From NCBI GenBank assembly GCA_004193285.1, contig SECP01000008.1, positions 124,001-188,000 of the forward strand: a stretch of 64,000 nucleotides of DNA. The letters run 5' to 3'. The notes beneath the pieces are model-generated. The model ran no database searches and was not told where the DNA came from. It saw nothing but the letters and a program-made list of their open reading frames with translations. A program made the translations under genes and the position numbers. The stretch comes from Myxococcales bacterium (GTDB lineage: Bacteria > Myxococcota_A > Polyangia > Polyangiales > Polyangiaceae). Position 1 is the stretch's first letter; each line of letters starts with the position of its first letter. Shown one piece after another: positions 1 to 64,000 of the stretch.

Positions 1-939
1 GAGGTCGCGGGTCCAAATCTCCAGCTCGCTCCGCTTGAGGGTGCGCTCCAGGTGCAGCGGCCCCGCCGGACCAATCGCCACGAACGGCAGATTCACCTCC
101 GTCTCCAGCGAAGAAGAGAGCTCGTGCTTGGCGCGCTCTGCACCCTCCCGGAGGCGCTGCAAGCTGGTGCGGTCCTTGCGCAGGTCCACCTTGGTCTTGG
201 CCAAGAACTCGTCCGACAGCTTGTCGATGATGGCGCGATCGAAGTCTTCGCCGCCGAGGTGGGTATCGCCGCCGGTGGCTTTCACGTTGAAGACGCCAGT
301 GGCGATCTCCAAAATGGAAATGTCGAAGGTGCCGCCGCCGAGGTCGTACACCGCAATGACCTCGCGCTCCGTCTTGTCCAAGCCGTACGCCAGCGCGGCC
401 GCCGTCGGCTCGTTCAAGATACGCTTCACGTCCAGCCCTGCGATGCGCCCGGCGTCCTTGGTGGCTTGGCGCTGCGCGTCGTCGAAGTACGCGGGCACGG
501 TGATCACCGCCTCCGTCACCGCTTCGCCAAGGTACGTTTCCGCGATCTCGCGCATGCTGGTCAGAACCAGCGCGGAGACCTCGGGGGGAGACATCGTGCG
601 CTCGCCCGCGCGAACCCACGCGTCTCCATTTTCATGCTGGAGCATGGTGTAGGAAACGGAGCCGGCCTGGCGGCGCACCACCTCCGAATCGAACTTTTGC
701 CCCATCAGCCGCTTCACCGCGTAGATGGTGTGCTCCGCGTTGGTCGTAGCCTGGCGCTTGGCGACCTGACCGACGAGACGCTCCCCTTTGGCGGTGAAAG
801 CGACGACGGACGGCGTGGTCCGCGCGCCCTCCGTGTTGGCGATCACCTTCACCTCGGGCTGGCCGGAGGCGCTCGTGCCTTCCACGACCGATACGCAAGA
901 GTTCGTGGTGCCTAGATCGATGCCGACGACTTTCCCCAT
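1..939 (-). CDS. dnaK: Molecular chaperone DnaK (Hsp70), 3' end outside window
   Basis: ATP-dependent Hsp70 chaperone that folds and protects cytosolic proteins with DnaJ and GrpE. The first 313 codons are present and the frame stays open to base 1, so this is essentially the N-terminal actin-like ATPase domain. The start ATG is followed by the Hsp70 phosphate-1 signature IDLGTTNSC. The later signatures [12 protein letters not shown] and the [13 protein letters not shown] segment are also clear. The substrate-binding domain lies beyond the left edge. grpE is the next gene upstream on the same strand, 310 bases away, and a GAGG ribosome-binding-like stretch precedes the ATG. I saw no CIRCE inverted repeat upstream. 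Identification is certain; only completeness cannot be judged. Confidence 0.97.
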
Positions 940-1249
940 GCGGGACCTCGAGCATACCCCGACGCGCCCGCACCTGTCGCCAGATTGTAGCTCCCGCCCA
1001 TGCGAGCGCGCGCTTGGCAAGGCCGCCCGCAACCCGCGAGCGGCAATCCGCGCGACGCACCGCGCACCGCGGGTCTACTGGCCGCGGGCGGTGCTGCGCG
1101 TACCTACACCGCTTGCAGGATCTGCATGGCGGCGAGAGCTCTCGCGAAAGGGAGCCTGCCGGGTCCAGGCAAAGCCAAGCCCCTAGCGGCCGACCGGCGG
1201 CGTCCGAGCCACGCGACGCCGCGTGCAGCTGAAGTGCCGCAAAGGGCGG
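940..1249. other. grpE-dnaK intergenic spacer
   Basis: This 310-base gap separates grpE from dnaK on the minus strand. I find no convincing gene in it. A TACAAT box resembling a sigma70 -10 element lies on the minus strand at 989-984, about 45 bases before the dnaK start, but no good -35 hexamer sits at the expected distance. No CIRCE repeat and no sigma32-type CTTGAA/CCCCAT pair were seen. It probably carries a dnaK promoter; this is inference from the spacing. Confidence 0.4.
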
Positions 1250-1789
1250 CTAGTTGGATTTGGCTTTGGCGACGACGACGAGCGCAGGGCGGATGAGCTT
1301 TTCCGCGTTGCGGTAGCCAGCCTGAACCTCGGCCGCGATCGTGCCCGGCTCGAACTCGGTCGTCTCCATCTGCTGCACGGCTTCGTGCAGGGATGGATCG
1401 AACGGCTTGCCGACGGCGGGAACGCGCTCGATACCGACTTTGGTCAGCGTGTCCGCGAACTGCCGCATGACGAGGGCGATGCCGTCCGCCAAGGCTTTGA
1501 TGTCGGTCGCGGTCTCCGCGTGGGCGCTCGCGCGGTCCAGGTTGTCGAACACGGGGAGGAACTCCTTGAGCAGGTCATCCCGACCGCGGCGCTCGGCATC
1601 CGAGAGCTCCCGACGAGAGCGCTTTCGGAAGTTGTCGAAATCCGCCAGCGTGCGCAGCAGCTGATCCTTGAGCTTTGCTTGCTCCGCCTTGGCAGCCTCC
1701 AACGGGTCCTGCTCCGGGGCGGGCGCTGCGGCTTCGGATGCCTCTGCTTCTACGGGCGGGGGCGAACTGGACTCGGTTTCGTCAGGCAC
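1250..1789 (-). CDS. grpE: Nucleotide exchange factor GrpE
   Basis: GrpE releases ADP from DnaK and so resets the Hsp70 cycle. The 179-residue protein starts with a charged, Pro/Glu/Ala-rich stretch (about 1-30), then the long coiled-coil helix (LKDQLLRTLADFDNFRKR, about 37-55) and the C-terminal beta domain with the family segment GKPFDPSLHEAV and the ending GYRNAEKLIRPALVVVAK. I chose the GTG at 1787-1789 because everything upstream in the frame is low-complexity and does not resemble GrpE. It lies between a membrane-protein gene and dnaK, all on the minus strand, giving the common grpE-dnaK order. Length is normal for the family. Confidence 0.95.
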   Translation of the reverse strand: MPDETESSSPPPVEAEASEAAAPAPEQDPLEAAKAEQAKLKDQLLRTLADFDNFRKRSRRELSDAERRGRDDLLKEFLPVFDNLDRASAHAETATDIKALADGIALVMRQFADTLTKVGIERVPAVGKPFDPSLHEAVQQMETTEFEPGTIAAEVQAGYRNAEKLIRPALVVVAKAKSN

Positions 1790-1838
1790 GGCGCCGCGAG
1801 TATAACCATGACCCACGCTTTGCCAAGGAGGCAGAATC

Positions 1839-2555
1839 TCAGTTTCGACACCGCTTCTGCCGCAGGCACGTGAGCGTGCCGCCGGAGGTGAGGACTCGGC
1901 CAGGCTCGGGGTTCGGCGTGAAAAATGCGATCCCCTCGGGCAATACCCAGAAAGGGCTCGCGCCGGACAGCGGCTCGGTGTGGAGAGCTCGCTTTTCGTC
2001 GCCATAGCCGCGACGCTCGATGGCAAAGCAGTAGCCGTCGCTCAGGGGCGCGAACAGGTGCGGCGACCCTCCCTGCACCAGGACCGATGAGCGGAAGAGC
2101 TCGCGGCCGTCACGCGCGCCAACGACGCGGAGCGCGCGCTCTCCCGCGGGCAGAGTGAGCTCCAAGCCAGCCAGCGCGCTCTCGCCGCTGCTCGGCTCCA
2201 CGCGACCGACGCGCCGGGAGTCCACCCACAACCAGAAAGGCTCTTCGCCGTGATTGAGCACGCGCAGCTGCCCGCGGTACAGGCTGAACAACGGCGCCAG
2301 CGCGAGCACGGGAGCGAGCGCAACGAGCGCGGCCAGGGTGAGCAGCGGGGCGCCTGCCTCGTGCTGGCGGCGCCACACGAGCGCCAGCCCGACGAACGGC
2401 GTGACCGCGAGGGCCGACGCGCCCACCGACAGCGCGAGCTGGCCTTGCCAGGGGAGCAGCAGCGGCAGAAGCGCGGCCGCGGACACGCCCAGCACCAGGC
2501 CGAGCGCGGCGACAGTGAAGCGCTGCGTGCCAGCGCGCTCGCGGCTCAGGCCCAC
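1839..2555 (-). CDS. Hypothetical protein with three N-terminal membrane helices
   Basis: I do not recognise a family. The 238-residue product, read from a GTG start, has three hydrophobic helices at about 14-34, 38-60 and 70-93. A soluble, probably extracytoplasmic domain of about 145 residues follows, rich in beta-forming segments such as LRVLNHGEEPFWLWVD and LTLPAGERALRVVGA, which recall small Ig-like or carboxypeptidase-regulatory-like folds. It sits 49 bases upstream of grpE on the same strand and could share a transcript with it, but no functional link to chaperones is evident. Codon use matches the neighbours, so I accept it as a real gene of unknown function. Confidence 0.75.
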   Translation of the reverse strand: MGLSRERAGTQRFTVAALGLVLGVSAAALLPLLLPWQGQLALSVGASALAVTPFVGLALVWRRQHEAGAPLLTLAALVALAPVLALAPLFSLYRGQLRVLNHGEEPFWLWVDSRRVGRVEPSSGESALAGLELTLPAGERALRVVGARDGRELFRSSVLVQGGSPHLFAPLSDGYCFAIERRGYGDEKRALHTEPLSGASPFWVLPEGIAFFTPNPEPGRVLTSGGTLTCLRQKRCRN

Positions 2556-2629
2556 AATCCTCCAAGCGGGTCGCGCTCCGCTTGCGCGGGCTTGCGCCTC
2601 GGCCCACGCGGTGTAAGCGAGTGTCGACC

Positions 2630-4912
2630 ATGCCCGAGCTGAACGAGCCGCAGAAGCAAGCCGTCGCCCACCTGGAAGGGCCGCTGCTCGTCTTCGCCGG
2701 CGCCGGCAGCGGCAAGACCCGCACCATCACGTACCGCATTGCGAACTTGCTGGCGACGCGGGTGCCGCCCTACCGCATCTTGGCGGTGACGTTCACGAAC
2801 AAGGCCGCCGCGGAGATGCGCGAGCGGCTCACGCACCTCACCTCGCCGGAGGTGACTCGTGATTTGTGGATCGGCACGTTTCATTCCGTGTGCGCGCGGC
2901 TGCTCCGAAGGTACCACGACGCGGTCGGGCTGCGCCGCGACTTCGTGATCTACGACGCCTCGGATCAGAAGGCCGTCGTGGTGCGCGCGCTGCGCGAGCT
3001 TGGCTACGACGAGCGGCAGTTTCCGCCCAAGCAGGTCCTCTCCGCAATCAGCGGCGAGAAGAGCGAAGGCCGCGGCCCGCGCGAAGCCAAGCAGCTCGGT
3101 CGGCTCACGGACGTGGTGCTGGAGGTGTTCGCGCGTTACGAACAGGCGCTCGGCCTCTCCAACGCGGTAGACTTCGACGACCTGATCTTGAAGGTCACGC
3201 AACTGGTGGAAGACCCGGCGAGCGCGGCCGGGCTCGACCTGAGGCTCCGCTTTTCGCACGTGCTCGTCGACGAGTTTCAGGACACGAACCTCATTCAGTA
3301 CCGGTTGGTGCGCGCGCTGTCCGAGCGCACGCAAAACTTGTGCGTCGTCGGCGACGACGACCAGTCCATTTACCGGTGGCGCGGCGCGGACGTGCGGCTC
3401 ATCCGCAGCTTCAAAAAAGACTTTGCGAACGCGATCATCATCAAGCTCGAGCAAAACTACCGGTCTACCGCGAACATCGTGGCGGCCGCGCTGGGTGTGA
3501 TCGAGCCCTCCCGCGAGCGCGAGCCGAAGGAGCTGTGGACGAACGCGCCCGCCGGTGACCCGGTGCGCGTCCGCGCGGTGATGGACGAGCGCGAAGAAGC
3601 AGAGCAAGTGCTGCGCGGCATTCAAACGGAGCTGTCGCGCGGGACCCAAGCCAACTCCATCGCGGTCTTTTACCGAGTCCACGCTCAATCGCGCACGCTG
3701 GAAGAAGCGATGCGCAAGGGCAACGTGCCGTACCAGATCATCGGCGGCATGAAGTTCTTCGAGCGGGCGGAGGTGAAGGACCTGCTCGCGTACTTGCGCC
3801 TCGCCTCCAATCCGACCAGCGACACGGATCTCGCGCGGGTCATCAATACCCCCGCGCGCGGCATCGGTGACAAAACCGTCGAACATTTGCTGAACGTCGC
3901 CAGCGAGTCCTCCGTTTGCGCGTTCGAAGCGATACCCCAGGCCATGAAGGAGCTCGGTACCGCCGCCTCGAAGAAGCTCGGTGCCTTCAAGAATCTCATC
4001 GAGACCTTGCAGGTCGAGGCCACGCGCCTCTCCCCCAGTGAGCTCGCCGGTCATATCTTGGAAGTGACCGGCTACCGCGAGCTCCTGCGCAAAGAAGACA
4101 CCGCCGAGAGCGACGCCCGCCTCGGGAACTTGGAAGAGCTCGTCGGCTCCATTCAAGATTACGAGACAGAGACGGTCGACACCGAGCCGACGCTCTCGGG
4201 CTACTTGGAGCGCGTCTCGCTCGTGGCCGCGACGGACTCGCAGAAGAACGGGCCGATGGTATCGCTCATGACGGTGCACTCCGCGAAGGGCCTCGAGTTC
4301 GATGCGGTCTTTCTCACCGGCATGGAGCAGGAGATGTTCCCTTACCGCGGCATCGCCAGCGGTGAAGACGAAGAGCTCGAGGAGGAGCGCCGGCTCGCGT
4401 ACGTCGCGATCACGCGAGCCCGGCGCCGACTCACGATCACGTACGCAGGCACCCGCACGCTGTTCGGTCAAACGCGCTACCTCGAGCGCAGCCAGTTCCT
4501 GGACGATTTGCCCAAGTCCGTCATCAAGCTGGAAGGGTCTCCACGCGCCGCTCGCTCGGCGGGGGGTCAAGCAGGGGCCCGCTATGGGGCTGGCTACGTC
4601 GGGGGCTACTCACCCGGCGGCTATCGCAGCCGGGGAGACGGCAACTTCCAAGGCCAGCGCTACGCGTCGACTGGCTTGGCCAAGGACCGGCCGGTATTGG
4701 CGCCTGGCTCGCGCGTCGTCGAGCGCGACGAGTACAGCCAGCAATCGTCGGGTGAAGGGCAAGCGGTTCGGCCCGGGAGCCACGTACGCCACGTGCGCTT
4801 CGGAGAAGGCGTCGTTCAAAGCGTGGAGGGCGGCATGAAACCCAGCGTGGTCGCAAGCTTCCCGGGGTATGGAGAGAAGCGCATCCTTCTCGAGTTTTTG
4901 GAGCCGGCATGA
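2630..4912 (+). CDS. pcrA: ATP-dependent DNA helicase, UvrD/PcrA type
   Basis: Superfamily 1A 3'-5' DNA helicase for excision repair and removal of replication obstacles. The 760-residue protein has motif I AGAGSGKT (Lys29), motif Ia with TFTNKAAAEM, motif II VDEFQDTN, motif III with VGDDDQSIYRWRGAD, motif IV QNYRS, motif V with VHSAKGLEFD and motif VI VAITRARRRL. The tail ends in a short domain with VRHVRFGEGVV, like the Tudor-type RNA polymerase-binding tail of PcrA. I used the ATG at 2630 because it directly precedes the canonical LNEPQKQAV segment; an in-frame GTG at 2621 is possible. The stop overlaps the next gene's ATG by four bases. The pcrA versus uvrD choice rests on the tail. Confidence 0.95.
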   Translation: MPELNEPQKQAVAHLEGPLLVFAGAGSGKTRTITYRIANLLATRVPPYRILAVTFTNKAAAEMRERLTHLTSPEVTRDLWIGTFHSVCARLLRRYHDAVGLRRDFVIYDASDQKAVVVRALRELGYDERQFPPKQVLSAISGEKSEGRGPREAKQLGRLTDVVLEVFARYEQALGLSNAVDFDDLILKVTQLVEDPASAAGLDLRLRFSHVLVDEFQDTNLIQYRLVRALSERTQNLCVVGDDDQSIYRWRGADVRLIRSFKKDFANAIIIKLEQNYRSTANIVAAALGVIEPSREREPKELWTNAPAGDPVRVRAVMDEREEAEQVLRGIQTELSRGTQANSIAVFYRVHAQSRTLEEAMRKGNVPYQIIGGMKFFERAEVKDLLAYLRLASNPTSDTDLARVINTPARGIGDKTVEHLLNVASESSVCAFEAIPQAMKELGTAASKKLGAFKNLIETLQVEATRLSPSELAGHILEVTGYRELLRKEDTAESDARLGNLEELVGSIQDYETETVDTEPTLSGYLERVSLVAATDSQKNGPMVSLMTVHSAKGLEFDAVFLTGMEQEMFPYRGIASGEDEELEEERRLAYVAITRARRRLTITYAGTRTLFGQTRYLERSQFLDDLPKSVIKLEGSPRAARSAGGQAGARYGAGYVGGYSPGGYRSRGDGNFQGQRYASTGLAKDRPVLAPGSRVVERDEYSQQSSGEGQAVRPGSHVRHVRFGEGVVQSVEGGMKPSVVASFPGYGEKRILLEFLEPA

Positions 4913-5217
4913 ACAAGCGTTTGGCGTTTCTGGAGCAACATTGCGCCGCGGGCACCGCGGATTCCTTCGCCTTCTATGGTCTTGCCATGGAGTACCGGAA
5001 AGAAGGCCGGATCGACGACGCGATCGCCACCTTCACCCGGCTGCGAGAAAAGGACTCCGCGTACGTTCCGATGTACCTGATGGCCGGGCAGACGCTGATA
5101 GACTCCGGTCGCTCGGAAGAAGCGCGGAGCTGGCTGGAGAGCGGGATCGAGGTCGCGCGCGCCAAGCACGACAGTCACGCCCTCGGCGAGCTCGAGTCCG
5201 CCCTCGCCGGACTGTGA
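4909..5217 (+). CDS. Small tetratricopeptide-repeat protein
   Basis: A 102-residue, apparently cytosolic protein built mostly of TPR-like helix pairs: FAFYGLAMEYRKEGRIDDAI at about 21-40 and MYLMAGQTLIDSGRSEEA at about 55-72. TPRs mediate protein-protein contacts and the actual partner is unknown. The ATGA overlap with the helicase stop at 4909-4912 indicates translational coupling, so a link to the helicase is a reasonable inference, but no enzymatic motif is visible. A 21-bp tandem repeat begins immediately after its stop codon. No signal peptide or membrane segment is present. Confidence 0.85.
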   Translation: MNKRLAFLEQHCAAGTADSFAFYGLAMEYRKEGRIDDAIATFTRLREKDSAYVPMYLMAGQTLIDSGRSEEARSWLESGIEVARAKHDSHALGELESALAGL

Positions 5218-5219
5218 CG

Positions 5220-5427
5220 CAGCGGTCGCCTGAGCTCTGCTCAGCGGTCGCCTAGCTCTGCTCAGCGGTCGCCTAGCTCTGCTCAGCGGTCGCCTAGCTC
5301 TGCTCAGCGGTCGCCTAGCTCTGCTCAGCGGTCGCCTAGCTCTGCTCAACGGTCACCCAGCTCTGTCAACGGTCGCCCAGCTCTGTTCAACGGTTGCCTG
5401 GCTCTGCTCAACGGTCGCCTAGCTCTG
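5220..5427. repeat. 21-bp tandem repeat array, about 10 copies
   Basis: A minisatellite with unit GCTCAGCGGTCGCCTAGCTCT. The first six copies are nearly identical, apart from one two-base insertion in copy 1. The last four have drifted (AACGGT for AGCGGT, single-base changes and one deletion). It starts three bases after the TPR-gene stop. Because 21 is divisible by three, a spurious seven-residue periodic peptide appears on the minus strand; I do not call it coding. Confidence 0.93.
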
Positions 5428-5581
5428 CGTCAGCTGCTGCCACTCGCTAGCCAAAGCTTGTGGCAAATCTGCGCGCCTGATTCGCGCACATCTACGCACC
5501 TGTTTGATCCGCGCCTCGAGTGCTAGTTAAGAACTGTTGCGGACGCGTACCGCAATTTTTCGCATTCGAGGAGCTCAAGCA

Positions 5582-6067
5582 ATGAAGCGAATCATTTCTG
5601 CGCTTTCGGTTCTGGCGTGCGTGACCACGTTCGGGCTGGCCGGCTGCGGCGGGGACGACGACGGTGACGGTGATGGAGCGGCCGGCAAGAGCGGTAACGA
5701 GCCGACGGCGGGCGCCCCGGCCACCGGTAGCCCCAATTTGGCCTGCGATCCGGCAGAAGCGACCACCTGTCAGAACGACACTGACTGCGACTTCGTGATC
5801 GACGGCACCGCTCGCTCCGCCGCCCAAGACTGCGGCAAGATGGACTGCCTGACGAGCGAAGATCCCGACTGTGCTCGCGAGTGCATCCTGGAGAAGCTGG
5901 ACATGACGTCCGACTGCGCCGCCTGCTATGCGGATTTCGTGGGCTGCACGATCCAAAATTGCGTGGCCGCGTGCATCGGCGATCCAGATTCGGACGAATG
6001 TCACGAGTGCCAAGAAACCGAAGGCTGCCGCCCCACCTTCGACGCGTGTAGCGGCCTACCCGAGTGA
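5582..6067 (+). CDS. Cysteine-rich lipoprotein
   Basis: A 161-residue exported lipoprotein. The signal peptide (1-20) ends in the lipobox LAGC, followed by a flexible Gly/Asp-rich linker with GGDDDGDGDG. The mature part is cysteine-rich, with a CAACYADFVGC segment and a tail ending CSGLPE. This C-x2-C spacing with GC and CSG tail resembles small cysteine-rich proteins I associate with myxobacterial genomes; their role is unknown. A GAGGAG ribosome-binding site lies eight bases before the ATG, which fixes the start. The stop overlaps the GTG start of the downstream FadL-like gene, so the two are probably co-expressed. Localisation to the outer membrane is inferred. Confidence 0.85.
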   Translation: MKRIISALSVLACVTTFGLAGCGGDDDGDGDGAAGKSGNEPTAGAPATGSPNLACDPAEATTCQNDTDCDFVIDGTARSAAQDCGKMDCLTSEDPDCARECILEKLDMTSDCAACYADFVGCTIQNCVAACIGDPDSDECHECQETEGCRPTFDACSGLPE

Positions 6068-7326
6068 CTCGAGTAAGCATGGCGCGGCGAACCGTGATGC
6101 GAAGCGCCGGATTTGGGGTGCTGGCGGCGGGCACGCTCGCCGCGTCCGGCGCCAGCGCGGCTGGTTTCGACACCCCCATTCTGTACACGGCTCGGCACCA
6201 AGCCATGGGCGGCACCGCCATCGGCTACGTGGATGACGCGTCGGCCGCTTTCCATAACCCGGCGGGGTTACAGGGAGTACGCGGCCTCGCTTTCACCGGA
6301 GATTTCAGCCTGATCCTGGGTAAGGTGCGCGGCAGCCCCACCCCGAGCGACAACCTCGAATCGCAAACCGTCGTCGCGCCGTTCTTCTTGCTCGGTGGCG
6401 CCTACCGGGTGCACGAATGGCTCACCTTGGGCGTGGCGGCATTTCCGGTCGCGTCCGGCGGCGCGGAGTACAAATACCCTGTCGGCGCCACCAACTGGAT
6501 CGACAAGACCGAGATCTTGTTCCTGGAAGCGTCCCCGCTCCTGAGCTTGAACGTGCCCAAGGACCGTTGGCTCCCCGGCAAGCTGGCGTTCGGCGCTGGC
6601 TGGCGCTTCAACTACGTGACCTTCGATCGCAAACGCGGTGAGCCGGACCGCTTGCAGTACTTGGATCTGGAGATGAGCGGAAAGAGCTTCGGCGGCTTCC
6701 GCGTTGGCGTGCAGTATCAACCGATCGAGCCGCTGAAGCTCGGCTTCGTGTTCCGCAACAAGGTCACCGTGACGACCGAAGCGGACTCGGCCACCGTCCT
6801 CACCTCGGAAGCGACCAACGCCGCGCTCGACTTCACGCTGCCGGCCAAGCTCGGGTTTGGTGCCCGCCTGGATCTCGGTCATTTTGGCGTAGCCAGCGAC
6901 GTCGAATACGCCTTTCAGAGCCAGAACAAGCGACCACCCCTCACCGGCACGCTGATGGGCCGCGACGCGCAGGTGCAGAACGTCTTCGATTGGAAGAACG
7001 GCGTCACGTGGCGCAACGGAGTGGAGTACCGCATCGGAGACATGCCTCAAGTGCCGCTCCGCATCGGTTACATCTACGACTCACGTGTCAGCAATCCGAT
7101 CTACCCGAGCGCTTTCGGAACGCCGCCTGCTGCAACTCACACCTTCACCTTCGGCGCTGGGTACAAGCGCGATACCTGGCAAGTGAACTGGGCGTTCAGT
7201 CGACGGATGGGCAGCGCCACCGTCGACACGACCGACACCCGCTGCGTTTTCTGCGGGTACCCCGGTAAGTACGAGATCACGATGACCGGTTTTTACGTGG
7301 ACGCCTCCGTGGACCTGCCGATCTAA
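6064..7326 (+). CDS. FadL/TodX-family outer-membrane channel for hydrophobic compounds
   Basis: A 420-residue outer-membrane beta-barrel of the OMPP1/FadL/TodX family, which admits long-chain fatty acids or aromatic hydrocarbons. The signal peptide covers about 1-33. The N-terminal hatch follows, with the family hallmark AFHNPAGL at about 61-68. The rest alternates polar and hydrophobic residues as in barrel strands, and the protein ends in ITMTGFYVDASVDLPI. Start is the GTG at 6064, overlapping the lipoprotein stop; an ATG at 6079 is an alternative. Substrate cannot be told from sequence. A link with the aromatic monooxygenase operon 25 kb away is possible but unsupported by position. Confidence 0.88.
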   Translation: MTRVSMARRTVMRSAGFGVLAAGTLAASGASAAGFDTPILYTARHQAMGGTAIGYVDDASAAFHNPAGLQGVRGLAFTGDFSLILGKVRGSPTPSDNLESQTVVAPFFLLGGAYRVHEWLTLGVAAFPVASGGAEYKYPVGATNWIDKTEILFLEASPLLSLNVPKDRWLPGKLAFGAGWRFNYVTFDRKRGEPDRLQYLDLEMSGKSFGGFRVGVQYQPIEPLKLGFVFRNKVTVTTEADSATVLTSEATNAALDFTLPAKLGFGARLDLGHFGVASDVEYAFQSQNKRPPLTGTLMGRDAQVQNVFDWKNGVTWRNGVEYRIGDMPQVPLRIGYIYDSRVSNPIYPSAFGTPPAATHTFTFGAGYKRDTWQVNWAFSRRMGSATVDTTDTRCVFCGYPGKYEITMTGFYVDASVDLPI

Positions 7327-7328
7327 AC

Positions 7329-7530
7329 GCGCTCTGCCGCTCAGCAACGCTCAGCTGCTCAGCAACGCTCAACCGCTCAGCAACGCTCAACCGCTCCGCA
7401 ACGCTCAACCGCTCCGCAACGCTCCGCCGCTCAGCAACGCTCCGCCGCTCCGCCGCTCAGCAACGCTCAACCGTTCAGCAACGCTCAGCCGCTCAGCAAC
7501 GCTCGAGCCGCTCCCTCAACGCTCAAGGGC
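7329..7530. repeat. 18-bp tandem repeat array
   Basis: A degenerate minisatellite beginning just after the fadL-like stop. The core unit is CGCTCAGCAACGCTCAAC, itself made of two related 9-base halves, with variants carrying CGCTCCGC and CGTTCAGC. About ten copies are visible, with drift towards the end. The words CTCAGC and CGCT are shared with the 21-bp array at 5220-5427. Confidence 0.88.
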
Positions 7531-7579
7531 CGCTCTGCAAAAGCTGGCCGGCGCTCTTGAGGGCTCGACATCGCCCGTT

Positions 7580-7960
7580 TTAGTCACCCGCTACGAATGC
7601 CAGCCGCTCGTTGCAGCGCTCTAGCGTGCTCGCGCCCTCTTGGGTGAGTACTACGCCCCACGCGCGAAGGTTGTAGTGCTCACCCCTATCGACCAGCCCC
7701 TTCCGCTCCAGAACGCGAGCCCAATGACCGGCGGTGACGCGGGTCAGGCCCGTTCGCTCCGCAACCAAGTTTTGACTCACATTTTCGCCGTGCTCCAGGC
7801 CGAGCTCATCGATGGTCGAGAGCACGAGCCATTCGCTGAATGACACACGGAGCCCAACGAGCGCCGACTGAACGCGACGCTGAAAGCGCTTCGCCTCTCG
7901 CCAGCGTTCTCTGTGAATCTTGCCCGGTGGGTCGCGCTTCCTCGCCAACACCTCGCTCAT
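7580..7960 (-). CDS. MarR-type winged-helix transcriptional regulator
   Basis: A 126-residue DNA-binding protein with the MarR layout: an N-terminal dimerisation helix (FQRRVQSALVGLRVSFSEWLVLSTIDEL, about 27-54, residues FSEWLVL typical), a recognition helix in AERTGLTRVTAGHWARVLE (about 67-86) and a short wing leading to LTQEGASTLE. MarR proteins usually repress adjacent genes and respond to phenolic or lipophilic ligands. Its own start faces the 1.6-kb repeat-rich gap, whose nearest palindromic element (8079-8157) lies about 120 bases upstream and could be its operator; that is inference. It lacks the conserved basic wing pattern in full, so the family call is by overall shape. Confidence 0.8.
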   Translation of the reverse strand: MSEVLARKRDPPGKIHRERWREAKRFQRRVQSALVGLRVSFSEWLVLSTIDELGLEHGENVSQNLVAERTGLTRVTAGHWARVLERKGLVDRGEHYNLRAWGVVLTQEGASTLERCNERLAFVAGD

Positions 7961-8028
7961 GCGCCCCTATCGGTCACCCGCCGATGAGAGTTGCTCGCGT
8001 TCCCGCCCCACTCATCATGATGGGCTCT

Positions 8029-8269
8029 CCGCGCTCGATCGCGAAGCCGGCGGGTTCCACTCCTGTCACCTCCCGCCAACGTAAGCTTCCGTACTAAATT
8101 TCCTCAATGATTCCGCAACGACATCCAGCTCGAATGACAATGTACCGATCCTTACATCGGTCCGCGATCGCCTCCGACCACCAAGCCCTCCGCAACCAGG
8201 CCGCTTGACGCGACACGCGCTGGAGTCTCGGCAGACCGAGGCTCGCCGCGGAAAGTGCCGCCTCGTCCC
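8029..8269. repeat. 242-bp direct repeat, copy 1
   Basis: First copy of a head-to-tail duplication starting CCGCGCTCGATCG and ending GTGCCGCCTCGTCC. It matches the copy at 8271-8513 at most positions, with a four-base indel near the start and a three-base indel near 8205. It contains the palindromic element at 8079-8157. Confidence 0.93.
8079..8157. repeat. Palindromic element, copy 1
   Basis: Imperfect inverted repeat of about 79 bp. The left arm ACGTAAGCTTCCGTAC pairs with the right arm GTACCGATCCTTACAT, and TAAATTTCC follows the left arm. Further copies lie at 8326-8404 (same orientation) and 9064-9143 (opposite). Size and terminal arms fit either a MITE-like element or a set of operators. 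Confidence 0.8.
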
Positions 8270-8270
8270 T

Positions 8271-8513
8271 CCGCGCTCGATCGTCGCGCGAAGCCGCCGG
8301 GTTCCACTCCTGTCACCTCCCGCCAACGTAAGTTTCCGTACTAAATTTCCTCAGTGATTCCGCAACGACATCCAGCTCGAATGACAATGTACCGATCCTT
8401 ACATCGGTCCGCGGTCGCCTTCGACCACCACGCTGTCCGCAACCAGGCTTGACGCGACACGCGCTGGAGTCTCGGCAGACCAAGGCTCGCCGCGGAAAGT
8501 GCCGCCTCGTCCC
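8271..8513. repeat. 242-bp direct repeat, copy 2
   Basis: Second copy of the head-to-tail duplication, directly abutting copy 1. It retains the palindromic element and the flanking GGTTCCACTCCTGTCACCTC segment. Differences from copy 1 are scattered point changes plus short indels, so the duplication is not brand new. Confidence 0.93.
8326..8404. repeat. Palindromic element, copy 2
   Basis: Same element as at 8079-8157. Left arm ACGTAAGTTTCCGTAC, right arm GTACCGATCCTTACAT. It arose with the 242-bp duplication. Confidence 0.8.
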
Positions 8514-8654
8514 GGTGGAATACCTCGCACCGCCGATGTCCGGAGGCTCTGGCGCGATACGGTCACCCGAGAGCATGACCGCCGACACCGCCCGAGAAGC
8601 ACGGCCCGCGCCCATGAGCCGCGATCGTGACCCGTGGCCCATTGCCCGAAAACC

Positions 8655-8950
8655 ATCGCCCGAGACGCGCGCCCGAGATGCGCGAGACGCGCGCCTGAGA
8701 CGCACGCCCGAAAGCCCTCGCCCGACACGCACGCCCGAGATGCGCGCCCGAGATGCGCGCCCGAGATGCGCGAGACGCGCGCCTGAGACGCACGCCCCAG
8801 ACGCGCGCCCGAGATGCGCGCCCGAGACGCGCGCCCGAGATGCACGCCCGAGATGTGCGCCCGAGATGTGCGCCCGAGATGTGCGCCCGAGATGCACGCC
8901 CGAGACGCGCGCTCGAGATGCACGCCCGAGATGCGCGCCCGAGACGACGC
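8655..8950. repeat. 13-bp minisatellite
   Basis: Array of the unit CGCGCCCGAGATG, with variants CGCGCCCGAGACG, CACGCCCGAGATG and TGCGCCCGAGATG and some shortened or merged units. More than twenty units are present. Since three units make 39 bases, every frame on both strands shows a 13-residue peptide periodicity and few stops, which explains the long but spurious open frames here. Confidence 0.9.
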
Positions 8951-9063
8951 TGGCGCGAGAGGGCGTGGCGAGGCCTGCGGGCTGATTTTGCTGAAAACTC
9001 GGACCCAGAGAAGTATCGGAGGAGGTTGGTGCGGCGCCTGCCGATGTCAAAACTGAGCGCTGT

Positions 9064-9143
9064 TAGTATGGTTCGGTACATCTGCGATTTTCGCTGGGGC
9101 TAGCGCGAAATCACAGGGGAAATTTAGTACCGAATCTTACGTC
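9064..9143. repeat. Palindromic element, copy 3, inverted and diverged
   Basis: Left arm TAGTATGGTTCGGTAC, right arm GTACCGAATCTTACGT. Read on the minus strand it begins ACGTAAGATTCGGTACTAAATTT, matching the start of copies 1 and 2, so only the outer arms and the adjoining AAATTT are conserved. The interior holds its own hairpin, GATTTTCGC against GCGCGAAATC around 9085-9112. Confidence 0.75.
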
Positions 9144-9279
9144 GGGCGGAGGCACGATCAGGGGGACTCCGGCGCGTGGCGCGGCTCGGACGAATCAGAC
9201 GGCCGCAGAGCGAATCGGAAAGTGTGCGAGCGAGCGTGGATTCCAGAGCGGTCGCAGCGGAGAGTCCAGCACCCAGAGA

Positions 9280-9525
9280 GGAAGAGCGGAGAGCGGAAGA
9301 GCCTGAGAGCGGAAGAGACTGAGAGCAGAGGGCGGAAGAGCCTGAGAGCGGAAGAGGCTGAGAGCGGAGAGCGGAAGAGCCTGAGAGCGGAAGAGACTGA
9401 GAGCAGAGAGCGGAAGAGACTGAGAGCTGAGAGCGGAAGAGACTGAGAGCGGAAGAGACTGAGAGCGGAAGAGACTGAGAGCGGAAGAGCCTGAGAGCTG
9501 AGAGCTGAGAGCTGAGAGCTGAACC
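9280..9525. repeat. 16-bp purine-rich tandem repeat
   Basis: Array of the unit GAGAGCGGAAGAGACT with a CCT variant, decaying at its right end into four 8-base units GAGAGCTG. The plus strand is strongly purine-rich. It ends about 20 bases from the stop codon of the minus-strand kinase gene at 9544, again placing a minisatellite at a gene's 3' end. Confidence 0.9.
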
Positions 9526-9543
9526 AAGAGCAGAGAGCAGAGC

Positions 9544-12500
9544 TCAGCTAAAGAGCGAGCGCTCGGGGCTCTTGTCGGGTCCCGAGGCGTTCATGAGGAT
9601 GTCTTGTACGACGGGGCGCTTGAGGAACAGGTCCTTGAAGACCATGTCGCGGATGTGCTCGACGAGGCGGGCGACGTAGGCGCGGGCGCGTTCGCGCATT
9701 TCTCGGCTTTGGGGCGAGCCGGCGCGGGCGAGCGCCTCGCAGCAGAGGGCGCGGGTGGGCAGGCCGTACTCGGAGCCTTGCAGCGTCTCTATGGCGCCCA
9801 TGGCGGTGGTGGCGAGCAAGATACCAGTGTGATTTTCGCCCATTTCGACGCGGGCGCGGGCCTCGATGGCCATGGCGTAGAAGTGAAACGCGACGTACGC
9901 CTGCGCCTCGGCCGCTTGCCGCGCGTCGAACGCGTACATGACGGCGCGGCTCGGGTCGCCTTGTTGACGGGCCATGAGGGCGCGGAGGATCTTTTCGTGG
10001 ACGGAGTCGTAAGCGCTGCCGGTTACGGCAGTCAGCGCGCCTGCGTCTCCCACGAGCGTCTCGGCCGCGACCATGTCTCCCGTCTCCAGTAGGAGCTCGG
10101 CGGTGGAGAGCAAGGTGTCGGCTCGCGAGTCGCGATCGCCGTAGCGCTCGTGTGCGTCGCGCGCGCGCCGCAAGTAAGCCATGCCCCGCGCCACGTCTCC
10201 CAGGTTGGCGTAGCAGGCGCCGATGGTGCTCAGGGTACGTGCGATCTGGAAGCGGCCCCCGATCGACAAGTCGATGCGGATCGCGTCGAGCGCCAGCGCA
10301 ATGCCGTCCTCGAAACGGCCGAGCACGAGCAGCGCGTAGGCGAGCGAGTTCTTGGCACGGGCCTCCAAGCGGCGCGCTCCCACCCGCCGGAAGACAGCGA
10401 TGGCTTCGGCTTGGCACTCGACGGCTTCGTGGACGCGACCGACTCGGCGGAGCAGGGTGCCTCGTAAACGCAGCGCCTCGGCGCGGAGGCGCGCGGGAGC
10501 GGTGTCCCCGGTGGAAGCCTCCAGCGCGCGATCGACGGCCGCGAGCGCGCCCTGCATGTCGCCAATTTCATGCAGGATTTCCGCCATGAGCGTGCGCGCG
10601 CTCACCTCCAGTACGGCGGAGCCGCTGAGCTTGGACATCTGCTCGCCGCGCTGTACGGAGGACAGCGCCTTGCTGAGTTGGCCCGCGTCCAGCTCGAACT
10701 GCGCGGTGCGCAAAAGCGCAGTCGCGGCCCAGAATGCTTTGCCGGAGCGCTTGGCCAAGCGACGCAGCTCCGTGAGGTGGCTTCGGCGCTCTTGCCAGCG
10801 GCCTTGGTTGCGCGAGATTGCTTCCAACGCTTCGTATGCCTCGATGAGCTTCGGATGGGTATCCGGCAAGAGCGCGATGACGCGGCGGTAGCAGCGTTTG
10901 GCGAGCTGAGTTTGATAACTGGCGCGCGCGGCGTCCGCCGCCTCCAAAAAGAAGGCGGCCGCTTCCTCGCGCGCATTGCCGCGCGCCAAGTGGCGAGCGA
11001 CGATGGCGGCGGTGAGCCCTTTGCCGAGCGGGGTGCCGCCCAGGTGCTCGCCGAGCTTGCGGTGCATGCGTACGCGGCGACGTCGGTCGAGCGCGCGGTA
11101 AGCGACGTCGCGCGTGAGAGGGTGGCGCACGTCCGTGAGCTCGCCCTTTTGCTCGCAAAGGCCGCGCGCGCACAGGCGCATCGTGGCGTCCTCCACCTCC
11201 GGCCCTTCCAACGCGATCAGGTCTTCCGTGCCTAGGGGGCCGCCCGCCACCGCGAGCCACTCGACGATGGCTTGCTCCGCGGTCGGCAGCTCGTTCAAGC
11301 GGTCCGCGATCAGCTGCTCCAACGTGGAGGGCAACGGCAGCTGCACTTCACCCGGCCGCTCCACGCTGACGAGCTCCTGCCCGCCGCCCTCGCGCTCGTG
11401 GATCTCGAAGCGCCCACGCTCCAACAGCGCGTCCACCATCTCCAGCAAGAAGAAGGGATTGCCGCCAGCGCGCGGCAGCAGATCTGCGCACACCTGGCGG
11501 ACGCCATCGATCACGCCAAAGCGCGCCTGCAAGAGCCGCAGTTGGTGCTCGGCGGACAGACCTTTCAAGTCGATGCGCACGAGCTCTTCCAGTTGCGGCA
11601 TGACGCGGTCGTCGGGACGGGCGAGCAGCAGCACCAGGATGGGGAGCGGCTCGGGGCGCTTCAAGAACTCGGTAACGAGCTCCAAGCTCGGCCGATCCGC
11701 CCACTGCAAGCCGTCTAGCGCGATGACGAGCGGCGCCTCGAGGGCGGCGCGCGCGAAGAAGCGCCGCAAGCCGAGAGCCACGAGCTGCCGCGAGCGAGCG
11801 ACGTCCGCCTCGTCTACCGCGGCTCTCACCCGGCCGGTGGCGAGCTCCGCCATGCGCTCGATGATCTCCGGGCCGTCTTCGCCGCCCGCCAGCTCGCTCA
11901 ACGCCTCGCTGATCAGGGCGCGGGCCTCTTCTATCGACTGATCCGCGCGCGTGCCGGTCAGCTCTCGCACCCACTCGGAGACGGTGGCGAACGGTACTTC
12001 GCTCAGCGCAGGCGAGCATTCTGCGCGCAGCACCCGCGCGTCCGGCGGCAGCTCGTTCAAGAACGCGGTGAGCAGGGCGGTCTTGCCGATGCCCATTTCC
12101 CCGGAGATGACGCGCGCCGCAACCTGGCCCGTGGAGAGCCCGGAGCCGACGACGCCGTAGTAGGCGGCGTGCAAGTCGGCCAGCTCTGCGTCGCGCCCGA
12201 TCAGGTCGCTGGAAGCGCTCGCCAGCTCCAGCAGCTTTTCTTCGCGCGTGTGCGGGCGCAGCAGCGAGTAGATGCGCATGTCCTGCGGCAGATTTCGCTC
12301 CTCCGCACCAGGAATGCGGATGGTCGGCGCGTCCCCCCACATGAAGTCACGACGCACGAGCCGGTAGAGTCCGCCCGCGACCCAGCTGACCCCCGGCGGC
12401 GCGTGCTCACCCAACAGATCTGCCAGATGATTCGCTGGCTCTGCCAGCTCGTGCTGCACCAAGTGCCCCGCTTTATCGCGCTGACCGGTCGCGATGCCGC

Positions 12501-13941
12501 GCACGATGCCGATGGAGCCGCGCAGGGGGACCGGCACGTCCTCGGAAGCGCCGCGAATCACCTCGTGCACGTCGATCGCGAGCCACACCGCGTCCATCGG
12601 AGCCCGCGCGGGGTTGGCCATGAGGCCCACCACCGCGCGCGCGAACGGCAGCGCGCCCCGCTCGAGCTCCGTCCAAGCGAAGTGAGCGCCGCGCCGAAAA
12701 GCGATCTCCTCCAGCGTGCTCTTGAGGCGGTCCAAGAGCTGCGAGGCTTGGCTGCGCGTCGTGGCCGCCGCGAGCTCGTCCACGCCGTGGATGCACAGCG
12801 TCACGACCGCCACGTGCCGCACCTCGCGCCCCGCGCGCTCGCGTAAGCCGGCGCGCGTGAGGCCGGGCCCGGTGTTCTCGTCCGCGGGCGCCTCCGAGCC
12901 GGATGTGCCCGGACCGATCGACAGCGAAGAAGCGTGCTCGGATGCGTCCGGGCCGATGTGTAGGCCGGGAATCGGCTCCGGCAAGGGCGCGCCGGGCGAG
13001 GTGTGCTCGCGCGGTACGAGCTCTGCAAGCACGGACTCCACCGTGTGAGAGTCGATGAGCTGCTGGCGAGTCAGTAGCACCCGGCTGATGGCAGCCGCGA
13101 CCTCGCGAGCGGTTTGGAAACGCTCGGCGGGATCGCGCGCGAGCAGCTTCATCACGATCTCTTCCACGTCCGCCGGGAGCTCGCGGACGAAGGTGCTGGG
13201 CGGCTCCACCCTACCCGCGCGCACCGCTTCCAGCAGCTCGGGCCCCTCCGCGCTCCCGTGCAGCGCGCGCCCGGTCAGCAGCTCGTGAAAAACTACGCCG
13301 AGGGAGTAAATGTCGGTGCGCCGCGTTACCCTCTCGCCGCGCGCTTGCTCGGGCGACATGTACGCGGTTTTGCCCTTGAGGACGCCGGGCTCCTCGCGAA
13401 ACAGGTTCGCGGAAGCGATGCCGAAGTCCGCGATTTTCACCGCGCCGTCGAAGCTCAGCAGCATGTTTTGCGGCGAGACGTCGCGATGCACGATGTCCAG
13501 CGGCTTGCCGGCTTCGTCCTTGCGCTCGTGCGCGTAATGAAGGCCTTTGGCGATCTCGGAGATCACGTAGGCGGAGACATACGGAGGGACGCGCTGTCCC
13601 TTGCCCTGCGCTGCGCGCATCAGCTTCCGAAGGTCAGGCCCCTCCACGTACTCCATGCTGAGGAGCTGGCCCTCTTCCCCGTAGTCTTGGAAGTCGTAGA
13701 CTTGGACGATGTTCGGGTGGTTCAGCCGCGTCGCCAGCTGCGCCTCTTCCGCGAACATCGTTCGGAAGCGCCGCGAAGAGCCGTAGGCCGGCAAAATGCG
13801 CTTCAAGACGAGCAGCTTGAAGGTGCCCTCCGCGCCGCGCTTCTTCGCGAGGAACACCTCCGCCATGCCGCCCGCGCCGAGGCGACGGATGATTTCGAAG
13901 TCGGCGAGTCGCTTGGGCGGGGGCCGAACTGGATCACTCAT
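9544..13941 (-). CDS. Giant Ser/Thr protein kinase with cyclase-like, AAA ATPase and TPR regions
   Basis: A 1465-residue signalling protein. Residues about 14-290 are a complete Pkn2/PknB-type kinase: glycine loop LGAGGMAEVF, Lys47, catalytic HRD (152-154) and DFG (172-174). About 375-560 resembles a class III nucleotidyl cyclase fold (VAVVTLCIHGVDEL, later APPGVSWVAGGLYRLV) but without convincing metal or base-binding residues. About 590-900 is an AAA-type ATPase with Walker A GEMGIGKTALL near 615 and Walker B-like VIALDGLQWAD near 740. The remaining 550 residues are helical TPR-like repeats. This kinase-ATPase-TPR order is known in Myxococcota and related large regulators. No membrane helix or DNA-binding motif is visible, so output is probably by phosphorylation or scaffolding. 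Confidence 0.92.
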   Translation of the reverse strand: MSDPVRPPPKRLADFEIIRRLGAGGMAEVFLAKKRGAEGTFKLLVLKRILPAYGSSRRFRTMFAEEAQLATRLNHPNIVQVYDFQDYGEEGQLLSMEYVEGPDLRKLMRAAQGKGQRVPPYVSAYVISEIAKGLHYAHERKDEAGKPLDIVHRDVSPQNMLLSFDGAVKIADFGIASANLFREEPGVLKGKTAYMSPEQARGERVTRRTDIYSLGVVFHELLTGRALHGSAEGPELLEAVRAGRVEPPSTFVRELPADVEEIVMKLLARDPAERFQTAREVAAAISRVLLTRQQLIDSHTVESVLAELVPREHTSPGAPLPEPIPGLHIGPDASEHASSLSIGPGTSGSEAPADENTGPGLTRAGLRERAGREVRHVAVVTLCIHGVDELAAATTRSQASQLLDRLKSTLEEIAFRRGAHFAWTELERGALPFARAVVGLMANPARAPMDAVWLAIDVHEVIRGASEDVPVPLRGSIGIVRGIATGQRDKAGHLVQHELAEPANHLADLLGEHAPPGVSWVAGGLYRLVRRDFMWGDAPTIRIPGAEERNLPQDMRIYSLLRPHTREEKLLELASASSDLIGRDAELADLHAAYYGVVGSGLSTGQVAARVISGEMGIGKTALLTAFLNELPPDARVLRAECSPALSEVPFATVSEWVRELTGTRADQSIEEARALISEALSELAGGEDGPEIIERMAELATGRVRAAVDEADVARSRQLVALGLRRFFARAALEAPLVIALDGLQWADRPSLELVTEFLKRPEPLPILVLLLARPDDRVMPQLEELVRIDLKGLSAEHQLRLLQARFGVIDGVRQVCADLLPRAGGNPFFLLEMVDALLERGRFEIHEREGGGQELVSVERPGEVQLPLPSTLEQLIADRLNELPTAEQAIVEWLAVAGGPLGTEDLIALEGPEVEDATMRLCARGLCEQKGELTDVRHPLTRDVAYRALDRRRRVRMHRKLGEHLGGTPLGKGLTAAIVARHLARGNAREEAAAFFLEAADAARASYQTQLAKRCYRRVIALLPDTHPKLIEAYEALEAISRNQGRWQERRSHLTELRRLAKRSGKAFWAATALLRTAQFELDAGQLSKALSSVQRGEQMSKLSGSAVLEVSARTLMAEILHEIGDMQGALAAVDRALEASTGDTAPARLRAEALRLRGTLLRRVGRVHEAVECQAEAIAVFRRVGARRLEARAKNSLAYALLVLGRFEDGIALALDAIRIDLSIGGRFQIARTLSTIGACYANLGDVARGMAYLRRARDAHERYGDRDSRADTLLSTAELLLETGDMVAAETLVGDAGALTAVTGSAYDSVHEKILRALMARQQGDPSRAVMYAFDARQAAEAQAYVAFHFYAMAIEARARVEMGENHTGILLATTAMGAIETLQGSEYGLPTRALCCEALARAGSPQSREMRERARAYVARLVEHIRDMVFKDLFLKRPVVQDILMNASGPDKSPERSLFS

Positions 13942-14281
13942 CGACGCTGCGGGAGCAGCTTACTCCCGTTTTCAACCCCGTGCTGCTGCCCGCTCCGAGC
14001 ACCGCCGCCGCCCGCGGCCAGGCCTGCCTGCCGGTGCGGAACGTACGAGGTGAGTCGGCCGCTTTCGGTGGCGCGGTCGACTCGGACGCGAGGCCAACTA
14101 GCTCGCGCGCCGGGTGGAGCGCCAAACAGGGCGCGCTTCAGCGCTATTTGCGCGAGCGCGGCCTTTCATCGCGCCGCTGGGCGGCCGCCGGGGCGAGGCG
14201 GAAGCAGGCGGGAATCCGGCTCCAATACGATGCCCTGTTCTCATGCGGCAAATGTCGGCGCGGATGGTAAGGTTCTCCGCA
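13942..14281. other. Divergent intergenic region
   Basis: This 340-base gap separates the minus-strand giant kinase from the plus-strand lipoprotein. Open frames extend into it from the lipoprotein side, but their peptides are Arg/Ala/Pro-rich and lack any family likeness, so I treat it as non-coding. It must hold both promoters; I could not pick a convincing -35/-10 pair. Confidence 0.5.
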
Positions 14282-16495
14282 ATGCGGCTGTCCGTCCTCC
14301 CGCTGCTCGGGCTGGTTGCCCTGCTCGCCGGCTGTGCTGGTGGGTCGACCGGTTCCGGCTCCCCTAAAAACGCGCTCTCGGCAAACGGCCCCATCCAGGC
14401 GGCGGCGGTCGATGAGCGCTCCTTCGGCTCAGCCACCTACAAGCTCCTGCTCAGCGGTGGAAACACCGATGAGCGCGCCGGCCTCCTCGTGGGCGTCACG
14501 CGTCATCAGCTGGCGCGCGCGTCGCGCCGCTTCGAGAAGGGCAACGCCTCGGCGGGGCTCACGGCCGTGAGCGGCGCCTTCTTGCTGGGCCGCGCGGGCG
14601 AGCTGCGCCCGGAGATGCTCGAGAAGGGTGAGCCCGCGCTGGACGCCGCCGCCACCGAGGTCGCACGCGTCGGCAACGACGGCCGCGCGCTCGCGCTCTA
14701 CTCCATGCTCTTGCCGCGCTTGCGCGAAGGGGCGTGGCGCACGGACGTCCAAGCTCATTTGTCCGCGATCGAGAAATTTCGACAGGAGACGCGCGGCACG
14801 GGCGCGGTGACGACCTCGTCCGCGGTAGCGCGCGCCGCGATCAGCCGCGCACTCCTGGACACGCGCTCCGAGGCAATGGAGAGCGCCAAGAAGGCTACCT
14901 TGGCGTGGCTCCGCCAAGCGCTGTCCACCAACGTGGGCGAAGCGCCGATTCGCTCGAATCAAGAGCGCGACGAAGCGTTCGAGGCGTACCGAGCTCTCCG
15001 TGCCGGCGGCTACACGGTGGCCGCGCTCTACCTTCGGCAGCGGGACCCGCGCGGCGCGCTCGGCTTGCTGGACTCCGCTGGTCTCGAGAAGCTCATGCCG
15101 CCGGAGCTCCGCGACCGTCTGGAGCGCTCGGGGGATGAGGGCGATCCGGACGCGTGGATGGATCTTTATCGCTTTTTCGACTCGGCGCGCGGCAGCGCCG
15201 ACGGCCTGCTCGATCCAGAGCTCGTAGACGCCGCTGCATTCGGAGCGGCCGAAGGTCTGTTCAGGGCCGAGCCAAGCTCGCTGCGCGGCTCTTTGCCGAT
15301 GGCGACGGAGCTGGCGACCCACGGCATGGGGGAGGTCGCCCCGCTGGTGCTCGGTCCTGCGCTCAGCGAGCACCCGGAAGCAGACGCAGTGAGCACCACG
15401 ATCGGCTTCGTGATGCGCGTCATGAGCGACGAAGAAGAGACGGGCGGCTTGGCCGCCGCGCGCGCCACCTTCGAAAACGCCGCGCCAATTCTGGAGCTCG
15501 CCAAAGCGCCCGGTATGCGCGGCAAGCTCCACCCCACGCCGGCACGGCTGCGCTTCGCGATGGCTGCAACCGAGGTTCGTCACGGCGAGCTCGAGCGCGC
15601 GCGCCCGCTCCTGCTCGAGTCGCTGAAAGACGAGCCGGCGAGCGACGCGTACCTGCTAGTCGTCGCCATCGACCGCCAGCGCGGCAAGCTGAAGGACGCG
15701 CTCGGCTACGCGGACAAGGCCGTGGAGAGCGCCCGCGCCACCGGTGACCTCTTGACCGAGGCGGACGCGCAGATCACCCGATTCGAGCTGTTCCGCGAGA
15801 TGAAGGACGCCACCGAGGCGAGCCGCGCGCTCGAGGCCGCGCTCACCCGCGTGCTTGCCGCGCAAAAGCAGGGTCGAACGGGCGCCCAGCAGGCGCGGGC
15901 GGAGCGGCTGCTGGCCCGCGTCCTGGAATACTACGGCGACCAACGCGCGATACGCCGCGCCACCGAGCGCGCCTTCGAAGCCGCCGGGTCCGACCCGCGC
16001 CTCCTCTCCGCCACGGTGATGGACGCTGCGCGCCGCGGCCTCACCTTGTCCGACCTCACCGTGGCGCGGAGCGCGGTGGAGCGCGCCGTGAACGCCGGGA
16101 TGAGCGGGGACGACGTCGTCTACCCTGCGCTGTGGCTGCAGCTGCTCGAAAAGAAGCTGCGCGTCCCTGGCAGCAGCTCCGTGGAAGACGCCTACTCTTC
16201 GATAGCGGATGGCGCTGGCTGGCCTGCGCGGTTGCGCGCCTGGGCCACGGGGCGGCTCTCCGACGCGGAGCTGCTCGCCGCGGCCAAAGATCGCTCCCAG
16301 CGCACGGAAGCCATCTTTTACGCTGCCATGGCGCGGCACGCGCAAGGCAGCGCCGAGGACGCGAAGGCGGGGTTCGAGCAGGTAACCAAGAGCGAAGCGA
16401 TCGATCTGGTGGAAGTGTCGATCGCGCGCGACTTGCTCGCCGCGTACGACGCACCCAAAGGCTACAAGCTTCCGCCCAACATCGTCGTGCCCTGA
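14282..16495 (+). CDS. Large TPR-like lipoprotein
   Basis: A 737-residue predicted lipoprotein. The signal peptide ends in LAGC at about residue 18, giving N-terminal lipidation. The rest is almost entirely alpha-helical with degenerate TPR-like pairs, for example ARPLLLESLKDEPASDAYLL and KDALGYADKAVESARATGD. No catalytic motif is seen. The ATG at 14282 is chosen because it starts the signal peptide; upstream frame is not protein-like. It lies between two Ser/Thr kinase genes and ends ten bases from the convergent stop of the kinase-TonB gene. An envelope scaffolding role linked to these kinases is inference from location only. Confidence 0.8.
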   Translation: MRLSVLPLLGLVALLAGCAGGSTGSGSPKNALSANGPIQAAAVDERSFGSATYKLLLSGGNTDERAGLLVGVTRHQLARASRRFEKGNASAGLTAVSGAFLLGRAGELRPEMLEKGEPALDAAATEVARVGNDGRALALYSMLLPRLREGAWRTDVQAHLSAIEKFRQETRGTGAVTTSSAVARAAISRALLDTRSEAMESAKKATLAWLRQALSTNVGEAPIRSNQERDEAFEAYRALRAGGYTVAALYLRQRDPRGALGLLDSAGLEKLMPPELRDRLERSGDEGDPDAWMDLYRFFDSARGSADGLLDPELVDAAAFGAAEGLFRAEPSSLRGSLPMATELATHGMGEVAPLVLGPALSEHPEADAVSTTIGFVMRVMSDEEETGGLAAARATFENAAPILELAKAPGMRGKLHPTPARLRFAMAATEVRHGELERARPLLLESLKDEPASDAYLLVVAIDRQRGKLKDALGYADKAVESARATGDLLTEADAQITRFELFREMKDATEASRALEAALTRVLAAQKQGRTGAQQARAERLLARVLEYYGDQRAIRRATERAFEAAGSDPRLLSATVMDAARRGLTLSDLTVARSAVERAVNAGMSGDDVVYPALWLQLLEKKLRVPGSSSVEDAYSSIADGAGWPARLRAWATGRLSDAELLAAAKDRSQRTEAIFYAAMARHAQGSAEDAKAGFEQVTKSEAIDLVEVSIARDLLAAYDAPKGYKLPPNIVVP

Positions 16496-16505
16496 CTCGC
16501 CGCTG

Positions 16506-18359
16506 CTAGCGGGCGTCTAGCTGGTAGTTCAGCACGTAGCAAAAGGGGGTGGCCTTGCCATCCTCCATGAGTGGCCGGTAGCGCCAGTTGGAGAGCGCCC
16601 GGGTGATCTGCGGGTCCAGCGCAGGACCGGCAGAGCGCACGATGCTTACCTGTGTGACCCGGCCGCCGGCGTCCACACAGAGGTTTACCGTCGCGCCGAA
16701 GCGTTGCTGCGTGCGCCGCAGAAGCTCCGGCACCTGGATACGCGCGGCCTCCGAGCTTGGATTCGTTAGTAGTTGGCGGTGAGCCAGCTTCGACGAAATC
16801 GAGCGCGGACCGGTGGGAGCCACCGAGTTGGGAGAAGGAGGCGCGAGCGGCGTGGCGGTCGGCGCCATGGCGCGGGGCGAAGGCTCGGGAGCAGGGAGCT
16901 TGACCTCCGGCAGGGCGGCCGCCGCAACGGGCGTTTCCGGCGATTCCTCCACGGCAGGCGGGAGGACCGAGGCCGCCGCGCTCGCTTCCGCCGCGCCCCT
17001 TTCGGCGCGCGCTTCCGCTTCTTCCTTACGGCTCGTTGCGCTCGCCGTACGCGGCTCCCGCGAGGCTTGACTGGCGGAAAGGGCCGCCTCGGGTGCGTCC
17101 GCCGAGGCCGCGGGCGGCTCCTCCTCCAGCGTGCCCCGTTGATCGAGCATGGCGAGCCGGGCTTGCTGGCGCGGGACATTGGCGGCCGCGGCGCGAACCG
17201 GGCTCGCCGGCCCGTTCAAATAGGCGACGACGAGGGCAGCCGCCATCGCCAGGCCGGTGAGCACCCCGCCGACTCCGATGAGCGCGGCGCGCGCCGGCTT
17301 CGCTTGAGGAGGCGTGCTCGTGGCCACCGCCGGCAAGGAGGCGCGCGAATGACGAGATGAAGTCTCCGCCCAGTCTTCTGCCACTCGAAGCGTCGATGCG
17401 CGCTCCCGCAGGCGCTCCTTGAGGAGCCCCTGGATGTAGCGAGCCACCGCTTCGTCCGCACGCGGGCCGAAGGCCGCCGGGCAGGCCGTCTCCAGCGCTT
17501 CGAGCAGAGCGAGCATCGAGGGGTACCGAGTTTCCCGGTTTTTATCGAGGGCTCGCAGGACGACCTGCTCGACTGCCTCCGGGTAGTTCTCGACCAACGC
17601 CGACGGAGGCGCGGCGGGCTCCGTCGACAAGATACGAGAGATGGTGCTGGACTCGGAGGCGCACCGGAATGGATGCCTGCCGACCGTGAGCGAGTAGAGC
17701 AGGATGCCAGTCGCGAATACGTCCACCCGCGCGTCGAGCGGCTCGCCGCGTAGCTGCTCGGGCGCCAAGTAGGAAATCTTGCCTTTGATCTCCCCCGAGC
17801 CGTACGTCGCGTTCGACGCGGTCGTAGCGACGCCGAAGTCTACGATCTTGACGATGCCGCTCTCGGTGACGAGCACGTTGGTCGGCGACACATCACGGTG
17901 TACCAGGCCGATGCACTGGCCGTTCTCGTCGCGAAGGTCGTGTGCTGCGGCCAGCCCGCGGCAAACCTGCGCGACCAAGTTGACGCTCACGTCGAAAGGG
18001 ACGGTGTCCGGCTGCGCTTCACGTAGCACGAAGAGCAAAGACTCCCCGAGCACCAGCTCCATCACCAGGTACATCCGCCCCTCGTGCTCGCCGAGCTCCA
18101 GAGTCTCCGCCACGTTGGGGTGGCGGATCTGGGAAGCCACGACGGCCTCTTGATAGAGCATTTGCTGGAGCTGGGCGTTCTCCATGTTCCGCAAGATCGT
18201 CTTGACCGCGACCAGCTTGCGAAAGCCGCGCGTGCCTTTTAGGCGCGCAGCCCACACGCTGCCCATACCGCCTTTGGCGAGGGGCATGAGGAGCTCGTAA
18301 CGGCCAAGCATGAGGCCTGGTGTGAGCTCCCCGCCGTGATCTTCGTTGGTACTTGGCAT
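16506..18359 (-). CDS. Transmembrane Ser/Thr kinase fused to a TonB C-terminal domain
   Basis: A 617-residue protein. Residues 20-290 are a Pkn-type kinase with glycine loop AKGGMGSVW, Lys53, HRD (154-156) and DFG (174-176). A membrane helix lies at about 355-378, followed by a long Pro/Ala/Glu-rich linker (about 380-530) of periplasm-spanning type. The C-terminal 75 residues have the TonB energy-transducer fold pattern: VNLCVDAGGRVTQVSIVRSA then LSNWRYRPLMEDGKATPF. Thus a cytosolic kinase is joined through the membrane to a periplasmic TonB-like tip. An AGGAGG ribosome-binding site six bases upstream supports the ATG. An inverted repeat lies in the leader. No ExbB/ExbD genes are near. The tip may bind envelope ligands rather than drive transport. 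Confidence 0.9.
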   Translation of the reverse strand: MPSTNEDHGGELTPGLMLGRYELLMPLAKGGMGSVWAARLKGTRGFRKLVAVKTILRNMENAQLQQMLYQEAVVASQIRHPNVAETLELGEHEGRMYLVMELVLGESLLFVLREAQPDTVPFDVSVNLVAQVCRGLAAAHDLRDENGQCIGLVHRDVSPTNVLVTESGIVKIVDFGVATTASNATYGSGEIKGKISYLAPEQLRGEPLDARVDVFATGILLYSLTVGRHPFRCASESSTISRILSTEPAAPPSALVENYPEAVEQVVLRALDKNRETRYPSMLALLEALETACPAAFGPRADEAVARYIQGLLKERLRERASTLRVAEDWAETSSRHSRASLPAVATSTPPQAKPARAALIGVGGVLTGLAMAAALVVAYLNGPASPVRAAAANVPRQQARLAMLDQRGTLEEEPPAASADAPEAALSASQASREPRTASATSRKEEAEARAERGAAEASAAASVLPPAVEESPETPVAAAALPEVKLPAPEPSPRAMAPTATPLAPPSPNSVAPTGPRSISSKLAHRQLLTNPSSEAARIQVPELLRRTQQRFGATVNLCVDAGGRVTQVSIVRSAGPALDPQITRALSNWRYRPLMEDGKATPFCYVLNYQLDAR

Positions 18360-18365
18360 TTGACA

Positions 18366-18371
18366 CCTCCT
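18366..18371 (-). promoter_or_regulatory. Ribosome-binding site of the kinase-TonB gene
   Basis: Perfect AGGAGG on the minus strand, six bases before the ATG at 18357-18359. It is one of the strongest Shine-Dalgarno sites in the window and fixes the start. Confidence 0.85.
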
Positions 18372-18377
18372 GATGGG

Positions 18378-18424
18378 CGCCGAGAGGTTGCGTTGAACGC
18401 CTGCCTCTTACGGTCCTCTCGGCG
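18378..18424 (-). promoter_or_regulatory. Perfect 10-bp inverted repeat in the kinase-TonB leader
   Basis: CGCCGAGAGG at 18378-18387 and CCTCTCGGCG at 18415-18424 are exact reverse complements separated by 27 bases. The structure ends six bases from the AGGAGG site. In RNA it could form a stem just upstream of the ribosome-binding site; in DNA it could be an operator. Which one is unknown. Confidence 0.6.
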
Positions 18425-19038
18425 ACCGGTCACGGAGTACCGGCGGCGATTGGGCGCGCGTGAGGCTGCGACCAGCGATCCCTCTAGAAGCTTGATCCCA
18501 CACTTTGCAGAACGGCGAAGGACACCGCAAGTATTTTCACCCGCCGCGCCGCCGATGACTCTCAGTTTGCTCAGTCGCCTTCAGTCGCCCGCGCTCGCGC
18601 GCAGTCGCCCTCGCTCGCCCGCGCTCATCCTCGCTCGCCCGCGCGGACAAGCGCGCTGAGACGTAACGCAACGAGAGCGCGGCTTTGCCTCTGCACCCTC
18701 GCGGCGAAACGCGACGCCGCTAAGAATACCAACCAGACATATATGAGTAGCCAAGAACAACAGGGATTGCCGTGGAAACTGCTGTTAGACGCTCAATGAA
18801 CGCCTATGACTAGGGGCCAGCACTTATGTAGTGACCCCGCGAGAGGCCTTGGCGGCGCTCGAGCAGACGCGGAGTCCAAGTGGCTGCCTCCAGTGTAGGG
18901 CGGGCGGAGACGGAGTCTATGTGTGTGTTTTCATGCTCGTCATCTTGCGAGTCAGATCCTGCTTTTCAGGCGCGGAAGCGGAGGATTGAGCACGGTATCC
19001 GACACTCACCTGCAAGGTGACGCAGCGGTGCTAAACGC
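18425..19038. other. Gene-poor stretch with short degenerate repeats
   Basis: No convincing gene is present. About 18560-18655 carries degenerate copies of CGCTCGCCCG and CAGTCGCC. From about 18715 to 18965 the composition is visibly less GC-rich than the neighbouring genes, which may mark inserted or non-coding DNA. Within it, 18743-18799 on the plus strand is an 18-codon frame (MSSQEQQGLPWKLLLDAQ) with no matching family known to me. A hairpin with GGGG/CCCC and CACT/AGTG stems around TATGT lies near 18815-18840. Confidence 0.5.
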
Positions 19039-19659
19039 ATGCTGATGAGCTCTGACGGACGGCGTGAATTGCTCGCTCTGGGAGCGCCGACCGCGCTCTC
19101 CTCCGCTACGGCGGCAGAAGCTGCGCTGACAGCCCCCCCGCGAGCGCTCACCTTCGCGGATACGGGCGAATTTCCGAACAGCCGCTTGCCGGCGCTCGTC
19201 TACGCGACGGCGCTGCCGGTGGGAGCGGACCTGGCCGAGCGCTTCGAGGCGCTCCTGGCGCGCCATGGCTGGACCGGCGCGTGGCGCAACGGTCTTTACA
19301 GAGCGCACCACTATCACAGCACCGCGCACGAGGCGCTGGGCGTCTTTCGCGGACGCGTGAGCGTGCGCTTGGGCGGGCCGCACGGCGAGCTTCTCGAGCT
19401 ACGCGCGGGTGACGCGCTCGTCATCCCTGCGGGCGTCGCTCACAAGAACGAGGGCCAGTCGACCGACTTTGCGGTGCTCGGGGCATACCCGACCGGCACC
19501 GGACCCGACATGAACTATGGCAAGCCGAGCGAGCGCCCCCTGAGCGACCGGCGCATCGCCGCGGTGCCGATTCCACCACAAGACCCGGTCACCGGCACTG
19601 GCACTGGCGCGGGCTCAGCTGACGGCGGGCTACCGGCGCAGTGGCGCGCCGCACGCTGA
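19039..19659 (+). CDS. YjlB-type cupin protein
   Basis: A 206-residue protein whose central part matches the YjlB-like cupin family. It has FPNSRLPALVY, GWTGAWRNGLY, the metal-site segment HHYHSTAHEALGV (about 91-103) with several histidines, then GDALVIPAGVAHKN and the family-specific PDMNYGKPSERP. These cupins are small metal-binding beta barrels; no reaction is established to my knowledge. Residues 1-35 are an Ala-rich lead not typical of the family, so the start (ATG 19039 or 19045) is less certain. The tail after residue 185 is Gly/Thr-rich and also unusual. It stands alone downstream of the gene-poor stretch. Confidence 0.85.
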   Translation: MLMSSDGRRELLALGAPTALSSATAAEAALTAPPRALTFADTGEFPNSRLPALVYATALPVGADLAERFEALLARHGWTGAWRNGLYRAHHYHSTAHEALGVFRGRVSVRLGGPHGELLELRAGDALVIPAGVAHKNEGQSTDFAVLGAYPTGTGPDMNYGKPSERPLSDRRIAAVPIPPQDPVTGTGTGAGSADGGLPAQWRAAR

Positions 19660-19716
19660 CGTCGCGCCGCGGCGCGGTCCACCGGAGGAGTGAGCGGCTG
19701 CGCAGCCCCCTGCCCT

Positions 19717-20112
19717 TCAGAGCTGAGGCTTGCGGCCGAGGAGCTTCGTAGCGAGGTGGTCGCCGAGCTCCGCGGCGAGGAGGCGCTCGACGGCGGCTTC
19801 CTTTTCGGCGCGCTCACCCTCGTCGTACTGAAACTCGATGCCCATTCCGGCCGGGTTGGCTTTCGTCGCGTCCGCCGGGTCGGTCGTCCAGATGACTTTG
19901 CCGCGCAGGCGCAGCGGCTCCTTCATGTTCGGGATGCCGAGCGCGAACACGAACTCGGTGCCGACCTTGAGGGGCTTCTCCGTGCCGATGAACGTGCCGC
20001 CGCGCGAGATATTCCGCGTGTAGTCGGCGAAGAACGTATTGAGGCGCTTGTACTCGACCTTGAGCTCGATGGGTGCCCTGAAGGCTTGGCGCCGGTTGTC
20101 GTCGTCGGACAA
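19717..20112 (-). CDS. PilZ domain protein
   Basis: A 131-residue single-domain PilZ protein, a candidate cyclic-di-GMP receptor. The arginines of the N-terminal switch are in DDDNRRQAFRAPI (about 3-15), and the second ligand motif appears as NISRGGTFIGT (about 34-44). It also matches the short stand-alone PilZ type found in deltaproteobacteria and Myxococcota, ending in a helical tail after GMGIEFQ. No membrane segment or partner domain is present. It is transcribed away from dnaJ, with 87 bases between the two starts. The process it controls, such as motility or polysaccharide output, cannot be read from context. Confidence 0.9.
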   Translation of the reverse strand: MSDDDNRRQAFRAPIELKVEYKRLNTFFADYTRNISRGGTFIGTEKPLKVGTEFVFALGIPNMKEPLRLRGKVIWTTDPADATKANPAGMGIEFQYDEGERAEKEAAVERLLAAELGDHLATKLLGRKPQL

Positions 20113-20199
20113 GGCTGAGGAGGGTAGCCGCCCCGCTCCGAGCCGGGAAGGGGATAGCCGGATGGCCCCCGGAAAAGGCCATGCTATGGCGAAAATTCA

Positions 20200-21297
20200 G
20201 TGCGCGACCCCTATGAAGTTCTCGGTTTAGGCCGCGACGCCAGCGAGGCGGATATCAAGAGTGCCTTTCGCCGGCTCGCCGCGCAGCATCACCCCGACAA
20301 GAACCAGGGCGACCCCAGCGCGCAGACCCGCTTCACGGAGATCAACCTGGCGAACCAGATCTTGTCGGACCCCGACAAGCGGAGCGCCTACGACCGCTAC
20401 GGGCCGGCCGCTTTTCAAGCTGGCGGCCGGGGTCCCGGCGGCGACGTCGTGGACTTTGGCGGATTCGACGACATCTTCGGCGACATCTTGGGCGCGTTCG
20501 GGTTTCGCGGCGCGGGCGGCGACCGGGGCGACATTCGGATGACGCTGGGAGTGACCTTCGAGGAAGCGGCGCTCGGCGCTAGCAAAGAGGTGCGCTACGA
20601 GCGAGCCGACACCTGCGGAAGCTGCCGCGGCAGCGGCGGCGAGCCTGGCACGCGCATAGAGACATGCTCCGCGTGCGGTGGGCGCGGCCGCGTGCGCTTT
20701 CAACAGGCGCTGTTCCCGTTGGCGGTCGAGCGACCTTGCTCGCGATGCAAAGGCGCGGGGTCGATTCCGAACACTCCGTGCCGGAGCTGCAGTGGCAAGG
20801 GGCTGCGCGCGGTGGAGCGCGTGCTCAAGGTGGACGTTCCAGCCGGCATCGAGCACGGCGCGACGCGGGTCGTGGACCAAGGCGGTCACCGCATCCGTGC
20901 CGACAAAGCGCCGGGCAACCTGGAGCTCTTGGTGGAGGTCGCGCCGCACCCGTTCTTCCGCCGCGCTGGCGACGACGTGGTCTGCCGCGTGCCGATCACG
21001 TTCGTGCAAGCGGCGCTCGGCGGCGAGATCGACGTGCCCACCTTGGAGGGCAAGATCAAGCTGCGGGTGCCGCCCTCCACTCAACCCGGGCAGGTGCTGC
21101 GCGTGCGAGGCAAGGGCGTGGAGCACCGGCTCCGCAGCGGCCGCGGCGACCAGCTCGTGGAGGTCGCGGTGGAGATTCCGGCCAAGCTCACGCCACGCGC
21201 GCGAGAGCTCATCGAACAATTGGGCCGTGAGCTGGGTGAGGACTTGCAGCCGCAACAGCAGAGCTTCATGGAAAAACTAAAGGGGTTGTTCGGATGA
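20200..21297 (+). CDS. dnaJ: Hsp40 co-chaperone DnaJ
   Basis: DnaJ stimulates the ATPase of DnaK and delivers substrates. The 365-residue protein has a J domain with HPD at 31-33, a Gly/Phe-rich linker (GGFDDIFGDILGAFGF), four C-x2-C-x-G-x-G zinc-finger motifs (CGSC, CSAC, CSRC, CRSC, about 145-205) and the C-terminal substrate-binding beta domains with ALGGEIDVPTLEG. The start is a GTG at 20200, the only codon in place to open the J domain directly. The stop overlaps the ATG of the HAD gene by four bases. It is 19 kb from dnaK-grpE, so it is not in that operon. Confidence 0.96.
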   Translation: MRDPYEVLGLGRDASEADIKSAFRRLAAQHHPDKNQGDPSAQTRFTEINLANQILSDPDKRSAYDRYGPAAFQAGGRGPGGDVVDFGGFDDIFGDILGAFGFRGAGGDRGDIRMTLGVTFEEAALGASKEVRYERADTCGSCRGSGGEPGTRIETCSACGGRGRVRFQQALFPLAVERPCSRCKGAGSIPNTPCRSCSGKGLRAVERVLKVDVPAGIEHGATRVVDQGGHRIRADKAPGNLELLVEVAPHPFFRRAGDDVVCRVPITFVQAALGGEIDVPTLEGKIKLRVPPSTQPGQVLRVRGKGVEHRLRSGRGDQLVEVAVEIPAKLTPRARELIEQLGRELGEDLQPQQQSFMEKLKGLFG

Positions 21298-21980
21298 AGG
21301 CAGTCAGCTTCGATTTCGGCCAGACATTGGCAGAGCTGGATTACGAGTTCATGGCGCGCCGCGTGGCGCCACGCGGCGCCGTGTTCGACGCGGTGAGAGG
21401 TCGCGAGAGCTCGAAGCGGGCGTGGGACTTGTACGGCCAGAAGAAGAGCGAAGGGCACGTCGTGGCGTGGCGCGCGATGATGCAGGCGCAGCTGGAGGGC
21501 GGCGGCGTGCCGGAGGCTCAGGCAAGCGAGCTCGCGGCCTGGTTGTGGGACGAGCAGCCGGGCAAGAACCTGTGGCGCAAGCCAATCGACGGAATGATCG
21601 AGCTCGTGCGCGAGCTTCGGCGCGGCGGCGTACCGGTTGGTATCATCTCCAACTCGGAAGGGCGCTTGGCGGAGCTGGTAGAAGAGCTCGGGTGGGCCGC
21701 AGATTTCGACGTCGTGGTCGACTCGGGTCGGGTCGGCATGGACAAGCCCGCGCCAGGCATCTTTCTGCATGCTTGCGCGGTGTTGGGTGCGAGCGCGGGC
21801 GAGCTCTTGCACGTGGGTGACGCGTGGGAGGCGGACGTGCAGGGCGCGCTCGGCGCCGGCGCCAGCGCGGTTTGGTTCGACTCGCGGCATCGCGAGCGAG
21901 CGCTGCAGGAGCGCGCGTACGGCGCGAGCACCGCCGCGGAGCTACGCGAAGTCCTGGCTCGGCTGGAGCTCGTGAGTTAG
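21294..21980 (+). CDS. HAD-superfamily hydrolase
   Basis: A 228-residue soluble hydrolase of the haloacid dehalogenase superfamily, normally phosphatases acting on small metabolites. Motif I is SFDFGQTL, in which the usual second aspartate of DxD is Gly, a known variant of FDFGGTL-type members. Motif II is in GIISNSEG, motif III is the Lys of GMDKPAPGIF and motif IV is HVGDAWEADVQGA. A cap domain occupies about 15-95. It is translationally coupled to dnaJ and followed ten bases later by proC, but neither neighbour predicts its substrate. Confidence 0.9.
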   Translation: MKAVSFDFGQTLAELDYEFMARRVAPRGAVFDAVRGRESSKRAWDLYGQKKSEGHVVAWRAMMQAQLEGGGVPEAQASELAAWLWDEQPGKNLWRKPIDGMIELVRELRRGGVPVGIISNSEGRLAELVEELGWAADFDVVVDSGRVGMDKPAPGIFLHACAVLGASAGELLHVGDAWEADVQGALGAGASAVWFDSRHRERALQERAYGASTAAELREVLARLELVS

Positions 21981-21990
21981 CTTCCGCGCC

Positions 21991-22827
21991 ATGGATTCCC
22001 AACGTATCGGCATGCTGGGCGCCGGCAATATGGCTAGCGCATTGATCCGCGGACTGCTCGCCTCCAAGAGCGTCAAGCCGGAGCAAATCGTCGCGAGCGA
22101 CGTACGCGCCGATCACTTGAGGGAGCTGGAAGCTCAGTACGGCATCAAGACCTACACCGACAACCAACAGCTGGCAGCGTGGGCGAACGTGGTCGTGCTA
22201 GCGGTCAAGCCGCAGGTCATCGACCGCGTCCTGGACCAGATGGCGGATTCTTTCGCTCCGGACACGCTGCTCGTCTCCATCGCCGCCGGCGTGCCAATCC
22301 GTTCGCTGGAGGCGCGCCTGCCCGGCCATGTCCGCGTGGTGCGAGCCATGCCGAACACCGCCGCCATCGCGCTCGCCGGCGCCACCGGCATCGCCCCCGG
22401 CGGGCGTGCCACCGCGGCGGACGTGGAGCTCACGCAGAAGCTGTTCGCCGCGATTGGCCGCTCCGTGGTCTTGGACGAGTCGCTCATCGACGCCGTGACG
22501 GGGCTTTCCGGGAGCGGCCCCGCCTACGTGATGGTCATCATCGAGGCGCTGGCAGACGGCGGAGTGAAGGTGGGCCTGCACCGAGACACCGCGCTCCTGC
22601 TGGCGGCGCAGACGGTGTACGGCTCGGCCAAGCTGCTGCTGGAGACAGGCGAGCACCCGGGCCGACTCAAAGACATGGTGACCAGTCCCGGCGGTACGGC
22701 GATCGCGGGGCTCCACACGCTGGAGAGCGGCGGCCTACGCCGCACGCTGATCGATGCGGTGGAGTCCGCCACCAAGCGCGCCATCGAGCTCGGCGAAGCG
22801 ATGGCGAAGAAGCTCGACCGGACCTAG
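21991..22827 (+). CDS. proC: Pyrroline-5-carboxylate reductase
   Basis: Catalyses the last step of proline synthesis, NAD(P)H-dependent reduction of 1-pyrroline-5-carboxylate. The 278-residue enzyme opens with the Rossmann motif GMLGAGNMASA (7-17), continues with VLAVKPQ and VRAMPNTAA, and carries the ProC signature region with LSGSGPAYV, then TSPGGTAIAGLHTLE. Length and domain order are normal. It sits ten bases after the HAD gene in a probable dnaJ-HAD-proC transcript and is followed by a strong hairpin at 22845-22875. Confidence 0.97.
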   Translation: MDSQRIGMLGAGNMASALIRGLLASKSVKPEQIVASDVRADHLRELEAQYGIKTYTDNQQLAAWANVVVLAVKPQVIDRVLDQMADSFAPDTLLVSIAAGVPIRSLEARLPGHVRVVRAMPNTAAIALAGATGIAPGGRATAADVELTQKLFAAIGRSVVLDESLIDAVTGLSGSGPAYVMVIIEALADGGVKVGLHRDTALLLAAQTVYGSAKLLLETGEHPGRLKDMVTSPGGTAIAGLHTLESGGLRRTLIDAVESATKRAIELGEAMAKKLDRT

Positions 22828-22844
22828 ACGCCGCAGCAATCCGT

Positions 22845-22875
22845 TAACCGCCGGCCGCACTCGCGGCGGCGGTTA
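22845..22875 (+). terminator. Hairpin downstream of proC
   Basis: TAACCGCC and GCCGC on the left pair with GCGGC and GGCGGTTA on the right, 13 pairs with one bulged G and a four-base loop ACTC. It begins 18 bases after the proC stop. No U-run follows, so it is terminator-like rather than a textbook intrinsic terminator. Confidence 0.6.
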
Positions 22876-22929
22876 CCTCCGTTTCGTCGACGACTGCGAT
22901 GAGCGCAGGAACGAACGGAGACAAAACTA

Positions 22930-22980
22930 GTGTCCGCGCAAAGGGGCCGGGGGGGGGACAGCCTCACTCTGCGCGGACAC
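22930..22980. repeat. Perfect 11-bp inverted repeat
   Basis: GTGTCCGCGCA at 22930-22940 and TGCGCGGACAC at 22970-22980 enclose a 29-base spacer that includes a run of nine G. It could be a long-loop hairpin or a protein-binding palindrome; its role is unknown. Confidence 0.7.
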
Positions 22981-23100
22981 GAATGATGTAGCAGCCCGCC
23001 TCGAGAAAAGCAAACCCCTAATTGGTGGATTTGCAGCACGCGAGTTGCGCGCGCGTGACGCAACCTCGGACGCTGAGCAGCAGTGTAAAATTGCTAACAT

Positions 23101-23143
23101 CTCGGGGTGAGACTGAACCCGAGCTGAGACGCGCGCATCTCAG
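23101..23143 (-). terminator. Two adjacent hairpins at the 3' end of the large lipoprotein gene
   Basis: CTGAGA/TCTCAG (23124-23143, eight-base loop) overlaps the stop codon at 23140-23142. CTCGGG/CCCGAG (23101-23123) follows directly on the minus strand, then an A/T-richer stretch. Together they look like a terminator for the minus-strand gene. Confidence 0.5.
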
Positions 23144-26097
23144 TTCGAGCAGCCGAGCTCAACTCGACGACCGAGCGGTTTCCGCTCCGTCAACGTAGCC
23201 ATGACGGTCGGGCGGCCAGTCGCCGAGGCGCTACTGCTCGGCGCCCGCGCGGCACCTTTTGCGCTCCCTGCCTCGCCTTGAGCGGCGAGCGCGTCGATGC
23301 AAACGCCGAGCGAGGACACGCGAAACCGCCCCTCGAAGCTGCGCATCCCGAAGCCGGGCGGAGCTTCCGCCGCCGGATCTAGCCCGATCGACCCGGTCAC
23401 CAAGAAGCCCTCGGCGCCTTCCGCGCACGGCTCTGGCATGACGGCGAGCTGCGCCGGGGTGACGACGTAAGGCGCGTCCACCGTGCTCGTCTCCAGGTCG
23501 AGCGGGTGAACGAACCAGCCCGTGCTGCGCACCCAAATTCCGAGCGCGTCGCCGCTCGCGGTGCGCGTGAGCTCTGCGCTCGCCCCGCGTGGCGGCGGGA
23601 TGTCCGTCACCTCCAGCGCGACCTCCAGGTCTTGCCCCGCGACGCGGTAGACGCGCAGCGCGCGCGCGCCTTCATCGTACGATCCTAGGTAGTAGCCGGA
23701 CTTGGTTTTGACGAAACCCGACAAGCGCGACGCGACGCCGAGCCGACCCACGTTGGGCACCCGCAGCGGCACGCGGCCGGCTTCGAACACGAACAAATCC
23801 AGGGTGCCGCGAGAGCTGAGCAGTAGCGCACCAGCGCTGCCGCCCGGATCCAGCGCCGCGGCGAGGCCGGCCGCGTTGGTGCTCGGCTCCGCGCCGAGCG
23901 CGTCCGCTGCCGCCGCCGCGTCCGCCCAGGGGCTGCGCGAAAGGCCGCTGCGCCGCGCTCCGCCCAGGGTCGCGAAGCGATCCGCGAACGAGAAGCCGAG
24001 CGACCCCGCGCGCGTCCAGTCGCCACCGCGCGGGCCGTATGCGTAGACGCGCAGCTGCAAGCCTTGCGGCTCCGTGCCGGCGTCCACGCCCTCCCAGGTG
24101 TCCGGCAGCGGCGGCGGCGCTAGCTCCAAAAACGGCGAGAGCGGCGCGAGCAGCGCGTCCTCGCCGGGCCCGATTCGAGTGGGCTTCAAGCGCCGACCCG
24201 CCAGCGAGGTGGCCGCACGAAAGGGCAAGGCCGGCGCGCTCGCGTCCCCGGTGGGGCTGCAGTGAAGGCGCCAGCGAGAGCCGCCCGGGCCCGGAAAGGC
24301 GACTCGCGCGGGCGTGGTGGGCATGGCTAGGCTCCTCGCGGCGCGCCCTTCGAACCAACCCACGCGCACGAAGCCGGCGAAGCTGCAGCCCGCCGCGGAG
24401 CAACCTTGACGCAAGCCTTGTGAGAGCGCGGACCTCACGTCGGTCTCTGGAGGCAGCTCGACGGCTTGCCACTCCGCGCCGCCGTCCGTCGTCTCCGAGG
24501 CGAGCCCATTTTCGCCAAGCGAAAGCGCGCGGGTACCGGCAAAGAGCACGCGACTGGCGTTGTCCTGAGTGCGCCGGAGCGTGAGCTTGCCGTCCACCGC
24601 GAGCTGGACGCCCGCGAACGGACCCGCTCCCACGACCCAGCCCGACAGCACGCCGGGCTCGACCTCGACCATGCCGTCCAGCCACACCCCTTGCTCGAGC
24701 AAGCTCTTCTGTCGAGCGTCCTTGGTAGCGACCGCCAAGGGCACGCGCCGAACGGCGCGGCCCTGCCACACTGCCAGAGAGCCCGCCGCCCCCGCGCGGG
24801 GCGGGGTGACGACCGCGACGCGACCGTCCGCCAGCGCTACGACCCGGTCGCGCTCACCGCTGCTCCGAATTTCCTCGGTCGAGCCATCTGCGCGCACCAC
24901 GCAGTGCCGCTGAGCGACCGGGAGCCCGTCGCAGCCGCCACGCACCGAGAGCGCGCCCGAGCCGCTGTCCGTCACTGCGCGCGCGCCCGGTAGCTCGCGG
25001 AGCAGCGAGAGGCCGAGCGGGGCGGTAACGCGGTAGATGCGCGTGAGCTCCCGCCCCTGACCGCAGACGAAGCCGACGCCGCTACCGAGCCTCACGCCTT
25101 GGCACTCCGAGCTCGTGGAGTAAGCGCGCTCGCGCCGCTCGATGACCCGCCCCGTTTGTAACGACACACGGAGCAGCGACCCGCTCGCCGCGACCAGGGC
25201 GTTACCAGCGCCGTCCGGATAACCGCTCTGCACTGCCAGCTCCAGGAGCGACTCTGCGCTCTTACCGACGGCGGCGGGGGGAGGAGCCAGCGCGCGCTGC
25301 AGCTCCGCGCGCGCGGCTTCGCTGATCTTCTGCTGATCGCGATCGGCGACGTGCGAGAGCTGACCGCGCGCGTCCAGCAGGTAGTCGCCCGTCTGCGTCG
25401 AAAGCGCGAGCGCGTCCCCCGCGGCTTCGAAGCCGGTAACGGGCATCCCGAGCGGATGCCAGCTCGCGCCCGCGTCGAAGCTGAGCAAAACCCCGCGCAG
25501 CGGCACCTGGACGGCGCCGAACCAGCCGTCCACGAACGCCATGGGTCCGTACGCTGGGGCCGCGGGCAAGCCGATGGGCGGCACCGGCTCCCCCGTTTGC
25601 AGGTCCAGCGCTCGGTAGTCCGCGTCGCGCTTCGGCAGCACGAGCAGACGATCGAAGCCGGGAACGAAGCGCTCCGCCTCGAAGTCCAGCTGCGCGAGGG
25701 GCTCGAGCTTCGCAGTCCAGCTCGCGGCGCGGTACAGCAGCGTGCCGCTCGAGGAGACTATCCAGAACAGATAACCGGAGCCGAGCCGCGCCGGCAGCTC
25801 CGCAAAGCGCGCGCTGCGCGCCGCCGGTAGCAGCTCGTCGCCCACCTCCAGCGAGCCGTCCGCGCGCTCGATGACGCGCAAGCCGAAGGCGAGCAAGCGA
25901 CGTGAACCGTCGTGCTCCAAACCTGCGTCGGTGACGCCAGCGCCCTTCGTCGGCGGAAAGAGGCGCGGGCTCGACGGCGCCGGCTTGGAGCTCGGTAGCG
26001 AAAACGTCGCCGCCGGGGCGCTCGGCTCGGGTGAGCGAGCGCCCGCGCAGCTCAGCAGCATGCCGAGCGCGAAAGCGGCCGAGCCCCCGAGCCGCAT
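23140..26097 (-). CDS. Large lipoprotein with sialidase-like Asp-box repeats
   Basis: A 985-residue predicted lipoprotein. The signal peptide MRLGGSAAFALGMLLSC ends in a lipobox. The remainder is beta-rich and holds at least two Asp-box motifs of the BNR/sialidase-propeller kind, SFDAGASWHPL near 205 and TTDGGAEWQAV near 540, so a beta-propeller fold is likely. No sialidase catalytic arginine set can be assigned and I do not infer an enzyme. I placed the start at the ATG at 26095-26097; extending the frame upstream would run into asd, in a different frame. asd lies ten bases upstream on the same strand. Surface display is inferred. Confidence 0.75.
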   Translation of the reverse strand: MRLGGSAAFALGMLLSCAGARSPEPSAPAATFSLPSSKPAPSSPRLFPPTKGAGVTDAGLEHDGSRRLLAFGLRVIERADGSLEVGDELLPAARSARFAELPARLGSGYLFWIVSSSGTLLYRAASWTAKLEPLAQLDFEAERFVPGFDRLLVLPKRDADYRALDLQTGEPVPPIGLPAAPAYGPMAFVDGWFGAVQVPLRGVLLSFDAGASWHPLGMPVTGFEAAGDALALSTQTGDYLLDARGQLSHVADRDQQKISEAARAELQRALAPPPAAVGKSAESLLELAVQSGYPDGAGNALVAASGSLLRVSLQTGRVIERRERAYSTSSECQGVRLGSGVGFVCGQGRELTRIYRVTAPLGLSLLRELPGARAVTDSGSGALSVRGGCDGLPVAQRHCVVRADGSTEEIRSSGERDRVVALADGRVAVVTPPRAGAAGSLAVWQGRAVRRVPLAVATKDARQKSLLEQGVWLDGMVEVEPGVLSGWVVGAGPFAGVQLAVDGKLTLRRTQDNASRVLFAGTRALSLGENGLASETTDGGAEWQAVELPPETDVRSALSQGLRQGCSAAGCSFAGFVRVGWFEGRAARSLAMPTTPARVAFPGPGGSRWRLHCSPTGDASAPALPFRAATSLAGRRLKPTRIGPGEDALLAPLSPFLELAPPPLPDTWEGVDAGTEPQGLQLRVYAYGPRGGDWTRAGSLGFSFADRFATLGGARRSGLSRSPWADAAAAADALGAEPSTNAAGLAAALDPGGSAGALLLSSRGTLDLFVFEAGRVPLRVPNVGRLGVASRLSGFVKTKSGYYLGSYDEGARALRVYRVAGQDLEVALEVTDIPPPRGASAELTRTASGDALGIWVRSTGWFVHPLDLETSTVDAPYVVTPAQLAVMPEPCAEGAEGFLVTGSIGLDPAAEAPPGFGMRSFEGRFRVSSLGVCIDALAAQGEAGSAKGAARAPSSSASATGRPTVMATLTERKPLGRRVELGCSN

Positions 26098-26107
26098 GAG
26101 CGGACCT

Positions 26108-27139
26108 TTAAGCCTGCAGCTCCGGATCTTCGGACTTGAACCAGCGGCTGGCCACGCGCACCGCGTTGGTGGCGGCGCCGAGGCGCAGGTTGTCGCCCAC
26201 CACCGTGATGCACAGCGTGCGACCGCTCTTGTCGCGAGAATCCGGGCGAACCCGGCCGACCAGCGCGCGGTCCCGCGCCTTGACCGAGTACAGGGCGGAG
26301 AGGCCTTCACCCGCCGCGCCGGCCAAGAAGTTCACGAATGGCGCCTTGGCCGAGTCCGAGAGGACCGCCGCGACTTGCTCGGGCGAGACGGCTTTGCCGA
26401 AGGTGACCCAAGCGTTTTCGTAGTGACCCACCGCGACTCCGACGCGGCAGCACTGCGCGCTGACCCCGAGCTCCGGCAGCTCCAGGATCTTCTTCGCTTC
26501 GAACATGAGCTTGCGCTCCTCCGAAGAGAAGCCGCTCTCGTCCGTCCCGCCGTTGTGGGGCACGGTGTTGCCCGCGTAAGCCTTGGGATCGAACACGTTA
26601 CCGAAGCGGTCCAGCTCTTGGTAGCCCGCCTTGCTCTGCTCCAAAAAGCCGTCCAGCGCGGCAATGCCGGCGCCGCTGACGGCCTGGTAGGTGCTGACCG
26701 TCACGTCCTCCAGGCCGAACTCCTGCTGCAGGGGCTTGAGCGCGAGGGTGAGTGGGATGGTCGTGCAGTTCGGGTTCGCGACGAGCCGCACCTCCTCCGT
26801 CACCCGATTGGAGTTCACGCCGGCGGCGACGAGCGGCACCTTCGCGTCGCCGCGGTAGGTGTTGCTCTTGTCGATGACGCGATAGCCGAGCGAGAGGAGG
26901 CGCGGCACGAAGCGCTTGCTGTGCTCGTCGTCCAGCGCGACGAGGGCCAAGTCCCCCTTGGGCGCGCCCTCCTCCTCGAGCTTGGGCGCGGCTTCCACCT
27001 TGTAGGTCTTGCCCCCGTGCTTGAGCTCTTGATCGCGGCTCGCGTACAAGGACAGCGTCGCGCCGGGCCAGGCGCGCGCAACGAGGTCGAGCGACTCACG
27101 CCCGACCAGACCGGTGGCTCCGAGGAGGCAGATGCGCAT
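26108..27139 (-). CDS. asd: Aspartate-semialdehyde dehydrogenase
   Basis: NADPH-dependent reduction of aspartyl phosphate to aspartate semialdehyde, the branch-point step to lysine/diaminopimelate, threonine and methionine. The 343-residue enzyme has the N-terminal Rossmann motif LLGATGLVGRE, the catalytic cysteine in ANPNCTTIPL (Cys125), and the dimerisation and second active-site region with SAQCCRVGVAVGHYENA. Start is the ATG at 27137-27139, directly at the Rossmann strand; the open frame upstream is not family-like. It diverges from thyX across 145 bases and precedes the large lipoprotein gene by ten bases. Confidence 0.95.
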   Translation of the reverse strand: MRICLLGATGLVGRESLDLVARAWPGATLSLYASRDQELKHGGKTYKVEAAPKLEEEGAPKGDLALVALDDEHSKRFVPRLLSLGYRVIDKSNTYRGDAKVPLVAAGVNSNRVTEEVRLVANPNCTTIPLTLALKPLQQEFGLEDVTVSTYQAVSGAGIAALDGFLEQSKAGYQELDRFGNVFDPKAYAGNTVPHNGGTDESGFSSEERKLMFEAKKILELPELGVSAQCCRVGVAVGHYENAWVTFGKAVSPEQVAAVLSDSAKAPFVNFLAGAAGEGLSALYSVKARDRALVGRVRPDSRDKSGRTLCITVVGDNLRLGAATNAVRVASRWFKSEDPELQA

Positions 27140-27284
27140 GGGGCGGCGGTGTAGCAGCTGTTTGGCCGATCTTCCAGGGGAGCGCCTGCCTTTCGCCAAC
27201 GTTTTCGCTGACATTCCGAGGGCATCGGCAATTTTTCGAAGGAGGCGTTGCGTCCGCGGTTTCGGCGCCCGTATTACGGTGCCG

Positions 27285-28271
27285 ATGTCCAGCAAGCGTC
27301 CCGTCTCGCCCGGCGCCGAAGAGATCCTCGGCCAGTACTTCCCCGTGCTCGACCACGGCTTCGTGGCGCTGGTGGACTACATGGGGACGGACGAGTGCAT
27401 CGAGCGCGCGGCGCGGGTGAGCTACGGCTACGGCACCCGTAAAGCCAGCCTGACCCGCGGGCTACTCCGCTACCTGCGGCGGCACCTGCACACGACCCCG
27501 AGCGAGATGCTCGAGCTGAAGTTCCATTGCTGCATGCCGATGTTCATCGCAAGGCAGTGGATTCGCCATCGCGCCGCGAACGTCAACGAGTACAGCGGGC
27601 GCTACTCGCTGATGCCGATGCTGTTTTACACGCCCAGCGCCGAGCAGCTGCAGACGCAGAGCCGCACCAACAACCAAGGGCGCAGCGGCACGCCGGTCTC
27701 GCCGGAGGCGTACGCGGAGTCCGTGCAGCGCTGGAACCAGATTCGCAAGCTCAGCCGTGAAGCGTACGAGCAGATGACGGCCGCGGACATGGCGCGGGAG
27801 CTGGCGCGCATCGACCTGCCGCTCTCCACGTATACCCAGTGGTACTGGAAGATCGATTTGCACAACTTCCTGCACTTCTTGAAGCTGCGAGTGGACCGTC
27901 ACGCGCAGTGGGAGATACAGGAGTACGGCCGCGTCATGGCCGGGATGCTCAAGCGCGTCGCGCCGCTGAGCTACGAGGCCTGGATCGACTACGACGTGTG
28001 CGGCGCGCGGATGTCGCGCATGGATCTGGACGCCATCCGCAAGCTGGTGAGCGTCAAGGAGGGCGGCTTGGAGGGGCGCGGAGGCAGCTTGTCCGCGACC
28101 GAGCTGGACGAGCTCGGCCTCGCCAAGCGCGAGATCGCCGAGCTGCTCGCGAAGCTCGAGCCGAGCCAGGCGCCGGACTTCGAGCTCGACCTATCGAGCG
28201 CAAAGAGCGCCGAGTGGTTCGGGGAGGAGTTTCAGAAGGCGGTGCCTAAGCTGGACAAGCCGCCCGAATGA
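27285..28271 (+). CDS. thyX: FAD-dependent thymidylate synthase ThyX
   Basis: Makes dTMP from dUMP using methylene-tetrahydrofolate, FAD and NADPH. The signature RHR-x7-S is complete (Arg94, His95, Arg96, Ser104) within QWIRHRAANVNEYSGRYS. The later flavin and substrate segment HNFLHFLKLRVDRHAQWEIQ is split here only by description and shows the expected Arg and His. At 328 residues it is longer than the usual 220-260; the extra 70 or so lie at the C-terminus after about residue 255 and are charged and helical. The 3' end overlaps the convergent hybrid-kinase gene by 26 bases. No thyA is present in the window. Confidence 0.94.
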   Translation: MSSKRPVSPGAEEILGQYFPVLDHGFVALVDYMGTDECIERAARVSYGYGTRKASLTRGLLRYLRRHLHTTPSEMLELKFHCCMPMFIARQWIRHRAANVNEYSGRYSLMPMLFYTPSAEQLQTQSRTNNQGRSGTPVSPEAYAESVQRWNQIRKLSREAYEQMTAADMARELARIDLPLSTYTQWYWKIDLHNFLHFLKLRVDRHAQWEIQEYGRVMAGMLKRVAPLSYEAWIDYDVCGARMSRMDLDAIRKLVSVKEGGLEGRGGSLSATELDELGLAKREIAELLAKLEPSQAPDFELDLSSAKSAEWFGEEFQKAVPKLDKPPE

Positions 28272-30213
28272 CCGCGTCCGCGATCATGCGGTCGATGAAC
28301 TGCGCCAGCGCTTGGGCGTCGAACGGCTTGCCCAGCACGGGGCGCGCGGCTGTCTCCAGGAACTTGCTCGTGTCCGGTGTGACCGCCCCCCCGGTGATGA
28401 AGGCGACCCGCGTCATCAAGCTCGGGTAGAGCCGACGCACGACCCCGAAGAAATCCATGCCGGACTCGCCCGGCATCATCAGGTCACACAGTACGGCGTC
28501 GAAGTCCGCCCGCTGGTTCAGCACCGCCAGCGCCGCGCGCACGGAGTCCGCCGTGGTCACGCGGTAGCGGCCAGAAAGCAGGCGGCTCACGAGCGTGCGG
28601 ATCATCGGCTCGTCGTCGATGAGGAGGATGCTCGGCGCGTCCCTCAGCACCGACAGGCCGCGGGCCGGGGGTGGAGGAACCGAGGACAGCCGGAGCATCG
28701 ACGCGGGCATGTCTTCTTGGCTGGGGGGCAGACGGACGCGAAAGCGGCTGCCGTGGCCGACCGCGCTCTCCACCGTGATGTCCCCGCCGAAACCCTGCAC
28801 GATGCTGCGACAAATGCTGAGCCCGAGCCCCGTGCCGAGCCCGACCGGCTTGGTCGTGAAGAACGGCTCGAAGATGGAGAGTCGCGTCTCCTCCGGCATG
28901 CCCTGACCGTTGTCCTCCACCTCGATGATGGCGCTGCCGGTCTCGTCCGTCCACGTCGACACCTTCACCTCGTTCAGCTCCCGCTCGGCACCGAGCGCCT
29001 GCACCGCGTTCGTGAGCAAGTTGACGACGACCTGCGAGAGCTTGAGCTCGTTGGCTTTGACGGGCGGAACGTCCCGTAGGCTGGTGAGCAGCCGCGCGTG
29101 GTGAAGCAGCTGATTGCCAGTGAGCCGGAGCGCCCAGTCCACGCACGCCCGGGGGTCGACCGCACGCTGAACGCGCTCTTCCATTCGCCCGAAGGCGCGT
29201 AGCTCTTTGACCGTGTTGGCGACGCGGCCCGCGCCGTCCTCCGCGTCACGGAGGCTGCGCACGACGCGGTCCAGCGCGTCCCGCGGGCCTGCGGGGAGCT
29301 CCACCGCCAGCCGCTCTAGCTCTGCGACCGCGAGGCCGAGGTTGCCGATGGTGTAGGAGAGAGGATTGTTGATTTCGTGCGCCACGCTCGCGACCAGCGT
29401 ACCCAGCGAGCTCAGGCGGTCCGTGAGGGCGAGCTGCTCGTCGCGCCGGCGCTGCTCGGTCACGTCGTGCAGCACGAGCACGGCGCCCAGCACGCGCTCA
29501 CGGTGCACGATGGGCGCGACGCTGCCCTCGAGCAGTAGCGAGGCGCCGCTGCTCGGCCTCGTTGCTTCGAAAAAGAAGGTGCTCGGTGACCGCGACGACA
29601 TGGACTGCGCGACCTCCACCACGTGCGTGCCTCGCCCGAGGAGCTCGCCGAGCTGACGACCACGCGCTTGTTCCTGCTCTTGACCGAGCAGGCGCTGGGC
29701 GGCGGCGTTCAAAAACGTGACGTGCTCCTCCGCGTCGCAGGCGACCACGGCGTCTGCGATCGCGCCTAGCGTGGTGGAGAACCAACGCTCGCGATCCGCC
29801 AGCTGCTGGTCGAGCCGGTGCTTGTGGAGCGCGACTTGGAGCGCGCTCTTGACCTCCCCGATCGTGAACGGCTTGACGACGTAGCCGTAGGCGCCGGTGC
29901 GGGCGGCGCGCTGCAGCGTTTCGTCGTCCGTGTGGGCGGTCATGTACACGACGGGCACGTCGTGCTCGGCCCGTAGCCGCTCCGCGACCTCGAACCCCTC
30001 GCACTTGCCACGCAAGCGAATGTCCACCAGCGCTACGTCCGGCAGCGCGGCGTGCACCAGCGCGGCCGCGTCCGCCGCGGTGGAGGCGATGCCAGTCACC
30101 ACGTACCCCGCGTCCTGCAGACTGCGTTCCACGTGGGTGGCAACGACGCGCTCGTCCTCGACGATCAGCACACGTGGATCCCGCAGTCCGCCTGGAATTG
30201 CCACAGCGTTCAT
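28246..30213 (-). CDS. Hybrid histidine kinase REC-PAS-HisKA-HATPase-REC
   Basis: A 655-residue cytosolic phosphorelay protein with no membrane helix. The first receiver domain (13-125) has Asp64 and switch Lys in VKPF. A PAS-like domain follows (about 143-255). The HisKA domain carries His279 in SVAHEINNPLSYT. The HATPase has VEDNGQGMPEE and a GTGLGLSI box. A second receiver (about 528-640) has its aspartate near 577 in LCDLMMPG. It is the last gene of the monooxygenase operon, and its ATG overlaps the stop of the PAS/HisKA_2 kinase by four bases. The N-terminal receiver may accept phosphate from that kinase; this is inference. No DNA-binding output is encoded nearby. Confidence 0.93.
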   Translation of the reverse strand: MNAVAIPGGLRDPRVLIVEDERVVATHVERSLQDAGYVVTGIASTAADAAALVHAALPDVALVDIRLRGKCEGFEVAERLRAEHDVPVVYMTAHTDDETLQRAARTGAYGYVVKPFTIGEVKSALQVALHKHRLDQQLADRERWFSTTLGAIADAVVACDAEEHVTFLNAAAQRLLGQEQEQARGRQLGELLGRGTHVVEVAQSMSSRSPSTFFFEATRPSSGASLLLEGSVAPIVHRERVLGAVLVLHDVTEQRRRDEQLALTDRLSSLGTLVASVAHEINNPLSYTIGNLGLAVAELERLAVELPAGPRDALDRVVRSLRDAEDGAGRVANTVKELRAFGRMEERVQRAVDPRACVDWALRLTGNQLLHHARLLTSLRDVPPVKANELKLSQVVVNLLTNAVQALGAERELNEVKVSTWTDETGSAIIEVEDNGQGMPEETRLSIFEPFFTTKPVGLGTGLGLSICRSIVQGFGGDITVESAVGHGSRFRVRLPPSQEDMPASMLRLSSVPPPPARGLSVLRDAPSILLIDDEPMIRTLVSRLLSGRYRVTTADSVRAALAVLNQRADFDAVLCDLMMPGESGMDFFGVVRRLYPSLMTRVAFITGGAVTPDTSKFLETAARPVLGKPFDAQALAQFIDRMIADAVIRAACPA

Positions 30214-31271
30214 GGCGAGCCCTCCTCGAAGGTGAGCTGAAAACGAGTGCCGCCCGCTCTTTCGACGAGCAGCTCCGCCTCCAGCTGTTTGGCGAATATC
30301 GCTACGAGATCCAGCCCCAAGCCGTGGCGTTTGCCAAGCGGAAAGTCGCCGCCCAAGCCGACGCCGTCATCGCGTACGACGAGACGCAAGCCAGATGGGG
30401 CGATACGCGTCAGCTGCACCTCGAGCGTACCATGCCGCTCGTCGGGGAAGGCATGCTTGAGCGCGTTAGTGACCAGCTCGCTCACGAGCAGACCGCAGGG
30501 GATGGCTCGCTCGGGAACGAGCTCCACTTCTTCCAGATTCAGCGAGACCTCGACCCTTTCGCCGGCACCGCTGTTGCGGCACAGCCCGGGGATCAGCGCC
30601 TCCACGTACCGCGCCAGGTTCACCGCGGAAAGATTGCGGGAGCCGTAGAGCTGCTCGTGCACCAGCGCGATCGAGTCGATACGACGCTGGCCCTCCGCCA
30701 GCGCGTGCTGCGCCTCCACCCCGACGCCGCGGGCCTGCAGCGCGAGCATGCTGGAAACCAGCTGGAGATTGTTCTTCACCCGATGATGGATCTCACTCAG
30801 GAGCACCTCGCGCTCGCGCAGCGCGGCCGCCAGCGCGCCGGTCCGAGCCCGCAAAGACTCGGCAGATTCGCGCATTTCCGTGATGTCCACGCACGAGCCG
30901 ATGAATCCCTCGAACAGGCCCGTCGGACCGTAACGGGGGGTGCCCTGGTCCAGAATCCAACGGTACTGGCCATCCGCGCGGCGCAGCCGGTACTCGATGC
31001 GGAATGCGGCGCGAGCGACGAAGGCGGCCAAGTAGCGATCCATGCAGTCTTGAAAGTCGTCCGCGTGGACGCCTTCGGCCCAGCCATTGCCACGCTCTTG
31101 CTCGAGAGAGCGACCGGTGAAGTGGAGCCAAGTGGAGTTGAAGAACTCACAGAGCCCATCCAACCCCGACATCCACAACATGACCGGCGCGTGGTCCGCC
31201 AAGAGCCGAAAGCGGGCGTCCTCCGCGCGATCCGGCGCGCCGATGATGGGCGGACTAGAACGAGTCGGCAC
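30210..31271 (-). CDS. PAS-domain sensor kinase, HisKA_2 type
   Basis: A 353-residue soluble sensor kinase. A PAS domain spans about 18-130 (FRLLADHAPVMLWMSGLDG, then the PAC-like RRADGQYRWILDQGTPRYG). The phosphoacceptor region is the HisKA_2 type, SEIHHRVKNNLQLVSSML with His162/His163. The HATPase has LVSELVTNALKHAF and RDDGVGL motifs. It has no receiver domain, so a partner must accept the phosphate; the downstream hybrid kinase starts with a receiver. The 5' end overlaps the hydroxylase beta-subunit gene by 17 bases. PAS pockets can bind small hydrophobic ligands, so sensing a monooxygenase substrate or product is plausible but untested. Confidence 0.92.
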   Translation of the reverse strand: MPTRSSPPIIGAPDRAEDARFRLLADHAPVMLWMSGLDGLCEFFNSTWLHFTGRSLEQERGNGWAEGVHADDFQDCMDRYLAAFVARAAFRIEYRLRRADGQYRWILDQGTPRYGPTGLFEGFIGSCVDITEMRESAESLRARTGALAAALREREVLLSEIHHRVKNNLQLVSSMLALQARGVGVEAQHALAEGQRRIDSIALVHEQLYGSRNLSAVNLARYVEALIPGLCRNSGAGERVEVSLNLEEVELVPERAIPCGLLVSELVTNALKHAFPDERHGTLEVQLTRIAPSGLRLVVRDDGVGLGGDFPLGKRHGLGLDLVAIFAKQLEAELLVERAGGTRFQLTFEEGSP

Positions 31272-32268
31272 GAGGCGCCTCCCCTACTTCGACGGCGAGC
31301 AAGCCTGCTCGGCCCAGGTGCGCCGAGAGCGCGGAGTCCAGCTCCCGCCACACGTAAGCGCGAGCTCCGTCGTCCTGGAGGAGGCGGTCGAACGCGGGCA
31401 ACAGAGCTTGTAGCGCGCTCGCAGCCCGCGGTCGCCACGCGAGCACCTGAGCTTGCATCTTCTCCGTTTCTGCTGGCTCGCGCTGCGCGGCGAGCTGGGC
31501 GAACGCGACGAACCAGGTTTCGTGCCACAAGCCGTCATCCCCTAGCGAGCTCAATATCTTCTCCAAAATCTCGTCGTCGTGCCGCTCCGCCAAGCTGACG
31601 GCCTGCTCGAACCAGAGGCGGTCGAAGAGCGGCTTGATGACGCCGCTCAGCGCAACCAGCGCCTGCTGCCAGTCGTAAACGACGAGCAGCTCCTCCACGA
31701 GGCGCCGCAGCGGCTGCAGCGCCGGCCCCTGCTGCCAAAGCTCGCGGCCCAGCGCGTCCAGCTCCGCCGAGGGCCGGCCGGACCGGGAGAGCCACTGGCA
31801 GATGCGCTGAATGCGCCGGAGCTCGTCCGCCGCCTGGAGCGCGGCCGTGATCGCGATGCGGCCGCTGGGCGCGAACGCGCCGATGTAAGCGGCCGCCATT
31901 TGCATGCCGTGCAGGGCGAAGCGCAGCGCGCTCAGCAAGCCGAGGAGCGGCTCCAACGCGGGCACGAGGCCGCGTGCGGGTCGCTCCAGCAGGCGATCGA
32001 GAAAGGCCTCCTGATCACGCCGCTCCGCTACGTAACCGGCGTAGGTGAGCGCGGCGGGGTCGCGAAAGGCGTCCCAGCCAGAGGCAGGGACGTAGTGGCG
32101 CAGCACCGGCGAATCCACCTCGAAGCCGCGCTCGGGGTAGTACAGCAGCGCCGTGCTCGTGATCTCGTAGTCCGTCGGCTTGCGACGCGAGCTCTCCAGG
32201 CACCAGTAGGTGCGCCGCGCCGGCGGCAACGCCCGCGCCACGCGAATCTCTCGCGGCGAGCTGGTCAT
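31255..32268 (-). CDS. tmoE: Toluene/aromatic monooxygenase hydroxylase beta subunit
   Basis: The 337-residue beta chain of a soluble diiron monooxygenase hydroxylase, a ferritin-like helical partner of the alpha subunit without its own iron site. Family traits include the early RTYWCLESSRRKPTDYEI segment, then ALLYYPERGFEVDSPVLRHY (about 41-60, split only here) and GWDAFRDPAALTY. Length is close to that of TmoE (about 330). It is the fifth gene of a tmoABCDE-ordered set, its ATG overlapping the effector gene's stop by four bases. Substrate range cannot be deduced from this subunit. The gene symbol is by homology and order. Confidence 0.9.
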   Translation of the reverse strand: MTSSPREIRVARALPPARRTYWCLESSRRKPTDYEITSTALLYYPERGFEVDSPVLRHYVPASGWDAFRDPAALTYAGYVAERRDQEAFLDRLLERPARGLVPALEPLLGLLSALRFALHGMQMAAAYIGAFAPSGRIAITAALQAADELRRIQRICQWLSRSGRPSAELDALGRELWQQGPALQPLRRLVEELLVVYDWQQALVALSGVIKPLFDRLWFEQAVSLAERHDDEILEKILSSLGDDGLWHETWFVAFAQLAAQREPAETEKMQAQVLAWRPRAASALQALLPAFDRLLQDDGARAYVWRELDSALSAHLGRAGLLAVEVGEAPRADSF

Positions 32269-32543
32269 GGTTCAGCCGCCTCCCAGATGGCGCGCTCGGT
32301 GTCCACGCTCAGCCTCCCCTTGAACGATGCCATGCAAAGCTCCAAATCTGCCGGAAGCGCGAAGGCTCGACCCAGCGCCTCTTCGATCGCCGCACGCGTC
32401 ACGGCGCAGCGCCCCGGCGAGAGGACTCGCAGGTAAGCGCCCCGGTCCCAAACTCTGACCGCGGGGTTGCCAGCGCGAATCGCCGAGAGCACGGCGCGCC
32501 CCAGCTCGGAAGGGAGCAGCACGGGGCCGACCTCCACCGTCAC
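32265..32543 (-). CDS. tmoD: MmoB/DmpM-type effector protein
   Basis: A 92-residue cofactorless regulatory protein that docks on the hydroxylase and tunes oxygen activation, as TmoD, DmpM and MmoB do. The expected pattern is seen: VGPVLLPSELGRAVLSAIR near the N-terminus, then VRVWDRGAYLRVLSPGRC and a helix ending in ELCMASFKGRLSVD. Start is the GTG at 32541-32543, which overlaps the ferredoxin stop by four bases; longer upstream readings are only the ferredoxin gene in another frame. It is slightly shorter than TmoD (about 103). Confidence 0.87.
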   Translation of the reverse strand: MTVEVGPVLLPSELGRAVLSAIRAGNPAVRVWDRGAYLRVLSPGRCAVTRAAIEEALGRAFALPADLELCMASFKGRLSVDTERAIWEAAEP

Positions 32544-32860
32544 GGTAGCCCCCGGTGGTCGTCGGCGGTGACGTGCACTCGCCCGTCTTCGGTGCGCGAC
32601 GGGATCGCCGCGAGGCAGGACGACCGCGGATTGATGCCGGCGCCGGTCGCGGCGTCGAAGGTGTGCCCGTGCAAGAGGCAGGTAATGACGCCGCCTTCCA
32701 AACGGCCCTCGCTGAGGGGGTACCCCTGATGCGGACAGCGATCGCGGTACACACACACGCCATGCTCGGTGCGGACGACGAGGAGCCGCTGCCCGCCGAG
32801 GGTGACCCCCCGCATCTCTCCGACCCACAGCTCATCCACCTGCAGCGACAGCTCAGCCAC
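32540..32860 (-). CDS. tmoC: Rieske [2Fe-2S] ferredoxin of the monooxygenase
   Basis: A 106-residue Rieske ferredoxin that carries electrons from a reductase to the hydroxylase. The cluster ligands are visible as C-x-H in RCPHQGYPLSEG (Cys42, His44) and C-x2-H in TCLLHGHTFD (Cys61, His64), with the normal spacing. Length matches TmoC. Its ATG lies eight bases inside the end of the gamma-subunit gene. The reductase that should feed it is not in the window, so electrons must come from an enzyme encoded elsewhere. Confidence 0.94.
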   Translation of the reverse strand: MAELSLQVDELWVGEMRGVTLGGQRLLVVRTEHGVCVYRDRCPHQGYPLSEGRLEGGVITCLLHGHTFDAATGAGINPRSSCLAAIPSRTEDGRVHVTADDHRGLP

Positions 32861-33101
32861 CTGCAGGCTCCGATGAGAGATCCACGCGGTCCAGCGCGGA
32901 GATGCCGGCCTCTTTCAGGCTCGAGTCACCCGGCAGCGCCCGGCCTCGGTGCACGACGCGCAATTTACCAGTCAGGGTGACGCGCGGCGCCGCGGCCCGC
33001 GCGAGGCGCTGGGCCAGCTCGTCTACCGTCTCCGACTCCGGAGCGAGCACGACCAGGCCGAGCGTGTCGCCCTGCACGAATACGTAGAGTGGGAGGCTCA
33101 C
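32853..33101 (-). CDS. tmoB: Monooxygenase hydroxylase gamma subunit
   Basis: An 82-residue protein of the TmoB/TouB kind, a small ubiquitin-like subunit that sits on the hydroxylase surface. It starts MSLPLYVFVQGD, has a central beta-alpha region with ETVDELAQRLAR and ends KEAGISALDRVDLSSE, as in TmoB. The ATG overlaps the alpha-subunit stop by four bases. Function is structural by homology. Sequence is short, but position between alpha subunit and ferredoxin, matching tmoA-B-C order, makes the call firm. Confidence 0.88.
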   Translation of the reverse strand: MSLPLYVFVQGDTLGLVVLAPESETVDELAQRLARAAAPRVTLTGKLRVVHRGRALPGDSSLKEAGISALDRVDLSSEPAGG

Positions 33102-34579
33102 GGCTCACCTTTCTCGTCGCGCAGAAATGGGTAGTCACCGGAGCGGATGTCCCGACCCCAATTGGCCTCCGAAAGCCCGAAATACTTGAGCAGCTCGAGC
33201 AGGTTGGCGGGCGCCTCCCCGGACAAGATGCGCTCCACCACCCCGCGGTGCGCCGCGTAACGCTCCGGCTCCGCTTCGAACAGCTCCCGGCAAGGCTCCG
33301 AGCAGAAGACATGCCGGCGGCCGCCGCGCTCGACGAACACGGCCGAGTTCTGGGTAGGGGTGCCACCGCAGAGCACGAGCTGGCACAGGTTGCAGAACGC
33401 GACGGGGGTGGTGCCGTGAGTGAACCACTCCACGCCCGGTCCGGCTGCGCGCCAGCGCTCCGTGATGTTTTCCCAGACCGGCGCGAGCGCAGGCCAAGTG
33501 GAGGGGTACTTTTCCGCGAGCCACGCGCGTTCGTCCGGCCCCGGCAGCACGAAGTCGAACCAAGTGGTCGCCCGGTAGCTGTAAGCGCTGGCGTACAGCA
33601 TGTGGTGGTAGATGGGCAGCGCGTCCAAAAAGGCCTGCCAGTACCGTGGCCGCGCTAGGCCGAGCTCGTCCAGCGAGCTTTGAAATTGATCGACCACCCA
33701 CTCTTCCACGAACTCACGGAAGCTGCCGCGCCGGGCCGAGAGGGGCGTGAGGTAGTCCATGGCGAAGCCCGTCACCACCGCGAAGAAGCGGAACGAGCGC
33801 CAGAACCACTTGTCGACCAGGCGCTGAGCTCGCGCGGGGTCGACCTGAACCAGCTTCCGCAAGACGGGGTTACCAATCTGGGCGTGGCGCGCTTCGTCCG
33901 TCTGGATGCTTTGCAGCATCTGTTCGAACAGCTTGTCCCCCGACTCCCGCGCCATCGACGTGAGCCCGATGAATTGTAGATTCGTGAAGCCGGTTTCGAA
34001 CACGAAGTGCGTGCCGATTGCGAACTCGATAGCGTCCGAGCCCAGCAGCAGCTCGTCCACCAAGTGCCTCCCGGCGACCGCGATCCAATCGCTGCTGTGC
34101 AGGAGGCGGTGGGTCCACTCGAATTGCTGATCCCAGCGCACCAGATCATGCATGGCGCGCAGCGGGAGCTGGGTGTGCCGCAGCTCGTCCAGCGCGCCGA
34201 GCAAGGAGGTTTGGCGCCACGCGCTGTCGCGACCGAAGCGAGCCGAGCGGAGGTTGCCGACCATCGCCGCGAACTCCGCGAGCGGCAGGGTGGCCATGTG
34301 CAGCTTGACCACGGACAGCCAACCAGGGTCCAGCTTGGCTACGTCTTCTACGCGCCCGAGCGCCTCCGCGATGGCTTGAAACGCGACCTCTTTACGATGC
34401 TGAGTCGCCACGTACTCCGAGAACGTGGAGCGGAAGGGCTCGTCCCACTCCCGCCATTCCCGCGCGCTCAGCCACGGCGTACCGCACAGCGCCTCGGGGA
34501 ACACCGCGCGTTCGTCCGCATAGCTGAACGACCAGTCCAGCTTCCGAGCCAAATCGCACCACTCGTCCCGAAGCGGCAT
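33098..34579 (-). CDS. tmoA: Toluene/aromatic monooxygenase hydroxylase alpha subunit
   Basis: The 493-residue catalytic chain of a soluble diiron monooxygenase that inserts one oxygen atom into aromatic or alkene substrates. All six iron ligands are present at a constant offset of minus two from toluene 4-monooxygenase: Glu102 (AEFAA), Glu132 and His135 (DELRH), Glu195 (FVFETGFTN), Glu229 and His232 (DEARH). The active-site threonine is Thr199. A cysteine-containing YHS-like segment lies at about 405-450. First gene of the operon; it diverges from nadA over 161 bases. AGGAGG sits 21 bases before the ATG, too far for normal use, while AGGTG is three bases away. Substrate is unknown. Confidence 0.93.
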   Translation of the reverse strand: MPLRDEWCDLARKLDWSFSYADERAVFPEALCGTPWLSAREWREWDEPFRSTFSEYVATQHRKEVAFQAIAEALGRVEDVAKLDPGWLSVVKLHMATLPLAEFAAMVGNLRSARFGRDSAWRQTSLLGALDELRHTQLPLRAMHDLVRWDQQFEWTHRLLHSSDWIAVAGRHLVDELLLGSDAIEFAIGTHFVFETGFTNLQFIGLTSMARESGDKLFEQMLQSIQTDEARHAQIGNPVLRKLVQVDPARAQRLVDKWFWRSFRFFAVVTGFAMDYLTPLSARRGSFREFVEEWVVDQFQSSLDELGLARPRYWQAFLDALPIYHHMLYASAYSYRATTWFDFVLPGPDERAWLAEKYPSTWPALAPVWENITERWRAAGPGVEWFTHGTTPVAFCNLCQLVLCGGTPTQNSAVFVERGGRRHVFCSEPCRELFEAEPERYAAHRGVVERILSGEAPANLLELLKYFGLSEANWGRDIRSGDYPFLRDEKGEP

Positions 34580-34740
34580 GACACCTGTTACTTGCTCGCG
34601 CCTCCTGAATTCCCGGCGCGAGCGGCCAGCCTAACACCGCGCCGACGCCTGAATCCATCGCCGAGAGTGCCGATGATGGGGGCGGATCGCTACGGTGGCG
34701 GCCAAAGACCGAGAAGTGTCGCATACTGCCTACAGACAGC

Positions 34741-35697
34741 ATGCTCGCCGCACAGAACTCACAAGACGTCTCCGCCATCTTGGACCTCGACGAAGAGATC
34801 CGGCGTTTGAAGCGCGAACGCAACGCCGTGATCCTGGCTCACTACTATCAAGACAGCGAGATTCAGGACCTCGCGGACTTCATCGGGGACTCCTTGCAGC
34901 TAGCGCAGGCCGCGCAGCGCACGACCGCGGACGTCATTTTGTTCGCGGGGGTCCACTTCATGGCGGAGACGGCCAAAATCCTGAACCCAGAGCGTATCGT
35001 TTTGGTCCCGGACATGAAAGCGGGGTGCTCCCTGGCTGATGGCTGCCCGGCGGACCGCTTCCGCGCTTGGAAGGCGCGCTACCCCGGCGCGGTGACGGTC
35101 AGCTACATCAACTGCACCGCCGAGGTGAAGGCGGAGAGCGACTACATCGTCACCTCCAGCAACGCGGTCAAGATCGTGAGCTCGATCCCCAAGGACAAGG
35201 AGATCCTGTTCGCGCCCGACAAGAACCTCGGCCGCTGGGTGATGAAGCAGGCGGGCCGCGACCTGCGCTTGTGGCAAGGCAGCTGCGTGGTGCACGAGAC
35301 CTTCAGCTTGCAGAAGCTCATGGCCATCAAGCACGCGCACCCCTCCGCGAAGATCATCGCGCACCCGGAGTGCGAGGAACCGCTCCTGGAGCGCGCCGAC
35401 TTCATCGGTTCCACCGCCGCCCTCCTCAAGTACGTGGAGAACGACAACGCGCAGGAGTTCATCGTGGTGACCGAGCCGGGCATCATCCACCAGATGCAGA
35501 AGCGCGCGCCGCAGAAGCAGCTCATCCCTGCGCCGCCGGACGGCAACTGCGCGTGCAACGAGTGCCCCTTCATGCGGCTCAACACGCCGGAGAAGGTCTA
35601 CCTCTCGCTGCGCGATCTACAGCCGCGCCTGGAAATGGACGAAGAGCTCCGTCGCCGCGCGCTATTGCCCATCGAGCGCATGCTCGCGCTGAGCTGA
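34741..35697 (+). CDS. nadA: Quinolinate synthase A
   Basis: Condenses iminoaspartate with dihydroxyacetone phosphate to give quinolinate in NAD synthesis, using an oxygen-sensitive [4Fe-4S] cluster. The 318-residue protein contains the typical [20 protein letters not shown] opening (about 31-50), cysteine segments [32 protein letters not shown] and CACNECPFM, from which the three cluster ligands come. Length fits the short bacterial NadA. It is a lone gene, divergent from the monooxygenase operon and ending eight bases from the convergent sulfatase-type gene. nadB and nadC are not in the window. Confidence 0.96.
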
Positions 35698-35704
35698 GCG
35701 AGGG

Positions 35705-37666
35705 CTACTTGGTCGGGCGGGGCACGTCTTTACCCGGTAGCCGCCCGTAAGTCCTCTGCACGAAGGCGTGCAGGTCACTGCACTGATCCAGCGGGAGCGG
35801 CGATTGCTCCCCTGGATCTTGCTCCAGGTCGTAGCAATTCCAGCCGTTGTCCCAGGAGCGGGCTTCGATTTTGAGGGAGCCTTGCATGGCGCCCCAGTTC
35901 TCGAACGCGCACGACCACACCCCGGCGCAGTTCGTCATCGGCATCGGCTCGGTGGTGAGCTCACTGCTCAGCAAGCTGTGGCCCGGCAGCTTCGCGCGGT
36001 ACTGCGCGAGGCGAGGGTCGTCCGGCACGCCCATGAGGTCCAGCACGGTGGGAGCGACGTCCACGTGGAAGAGGTACTGGTCGCGCTTGGCGCGCAGGTT
36101 GCCGATCTCCGCGTCCGTGAGGGTGCCGGGCGGAGCGTCGATCCACATCGGCACGTGCACCTCTTCGTCGAAGATGCTGAAGGTGTGGCCCATCTGCCCG
36201 TGCTCACGAAACGCTTCCGCGTGGTCGCTCGTGTAAACGATGACGGTGTTCTTGCCCGCCGGCGAGGCCTTCAGCGCCGCGATCATCTTCGCGATGTGCA
36301 GGTCCTGCTGGTAAACCGAGTTCTGGTAGAAGTTCTTGAACGCCTGGTTCTCTTCCGGAGCTTTGCTCGTCGTCCACGGCTGGAAGGGCGTCGGCAGCGC
36401 GAGGTCCAGGTAGTACGGGTAGTGCACGTTGGACATTTGCACGACGGCCATGAACGGCTCTTCGAGCTCGCCGACGTTCCGGCTGACGTGCTCGGCGAGG
36501 TACTTCTCCGGCGCGCCCATATCCAAATCCGCGGCCGGGTCCAGCTCCGTCGCGGTGACTCGGTGCTCGACGCCGAGGTTCTTCACCCAAAGCCGAACGT
36601 TGCCGAACATCATGTTTTGGCTCGTCCAGTAAGCGGTGTGGTAGCCGAGCGCGTGCGCGTAGTCGAACACGAGCGGCCACTCGTGTAGCGTGTCGCGGCT
36701 TTCGATCGGCCGAACCCCGGACCACAGCACCGCCAGTGAAATGGCCGTGCAGGAGTCCATGGACCGCATTTGCGTGAACGGGAAGCGCTCCGGCAGCAGC
36801 TTGTTCGTCGCCTCCGTTCGCTGACACTTCGGGTCGTGCTCGATGCACGTCGCGTCGGCGCGAACGCTCTCCAAAATCACGTAGAGCACGTTGCGCTTCG
36901 GCACGCTCGCGCGGGTGAGCGGCGGGACCGGGAGCGACTGACGCGCGCGTGGCCGCAGCTGGTTGCTCTGATCCGTCAAACCGAGCTGTGTGCGCAGCAG
37001 ACCGCCGACCGCATTGAGGTACAGCGTGTCCGGCGTGGACGCTTGCTCGCTTCGGTACTGAGTGGGAACGAAGAAGCTCGCGGCAAGGAGCAGCGGCGCG
37101 ACCGCCCCCGCGATCTGCGACGGCAAGCTCGGCGGACGCATCACCTGCCGCGCCGCCCACACCAGGCCGACCGCGAGCAAAAGCGGGGGCAGCTTGGCGC
37201 GGAGGTAATTGCCGAAATCCGCCGTGAGCTGATTCAGCACCGAGTCCATGAAGTTGGACGCGAACACCGAGACGTCCACGTTCAGGTAAGCGTGGTACTG
37301 CTGAAAGAAGTAACTCTGCCCGCCGACCGTGAACGTGACCATGATCACGAAGAGGACGGCCGCGAGGTGCCGCGCCGCGCCACGGCGACGTGCGGCCGCG
37401 TAGAGCAGCACGCCCCACACGATGAGGCTCTCCGCGACGGAGGCCAGGTAGGTCACGACGTACTCGTGGGGAAACGCACGGATGCGCGCGCCGCGCCGCG
37501 CAAAGTCCAGCGCGACGCTGACCAGCGGCACCACGAGGAGCAGCAGCACCGCGGACACCTTGCGCCAAGTCACGAGGCTGCGAAGACGTGAGCGGACGCG
37601 GAGGGCGCCGAGCGCGCGCTCGCTCGGCTCGGCTTGGAGATCGGAACTGGAAGACTCTTGCGACAC
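35705..37666 (-). CDS. Membrane-anchored sulfatase-superfamily protein
   Basis: A 653-residue inner-membrane protein. Hydrophobic helices lie at about 35-53, 75-92, 101-119, 160-176 and 185-203, followed by a periplasmic sulfatase/alkaline-phosphatase-fold domain (about 255-600). Metal-site segments are VLYVILESVRAD and YTSDHAEAFREHGQMGHT; the likely nucleophile region is SMDSCTAISLAVLWSG, where Ser or Thr is expected. The layout is that of LtaS/phosphoglycerol or phosphoethanolamine transferases, which move head groups from phospholipids to glycans or lipids, and a true sulfatase is less likely. The start is a GTG at 37664-37666. Substrate unknown. Confidence 0.82.
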   Translation of the reverse strand: MSQESSSSDLQAEPSERALGALRVRSRLRSLVTWRKVSAVLLLLVVPLVSVALDFARRGARIRAFPHEYVVTYLASVAESLIVWGVLLYAAARRRGAARHLAAVLFVIMVTFTVGGQSYFFQQYHAYLNVDVSVFASNFMDSVLNQLTADFGNYLRAKLPPLLLAVGLVWAARQVMRPPSLPSQIAGAVAPLLLAASFFVPTQYRSEQASTPDTLYLNAVGGLLRTQLGLTDQSNQLRPRARQSLPVPPLTRASVPKRNVLYVILESVRADATCIEHDPKCQRTEATNKLLPERFPFTQMRSMDSCTAISLAVLWSGVRPIESRDTLHEWPLVFDYAHALGYHTAYWTSQNMMFGNVRLWVKNLGVEHRVTATELDPAADLDMGAPEKYLAEHVSRNVGELEEPFMAVVQMSNVHYPYYLDLALPTPFQPWTTSKAPEENQAFKNFYQNSVYQQDLHIAKMIAALKASPAGKNTVIVYTSDHAEAFREHGQMGHTFSIFDEEVHVPMWIDAPPGTLTDAEIGNLRAKRDQYLFHVDVAPTVLDLMGVPDDPRLAQYRAKLPGHSLLSSELTTEPMPMTNCAGVWSCAFENWGAMQGSLKIEARSWDNGWNCYDLEQDPGEQSPLPLDQCSDLHAFVQRTYGRLPGKDVPRPTK

Positions 37667-37815
37667 GATGTAGGCAAACCGGTCCGCAGCTAGGGCAGCG
37701 CGGAAAGGACCGGATATTAGCGGATCGCGAAGGACGCAAGTAGTGGCCGGCGAGCGGCCTCCGATGACCCACGCCCGGATCTCAAGTTTGGACGTTTGCG
37801 GCCGTTCCTAGCGCC

Positions 37816-38868
37816 ATGGCCTTCGCGTGGCGTCTCGCCTTTCTCCTTTCCGTGGCTCCTAGCCTGCTCGGCTCGGCTGGGTGCAAGCCCAAGCAGGAGG
37901 TGACGGCGGAGCCCAAGAAGGTCGTGAAGAAGGACAAGCCCGCTGCCAAAGCGGAAAAGGGAGCCCACGATGCCAAAGCTCAACCCACCGAGGGGGAGCT
38001 GCCCGATCCGGGAAAGTTCATCGTGCCGTTCGCTTGGGAGGCGGCCAAGGACGAGCCGCTGGCGCAGACGCGCGCCTTCCTGGCCGACGTGCTGACCGAC
38101 AACCAGGGTTACATGGAGCACGGCGAAAAGTTTTTCGCCGAGTTCGCCGACAAGCAGACTCCGCGCGCGACGGTGCTGACCTGCGCCGACTCCCGCGTGC
38201 ACACCACCGCCTGGGACGTGACGCCGGAGAACGACGACTTCGTCGTCCGCAACATCGGCAATCAATTCGAGAACGCACAAGGCTCCCTGGAGTACGGCAT
38301 CGAGCACCTGCGCACACCGCTGCTGCTGGTGATCGGTCACACCGGCTGCGGCGCGGTCAAGGCCGCCATGGGGGACCTGAGCAAGCTGAGCCAGCCCATT
38401 CAAGGCGAGCTCCACCACATGCACCTACCAAAAGCGGGCGCCGGCAAGCCACCGGAGGCAGCCTGGGCGGAAGCCGTGATCGCCAATGTGAACAACCAGG
38501 TGGAGACCGCGCTCAAGCACTTCGCCAAGGACATCCAAGCCGGCCAGCTCACCGTCGTCGGCGCGGTGTACGACTTTCGTAACGACTTGCTGCAAGGCGC
38601 CGGCAAGCTCTCGGTCGTCAACGTCAACGGCAACAGTGAGCCGGAGCGCATGACCGCGTTCGTCGAGGCCATCACCGGCAAGAGCGCCGAGCCGCGCGAC
38701 GGTAAGGACCGCAAGCGGGCGACCAAGGGCGGCAAGCTGGACGACGCCGCCGCGGCCGAGGCGATCGCCGCTCAAATCGCGAAATTCGGGAAGAAGAGCG
38801 GCACGGAGGGCGCGCGCGCCGAGGTCCAAGGCGGGCACGCCGAGGCGGCCCACACCGAGCACCACTAA
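37816..38868 (+). CDS. Lipoprotein beta-carbonic anhydrase
   Basis: A 350-residue exported beta-class carbonic anhydrase, interconverting CO2 and bicarbonate. Signal peptide 1-22 with cysteine at 23 (SAGC) suggests a lipoprotein. A Lys/Ala/Pro-rich linker covers about 24-65. The catalytic core has the zinc set Cys123, Asp125, Arg127 (TCADSRVH) and His175, Cys178 (GHTGCGAV). The C-terminal 60 residues are charged and low-complexity, ending in His-rich HTEHH. Beta enzymes are usually cytosolic, so lipidation and export are notable. It overlaps the convergent glycosidase gene by four bases. The lipobox is slightly non-standard, so secretion is likelier than lipidation. Confidence 0.88.
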   Translation: MAFAWRLAFLLSVAPSLLGSAGCKPKQEVTAEPKKVVKKDKPAAKAEKGAHDAKAQPTEGELPDPGKFIVPFAWEAAKDEPLAQTRAFLADVLTDNQGYMEHGEKFFAEFADKQTPRATVLTCADSRVHTTAWDVTPENDDFVVRNIGNQFENAQGSLEYGIEHLRTPLLLVIGHTGCGAVKAAMGDLSKLSQPIQGELHHMHLPKAGAGKPPEAAWAEAVIANVNNQVETALKHFAKDIQAGQLTVVGAVYDFRNDLLQGAGKLSVVNVNGNSEPERMTAFVEAITGKSAEPRDGKDRKRATKGGKLDDAAAAEAIAAQIAKFGKKSGTEGARAEVQGGHAEAAHTEHH

Positions 38869-41039
38869 TAGGGAAGCGGCACCGGCTCGCCCGTCACCCG
38901 CAACTCCGCGATGAGCGGCGCTTGCCCGAGCAACGCGACGCTGCGCGTATCCGGCTGACTCCCGCCGACGAAGACGCGGAATGCCCCCGGCTCCAGTTGC
39001 CGCCGCCCCGCGTCGTCGATCAAGGACAGCGCGGCCGCGTCCAGCACGAACACGACCCGGCGGGACTCGCCCGGCGCTAAATGCAGTCGCTGGACCCCTC
39101 GTAGCTCGTGGTGCGGCACGACCGTGCTCGCTTCGAGATCGCGAACGTAGAGCTGGGCGACCTCGTCGCTCGGGCGAGCGCCGGTGTTCGTGACCAGCGC
39201 GCTCACCTCCACCCGCAGCTCGGGCCCGGCCGCGACCTGGTGACTGGAGAGCAGCATCTCCGAGTAGCTGAACTGGGTGTACGAGAGGCCGAAGCCGAAT
39301 GGATAGAGCGCCGGCAACTTGGCATAACGGTAGGTGCGGCCGGCGAGCGCGTAGTCTTCGAACGCGGGCAGGTCCGAAACCGAACGCGGAAAAGTGACCG
39401 GGAGCCGGCCCGCTGGGCTCACGTCGCCGAACAGCACGTCCGCCAGGGCGCTGCCGCCCTCTTCGCCTGGATACCAGGCTTGCACGATGGCGGCGGCGCG
39501 CTCGTCCGCCAGCGGCAGCGAGGTCGGGCTGCCCGCCACGAGCACGACGACGACCGGCTTGCCCACGTCGAGCACGGCTTGCAGCAGCTGCTCCTGCAAG
39601 CCGGGGAGCCCCAGGCTCAGCTTGTCCCCGGAGGCCTCCGAGTTGCTCGCGTCGCCCTGCTCGCCCTCGAGCTCCGAGTTGAGACCGAGCACCAGCACCG
39701 TGAGGTCCGCCCGCCTGGCGAGCAGCACCGCTTCGCTCAAGTTGCCGTGCGGGGCGGGTCCGGTCAGGTCCGTGCCGTGCGGCTTGCAACCTTCCGCGTA
39801 GTAGAGCTTGGTCTCACTGCCGTGGCGCAAGCGCGCGCGAATGCCGGCGAGCGGCGTGATCGTCTGGGAAGCCGTGCCGCAGTAGTTTCCCCACAGCACG
39901 CGCGGCGCGTCCGCGTTCGGGCCAATCACCGCGATGGAGCGGAGCTCCGGGCCGAGCGGTAAAGTGCCGTCGTTCTTGAGCAGCACGAGGCTCTCCCGAG
40001 CCGCGCGGCGCGCGAGGGCGCGGTGCTCGGCCGAATCCACGACGTCGAACGGGATGCGAGAGAACGGTACCCGCTCCGGCGCATCGAACATGCCGAGCCG
40101 CAGGCGCGCCGTGAGCAGCTTGGCCAGGCTCGCGTCCAGCTCCGCCTCGCTGACCAGGCCTCGCTCCACCGCGGCGGGGAGGTGCTCGTAGGTGCAGCCG
40201 CAGTTCAAGTCACAGCCCGCTTGGAGAGCCATCGCCGCGGACTCCTCCGGACCGGGAGCGAGCTGGTGATGCTCGTGAATGTCACGGATCGCCCAGCAGT
40301 CCGAGACCACGTAGCCGTCGAATCCCCAGCTCTCGCGGAGGATGCGGCGAATCAAAGTGGGGCTGGCGGAGGCGGCTTCGCCGTTCACGCGGTTGTACGC
40401 GGTCATCACGCTCGCAACTCCGCCCTCCCCCACCAGCGCGCGGAACGCCGGCAAGTAGGTCTCGAACAAGTCCTTGGTCGTGACTCGCGCGTCGAAGCCG
40501 TGGCGCAACGCTTCCGGACCGCTATGCACCGCGAAGTGCTTGGCGGTCGCGAGCAGCTTCATGTACCCACCCTCCTCCTGCTGCAGCCCCTGAACGAACG
40601 CGACGCTCAACCGGCTCGTCAGAAACGGGCACTCGCCGTAAGTCTCCTGCCCGCGGCCCCAGCGTGGGTCCCGGAAGATGTTCACGTTCGGCGACCAATA
40701 CGTGAGCCCTTTGTAGATCCCCGTGTCCCCCTCAGCCATGAAGGCGTGGTGCTTGGCGCGAGCTTCGTCCGAAATGGCTTGCGCCACGTCACTCATCAGC
40801 GAGGCGTCGAAGCTGGCGGCCAAGCCGATGGCCTGCGGGAACACGGTGGCGGTGCCGGCACGAGCGACGCCGTGCAAGCACTCGTTCCACCAATTGTACG
40901 CCGGCAGACCGACGCGAGGCACGGCGGGCGCCTCGTGCAGCAGCTGCGCGGCTTTCTCCGCGACGCTCAGCTCGGCGAGCACCTTGGAGACGCGCTCTGC
41001 GAGCGGCAAGGTCTCATCCCATAGCGGCTGCGCTGTCAC
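38865..41039 (-). CDS. Glycoside hydrolase family 3 beta-glycosidase
   Basis: A 724-residue GH3 enzyme with the usual TIM-barrel, alpha/beta sandwich and C-terminal fibronectin-like domain. The early YNWWNECLHGVAR segment is typical of beta-xylosidase and arabinosidase-like GH3 members. KHFAVHSGPE and the nucleophile Asp near 247 in VVSDCWAI are present. The domain-2 region has RESLVLLKNDGTLPL, and the last domain begins around YPFGFGLSYTQF. No signal peptide is visible, so it probably acts in the cytosol on short oligosaccharides. It follows the glyoxalase-fold gene by seven bases on the same strand. Exact sugar specificity is inference. Confidence 0.93.
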   Translation of the reverse strand: MTAQPLWDETLPLAERVSKVLAELSVAEKAAQLLHEAPAVPRVGLPAYNWWNECLHGVARAGTATVFPQAIGLAASFDASLMSDVAQAISDEARAKHHAFMAEGDTGIYKGLTYWSPNVNIFRDPRWGRGQETYGECPFLTSRLSVAFVQGLQQEEGGYMKLLATAKHFAVHSGPEALRHGFDARVTTKDLFETYLPAFRALVGEGGVASVMTAYNRVNGEAASASPTLIRRILRESWGFDGYVVSDCWAIRDIHEHHQLAPGPEESAAMALQAGCDLNCGCTYEHLPAAVERGLVSEAELDASLAKLLTARLRLGMFDAPERVPFSRIPFDVVDSAEHRALARRAARESLVLLKNDGTLPLGPELRSIAVIGPNADAPRVLWGNYCGTASQTITPLAGIRARLRHGSETKLYYAEGCKPHGTDLTGPAPHGNLSEAVLLARRADLTVLVLGLNSELEGEQGDASNSEASGDKLSLGLPGLQEQLLQAVLDVGKPVVVVLVAGSPTSLPLADERAAAIVQAWYPGEEGGSALADVLFGDVSPAGRLPVTFPRSVSDLPAFEDYALAGRTYRYAKLPALYPFGFGLSYTQFSYSEMLLSSHQVAAGPELRVEVSALVTNTGARPSDEVAQLYVRDLEASTVVPHHELRGVQRLHLAPGESRRVVFVLDAAALSLIDDAGRRQLEPGAFRVFVGGSQPDTRSVALLGQAPLIAELRVTGEPVPLPY

Positions 41040-41046
41040 GGGACGC

Positions 41047-41469
41047 TCAGCCCTTCTTTTCGCAGTTGAACATCCAACGAACGCCGAACGCGTCCATCAG
41101 CATGCCGAACTTGGCGCCCCAAAAGGTGTCTTCCAGCGGCATGGTCACTTGACCGCCCACCGCCAGCGCCTCGAATTGCTGCGCCATGCCTGCAGCGTCG
41201 TCGAACGACAAACACACGTAGGCGTTGGTACCAGGCGTGTGCGGCATCCCCGGGTGAATGTCGCTCAGCATGATGGTGCCGGCGTCCCCGAGCTTCAGCA
41301 CCGCGTGCATGACGCGATCTTTGGTCTCCGGTGGTGCGGAGGCGCCGGGCGCGTCTCCGAAGCGCGAGAGCGTGACGACCTCCGCCCCGAGCGCGGTCCG
41401 GTAAAGCTCGACGGCCTTGGCCGCATCGCCGTTGTAGTTGAGGTACGGGTTCAGCTGCTGGATGCCCAT
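41047..41469 (-). CDS. PhnB/YjdN-type glyoxalase-fold (VOC) protein
   Basis: A 140-residue protein of the vicinal-oxygen-chelate superfamily, PhnB/YjdN branch. Typical pieces are QQLNPYLNYNGDAAKAVELY at the start, then KDRVMHAVLKLGDAGTIMLSD, and the end WGAKFGMLMDAFGVRWMFN. The function of these proteins is not settled; several were annotated as 3-demethylubiquinone methyltransferases by error. The ATG at 41467-41469 begins the family domain. It lies between mlaE and the GH3 gene on the minus strand. Confidence 0.9.
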   Translation of the reverse strand: MGIQQLNPYLNYNGDAAKAVELYRTALGAEVVTLSRFGDAPGASAPPETKDRVMHAVLKLGDAGTIMLSDIHPGMPHTPGTNAYVCLSFDDAAGMAQQFEALAVGGQVTMPLEDTFWGAKFGMLMDAFGVRWMFNCEKKG

Positions 41470-41519
41470 TGCCCCCCGTTTATACACGACGCGGCGCGGT
41501 GGGCTCCACGCGCCGAGCG

Positions 41520-42320
41520 TCACATCGCCGTCATGAGGCTCGTGATGAAGTAGTTGGCAATGAGCAGCGCCACCGCGCCTTGAACCACGGCGCGCGTCGT
41601 CGCCTCACCGACGCCTTTCGCGCCGCCGGCAGCGTGAAAGCCCTGGCTACACGCAATCGCGCAGATCAGGAAGCCGAACACGATGGACTTGACGATGCCC
41701 ATGTAAAAGTCCGACGGCACCAGCACTTTCTCGATGTTGGCGAGGAAGTTGCCGAGGTCCACCCCCATGCTCTGCACGGCGACCAGCCAAGCGCCGACCA
41801 TGCCCACGCACGAGTAGAGGACGCACAAGAGCGGCTGCATCAGGACCGCCGCGAGCAGGCGGGGCGACAGCAGGAATTGGACCGGGCTCACTGCCATCGT
41901 CGTGAGCGCGTCGATCTGCTCGGTGATGCGCATGTTGCCGAGCTCCGCTGCCATGGCGCTACCGGCTCTGGCCGTCACCATCAGGCCAGCGAACACCGGG
42001 CTGATCTCGCGCGCGAGCGAGACCGCGACGATGGCGCCGACTTGGCTCTCCGCGCCGTACGCCCGCAAGCTGTAGGTCATCTGCAGGGCCAGCACCATGC
42101 CGCTGAAGATGCCGGTGAGGGCCACGATGAACGTGGACTGCACGCCCAGGAAGTCCATCGCCGACAGCAGCTGCATGATTCGATAGGGCGGCCGGATCAT
42201 CCACGACACGGTTTGCGCGGTGAGGGTCAGGAACCTCCCGATTCCGTCCAGCGCGTCCACCAGGGGCGCGAACAACTTTTGGGCGAAGCCCGGCGACTGA
42301 TCTTCGGAAGCTTCGGCCAA
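41520..42320 (-). CDS. mlaE: MlaE-family ABC transporter permease
   Basis: A 266-residue inner-membrane permease of the MlaE/YrbE family, which works in lipid or sterol transport between inner and outer membrane. Hydrophobic helices are at about 62-82, 145-170, 178-198 and 235-262. Family segments are LTGIFSGMVLALQMTYSLRAYGAE, read here in parts, EISPVFAGLMVTARAGSAMAAELG and VGMVGAWLV. The ATPase (mlaF) and MCE protein (mlaD) are not adjacent in the window, which leaves this as an orphan permease or split operon. It begins ten bases after tsaE on the same strand. Confidence 0.92.
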   Translation of the reverse strand: MAEASEDQSPGFAQKLFAPLVDALDGIGRFLTLTAQTVSWMIRPPYRIMQLLSAMDFLGVQSTFIVALTGIFSGMVLALQMTYSLRAYGAESQVGAIVAVSLAREISPVFAGLMVTARAGSAMAAELGNMRITEQIDALTTMAVSPVQFLLSPRLLAAVLMQPLLCVLYSCVGMVGAWLVAVQSMGVDLGNFLANIEKVLVPSDFYMGIVKSIVFGFLICAIACSQGFHAAGGAKGVGEATTRAVVQGAVALLIANYFITSLMTAM

Positions 42321-42330
42321 GGCCGCTACT

Positions 42331-42810
42331 CTACTCCGATTCCCAGGAGAGTAGCCCTAGCGCCTCCACCAGGCGGCGTGAGCGAGGCCCTGTGGCGGAA
42401 AAGGACGCGCTTCGTGGCTCGCGCACCAGAGTCATGACCAGCGCGTCGCCGCCGAGGATTCGCGCGAAAGGAAGCCCCCACTCGACCACCAGCAGCGCGC
42501 CGTCGTCCCGCTGCCCGATGAGGCCCAGCTCGAAGACCCCTCGCTCGTCGTCGCTCAGGCGGTACAGATCCGCATGGACGAGCGGCGGCTCGGTCGCGTA
42601 CTCCTGCACCAAGGTGAAGGTGGGGCTCGTGACCCGGGCCTCCGACGTGAGCCCCAGCGCGCGCGCGAGGGCGCGAGTGAAGAAGGTCTTGCCGGCGCCG
42701 AGCGGCCCGTCCAACAGGAGCAAGTCTCCCGCCGCGAGCAGTGGCGCCAGCTGCGCCGCAAGCTTCGTGGTTGCCGCCTTGCTCGGAAGGTCGCGGGTGA
42801 CGACGCTCAT
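42331..42810 (-). CDS. tsaE: tRNA threonylcarbamoyladenosine biosynthesis ATPase TsaE
   Basis: The ATPase partner of TsaB/TsaD that installs t6A37 in tRNAs decoding ANN codons. The 159-residue protein has the P-loop DGPLGAGKTFFTRALA (about 34-49), the TSPTFTLVQEY strand and HADLYRLSDD segment of the family, and VVEWG near the end. The ATG at 42808-42810 overlaps the stop of the upstream lipoprotein gene by four bases. tsaB, tsaC and tsaD are not in the window. The tail of about 25 residues after the conserved core is less conserved. Confidence 0.94.
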   Translation of the reverse strand: MSVVTRDLPSKAATTKLAAQLAPLLAAGDLLLLDGPLGAGKTFFTRALARALGLTSEARVTSPTFTLVQEYATEPPLVHADLYRLSDDERGVFELGLIGQRDDGALLVVEWGLPFARILGGDALVMTLVREPRSASFSATGPRSRRLVEALGLLSWESE

Positions 42811-44555
42811 GTGGCCTCGCGAATCGTGAGCCGCCGCGGGAGGCGCCGCTTGCCGGCAAAGCCGGTCGCCTCCGTCGTTGCGAGCGGCAACGAGACGGCT
42901 CCGAGCAGCGTCGGCAAGCGCTGACGTTCCTCGCCGACGCTGCGCGACGAGCGGCCCAGCTCCGACCACGCTCGACGCAGCAGCTTGCCGGCATCGCTGC
43001 CGAGCGACTCGTAGAAGTCGGCCGGTATGTCCGCCCCGGGCGCGCCACTCGGGAAGCTGCCCGCGGCCAGCGCGAAGCGCCGACCCGTGAAGCTGGTGAG
43101 GGCCTCCGCGCCTTCTAGACCCAGCGCGAGCAGCGGGGCCAAGCGCTGCGAGCGCAGCTCCGCGAACAGCTCGAGCGCGCAGCTGCGAGGGCCGAGCACC
43201 GCCACCGCTTCCACGCTTTCCTGCTTCCACTCTTTGACCGGAAAGCGGTCCTGACCGGCCTTCTCCACCGCCGCGCGGCAGTCGAACCCGCCGCTGCCCA
43301 CGCGCGACCACTTACCCACGTTGCGCCGCGTGAGCTCCTTTTGGATCGCGTCCAGCTGATCCATGTCGCTCGTCCCGAGCACGAACGACAGCTCGGAAAT
43401 CACCAGGTCTGGCGTGTCTCGAATGAGCAGCACGGGCGCGTCTCCCGCCACCGCCCAGGTTGCGGCAGCCTCGGAGGAAGCGTCCGTGACGCCCGCAACC
43501 AGCGCCAGAGCACCGGCACGGGTCAGCTCCGTGAGTGTCTCCCCGACGTGCTGTGCGTCCGTAGCGCGGACCACGACGGGCAAGCTATCCGCCCCCGGTA
43601 AGGACGCCGACAATGCGTCCGACAAGCCCCGCGCGACGCTGGCGGAGCGCCGTTCGGAGTCCGAATCCCCGATCTCCAGCGCCAACCCGACGAACGCGCC
43701 GTGGGCGCCACGTGCGGCGGAAGCCGAGGCCGCGAGCTGCAAGAGCTCCATCGAAAGGTCGTTACGGCGCGCCAGGCCCGGATGCGAGTCGAGCAGACGC
43801 CGGGCCAGCGCCGCGTCCTTGTGCTCCACCGCCAAGCGAATCAGGCGTTCGCGCACGACGCGCCGGAGCCACACGTCCGGCGCCGATAGCGAGCCTTGGC
43901 GCGCCTTCGCGTCGAGGTCGAGCAGGCTGCGCTCCAGCGCGAGCTCCGGCATTGCTCCGAGCGCGGCTTGCGCCTTCGCGCGCGCCCGGTCGCCCAAGTC
44001 CGCCGGCGCCGCCGACAGGTAGTCGGTCAGGGCCGACAGCGCTTCCGGAAAGTGGCGGCTGGAGAGCGCGGCCTGGAGCCGCAGCTCCGCGCAGATCAGC
44101 CGCTCCGAAGGGTCCACCAGCTTTCCTTCCAGGCGCAGCAGCACGATGAGCGCGGCCTGCGGGTCCTGCCGGGACAGCAAGAGCCGCGCGGCGGTGACGT
44201 CGGCAAAGTCCCTCACGCTGGGTGAGCTGGACGCTCGCCCCTCTGCGATCAGCCGCTCGGCGGTGACCCCGTCCCCCTCCAGTATGGACAGCCACGCGAG
44301 CAGCAGCCGAACGTTGGCGGACCGCGGATCGGTCGGGTACCGGGAGAGGAAGGCCTGGAGGCGCGGCCGGAGCTGAAGCCGCTGGGGCTCGTCTTGCTCG
44401 AACCATCGCTGAGCGATGCTCCGAAAGGCAGCTTGCGCGGCGCGCGTCTCGCTCAAGCTCGGGCTAGGCTCTTGCGCCTCCTGGCCCGCGCCGCAGCCCA
44501 GGCTCGGAAGCCCGAAGCACAAGACGACGAACCGAATGACAGAAGCGCGGAGCAT
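42807..44555 (-). CDS. LppC/LpoA-like lipoprotein with a TPR-like N-terminus
   Basis: A 582-residue predicted lipoprotein. The signal peptide ends near Cys21 in LPSLGCGAG, a slightly unusual lipobox. The N-terminal half is helical with TPR-like units (SANVRLLLAWLSILEGDGV). The second half resembles a periplasmic-binding-protein fold, as in LpoA/LppC activators of peptidoglycan synthases and branched-chain amino acid binding proteins: GALALVAGVTDASSEAAATW and VEAVAVLGPRSCA. The role is therefore a guess between cell-wall activation and ligand binding. It is translationally coupled to tsaE, and its ATG lies inside the start of the divergent membrane gene. Confidence 0.62.
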   Translation of the reverse strand: MLRASVIRFVVLCFGLPSLGCGAGQEAQEPSPSLSETRAAQAAFRSIAQRWFEQDEPQRLQLRPRLQAFLSRYPTDPRSANVRLLLAWLSILEGDGVTAERLIAEGRASSSPSVRDFADVTAARLLLSRQDPQAALIVLLRLEGKLVDPSERLICAELRLQAALSSRHFPEALSALTDYLSAAPADLGDRARAKAQAALGAMPELALERSLLDLDAKARQGSLSAPDVWLRRVVRERLIRLAVEHKDAALARRLLDSHPGLARRNDLSMELLQLAASASAARGAHGAFVGLALEIGDSDSERRSASVARGLSDALSASLPGADSLPVVVRATDAQHVGETLTELTRAGALALVAGVTDASSEAAATWAVAGDAPVLLIRDTPDLVISELSFVLGTSDMDQLDAIQKELTRRNVGKWSRVGSGGFDCRAAVEKAGQDRFPVKEWKQESVEAVAVLGPRSCALELFAELRSQRLAPLLALGLEGAEALTSFTGRRFALAAGSFPSGAPGADIPADFYESLGSDAGKLLRRAWSELGRSSRSVGEERQRLPTLLGAVSLPLATTEATGFAGKRRLPRRLTIREAT

Positions 44556-45240
44556 CGAGGGAAAAGAGGACCGGCCGGTCCACCCACGCGAACAAGTGGC
44601 ACACGTCCGACCGGCCGTCGAGCGCTGGGTCACGTGGTCGGGCTTGATCCCGCTGCCTGCCTTCCTCGCTCTCCACCTCGCTCACGAGCTGAGCTGGGCT
44701 TTCGCCACGGAGGTGAGCGAGGTGGTGCGGCCCGCGCCAACGGCCTTCATCCGCCTCACTTCGTTCTTCTTGGTGTGGTTGCCGCTCGCCGTTCACGTCG
44801 CGCTCGGCTGTGGGCGCTGGGTGATGGGGCATGCGGCGTCGGCGGCTCCCACCGGCGACGTGCCCGCTGCTTCGCGGCTCGTGTCGCGGGTGACGAGCCT
44901 GCTTTCGCTCGCCTTCCTGGCGTACCATGGGCGCACCTACTCACTCACGGTTTGGCGCGGCGAAGCGGCGGCGGAGGACGCCGGATTTCGCTTGCTCGAG
45001 GAGCTTTCGAGCGCGACGAGCGGCGTGCCCCTCAGCGGCGGGCTCTACCTACTCGGGCTCCTGGTGACGGCCGCGCACGCGGGGCTCGGCGTGCACCGCG
45101 GGCTCCTCTTGGAGGGCCTGCTGCCGACGCCGGGAAAAAGGCGACTTTCCGCGCGTGCCTGCGCGCTCGGGAGCGCGATCTCGTTTTGCCTCGGCGCCGC
45201 CGCCGTCATTCGCGTCGCCAGCGGCGTGCTGTTGCGCTAG
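44536..45240 (+). CDS. SdhC-like cytochrome b membrane protein
   Basis: A 234-residue protein with five predicted membrane helices (about 33-55, 72-94, 117-135, 165-185 and 207-230). Histidines occur at helix positions suited to haem ligation: His47/His50, His87, His131 and His181. The overall pattern, WSGLIPLPAFLALHLAHE and LAFLAYHGRTYS, recalls succinate dehydrogenase or fumarate reductase cytochrome b subunits with five helices. The flavoprotein and iron-sulfur genes are not next to it, so the assignment is tentative. The ATG at 44536 overlaps the divergent lipoprotein start by 20 bases. Confidence 0.5.
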   Translation: MTEARSIEGKEDRPVHPREQVAHVRPAVERWVTWSGLIPLPAFLALHLAHELSWAFATEVSEVVRPAPTAFIRLTSFFLVWLPLAVHVALGCGRWVMGHAASAAPTGDVPAASRLVSRVTSLLSLAFLAYHGRTYSLTVWRGEAAAEDAGFRLLEELSSATSGVPLSGGLYLLGLLVTAAHAGLGVHRGLLLEGLLPTPGKRRLSARACALGSAISFCLGAAAVIRVASGVLLR

Positions 45241-45251
45241 ACCCCGGCGCG

Positions 45252-45686
45252 ATGCCGAGCTGCTACTTCCTCGCGTTGTGTGCCGGGTCCAGCCTGGACC
45301 AGCACTCCAACAACGTGACCTTGTTCAACCTCGTCGAGCAGGTGAACCTGCAGCCGAACGCGGACCCGCCGCCGGGCGCGTTCCTGCCGCTGGAGGTGCA
45401 CGCGTATTTCACGATGGGGCCTGGGGAGCTATCGCAGCCTTTCGACGTGCGGTTCGCGCTGGTCGCCCCGACCGGTCTCGAGCTGTTGACGGACGCGACG
45501 CCTCACAAATCTTCGACGCCGCGCTACCGCACCCGCTCTTTCGGAATGCCTGCGCCGATCGTGCCCGGCAACTACCAGCTCTGCGTGGACGTTCGCCAAC
45601 CCGGCACGGACTCGTTCACTCGCGAGAACCTGCACTGGCCGCTGGTCGTCGCCCGGTTGGAGCCGCGGCCGGCCGTCGTGCACTGA
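45252..45686 (+). CDS. Small conserved protein, DUF6941-like
   Basis: A 144-residue soluble protein. The N-terminal pattern CAGSSLDQHSNNVTLFNLVE recalls the small DUF6941-type proteins that start with a line about an unidentified interface and have a beta-sandwich shape. Beta-strand-like segments alternate with loops and Pro. No catalytic motif, signal peptide or membrane helix is seen. It begins 11 bases after the SdhC-like gene. Function unknown. Confidence 0.6.
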   Translation: MPSCYFLALCAGSSLDQHSNNVTLFNLVEQVNLQPNADPPPGAFLPLEVHAYFTMGPGELSQPFDVRFALVAPTGLELLTDATPHKSSTPRYRTRSFGMPAPIVPGNYQLCVDVRQPGTDSFTRENLHWPLVVARLEPRPAVVH

Positions 45687-45703
45687 GCCCGCGGGCGCCG
45701 CCC

Positions 45704-46360
45704 TCAAGGGCAGTCGCAGCCGGAGCTCGCCGCGCAGCTCACGACCTCGAACACTTGCTGCACGGACGGGCCCGTGGCGCCGCCGAACTGATCGATGACG
45801 TCTTTGCAATACTTTGGGGTGTAACACTGCAACGTATTGCAGCCGCTGCTCACGACGCAGCCGAAGATCGCGATGCAGCCCACGTCTTGAAAGCACTCCG
45901 CCACTTGCGGCGTGCACGCCTGCGTGAGGCACACCTGGCAAGCCACCGGGCTCGTGCCGCCGACCGCGCCGAAGCCGCCAAAGCCGCCGAAGCCGCCTGC
46001 CGGCGCTCCACCGATGGGTCCGAAGCCGCCCGCCGGCATCCCGCCAATGGGTGGCCCGCCTGCGACCGGCCCTACCCCGCCGACGGTACTGCCTCCGAAA
46101 GAAGCGCCTCCGCGGCCGGCCACCGGCGCCGTGCCTCCCATCGGACGCGAGCCCGCAACGCTCGTCGAGCCGCCGCGAGGGGCGCCGCCCGAGCCGCTTC
46201 CTCCGGTGCTGCGAGACCCGCTGACCGAGCCGTCGTCGTCCGCATAGAGGTCGTCGTCCAGCGCGCCCGTACGTCCACCGCAGCCGCCCACGGAAGCCAG
46301 GCCCAAACCGAGGGCCGTCGTCATCGTTATCCAACGGCGGGCCGCGGCCGGTCGTTTCAT
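45704..46360 (-). CDS. Gly-rich, Cys-rich lipoprotein
   Basis: A 218-residue predicted lipoprotein. The signal peptide ends GGCGGRTGALDDD, a lipobox context frequently seen in myxobacterial lipoproteins. Residues about 40-140 are a Gly/Pro-rich low-complexity linker with repeated GGFGG and GGAP motifs. The C-terminal part has many cysteines, for instance CQVCLTQACTP, CFQDVGCIAIFGCV and CNTLQCYTPKYC, ending CDCP, so it is probably disulfide-stabilised in the envelope. Function unknown. It converges with the DUF6941-like gene and diverges from folB. Confidence 0.75.
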   Translation of the reverse strand: MKRPAAARRWITMTTALGLGLASVGGCGGRTGALDDDLYADDDGSVSGSRSTGGSGSGGAPRGGSTSVAGSRPMGGTAPVAGRGGASFGGSTVGGVGPVAGGPPIGGMPAGGFGPIGGAPAGGFGGFGGFGAVGGTSPVACQVCLTQACTPQVAECFQDVGCIAIFGCVVSSGCNTLQCYTPKYCKDVIDQFGGATGPSVQQVFEVVSCAASSGCDCP

Positions 46361-46452
46361 CGCCCTACCGTACGTGATTGTGCGCCGCCGCGCCGCCGAC
46401 AGCGCGCGCAAGCCGACCTTTTTGTGGCAGGGTAGGCGCAGAGCGGCCGGAC

Positions 46453-47094
46453 ATGGATAGCGTCGAAATCAGGGGACTTCATTGCCGCTGCATCATCGGC
46501 ATCCGCGCTCGCGAGCGCCGAGTCGCGCAGCGCGTTCGGCTGGATTTGGATCTGCAGGTCGATCTCGAGCGCGCGGGCAAGAGCGGGCGCATCGCGCATA
46601 CGGTGGACTACTCCCGCGCTTCGACGGAGATCATCGCTCTCCTGCAGTTCCGCTGCTACTCACTGCTGGAGCTAGCCGCAGAAGAGTGCGCCGGCTGGTT
46701 GTTCGCGGCGTACCCGATGGTGAGCGGCGTGTCACTCGGCATCGCCAAACCTCAAGCGCTGGCAGGCCAGGCCGACTCTGGCGGCGTGCGGATCTTCCGC
46801 AAGCGTCCGGCCGAGGTCACGCGCCAGCGCACTCCCTTCGGCTTCATCGAGCCGCAGCTGGAGACGAGCGAGGCCACGATCTCTCTCGTTGGTCTGGACC
46901 CCGGCGCGACGCTCACCCCGAGCGCGCTCGGAGCTCGGCAGGCTCTGCTCCTTCCTCTCACCAGTCGGCTCCAGAGTGAGCGGCCGCTCGCCTCCCACGA
47001 GCCCAGCCGGCTGCGACCGGACGCGAGTTGTACGAACCAGGACGCCGCGCCTGGCTTGCTCGTGGTCTGCGCTCAGCGCCACAGCCAGCCCTGA
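46453..47094 (+). CDS. folB: Dihydroneopterin aldolase with C-terminal extension
   Basis: FolB splits dihydroneopterin to give 6-hydroxymethyl-dihydropterin in folate synthesis. Residues 1-105 match the family: DSVEIRGLHCRCIIGIRARE at the start, TVDYSRASTEI, the glutamate region LLELAAEECA and the catalytic lysine in GIAKPQAL. From about 110 to the end (213) the sequence has no FolB counterpart; it contains FIEPQLETSEATISLVGLD and is Ser/Arg/Pro-rich. Usual length is about 120, so this is a fusion or an extension. The ATG at 46453 opens the domain exactly. It stands alone here; folK and folP are not seen. Confidence 0.85.
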   Translation: MDSVEIRGLHCRCIIGIRARERRVAQRVRLDLDLQVDLERAGKSGRIAHTVDYSRASTEIIALLQFRCYSLLELAAEECAGWLFAAYPMVSGVSLGIAKPQALAGQADSGGVRIFRKRPAEVTRQRTPFGFIEPQLETSEATISLVGLDPGATLTPSALGARQALLLPLTSRLQSERPLASHEPSRLRPDASCTNQDAAPGLLVVCAQRHSQP

Positions 47095-47296
47095 CGCGCC
47101 TGCGGGCTGCCCTTCAGCGGTTCATCAACGGCGCTCCCTAACCCACCGGGACCAGTGGTGTTTTTCGCCTCAGGTATGCACATGTGGGTAAATGGAACTC
47201 GTTTTGCTTGGCGCGGCGGCCGGTTTTCTGAGATACAGGCGCCTTGTTGCGGGGAAATGCAGCATCTGAGCCTCCGCTCAGCTCTGGACCCTTCTG

Positions 47297-47539
47297 ATGG
47301 CCATCGAAAGCACCGCCCTCTCGAGTCACCCTGATGCGGCCTACGCAAGCGAGCCGCCCCCCGCGACGGACCGAGCTGCGCGCTCGGATCGTCGCACCCC
47401 GACCGCCCGAGAGACTCTCGCGACGCTGGCCGAGCCCGAGGCGGAGACGCCGGACTTCGAGCCCCACGACACGATTCCAGCGCCGACGTGGCTGGGCGAA
47501 CCCGACGGCGAGCAAGCCCCGACCCAGAAAGCTCCGTAA
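47297..47539 (+). CDS. Possible small acidic protein
   Basis: An 80-codon frame with no cysteine, rich in Ala, Pro, Glu and Thr, and no recognised family. It lies in the 525-base stretch between folB and the MYXO-CTERM gene. The ribosome-binding site is weak and there is no domain evidence. The rest of the gap has a GGCGC/GCGCC stem around 47210-47245 and the palindrome CACATGTG near 47178. It might equally be non-coding. Confidence 0.35.
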   Translation: MAIESTALSSHPDAAYASEPPPATDRAARSDRRTPTARETLATLAEPEAETPDFEPHDTIPAPTWLGEPDGEQAPTQKAP

Positions 47540-47606
47540 GCGATCCGGGGGTCAAGGTCGCCGTAGCTATTTGGGCTACGGAGCACTACTTTCGCGGACC
47601 CCGAAC

Positions 47607-47611
47607 GGAGG
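47607..47611 (+). promoter_or_regulatory. Ribosome-binding site deciding a TTG start
   Basis: GGAGG eight bases upstream of the TTG at 47620. It supports TTG initiation of the MYXO-CTERM gene over the upstream open frame, whose peptide lacks a signal sequence at the correct distance. Confidence 0.6.
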
Positions 47612-47619
47612 TCTCGACC

Positions 47620-48420
47620 TTGAATCGTGCATCATTCGCGACGCGTCGCTTCGTGCTCGTTCTCTTGCAGCTGGCGATCGTCCTGCTGTGTTCCGGCTCC
47701 GCGCTCGCGGCGGGTCGCATCGAGTGGAAGAGCACCGCCGTCAAGGAACGTGAGGACAAGTCCTGGCGCCTGGAAGTGGCGATCTACATGCCGCGCGCGC
47801 CGGACGTGGCGCACGTGCCGATGAAGTTCGAGTTCCAGCCTACCGCGTACTACGCGCGCGACATGACGGACGGCGACAAGCTCGTGGAGCACACGGTTCC
47901 GCTCACGGATCGCCAGTCCCTGATCGAGAGCGTGGACGTCGGCTTCATGGACAGCGGCTCGGGCAAGATCGAGGCGCGCACCCGGTTTTCGTTCAAGGTG
48001 ACGCGCGCTCACGGCTACGAGGCCGGCGAGTACAAGGTGACCATCCGCGACACCCGAGATGGCAAGATGATCGGTACCGCGCAGACCCTGAAGTTCCAGG
48101 GCGAGAACGAGACCATCGACCGCCGCGCGATGGTGTTCGCCTCCAAGGGCGACAAGAAGAAGGAAGAGAAGAAGCCGGAAGCCGACAAACCTGCCGAAGA
48201 AAAGCAGGCTGCGCCGGCGGAGGACGCGGCGAAGGAAGAGGCTCCCGCGGCCGAGGACAAGCCCGAGCCCACGGCGGACGACAACGCGCCGCCGCCCGTC
48301 GAGGGCAAGCCCGGCGGGTGCGGCTGCAAGGTAGCGGGCGGCGAGCGTGGAAACGGTACGGCCGTGGCCGCAGCGCTGCTCGGGCTGGCCCTGCTCGTCA
48401 GCCGTCGACGACGCGCGTAA
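47620..48420 (+). CDS. MYXO-CTERM-sorted surface protein
   Basis: A 266-residue exported protein. The signal peptide (about 8-30) ends near GSALAAG. A beta-rich domain follows to about 175 (for instance RTRFSFKVTRAHGYEAGEYK, describing an Ig-like fold), then a Lys/Glu/Ala/Pro-rich linker. The C-terminus is a MYXO-CTERM sorting signal: a Cys pair in GGCGCKVAGG, a hydrophobic stretch AALLGLALLV and a basic end SRRRRA. In Myxococcota this directs cell-surface sorting. I use the TTG start because of its ribosome-binding site. It overlaps the convergent aminotransferase gene by 23 bases. Function unknown. Confidence 0.83.
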   Translation: MNRASFATRRFVLVLLQLAIVLLCSGSALAAGRIEWKSTAVKEREDKSWRLEVAIYMPRAPDVAHVPMKFEFQPTAYYARDMTDGDKLVEHTVPLTDRQSLIESVDVGFMDSGSGKIEARTRFSFKVTRAHGYEAGEYKVTIRDTRDGKMIGTAQTLKFQGENETIDRRAMVFASKGDKKKEEKKPEADKPAEEKQAAPAEDAAKEEAPAAEDKPEPTADDNAPPPVEGKPGGCGCKVAGGERGNGTAVAAALLGLALLVSRRRRA

Positions 48421-49534
48421 CGTGCGTGACGAGCCGCGCGACTCCCTCGTGGAAGGCGCGCGGCTCGCCGAGCAAGCTCACGATCGCGTACGGCTCGTCC
48501 TCGAAGTCGTAGAACCAGCCCGGCTGCACCAGCACGCTCGCGTCGCGCAATAGCCCGAGCACCAGCTCCTCTTCACTAACGACGCGCGGCAGGTGCAGTG
48601 GCGCGCTCCACCCCGCCTCCGGTGTGAGCAAGGTGACCGCGCTGCCCCTCACGGCCTGGCTCAGCGCGGCCAGGTTCTCGCGGCAACGCCTCGCGATGTG
48701 CTCGGTGATCTCGGGGCAAAGCTCGAGCAGCTGCGGCAACGCTTGCTGCACCGGGGTCGAAACGGAGAGGAACGTATCCGCGATCAGCTCGAGTCGGGAG
48801 AGAGCCTCTCGGCGCGCGCCCTCGGGACCAGAGACGAGCATCCACCCGAGCTTGAGCTGGGGCGAGCCGGCCCGCTTGCTCAGGCCGTCCAACGTGAACA
48901 TCAGACAATCTGCCGGCCTGGGCGGAAGCGGGCGGGGCTTGCCCAGCCAGAACGGCGCGAACACCTCGTCGCTGATCAGCGGCAGCCCGAAGCGGGCAAG
49001 CTCAGCTAGCTCCGCCTCGCGCGTGTAGTGTCCGGTCGGGTTGTTCGGGGAGACGAGCACGAGCGCACGGGTGCGCGCGTCCACCGCGGCGCGCACGGAG
49101 CCGAGGTCCACGTGCCACGCGCCGTCGTAGGCGAGCCGGTACGGGACAGCGCGCACACCTTCCAGCTCGGCCAGGTGCTCGAACAAGGGATAGCTCGGAG
49201 CCGGCACGAGCACCGAGTCGCCCGGATCGCACAGCAGCTTGAACAGATACGAGTACGCCTCGCTCGTGCTCGCGGTGAGCACGATGTCCTCGACCGGCGA
49301 CTTCGTGAGCTCGGACACCGCCTCGCGCGCCGACCGTAGCCCCCTTGCTTCGGGACGATACACGCGCGAGGCGGATTGAGCGCGCTCGAGAGCCATCAAC
49401 CACCCCTCGGGATATTCGATCCCAGCCGTGGTTGGGTTGCTCCCGGTCAAATCGAACCGCGGCGGACCGGAGCGTGCGAGCGCCCGCGCAACCGCGTTGG
49501 GCGATTGATCACGGCCGGTGCGGCGAGAAAACAC
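48398..49534 (-). CDS. PLP-dependent aminotransferase, class I/II
   Basis: A 378-residue fold-type I aminotransferase. Key residues are NPTG (165-168), Asp189 in ISDEVF, and the Schiff-base lysine Lys220 in LDGLSKRAG. The N-terminal part DLTGSNPTTAGIEYP holds the substrate-binding arm. It is closer to histidinol-phosphate or general amino-acid aminotransferases than to AspC. The actual amino donor is unknown. It is divergent from ilvE across 74 bases. Length is normal. Confidence 0.9.
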   Translation of the reverse strand: MFSRRTGRDQSPNAVARALARSGPPRFDLTGSNPTTAGIEYPEGWLMALERAQSASRVYRPEARGLRSAREAVSELTKSPVEDIVLTASTSEAYSYLFKLLCDPGDSVLVPAPSYPLFEHLAELEGVRAVPYRLAYDGAWHVDLGSVRAAVDARTRALVLVSPNNPTGHYTREAELAELARFGLPLISDEVFAPFWLGKPRPLPPRPADCLMFTLDGLSKRAGSPQLKLGWMLVSGPEGARREALSRLELIADTFLSVSTPVQQALPQLLELCPEITEHIARRCRENLAALSQAVRGSAVTLLTPEAGWSAPLHLPRVVSEEELVLGLLRDASVLVQPGWFYDFEDEPYAIVSLLGEPRAFHEGVARLVTHVTRVVDG

Positions 49535-49608
49535 GATGAAAAGCTAGGCCAACCCGCGTAGGATCGCTAGCGAGCCGCGCGCTCTCGCCGCGGTCACGGA
49601 GAATCGTC

Positions 49609-50607
49609 ATGGCGTCCCTCGACAACGAATGGCCGAATTTCGACGGCGTGCCCGAAGAAGACGCGCTGATCTCGGCGCGGCCCCGAGGGCAAAAGCTCGC
49701 GCGCTACGTGTGGTGGGACGGCGAGGTGCGCGAGGCGGATTCGCTGAACGTGCACTACTACGCGAACGCGCTGCACTACGGCACCGCCGTCTTCGAAGGC
49801 ATTCGTTGTTACCCGACGGAACGCGGCGCGGCCCTGGTGCGCGTGCAGGATCACGTAGAGAGGCTCATTTCCTCGGCTCGCCTCTACGGCATGAAGCTGC
49901 CGTTCAGCGCGGACGAGCTGGCGCGCGGCGCCCTGGAGGTCACGCGCCGCAACGGCATGGAGAACGGCTATCTGCGTCCCCTCGCCTACTTCGGCAGCGG
50001 CCCCATAGACCTGAGGCCCAAGAAAGAATGCCCAGTGCGCGTGTTCATCGCGGTGCGCGAGCTCGGCACCTTTTTGGGGGAAGACGCGCTTCGAAACGGC
50101 ATCCGCGTCACCATCTCCAGCTGGCGCAAGTTCCACCACACGATGCTGCCGACCATGGCCAAAGCCAGCGGGCACTACGCCAACAGCGTGCTCGCCGCGC
50201 ACGAGGCCATGGACCGCGGCTACGACGACGCCATCCTCCTCAATCAGGACGGAACCGTCGCCAGCGCCACCGGCCAAAACGTGTTCTTCGTGAAAGGCGG
50301 CGTGCTTTATACGAACGACGTCGGCTCGTCGATCGTGCCGGGCATCACGCGCGACTGCATCTTGAACATCGCGCGGGAGCAGCAGGTGCCGATCGAAATC
50401 CGCCCCTTCACGCGTGAGGACCTGCTGCGCGCAGACGAGATCTTCATGACCGGTACCGCCGCCGAGGTCACGCCCGTCCGCGAGCTGGACGGCGCGGAGT
50501 TCGTGACCGGTAAGAGCACCTTGGGCGCCGCGTTTCAGCGGGCGTACTTGCGGGCGGTCACCGGTAAGGACGAAAAGCGCCTGGGCTGGCTGACCTTCGT
50601 CAGATGA
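49609..50607 (+). CDS. ilvE: Branched-chain amino-acid aminotransferase
   Basis: Transfers amino groups between glutamate and the keto acids of leucine, isoleucine and valine. The 332-residue fold-type IV enzyme has VFEGIRCY (61-68), the PLP lysine Lys185 in PTMAKASGHYANS, and the tail TGTAAEVTPVRELDG that holds the cofactor. Length fits IlvE with about 20 additional N-terminal residues. The ATG at 49609 follows a modest ribosome site. A D-amino-acid or aminodeoxychorismate lyase identity is less likely because FEGIR and GTAAEVTPV are both IlvE-like. Confidence 0.94.
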   Translation: MASLDNEWPNFDGVPEEDALISARPRGQKLARYVWWDGEVREADSLNVHYYANALHYGTAVFEGIRCYPTERGAALVRVQDHVERLISSARLYGMKLPFSADELARGALEVTRRNGMENGYLRPLAYFGSGPIDLRPKKECPVRVFIAVRELGTFLGEDALRNGIRVTISSWRKFHHTMLPTMAKASGHYANSVLAAHEAMDRGYDDAILLNQDGTVASATGQNVFFVKGGVLYTNDVGSSIVPGITRDCILNIAREQQVPIEIRPFTREDLLRADEIFMTGTAAEVTPVRELDGAEFVTGKSTLGAAFQRAYLRAVTGKDEKRLGWLTFVR

Positions 50608-50634
50608 GCGGTGAGCGGCTCGGGCGCGCTGGCC

Positions 50635-51318
50635 TCAGTGGCTCGCGCTCGCGAGGCCCTTGGCCGCCCTGCCTAGGCGCGCCTCCACGAGCTCGGCCCG
50701 GTACAAGACCTTGCCGTCGCCGGCGGTGAGCTCCCCCGACACATCGCGGTCGGGGAAGGTCTCGGAGTGGACGACGGACAGCGTCGCTTCGCGCTCGCCG
50801 ACCCAAACCTTGTAGGTCTTCGTCTCGCAATCGAGCGCATCGTCGCCCACGAGGCAGGTCTGGGCCGCGGAGGAGAGGAGGCCGTCGTTGACGTCCGCCG
50901 TGAACACGGTGCGACCCAGGAGCGCTTCGTAGTCGGCGACGCTCGCCTTCACCTCGGTGCTCCCGCTCAGCTTGGCCGCGGAGACGGCCCTTCCGCTGCT
51001 CTCGAACCGCACCCGCATGCGCTCGACTCGGTCCTGCTCGGTGAGCGAGAAGTCGACGACCCACAGCGCCCCTTCCCGCGCCTTGACCTCCTCCGTCAGA
51101 GTCAGCGGCTCTTTCGAGAAGGTGCCGCTGAAGCGGTGCACGAAGAAGTCGCCCACTCGCCGCTGCGGAGCGGGTGCCAAAGCAGAACGAGGAGCCGGCT
51201 GAGCTACCGTCGCCGTGGCGCTCGGATTGCGGAGAGCACTTGGAGGGGCGTGCCCGCACGCCAGCAGCGCGAGCGAGCCGAAGAGCAGCGAAGCGGCGGC
51301 GAGGTACGAGCGGGCCAT
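50635..51318 (-). CDS. Hypothetical lipoprotein
   Basis: A 227-residue predicted lipoprotein. Signal peptide MARSYLAAASLLFGSLALLAC ends in a lipobox at Cys21. A short Ala/Pro linker is followed by a beta-rich mature domain from about residue 50 with segments VGDFFVHRFSG and KVWVGEREATLSVV. No known family is recognised. A strong AAGGGGG ribosome site lies five bases upstream of the ATG. It is divergent from the second hybrid kinase by 84 bases and convergent with ilvE. Confidence 0.72.
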   Translation of the reverse strand: MARSYLAAASLLFGSLALLACGHAPPSALRNPSATATVAQPAPRSALAPAPQRRVGDFFVHRFSGTFSKEPLTLTEEVKAREGALWVVDFSLTEQDRVERMRVRFESSGRAVSAAKLSGSTEVKASVADYEALLGRTVFTADVNDGLLSSAAQTCLVGDDALDCETKTYKVWVGEREATLSVVHSETFPDRDVSGELTAGDGKVLYRAELVEARLGRAAKGLASASH

Positions 51319-51402
51319 GTAACCCCCTTTCCACACATCGGCGAGGCCGGGCAAATTTGCGGGCGCGTCCGCAGCCGCAAAATCCGGGTATGCTGGCAAG
51401 CG

Positions 51403-53349
51403 ATGTCCGGGTACCTGGACTTGTCGGAAGCCGAGCGCGCGAGCTTGTTCGACGCCCTACGCCAAGCGGCGGAGCGCTCCGGCACGGGGCTCGTGATCAC
51501 GGATATCTCCGACTCCGAACCGCGTCACCTGATGGTCAGCGAGGACGTCGCGCGGCTCATCGGTTACGCGCCGGAGGAGGTGATGGCCCTCGATCCTTGG
51601 GCCATCATCGCGCCGGAAGAGCGAGCGCGCTTGAAGGACATGGCCGCGCGCCGAGCGAACGGCGAGAAGGTCCCCGGCCGGTTCGAAACGGTGCTCTTAC
51701 ACCGCTCCGGCGCGCGCATCACGATCGACTTGGCGCAGAGCCGTGCGCGCTGGGACGGGCACCCCGTCACCGTCACGTTCGTCAACGACATCTCCTCCCA
51801 CACCGCCACCTCTCAGGCCCTGCGCGAGTCCGAAAAGAGATTCCGGGATCTGGTCGACGCCGCGCCGGACGGCGTGGTCATCCTGCGCGGACAAGTCGTC
51901 AGCTTCCTCAACGCGCGCGCCGCCAAGCTGCTCGGGCTGAGCAACCCCGAGCTGGGCGTCGGCCGCACCATCACCGAGTTCCTGCACCCGGACGACCGAG
52001 AGCGCGCCGCCGCCCGCATCCGAAAGCTCCTTCAAACCGGCGGGCTCGACGAGCGCGCGGAATACCGCTCGATCGACGAGCGGGGCGAGGAGCACACGGT
52101 CGAGATTTCGTCGATTCCCATCGAATACCAGGGCTCGCCGGCGCTGCTGGCCTTCGCGCGGGACGTGACCGAGCGCAAGCGCATGGAGCTCAAGCTCCTG
52201 GAAGCGGACAGGCTGACCGCGCTGGGGGTGCTCTCGGCAGGGGTGGCGCACGAGATCAATAACCCCCTGGCGTACGTGCTGCTGAACCTCGAGTACCTGA
52301 AGCGCGAGCTGCCCAAGGCCGCCGGCGACCCTGCTCGAATCGAGGCCCTGATCGTGCGGGTCCAGGATGCGTGCCACGGCGCCGACCGGGTTGCGTCCAT
52401 CGTTCGGGACCTTCGCACCTTCGCGCGGGGTGAAGAGACAGGTCGCCAGCCGGTCAGCTTGGAAGCGGTCATCGAGGCCGCCGTCAACATCGCCTACCCG
52501 GAGATCCGCCTGCGTGCGCGCTTGGAGCGCCGGTACCAGACCGTGCCCGCGGTGGACGGCAACGCGGGGCGACTCGAGCAGGTGTTCATGAACTTGCTGT
52601 TGAACGCGACTCAAGCGTTCCCGACCGACTCGGACGAGGCGGACAACTTGATCCGCATCAGCTTACGCAGCGAGGGCGACAAGGTCGTGGCGGAGGTAGC
52701 CGACAACGGGCCCGGCGTACCCCCAGAGCTGCTGGGCCGCATCTTCGACCCGTTCTTCACCACCAAGCCGGTGGGGGTCGGAACCGGGCTTGGCCTGCCG
52801 ATTTGCCGCGGCATCGTGCAAACCCACGGCGGTGAGATTCACATCGATAGCCGCCCGGGCCTCGGCGCATCTTTCACCGTCAGCCTGCCCGCCTCCAAGC
52901 ATTCGCCGATCGTGCCTCGCAAGTCGGACCGCGTGTCGCGCGAGGTGGAGGGGCCGCGCGTACGCGGACGGATCCTCATCGTGGACGACGAGTCGGTCGT
53001 CGCGCACACCCTGAAGGTGCTCCTCTCAGGCGAGCACGACTTGGTCATCGCGCAGAGCGCGGCGGAGGCGCTGGAGGTGCTGCGGCAGGAAACGGCTTCG
53101 CACCAGAGCTACGACGCCATCTTGTGCGACTTGATGATGCCGGGGATGACGGGGATGGAGCTCTTCGAGGTGGTGCGCCACGAATACCCGCCCCTGGCGC
53201 GGCGGATGGTCTTCATGACGGGCGGCGTGTCGATGCCTCGCGTCCAGGAATTTCTGGAGAGCGTTCCGAACCCGAAATTCGAGAAGCCATTCGACGTCGC
53301 AGAGCTGCGGCGCATCCTGAACCGTCTCGTCGGCTCCGTGCGCGCCTGA
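51403..53349 (+). CDS. Hybrid histidine kinase PAS-PAS-HisKA-HATPase-REC
   Basis: A 648-residue soluble hybrid sensor kinase. Two PAS domains lie at about 20-135 and 138-260. The HisKA phosphoacceptor is His283 in GVAHEINNPLAYV. The HATPase has VADNGPGVPPE and GTGLGLPI boxes. A C-terminal receiver (about 525-640) has Asp576 in LCDLMMPG. The kinase core and receiver look paralogous to the hybrid kinase at 28246-30213, which additionally has an N-terminal receiver. It lies between a divergent lipoprotein gene and glnD. The signal is unknown. Confidence 0.93.
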   Translation: MSGYLDLSEAERASLFDALRQAAERSGTGLVITDISDSEPRHLMVSEDVARLIGYAPEEVMALDPWAIIAPEERARLKDMAARRANGEKVPGRFETVLLHRSGARITIDLAQSRARWDGHPVTVTFVNDISSHTATSQALRESEKRFRDLVDAAPDGVVILRGQVVSFLNARAAKLLGLSNPELGVGRTITEFLHPDDRERAAARIRKLLQTGGLDERAEYRSIDERGEEHTVEISSIPIEYQGSPALLAFARDVTERKRMELKLLEADRLTALGVLSAGVAHEINNPLAYVLLNLEYLKRELPKAAGDPARIEALIVRVQDACHGADRVASIVRDLRTFARGEETGRQPVSLEAVIEAAVNIAYPEIRLRARLERRYQTVPAVDGNAGRLEQVFMNLLLNATQAFPTDSDEADNLIRISLRSEGDKVVAEVADNGPGVPPELLGRIFDPFFTTKPVGVGTGLGLPICRGIVQTHGGEIHIDSRPGLGASFTVSLPASKHSPIVPRKSDRVSREVEGPRVRGRILIVDDESVVAHTLKVLLSGEHDLVIAQSAAEALEVLRQETASHQSYDAILCDLMMPGMTGMELFEVVRHEYPPLARRMVFMTGGVSMPRVQEFLESVPNPKFEKPFDVAELRRILNRLVGSVRA

Positions 53350-53494
53350 GGCTGGGGATAGGCTGGGGACGAATCCGCCTCGGGCGGCCGAGTGCATCCG
53401 AAGCCTGGGCGAAACCTCATGGACTCACCGCGAGCCTAGCGTGGGTACGAGGCGGGCCCTCCGCGCGTGACGGTGAGCCCTCCGGGAGAGCCGT

Positions 53495-56221
53495 ATGCAA
53501 AACGTGCTTTGCGAACCCGTTCGGGCGACCAAGCCTAGTCACGTCTCCTCGTACCTCCAGTACCACCGGGCCGAGCTACTGAACCTGCTGCAGCGCGAGG
53601 GCGACGGCGGCGTGGTGTTCGCGCGTCGCCACGCCCAGGTGATGAGCGGCTTGGTGGACTCGCTGTTCAAGACGGCGCTCGGTACGCTATCGAGCTCGGA
53701 GCGGGTGCCAGTGGTGGTGGGCGCGGTGGGCGGCTTTGGGCGCGGGGTGCTCGGGTGGAAGAGCGACCTCGACCTGTGGTTCGTCACCGACGAGCCCGCC
53801 GAGCGAGCGCGCCCCCTCGCGGAGTCGCTGCTCTATCCCTTGTGGGATGCGGGGGTCAGTGTCGGGCACCAGGTCGCCACCATCGACGAGCTGATCGAGA
53901 CGGCGCGCGAGCAATTGCCGACCGCCACCTCACTGCTCGATTTCCGGCGGTTGGCCGGCGATCCAGGCCTCGCGCAGCGGCTGGAAGCGCGCGCTTACGA
54001 TGGGCTCTTCAGCGAACGCGAGCTGCCCGCCTTCCTGCGCCGCCTCGAGGTGGAGGTCCGAGAGCGCTACAAGCGCTTCGGGGATTCGGTGTACCTGCTG
54101 GAGCCGGACGTGAAATCGGGCGCCGGCGGCCTCCGGGACCTGTGCGTGGCGATGTGGGCGGCGCGCGCGCGCTTCCGGACCGCCAGCATCGCGGATCTGC
54201 TGCGGGTGGGCTTCGTCTCGCCGCGAGAGTCCGAAGAGATCGCGAGCGCCGAGGATTTTCTGTGGAAGCTGCGCAACCACCTGCACCGGCACGCCAACCG
54301 AAGAAGCGACCGGCTCACGTTCGACGAGCAAGAGTTGCTGGCCGAGGCCATGGGTTACCGGCAGCGCGTGGAGGCCATGCCGGCGGATCGTGAGGAAGCG
54401 TCCGGCGCCATGGTCGAGGCCTTCATGTCGGACTACTACCGGCACGCGCGCGTGGTGCTGCGGGTACGGGACCAGATCGCGGCCCGCGCGATGCCGCTGC
54501 TCGAGCGGCGGCGCCCGCGGGTGGTGGACTTGGGTCAGGGGCTGGAGTCCTTCAACGACCAGGTCACCTTCTCCAAGGTAGCGGCGCTGGAGACGACCCC
54601 CGCTCTCGCCTTTCGACTCTACGCGACGGCAGTGGCGCGAGGCCTACCGGTGCTGCCATTCGCGCGTGACGTCATCATTCGCGCTACCGCGACGCCCGAG
54701 TTCTGCGAGGCCCTGCGGTGCAGCTCCGAAGCCGCGAAGCTGTTCGTGGAGCTGGTCTCGAGCCCCGAGACCGCTGCGTTCCATCACGGCTCCATCTTGG
54801 CGGAGCTGCACGACGTGGGCCTCCTGATCGCGATGATTCCGGAGTTTTTGCCGGTGGTGGGCCGCGTGCACCACGACATTTACCACGTGTACACGGTGGA
54901 CGTGCATTCGGTGGCTGCGGTGGACCGCCTGCGCGCGTTGGCGCGCGGGGAGCTTTCGCAAGATCAACCGCTCGCTTCGCGCATCGCAGGAGAGGTGACG
55001 CGCCCGGCGGTGCTCTACCTCGCCACGCTCCTCCACGACGTGGGCAAGGCCATCGGCAGCCGCGACCACTCGCAGCGCGGCGCCGAGATGGCGCGCACCA
55101 TTTTGGGGCGGCTCGGCTTCACGGAGCCGGACATCGACGACGCTTGTCACCTGATCGCGCAGCACCTCGTCATGTACCGCGTCGCCGCCCGCCGCAACCT
55201 GGAGGATCCGGAGACCGTGTCCGAGTTTGCGCGGGCCGTTCACGGGCGTGAGGGGCTGCGCCACTTGTTTCTGCTGACCGTCGCGGACCTTTCCACGACC
55301 AGCCCGACCTCCATGACGAAGTGGAAGTCGCACATGATGGACGAGCTGTTCCTGAGCACCGATCGCTGGCTCGAGAGCTCGCCCACCTCCACCGCGGCCC
55401 GGCTCGCGGCGGTCAAGAAAGCCGCCGTGCGCTTCTGGCGCGCGGAGGACGACGCGCATTTTCTGGCCGATTATCTGGATTCGATGCCGCCTGGCTACCT
55501 GCTCTCGAACGGGCCGGAAGAGATCGCGAGTCACGCGCGAGTGGCGCTGCGCGGTCGGGACGAAGTGGTGACCGCCGCGGTCGTGCCATCGCGCCGGGCG
55601 GAGGTCGCGGAGCTGTGCGTGGTCACCGGGGAGCTCGCCGACCCGCTGTTCGTGATCACGCCGGACCGCCCCGGCCTCTTGGCGTCAATCTCCGCCGCCA
55701 TCTCCGCCAACGGGCTGGACGTGCACGCGGCGCAGGTTCATTCGCGACGCCTGAGCGACGGCATGGTGCAAGCGGTCGATCTGTTTTGGATTACGGCTCG
55801 CGCCCACGGTGGCGACGCCTTCGAGCTCGCCCTGCAGAAGCTCGAGCAAGACCTCAAGAGCGTGATCAGCGGCTCGGTGACCGCCGAAGACTTGATGAAG
55901 CGCCGCGTCTCGAGCCGGTTGAGCGAGCGCCCAGCGCCGCCAGTGGCGACCCAAGTCAACGTGGACAATCGCTCGTCGGCGACCCACACCGTGATCGAGG
56001 TCGTCACGCGGGACCGCCCCGGCTTGCTCTTCACGCTCTCGCGGACGTTCCACGCGCTCAGCCTCACCATCGGCGTTGCCAAGATCAACACCGAGGGAAC
56101 GCGCGTGATCGACGTCTTCTACGTGACCCGGTTGGACGGCTCCAAGGTGGAGCAGCCGGCGGACGTGGAGCGCGTCCGCGAGGCGCTGCTCGCGGTGCTC
56201 ACCGTCTCCATCCGGCACTGA
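53495..56221 (+). CDS. glnD: PII uridylyltransferase/uridylyl-removing enzyme GlnD
   Basis: Bifunctional nitrogen sensor that uridylylates PII at low glutamine and removes the group when glutamine is abundant. The 908-residue protein has a nucleotidyltransferase motif GGFGR (79-83) with SDLD (90-93), a GlnD linker with KSGAGGLRDL, an HD domain LLHDVGKAIGSRDHSQRG near 512-530 for deuridylylation, and two ACT domains beginning about 714 (ITPDRPGLLASI) and 830 (VTRDRPGLLFTL). All modules and length are as expected. Both catalytic sites look intact. It is 145 bases downstream of the hybrid kinase and no PII gene is nearby. Confidence 0.96.
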   Translation: MQNVLCEPVRATKPSHVSSYLQYHRAELLNLLQREGDGGVVFARRHAQVMSGLVDSLFKTALGTLSSSERVPVVVGAVGGFGRGVLGWKSDLDLWFVTDEPAERARPLAESLLYPLWDAGVSVGHQVATIDELIETAREQLPTATSLLDFRRLAGDPGLAQRLEARAYDGLFSERELPAFLRRLEVEVRERYKRFGDSVYLLEPDVKSGAGGLRDLCVAMWAARARFRTASIADLLRVGFVSPRESEEIASAEDFLWKLRNHLHRHANRRSDRLTFDEQELLAEAMGYRQRVEAMPADREEASGAMVEAFMSDYYRHARVVLRVRDQIAARAMPLLERRRPRVVDLGQGLESFNDQVTFSKVAALETTPALAFRLYATAVARGLPVLPFARDVIIRATATPEFCEALRCSSEAAKLFVELVSSPETAAFHHGSILAELHDVGLLIAMIPEFLPVVGRVHHDIYHVYTVDVHSVAAVDRLRALARGELSQDQPLASRIAGEVTRPAVLYLATLLHDVGKAIGSRDHSQRGAEMARTILGRLGFTEPDIDDACHLIAQHLVMYRVAARRNLEDPETVSEFARAVHGREGLRHLFLLTVADLSTTSPTSMTKWKSHMMDELFLSTDRWLESSPTSTAARLAAVKKAAVRFWRAEDDAHFLADYLDSMPPGYLLSNGPEEIASHARVALRGRDEVVTAAVVPSRRAEVAELCVVTGELADPLFVITPDRPGLLASISAAISANGLDVHAAQVHSRRLSDGMVQAVDLFWITARAHGGDAFELALQKLEQDLKSVISGSVTAEDLMKRRVSSRLSERPAPPVATQVNVDNRSSATHTVIEVVTRDRPGLLFTLSRTFHALSLTIGVAKINTEGTRVIDVFYVTRLDGSKVEQPADVERVREALLAVLTVSIRH

Positions 56222-56268
56222 GGACGCGGTTCGCGGCTCGGCGGCGTTCGTCTGCTCGAGGGCCGCGC

Positions 56269-56583
<315 letters not shown>

Positions 56584-56614
56584 GCCTGTAGCACGCAAAC
56601 GCGCGCGCCCTACC

Positions 56615-59600
56615 TCAGGTCTCCAGCGCGTCCAAGTCTTCCACCATGACCGGCTTGTCCAGGTGCAGCCGCTTCATGGTCGCGTTCACCAGCTCCGGGA
56701 AATAGCTCGCCAGCGCGGTCGCGCCCGCGGACGCGCCGATGGCGGTCGCCCAGCCGAAGGGGCCGAGCGGCTTGCAGCCGAAAAGCTGGGAAATGCCCGG
56801 CGTCTGCACGATGGCAGCGAGAGTCGCGGCGGAGGCGACGCTGGTGATGACGACGGGGCGGCTCATCTTGCCGGAGAGCAAGGTCTGGCCGAGCTGCGAG
56901 CCGACGAGCGCCAGGAGCCCGACCGTATTCGCGCGCTCACGGCCGCCAAAGCGACCGACGACCCACGCCGAGCCGGCGCCGAGCGAAGTGACGAGCGCGC
57001 GAACCGCGATGTCTCGGTTCAAGGGCTGCCCGAGCGACGCCTCGGGTCCCTCCGTGCGAAGCGCGCTCAGCGTATCCAGGGACGGCGGGCGCAGCGCGAT
57101 CGCCATCGCCGGGGCGACGTCCGTCAGCAAGTTGACGAGCAAGAGCTGACGAGGGTTGAGCGGAGGCCGCCCGTCCAAGAGACCCGCCGCGAGGGTGAAG
57201 CCGATTTCGCCCAGGTTGCCGCCGACCAAGATCGACACTGCGTCCCGCACCGACGCCCACATTGCGCGCCCCTCGACGATGGCGTGAACCAGCGTCTCGA
57301 TGCGCTCGTCCATGAGCACGACGTCCGCAGCGGCGCGCGCAGCGGCGGTGCTGTGGCGACCTACCGCGATGCCGACGTTGGCCAGGCGAATGGCGGGCGC
57401 ATCGTTGGCGCCGTCACCGACCATGGCGACGACGCGCCCGGCGCGCTGCAAGGCGCGCACGATGCGCACTTTTTGGGCCGGCGTGACCCGCGCGAACACG
57501 CGGACGCGGCCGAGCTGCGCGTCCAGCTCTTCGTCCGAAAACTGCGCGAGCGCGCCGCCCGACATCACGATGCCGCCCGGCCGAAGCAAGCCTACCTCCC
57601 GCGCGATCGCCTCCGCGGTGCTCGGATGATCGCCGGTCAGCATGTACGTGACTACGCCGGCCTCGTGCAGGTCCGAGACGGCTTGCGCGGAAGTCGCGCG
57701 CACCGGGTCCCGAAACGCCACGAAGCCGCGGAAGGTGAGCGCCGGCAACTGCGAGACGTCGTGGTCCGAGGCGACGCGCGCTTCCGCGACCCCGAGCACG
57801 CGCAAACCAGCGCCGCCCAGCTCCTTGGCGCGCTCCAGCAACGCGGCGCGCCCGGCGGCGTCCAGGTCCAGCTCTTGGCCGGCTTTGCGCACTTTGCGGA
57901 CGTGCTCGATGAGCTTTTCGGGGGCGCCTTTGACGGAGAGCAGCGCGCCTTCGCGCGTCTCGCCGAGCACGACTTGGTAGCCGCGTTCGGCCTCGAAAGG
58001 GTGCTCTCGCAGGCGCAGCCACCCCCCGGCGCCGTCGAAGGCCTGCACGTTCTGCGCTTCTGCGGCGCGGTAGAGCGCGGCGTCGGTTGGATCCGTCTTG
58101 GTGCTGCCGATGCGCGGCTCCGGGGCGGCCCGCAGAGCAGCCGCGAGCACGGCTCGCTCCACGTCTCCGTAAGCGGCGGCGGCGTCGCTCGTTCCCTCCG
58201 AGATCGAACCGAGCTCGATGCGGCCCTCGGTCAAAGTTCCGGTCTTGTCCAGGCACAGAGCGTCCACCCGGCCGAGCGCCTCGATGCTGCGCACATTTCG
58301 TACGAGCGCGCCGCGCTGCGAGAGCCGAGAGGCGGCCGCTAGCTGCGCGGCGGTGGCGATCAGCGGCAGGCCCTCTGGCACCGACGCCACCGCGAGGCTC
58401 ACGCCGCTCCCCACCAGCTCCTCGAGCTTGCGGCCGCGCACGAGGCCGGCGCCAATCAGGCTCACGCCCGCGGCGAGCGCGACCGGCCCGGTCATGTGAA
58501 TGAGCGAGCGAAGGCGCCGCTCGACCCCGCCACGGCTCGGGTCGCGCTTCACGGCGCTAGCGCCCCGGCGCGCTTCTGTTTCTTCGCCGGTGGCGACCAC
58601 GACCGCGACCGCACGCCCGGCCGCGATCGCGGTGCCGTCGTAAAGCATGGAGCTGCGGTCCGCGACCTGGGATTCGAACGAGGCCGCTTGCGACTTGCGG
58701 ACCGGCAGCGACTCACCGGTCATGCTCGACGCGTCCACCTCCAGCGACTCTGCGGACAAAATCCGGCAGTCTGCCGGCACGACGTCGCCCGCTTCCAGAA
58801 CGATGATGTCGCCGCGCACCAGCTCTTCTTCCGGCACGTCCAGCAAGGAGTTGCCGCGCCGCACGCGCGCGTAGCGGCGCTCGCCCCGGGACAGCTCGCG
58901 CAGACGCCGCTCCGTTCGGTAGCGCTGCGCGCCGCCGATGAGCGCGTTCAGCAGCACGACGCCGCCCACCATACCGGCGTCGCCGAAGGAACCGACGGCA
59001 GCGGAGAGGCCGGCCCCCGCCGCGAGCAGCGGGGCGAGCGGATTGAAGAGCTCGTCCGTGATCGCCTCCGCGAGCTCGCCGGCGCGAGAGCGGGTGCGGG
59101 TGAGGCTCGGGTGCTTGCGGCGCAGAGCCTCGCGCTTGAGTAGCCCCTGCTCGGACGTGCGCAGCTTGACCAGCACGCTGCGCGCGTCCAGCGCGTACCA
59201 CGGCGTGCGGTCGCGAGGCGCCGGCAAGGCTCGCCGCGCGAGCGCGAACGAGCCGCGCACGCCGTTCGCCATCGAGACGAGGGAGGCCGCGTTCACGACC
59301 GCGATCACGCGCCGGGAGGTGAGCGGCAGCACACCGCCAGCGGAGACGAGCGCACCCAGCGTGGCCGCGCCGAGCGCGATGTTCACGCCCTGCTTGGCTA
59401 CCTGCCGCGCGGAGACCGCGGCGTGGATGAGGAAGCGAACGTCCGACAAATCATCGCGGCAGATGACGTGCGCGCCCCACGGCGGCGCCTCCCCTTCGCG
59501 CATCAACCCGATCGTCAAGTCTGCGTCCACCCGCGGGGAGCGGCTGGTCGTCACCAAGCACACGCCGCGCCCTTCGCGCTGGAGGCGCCGAATGCCGCGC

Positions 59601-61006
59601 GCGAGCTCCTCTCCTCCGCCGATCGTGTCGTCTGCCGGCAAGCCAGTGAGCACGCTCTCGTCCGTGCCGGCCACGACGACGCGCATCTCGGCCTCGTGAG
59701 CGGCCATGACGAGCTCGTCGATGCCGGTTTGAGGGATGAGCTCCACCTCGGCGAGCGCCACGAGCGCGCCGCCGTGAATCATGCCCACGACCAAGCCGCC
59801 GCGACGGCCCAAATCCGAAACTTGGGGACCGAGCTCGTCCGGCACCTCGCAGCCGAGCACGCCGAGCGCGCCGAAAGTGTAGTCGCCCAGCGTGCGCTTC
59901 TCGATCGGGCGCTCCACGTCCAGCATCGCGACCAGCGCCTTGCGGATCTCGGCTTCGTCCACGCTGCCGATGCACAGGAGCTCGCGCACCTCGTAGCGAT
60001 CGCGCGCGACGAGGCCGCTCTCGAGCACCAAGCAATCGATTCGGTCGAGGCGCCGCAGCGCTTCCGAATCCACCACGAGCGCCTGCCGCTCCGCGAGCGC
60101 GCGGGCCAGCTCCGCGCAGAAGGTCTCCCGGCCCAGGCGCGCCGGCTGGGGCAGACCCGCGAACAGCGCCGCGATCGCGCGCTGCACGCTGCGCGTCGTG
60201 AGGAAGCTGACCGCGAAGCCGCCGAGCGACACGATCCAGGCCCGGTCCGCGTATTCTTCGATCGGGCCGCGCGGCATCGCGCGGGGCCGCGGCTCTGCCG
60301 ACACGGGCTCGGTGATGTCCGTGGGCACCGCGAACAGCTCACCCTCGCGCTGCTCCCAGATGCGCCGCCGGGCCTGAGCCTCGCCGAGGCGCGACAACTT
60401 GTGGGTCAGGTCCACGAAGGCGCTGCCCGGGCGCTGCGCGGCGCCGTGGGCGGCCGCGGCCGCCATGTCCAGCAGAAGGTCCGCCCGGTTCGGGCCAACG
60501 CGCTCGTCCAGCGGCTTGCGGAGCCGGGCCGTGCCCTGCGCGATGGAGAGCAGACTGCCCACGGTGCCCGCGACGCGTAGGGCGGGCACCGGCGAAAATT
60601 TCAAACCGAGCGCAGTGACGGTGCCGAGCGCGTCCGCGCAAAGCCCGACCAACAGCCGCTCCACGCTCTCCGCGTCCGCCGGGTGCTCCCAGTGCTCGTC
60701 GCGGAAGCGCGCGTTGTCGACTCCGGCCGCGCGCTCCGCTTGCTCGACGACCACGAGCAGCTCCGGCAACGTGTACGCGTCGTCGTCGAAGGAGACGACC
60801 AGGCGACGCAGCGGAGCGTTGAGCTCCACGCTGCGGACGCGAACCAGCTGGCTCAGCGCCGGCCGCACCCGCTCCGCAAACAGCGAGAGCTCGGAAGGCG
60901 AGAGGTCGCGCAGCTCCACGTGAGCCCGCGTCCGACTCATCCAAGCGCGCCGCGCGCGGGGAGACAAAAGCTTACGAACCGTGAAAAATGCGCCCGCCAG
61001 GCTCAT
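56615..61006 (-). CDS. Giant P-type ATPase, CtpH/CtpI-like
   Basis: A 1463-residue P-type cation ATPase with the architecture of mycobacterial CtpH/CtpI: an N-terminal half of about 640 residues that looks like a degenerate copy of ATPase parts, then a full catalytic half. The C-terminal half has TGES in SMTGESLPV, PEGLP (ASVPEGLPLIATA), the phosphorylation site DKTGTLTEG at about residue 920, and TGDH and GDGANDAPAIRLANVGIAVG. These are P-type hallmarks; the transported ion is not obvious, as the membrane region lacks a CPC metal motif. The ATG at 61004-61006 lies one base after the iminopeptidase stop, so the two are coupled. Calcium-type specificity by PEGLP is inference. Confidence 0.9.
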   Translation of the reverse strand: MSLAGAFFTVRKLLSPRARRAWMSRTRAHVELRDLSPSELSLFAERVRPALSQLVRVRSVELNAPLRRLVVSFDDDAYTLPELLVVVEQAERAAGVDNARFRDEHWEHPADAESVERLLVGLCADALGTVTALGLKFSPVPALRVAGTVGSLLSIAQGTARLRKPLDERVGPNRADLLLDMAAAAAHGAAQRPGSAFVDLTHKLSRLGEAQARRRIWEQREGELFAVPTDITEPVSAEPRPRAMPRGPIEEYADRAWIVSLGGFAVSFLTTRSVQRAIAALFAGLPQPARLGRETFCAELARALAERQALVVDSEALRRLDRIDCLVLESGLVARDRYEVRELLCIGSVDEAEIRKALVAMLDVERPIEKRTLGDYTFGALGVLGCEVPDELGPQVSDLGRRGGLVVGMIHGGALVALAEVELIPQTGIDELVMAAHEAEMRVVVAGTDESVLTGLPADDTIGGGEELARGIRRLQREGRGVCLVTTSRSPRVDADLTIGLMREGEAPPWGAHVICRDDLSDVRFLIHAAVSARQVAKQGVNIALGAATLGALVSAGGVLPLTSRRVIAVVNAASLVSMANGVRGSFALARRALPAPRDRTPWYALDARSVLVKLRTSEQGLLKREALRRKHPSLTRTRSRAGELAEAITDELFNPLAPLLAAGAGLSAAVGSFGDAGMVGGVVLLNALIGGAQRYRTERRLRELSRGERRYARVRRGNSLLDVPEEELVRGDIIVLEAGDVVPADCRILSAESLEVDASSMTGESLPVRKSQAASFESQVADRSSMLYDGTAIAAGRAVAVVVATGEETEARRGASAVKRDPSRGGVERRLRSLIHMTGPVALAAGVSLIGAGLVRGRKLEELVGSGVSLAVASVPEGLPLIATAAQLAAASRLSQRGALVRNVRSIEALGRVDALCLDKTGTLTEGRIELGSISEGTSDAAAAYGDVERAVLAAALRAAPEPRIGSTKTDPTDAALYRAAEAQNVQAFDGAGGWLRLREHPFEAERGYQVVLGETREGALLSVKGAPEKLIEHVRKVRKAGQELDLDAAGRAALLERAKELGGAGLRVLGVAEARVASDHDVSQLPALTFRGFVAFRDPVRATSAQAVSDLHEAGVVTYMLTGDHPSTAEAIAREVGLLRPGGIVMSGGALAQFSDEELDAQLGRVRVFARVTPAQKVRIVRALQRAGRVVAMVGDGANDAPAIRLANVGIAVGRHSTAAARAAADVVLMDERIETLVHAIVEGRAMWASVRDAVSILVGGNLGEIGFTLAAGLLDGRPPLNPRQLLLVNLLTDVAPAMAIALRPPSLDTLSALRTEGPEASLGQPLNRDIAVRALVTSLGAGSAWVVGRFGGRERANTVGLLALVGSQLGQTLLSGKMSRPVVITSVASAATLAAIVQTPGISQLFGCKPLGPFGWATAIGASAGATALASYFPELVNATMKRLHLDKPVMVEDLDALET

Positions 61007-61007
61007 T

Positions 61008-61979
61008 TCAAGGGGCCTTTCGGCTGGCAAAGCGATCGGTTGCGCTGATGAGCTCGTGCACGATACCGGGCTCGAACGCGGAGTGGCCGGCGTCCGGCAC
61101 GATGCGCAGCTCCGCCTCCGGGTACGCTTTGGAGAGCTCCCAGGCGCTACGCAGGGGGCAGACCACGTCGTACCGGCCCTGCACGATGACGCATGGTAGG
61201 TGACGAATCTTGCTCACGTCTTCCAGCAATTGCTGCTCGCTCTTCAAGAACCCACCGTTGACGAAGTAGTGCGCTTCGATGCGCGCGAACGCGAGGCTGA
61301 ACTCGTCACCAGCCGCGCTTTGAATGTACTCTCGGTCTTGTAGCAAGTGGCTGGTGCTCGCCTCCCACACGCTCCAGACGCGCGCCGCTTCTTGACGCTG
61401 CACGGGGCTCTCGCTCACCAAGCGCTTGTGGAACGCGGTGATCAGATCAGCGCGCTCGGCTTCCGGGATGAGCTCTCGAAACGGCTCGAACGCGTCCGGA
61501 AACAGCATGCTCGTCCCGCGCTGGTAGAACCATTCGAGCTCCCAGCGGCGGAGCAGGAAGATCCCGCGCAGCACGAGCTCGCTCACGCGGTCCGGGTGAG
61601 CCTCCGCGTAGGCGAGCCCGAGCGAGCTCCCCCACGAGCCGCCAAAAACCTGCCACCGCTCGATTCCCAGGTGCTGGCGCAGCTGCTCGATGTCCGCCAC
61701 CAGGTGCCAGGTGGTGTTCTCCTCCAGCGAAGCGTGGGGCCGGCTCTTGCCGCAGCCGCGCTGATCGAAGAGCACGATGCGGTAACGCGCAGGGTCGAAG
61801 AAGCGCCGCTGCTTGGGGCTCGTCCCGCCGCCGGGGCCGCCGTGAAGGAACACGACCGGCTTGCCTTCGGGGTTGCCGGACTCCTCGAAGTACAGCGAGT
61901 GGACGGGAGAGACGGGTAGAAAACCGGTCCGGTAGGGCTGGATCTCGGGATAGAAGCTGCGGAGCACGCGCGGTACCAT
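61008..61979 (-). CDS. pip: Proline iminopeptidase
   Basis: Removes N-terminal proline from peptides; serine hydrolase family S33. The 323-residue enzyme has the oxyanion segment HGGPGGG (46-52), DQRGCGKS (72-79), the nucleophile elbow GGSWGS with Ser115, the acid in GRYDVVCP and the histidine in DAGHSAFEPG. Start ATG at 61977-61979 gives normal length. The P-type ATPase gene follows one base downstream. Cytosolic; no signal peptide. Confidence 0.95.
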   Translation of the reverse strand: MVPRVLRSFYPEIQPYRTGFLPVSPVHSLYFEESGNPEGKPVVFLHGGPGGGTSPKQRRFFDPARYRIVLFDQRGCGKSRPHASLEENTTWHLVADIEQLRQHLGIERWQVFGGSWGSSLGLAYAEAHPDRVSELVLRGIFLLRRWELEWFYQRGTSMLFPDAFEPFRELIPEAERADLITAFHKRLVSESPVQRQEAARVWSVWEASTSHLLQDREYIQSAAGDEFSLAFARIEAHYFVNGGFLKSEQQLLEDVSKIRHLPCVIVQGRYDVVCPLRSAWELSKAYPEAELRIVPDAGHSAFEPGIVHELISATDRFASRKAP

Positions 61980-62065
61980 CGGGGACCCCGCAGAGTATCA
62001 CGGAGGTCCGGCCCGGGGCTCGTGCGGTGCCGCCCCGCCCGTGTTAGGCAGGCGCCGCACTTTTC

Positions 62066-62848
62066 ATGCAAATCATCGGTCAAGACAGCGGTTCGGGCGG
62101 TGGCCCGGACCTGGTGAGCGCGGTCAAGCAGGCGCGGCGTGGGTTCCGCCGCGACGTGGCGGCTTTGCTCGAGGCGCTCGAACAGGCGGACCTGCTGATC
62201 CCACTGGCAGAGCCGTTGGCGGGCGCCAGCACCGGGGTACGCACCAAGGTCGAGGGCGAGCTGCGGCTCCAGCCGCACTTCCTCCCGACGCCGGAAGGGC
62301 CGCTCTTCGCCGCCTTGTTCACGAGCGCGCCGCTGCTGGACGCGGTGGGCGCGCAGCTGGGCTGGCGCACCGGCGAGCAGGGGCTGGAGTTTTGCTCGAT
62401 TCCGGGCGGCGTGGCGCTGGAGATGGCCGCGGGCACGCTGGACGAGCACGTGCATGGCGTCGTCATCGACGCCGGCGCCGACTCGGAGCTGGTGCTCACC
62501 GCCGCGGAAGTGAAGCGGCTCGTCACCGGCCAAGCGGTTCCTCTCGTCGGCTACGTCGCGGCGATTCCAGACGACCACGAAAAGACGCTCGTCGCCGAGC
62601 CGGGCGCGGCGCCCTCACCCGAGCTCGTGGCCGCGCTCGAGCGCTGCGTATCCGAGCTGTCGGAGCTGTACGGTTTCGAGCTACTGCGCACCTTCAACCC
62701 GGAGCGCGACCTGGAGCCGCACCCCACGATCAAGCTGCGGACTGCGCCTGGCCCCGTGGATCATAGCCACCTTGCCAAGCACGTGTTCGACGCGGTGGGG
62801 CCATTTTTGCCGCCGCCAGGCTACGTGGACATCGTGTTCGAGGAGTGA
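62066..62848 (+). CDS. SseB-domain protein
   Basis: A 260-residue soluble protein carrying an SseB-like N-terminal domain (about 17-130, with LLEALEQADLLIPLAEP and FLPTPEGPLFAALFTS) and the SseB C-terminal domain (about 150-255, with YGFELLRTFNPERD). SseB was named for enhanced serine sensitivity and shares a fold with type III secretion proteins, but this protein has no type III context here and its role is unknown. It ends three bases before the acyltransferase gene's ATG, giving a likely two-gene unit. Confidence 0.82.
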   Translation: MQIIGQDSGSGGGPDLVSAVKQARRGFRRDVAALLEALEQADLLIPLAEPLAGASTGVRTKVEGELRLQPHFLPTPEGPLFAALFTSAPLLDAVGAQLGWRTGEQGLEFCSIPGGVALEMAAGTLDEHVHGVVIDAGADSELVLTAAEVKRLVTGQAVPLVGYVAAIPDDHEKTLVAEPGAAPSPELVAALERCVSELSELYGFELLRTFNPERDLEPHPTIKLRTAPGPVDHSHLAKHVFDAVGPFLPPPGYVDIVFEE

Positions 62849-62850
62849 GC

Positions 62851-63708
62851 ATGACGTCGCACAGCCCCGTCGTACCAGGCGCGGCTCGACCGGATTTGGT
62901 CGAGACCGGCAAGGAGCGGTTGTCCTTTTGGGAGCGGGTGATCATTCGCTTCGTGCGCGGCACCTTTCGCCGGGGCCTGGTGGACAGCGTGATTCGCTGG
63001 CTCCAGCACGGGGTCGGCTCGTCTTGGATTCACCACTGCACCAAGCACCTCCGCCACATGCACGGGCTCGAGGATCTGCCGGCGCTGGAGATGCGCCAGA
63101 GCTACATCCTCGTCTGCAACCACCGAAGCTTCTTCGACCTCTACGTGATCTTTGGGGACTTGGTGCGCCGGGGACTGAAGCACCGCATCGTGTTCCCGGT
63201 GCGCTCCAAGTTCTTCTACGATAACCCCTTGGGTTTATTCGTGAACGGGGTCATGAGCTTCTTCGCCATGTACCCGCCGCTCTTTCGGGAGCGCAAGAAG
63301 CTCATCTTGAACCCCACGTCCCTGGACGAGCTGTCCTGGCTGCTCAAGCGCGGCGGCATGTTCGCGGGGATCCACCCCGAGGGCACGCGCAAGAAGGACG
63401 ACGACCCGTACACGTTCTTGCCCGCGCAGCGCGGCGTTGGCCGCATCATTCAAGGCGCCAAAGTGCCGGTCATCCCCGTGTTCATCAACGGGCTCATCAA
63501 CGACTTGCCCCGCCAGGTGGAGAGCAACTTCGACGGTACCGGGCGCGACATCATCGTCGTGTTCGGCAAGCCCATCGACTTCGGCTCGCTCTTGGACGAG
63601 CCCCCGAGCGCAAAGACCGAGCAGCGCATCGCGGACCTCACGCTGGAGGCCATTGGCCAGCTCGGTCAGCGAGAGAAATCGCTGCGAGGCTCCTTGAAGG
63701 CCGAATAG
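62851..63708 (+). CDS. PlsC-type acyltransferase
   Basis: A 285-residue membrane-associated acyltransferase of the 1-acylglycerol-3-phosphate family, transferring acyl groups to lysophospholipids or related acceptors. The HX4D motif is His91 to Asp96 in CNHRSFFDLYV, and the second motif EGTR is at 177-180. A hydrophobic segment is at about 128-141. GAGGAG with the ATG at 62851 fixes the start, although an in-frame GTG at 62845 exists. The exact acceptor is unknown. Its 3' end overlaps the minus-strand gene at the edge by 43 bases. Confidence 0.92.
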   Translation: MTSHSPVVPGAARPDLVETGKERLSFWERVIIRFVRGTFRRGLVDSVIRWLQHGVGSSWIHHCTKHLRHMHGLEDLPALEMRQSYILVCNHRSFFDLYVIFGDLVRRGLKHRIVFPVRSKFFYDNPLGLFVNGVMSFFAMYPPLFRERKKLILNPTSLDELSWLLKRGGMFAGIHPEGTRKKDDDPYTFLPAQRGVGRIIQGAKVPVIPVFINGLINDLPRQVESNFDGTGRDIIVVFGKPIDFGSLLDEPPSAKTEQRIADLTLEAIGQLGQREKSLRGSLKAE

Positions 63709-64000
63709 GCGAGGAGCCCGGCCGCCAGCGCGCAGCCAGGAAGCGCGAGCAGGAGCCCCGCGAAGTCGTCGCGCTCCGGGCTCGTCGTGAAGAACGCGGC
63801 GGTGCCGATGCCCTCTAAGCGGAGACCGACCCGCAGGGCGCCAAGCGCACACACACCGGGGACGAGCCAGCGCAGCGCGCGGCGCAGCGCCTCCGGCCGG
63901 GGGAGCGGCGGCGCGAGCCGCGAAAGATCCGCGAACACGGCGTAGACGAGCGCCTGCTGGGTGAAGGCGATGTTCAGGGCCGCGGCGTTCGCGAGGTGGA
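63666..64000 (-). CDS. C-terminal end of a membrane protein, 5' part outside window
   Basis: The frame is open to the right edge, and about 110 codons are inside. It begins HLANAAALNIAFTQQALVYAVF and continues through two or three hydrophobic segments including ALRWLVPGVCALGALRVGL and FAGLLLALPGCALAAGLLAYSAF. It looks like the end of a polytopic inner-membrane protein of unknown family. Convergent overlap of 43 bases with the acyltransferase gene is unusual but the composition and frame quality support it. Start and full length cannot be seen. Confidence 0.55.
   Translation of the reverse strand, partial: HLANAAALNIAFTQQALVYAVFADLSRLAPPLPRPEALRRALRWLVPGVCALGALRVGLRLEGIGTAAFFTTSPERDDFAGLLLALPGCALAAGLLAYSAFKEPRSDFSR

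Follow-up and report, generated by a model that had tools for sequence, protein, structure and literature searches.

Does a toluene-monooxygenase-type operon that runs directly into two histidine kinase genes form one functional unit, and if so, what could the kinases be sensing? This question is raised by the window, the whole 64,000-nucleotide stretch of Myxococcales DNA analysed here. Between 28246 and 34579 it carries seven genes, all on the minus strand, in the order tmoABCDE, HK1 (PAS-HisKA_2) and HK2 (a REC-PAS-HisKA-REC hybrid). Pfam was run on chosen genes and the features are as follows.

33098..34579, minus strand: tmoA-like diiron hydroxylase alpha subunit, 493 aa; Phenol_Hydrox (2.3e-58) and YHS in Pfam; best solved relative toluene 4-monooxygenase 3dhg_A (1.6e-108)
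32853..33101, minus strand: tmoB-like gamma subunit, 82 aa; TmoB (Pfam, 5.2e-07)
32540..32860, minus strand: tmoC-like Rieske ferredoxin, 106 aa; Rieske (Pfam, 1.8e-17); T4moC 1sjg_A (6e-22)
32265..32543, minus strand: tmoD-like effector protein, 92 aa; MmoB_DmpM (Pfam, 6.4e-21); T4moD 2bf3_A (1.5e-10)
31255..32268, minus strand: tmoE-like hydroxylase beta subunit, 337 aa; Phenol_Hydrox (Pfam, 6.5e-42); ToMO 1t0q_B (6.6e-31)
30210..31271, minus strand: HK1 kinase, 353 aa; PAS_3, HisKA_2 and HATPase_c (Pfam)
30852..31223, minus strand: HK1 PAS domain, of the subtype common to tmo-linked kinases
30579..30794, minus strand: HK1 HisKA_2 phospho-acceptor domain with HHRVKN motif, residues 160-231 (Pfam)
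28246..30213, minus strand: HK2 hybrid kinase, 655 aa; two Response_reg stretches, PAS, HisKA and HATPase_c (Pfam)
29839..30171, minus strand: HK2 N-terminal receiver, residues 15-125, putative phospho-acceptor Asp64 (Pfam)
28270..28638, minus strand: HK2 C-terminal receiver, putative phospho-acceptor Asp577 (from the sequence; second Response_reg stretch in Pfam)

The initial annotation described overlaps of 4, 8, 4, 4, 17 and 4 bases from tmoA through the hybrid kinase, and these are exact. The same six overlaps are found in a congener locus (L041) whose TmoA is 91% identical; dS between the two operons is 0.71-1.67, and dN/dS values of 0.064-0.240 show purifying selection on each of the seven genes. 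At its 3' end the HK2 gene overlaps the convergent thyX by 26 bases (28246-28271). A scan for promoters and terminators gave no signal above shuffles, and a search of viral contigs gave no match. It had also been claimed that no DNA-binding regulator is encoded. This holds for the window operon and its four Pfam-named neighbours (thyX, nadA, a sulfatase and a carbonic anhydrase; a further 427-aa neighbour at 25871-27154 had no Pfam match) but not for some relatives, since L032 has a sigma-54 response regulator nearby, L065 a REC-LuxR protein and L070 a PAS-sigma54 activator.

We found that the operon contains the full toluene-monooxygenase-type set of alpha, gamma, Rieske, effector and beta subunits, with genes A to E ordered as in the annotated plasmid clusters. 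Its TmoA belongs to a 29-row clade, the window plus 28 loci that are 54-91% identical to it, all 28 from metagenome-assembled genomes (SH-aLRT 100 in a quick tree). The six residues that we take to be the diiron ligands (E-E-H-E-E-H), placed by alignment to 3dhg_A, are conserved throughout all 29 rows of the clade, and the active-site Thr, Asn and Gln as well as the Rieske and effector proteins are shared with toluene-4-monooxygenase and toluene-o-xylene monooxygenase. Judged from its sequence, the window oxygenase keeps its catalytic residues. Its pocket departs from that of T4MO: 28 of the 29 clade rows have Thr where T4MO has Leu192, and all 29 have Pro where T4MO has Gln141, a Pro also seen in the sister group. 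TmoA is at most 40.4% identical to the plasmid relatives listed. A clade-specific metal site in the YHS tail was considered and rejected: the CxxC...CxxxC pattern is invariant in the clade but is also present in 8/8 sister rows and, depending on the position, in 12 to 16 of 16 outgroup rows. Among the open-licence papers listed, we found no description of such an oxygenase clade or of a monooxygenase-kinase operon.

Had the kinases been missing beside related oxygenases in all other genomes, this would have pointed to chance adjacency in a kinase-rich genome. Instead, a histidine kinase is present, within the stretch at hand, in 24 of the 28 clade loci, one of which (L055) is counted from tblastn alone. 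With the Acidobacteria-type subclade set aside, the gene after tmoE carries one PAS subtype in 17/17 loci that have sequence there; 16 show a kinase core behind the PAS, and in L081 the contig ends before the core. Of the loci in that subclade, L062, L067, L069 and L070 show either different regulators or none within the available sequence; the L068 stretch is too short for a judgement. In four acidobacterial loci a divergent kinase bears a PAS that is 56-59% identical. No kinase match at E<=1e-8 was obtained in 55 comparison loci outside the clade, which are mostly from Actinobacteria and whose kinases could escape the blast queries used. In several loci additional kinases or receivers lie upstream of tmoA, which would fit chance placement. 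Nonetheless, the conserved PAS type in 17/17 loci and the identical overlaps in the congener at dS near 1 speak against chance, and the clade-wide kinase link and the supported PAS clade described below already contradict it, so that we regard chance adjacency as very improbable. These comparisons support the view that the oxygenase-kinase link was selected and is not accidental. A sensor of this type adjoins related oxygenases in many uncultured bacteria, which suggests that enzyme and sensor work on the same chemical.

The PAS domain and the kinase core behind it are conserved to very different degrees. Judged by H-box motif, 10 of the 18 downstream kinases have a HisKA_2 core and 7 a HisKA core; Pfam backs this for three of them, namely that of the window, that of L053 (read as L042) and that of L072 (read as L048). 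Among the 16 rows that extend through the whole core (two cut rows, L081 among them, were left out), mean pairwise identity is 66% for the PAS, with 37 of 114 columns invariant, versus 30% for the core, with 6 of 190. Across the two core types the means are 65% for the PAS and 20% for the core. On the TmoA tree the core type requires 4 changes, at least 2 of them forced by starred branches. In a tree of 55 rows, the PAS domains of the 18 downstream genes group together with support (97/96), and no non-tmo row falls among them. Those of the four acidobacterial loci are not clearly part of this group; a single clade is not rejected (p-AU 0.479). The HK1 PAS is 60-69% identical to those of other tmo-linked loci and 95% to that of the congener, and the best-matching further PAS of the same genome shares 43% identity with it.

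A PAS exclusive to the oxygenase is ruled out, as the subtype is widespread: it occurs in 633 plasmid records at E<=1e-5 and, at E<=1e-20, in 36 of 356 genomes from this phylum, counting the window's own genome and G276. One non-tmo copy on a Paraburkholderia plasmid is 60.7% identical, within the range of the linked copies, and no tmo genes were found in the 8-14 kb surroundings of six near PAS copies. The kinases could be ordinary regulators whose place in the operon is incidental and which answer a general cue such as redox, energy or oxygen, and not the chemistry of the oxygenase. The wide occurrence of the subtype in other kinases and EAL-domain proteins agrees with this, as does the resemblance of HK2 to myxobacterial EspA/EspC-type hybrid kinases, although its scores lie far below their curated cut-offs. 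However, one supported PAS clade accompanies the oxygenase clade while the kinase cores swap, and the comparison loci gave no kinase match. We consider a general cue unlikely.

HK1 and HK2 both appear to lack a membrane segment, with highest 19-residue Kyte-Doolittle means of 1.35 and 1.41, respectively, a measure used here in place of a dedicated predictor. Asp64 of the hybrid kinase, named in the initial annotation, lies at the expected place in its first receiver. A receiver like this one is found in 8/8 other informative HisKA_2 loci versus 0/7 HisKA loci, an association that comes down to 2 independent pairs on supported branches (p 0.5). In two of the seven HisKA loci, L050 and L051, there is a different receiver-first partner, which ends in GGDEF or GGDEF-EAL. 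Gene content favours a relay in which HK1 would pass phosphate to the first receiver of HK2.

Read together, HK1 and HK2 give PAS-HK / REC-PAS-HK-REC, which is the domain order of TodS divided between two genes, with one receiver added. In the available text of PMC4861429, TodS has the order PAS-HK-REC-PAS-HK and binds toluene at its PAS1, and TmoS is linked to toluene-4-monooxygenase. Like TodS/TodT and TmoS/TmoT, the window system joins kinases free of membrane segments to a toluene-type oxygenase. In contrast to TodS and TmoS, it is made of two polypeptides, has a HisKA_2 first kinase and an extra C-terminal receiver, and the operon and its Pfam-named neighbours include no TodT-like DNA-binding response regulator. 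Assignment of the HK1 PAS as a LOV, heme or TodS-like domain found no support: the 60 of 79 profile matches listed and the 50 fold-search rows listed were general PAS/kinase matches, with no TodS structure among them. The model considered here is weak in residues 1-35, and no ligand claim is built on it. We read the window kinases as probably functioning like TmoS/TodS but not as members of that family, given the two polypeptides, the lack of a cognate regulator and the lack of detected PAS kinship.

A kinase beside a monooxygenase is not unique to this clade. The idea that classical tmo systems always keep their kinase separate is not borne out by Dechloromonas aromatica, where, in the part of PMC2907700 available, a 963-aa histidine kinase and a NarL-type regulator come after tmoF and tbuX. 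That tmoA-F cluster resembles the window in having a sensor kinase beside the operon, but tmoF and tbuX lie between oxygenase and kinase, the kinase is single, the regulator is of the DNA-binding type and aromatic-degradation genes surround it. Similarly, EtnR1/EtnR2 and smo LuxR-kinase pairs adjoin soluble diiron alkene and alkane monooxygenases, and EtnR2 has a MEDS domain, as does the MEDS-kinase of L067. As far as the available text of PMC8784404 goes, these differ in belonging to monooxygenase groups 4 and 6 and in lying upstream or adjacent with DNA-binding partners.

Unlike the TmoABCDEF and TouABCDEF systems, the window operon has no reductase gene F; the initial annotation is right on this point. 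A dedicated Fer2-FAD-NAD reductase was found in 0/28 clade loci. The gene is indeed absent, yet this does not set the clade apart, as 41 of 55 comparison loci likewise gave no match; some of the comparison stretches are short, and 3 of the 14 loci with a match are query sources. The window's genome gave partial FAD/NAD-domain matches and one separate Fer2-region match only, and the Reductase_C / BphA4-type domain PF14759, found in 3 of 14 control genomes, is absent from it. Some other clade genomes (G422, G396) have a full-length reductase match elsewhere. Given these comparison loci and full-length matches, the further claim that the two kinases take the place of the reductase is not supported.

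We also weighed whether the oxygenase could be a sensory front end that turns an inert compound into a PAS ligand, or reports O2, so that the gain is a signal and not carbon. When seven catabolic queries (six meta-cleavage, one CoM lyase) were run at E<=1e-15, a single match came from the 28 clade loci (in L050, to an aldehyde dehydrogenase, 34%) and none from the window; catechol 2,3-dioxygenase was not matched in the window's genome in a search run without a positive control. The operon without a reductase, the co-encoded enzyme and sensor with their conserved overlaps, and the GGDEF or GGDEF-EAL partners of L050 and L051 are consistent with such a role. There is also a precedent in isoprene oxidation, where the inducer can be the oxygenase product (PMC4676930, in the portion available). 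However, catabolic matches occur in only 10 of 55 comparison loci too, two of these being query sources, a partial intradiol dioxygenase match is present in the window's genome, and a complete oxygenase of five subunits is, in our judgement, an expensive sensor. We hold a purely sensory role to be rather unlikely.

Our preferred reading, to which we give a probability of roughly 0.6, is that the operon is a self-contained oxygenase cassette equipped with a phosphorelay that senses the substrate or the product. The diiron enzyme would hydroxylate or epoxidise a small hydrophobic molecule, with electrons reaching the Rieske protein from a reductase encoded elsewhere. The PAS of HK1 would read a molecule tied to the reaction, either substrate or product, and HK1 would autophosphorylate on the histidine of HHRVKN. 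Much as in TodS/TmoS, phosphate would then pass to Asp64 of HK2 and to the HK2 histidine, and from there to either the C-terminal receiver or a response regulator encoded elsewhere. More speculatively, and in our view rather improbably, the oxygenase clade could be the enzymatic input of a phosphorelay, making the ligand for a co-inherited PAS from a volatile that is otherwise silent, with interchangeable cores leading to different outputs (hybrid kinases, c-di-GMP enzymes).

The preferred reading would add an oxygenase clade with its sensor in the same operon, kept together across distant bacteria, so that the ligand and the substrate of the enzyme could be identified jointly. It would also provide a natural two-protein version of the TodS relay, in which one could test directly how multi-kinase hydrocarbon sensors pass phosphate. 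It further points to uncultured bacteria that sense small molecules, perhaps volatile ones.

The operon and its convergent neighbour lie in the window as follows.

28246-34579, minus strand: seven genes in the order tmoA, tmoB, tmoC, tmoD, tmoE, HK1 and HK2
27114-28271, convergent with the operon: thyX

The initial annotation had claimed overlaps of 4, 8, 4, 4, 17 and 4 bases at the six junctions from tmoA to the hybrid kinase gene HK2. These were found, and the identical set of six is present in the congener locus L041, whose TmoA is 91% identical. Between the window and L041 the seven genes gave dS values of 0.71-1.67 and dN/dS values of 0.064-0.240. On the other side of the operon lies nadA, which is divergent. 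At their 3' ends thyX and HK2 overlap by 26 bases, and this convergent pair is found in L041 too; the window thyX encodes 385 aa, which exceeds the family model, with the domain at 83-290. The contig is 199,595 bases long and belongs to an 8.66 Mb genome estimated to be 98.11% complete and 7.78% contaminated.

We scanned one genome per species and took the best 80 of 267 related stretches. Among these best 80, 28 carry a TmoA 54-91% identical to that of the window, 8 form an actinobacterial sister group (46-49%) and 44 are at most 42% identical. In a 53-row TmoA tree the 28 loci and the window form a single clade (SH-aLRT 100, quick method). Record titles assign the clade to Myxococcota, Pseudomonadota, Bdellovibrionota, Fibrobacterota, Planctomycetota and Acidobacteriota, a spread possibly inflated by binning errors since all 28 loci are titled as MAGs. 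In the window's family such a gene occurs in 10/108 genomes, the window's counted, and an eleventh match (G036) is only 27% identical. The sister loci (L074-L080, L084) have matches to tmoA, C, D and E, with neither a kinase nor a reductase match within the stretch examined. By tblastn, tmoC (Rieske) is seemingly missing from L059 (5972-6482), where about 40 bases separate the tmoB and tmoD matches, and L062 (3544-15010) has a clade tmoA without tmoB, tmoD or tmoE.

Residues 4-477 of TmoA match toluene 4-monooxygenase (T4MO; 3dhg_A, 1.6e-108). For the beta, Rieske and effector subunits the matches are to the corresponding subunits of T4MO or toluene-o-xylene monooxygenase. T4MO residue numbers were transferred by pairwise alignment of the window TmoA with 3dhg_A, at the ligand and pocket positions that we take to matter. 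All six diiron ligands are kept in 29/29 clade rows, and so are the Thr, Asn and Gln residues that we checked. The Leu192 position is Thr in 28/29 rows, Gln141 is Pro in 29/29 and likewise in 8/8 sister rows, and Ile100 is Leu or Phe in 29/29. Judged by these residues, the window oxygenase looks active.

We found a histidine kinase in the stretches examined for 24 of the 28 clade loci. The other four are L062, where tmoA adjoins a gene for a STAND-type AAA regulator; L068, a 4.7 kb contig; L069, with no regulator seen in the stretch examined; and L070, with a PAS-PAS-sigma54 activator. The Acidobacteria-type subclade (L062-L070) was counted apart. Outside it 17 of 19 loci extend past tmoE, L083 (which stops 92 bases past tmoE) and L055 (which stops short of tmoE) being left out, and in 17/17 the gene right after tmoE encodes a PAS kinase; in L081 the sequence breaks off ahead of the kinase core. 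At the same cut-off of E<=1e-8, 0/55 comparison loci (52 from the species scan and 3 plasmids) had a kinase match; these are mostly from Actinobacteria, and divergent kinases could escape. There is good support for a link of this oxygenase to the sensor.

Other regulatory genes were also seen. In L032 (G276) a gene for a two-CBS-domain protein (11171-11632) stops just ahead of tmoA, two receiver proteins are encoded nearby and a sigma-54 response regulator farther away. L067, from a Solibacter MAG, encodes a MEDS-domain histidine kinase (360-1856) divergent from tmoA, which recalls EtnR2, the MEDS regulator of ethene oxidisers.

By H-box motif, the cores of 18 aligned kinases are HisKA_2 in 10, HisKA in 7 and missing at a contig end in 1. 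Over the 16 rows extending through the whole core, mean pairwise identity is 66% in the PAS (37/114 columns invariant) and 30% in the core (6/190). Between HisKA_2 and HisKA kinases the means are 65% and 20%. On the TmoA tree core type requires 4 changes; starred branches force 2 or more of these. These comparisons indicate that the PAS is the constant part of the tmo-linked kinases.

The 18 tmo-linked PAS form one clade (support 97/96) with no PAS from elsewhere inside it (55 rows). Identity to the window's PAS is 95% in the congener and 60-69% in other loci, against 43% for the next-best PAS encoded by the window's genome. Four acidobacterial loci carry a PAS 56-59% identical on a kinase divergent from tmoA; a single clade of these four with the 18 is neither rejected (p-AU 0.479) nor shown. 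The PAS subtype was matched in 633 plasmid records and, at E<=1e-20, in 36/356 genomes of the phylum, including the window's and G276, and near copies (up to 60.7%, blast) had no tmo gene within the 8-14 kb examined. Since the subtype is common elsewhere and the tmo-linked PAS are one clade, we infer that the type did not originate in this linkage, and that one PAS lineage stayed with this oxygenase.

Pfam assigns PAS-HisKA_2-HATPase to HK1 and REC-PAS-HisKA-HATPase-REC to HK2, and neither has a hydrophobic stretch resembling a membrane segment. Read in order, the two give PAS-HK-REC-PAS-HK-REC. The toluene-sensing kinase TodS is reported as PAS-HK-RRR-PAS-HK, its relay running through the two histidines and the receiver between them (PMC4861429). 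Of the other HisKA_2 loci, 8/8 that are informative have a receiver like REC1, the N-terminal receiver of HK2, at 42-90% identity; the one in L056 lies immediately ahead of tmoA. This count excludes L052, where the contig breaks off within HK1, notwithstanding a 45% match far upstream. At this level such a receiver is present in 0/7 HisKA loci, L051 having a 26% match. This suggests that the HisKA_2 core is tied to a REC1-like receiver, a link that is only suggestive because no more than 2 independent pairs on supported branches speak for it (p 0.5).

Genes after the kinase vary in HisKA loci. L072 has two receivers and a HATPase next, L061 has PAS and HK, and no partner was identified among the next genes of L053, L059 and L060. 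A receiver and a REC-GGDEF protein follow the kinase in L050 (14761-16127). In L051 (14582-16759) the next protein combines two receivers with GGDEF and EAL; c-di-GMP output is possible for these two.

The operon lacks a reductase gene, as the initial annotation had stated, but this is not distinctive because 41/55 comparison loci, like 28/28 clade loci, have no TmoF-type match. In the window's genome FAD/NAD-domain matches are partial only, with one separate Fer2-region match and no Reductase_C match. Nine other genomes of the family have the cluster. Of these, two (G422, G396) have a full-length reductase match (36-37%) on a different contig from the cluster, and the rest have weaker or partial matches (G425 partial only); both plasmid controls of this search matched. 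A reductase working in trans presumably serves the oxygenase.

For the catabolic context we searched with seven proteins, a CoM lyase and six from meta-cleavage. The window had 0 matches to the seven, and the single match in the 28 clade loci was an aldehyde dehydrogenase (34%, L050). At least one match was found in 10/55 comparison loci, two of these being query sources. A search of the window's genome for catechol 2,3-dioxygenase, run without a control, matched nothing; an intradiol dioxygenase was matched once, in part. This context leans towards signalling or co-metabolism.

Parallels have been published: in Dechloromonas aromatica tmoA-F is accompanied by genes for a kinase and a NarL regulator (PMC2907700), kinase-regulator pairs stand alongside alkene and alkane monooxygenases (PMC8784404), and induction by the monooxygenase product or a later metabolite is reported for isoprene (PMC4676930). 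The window system differs from these parallels in that oxygenase and kinases are coupled in one operon, the relay is split and its kinase cores have been swapped, the PAS is of a different type, and the operon has no DNA-binding regulator. A bolder reading, that the oxygenase is there to produce the signal, is plausible but less likely than the one that follows. The system most likely works in the manner of TodS/TmoS: HK1 would sense the substrate or product of the oxygenase and would then hand phosphate to HK2.
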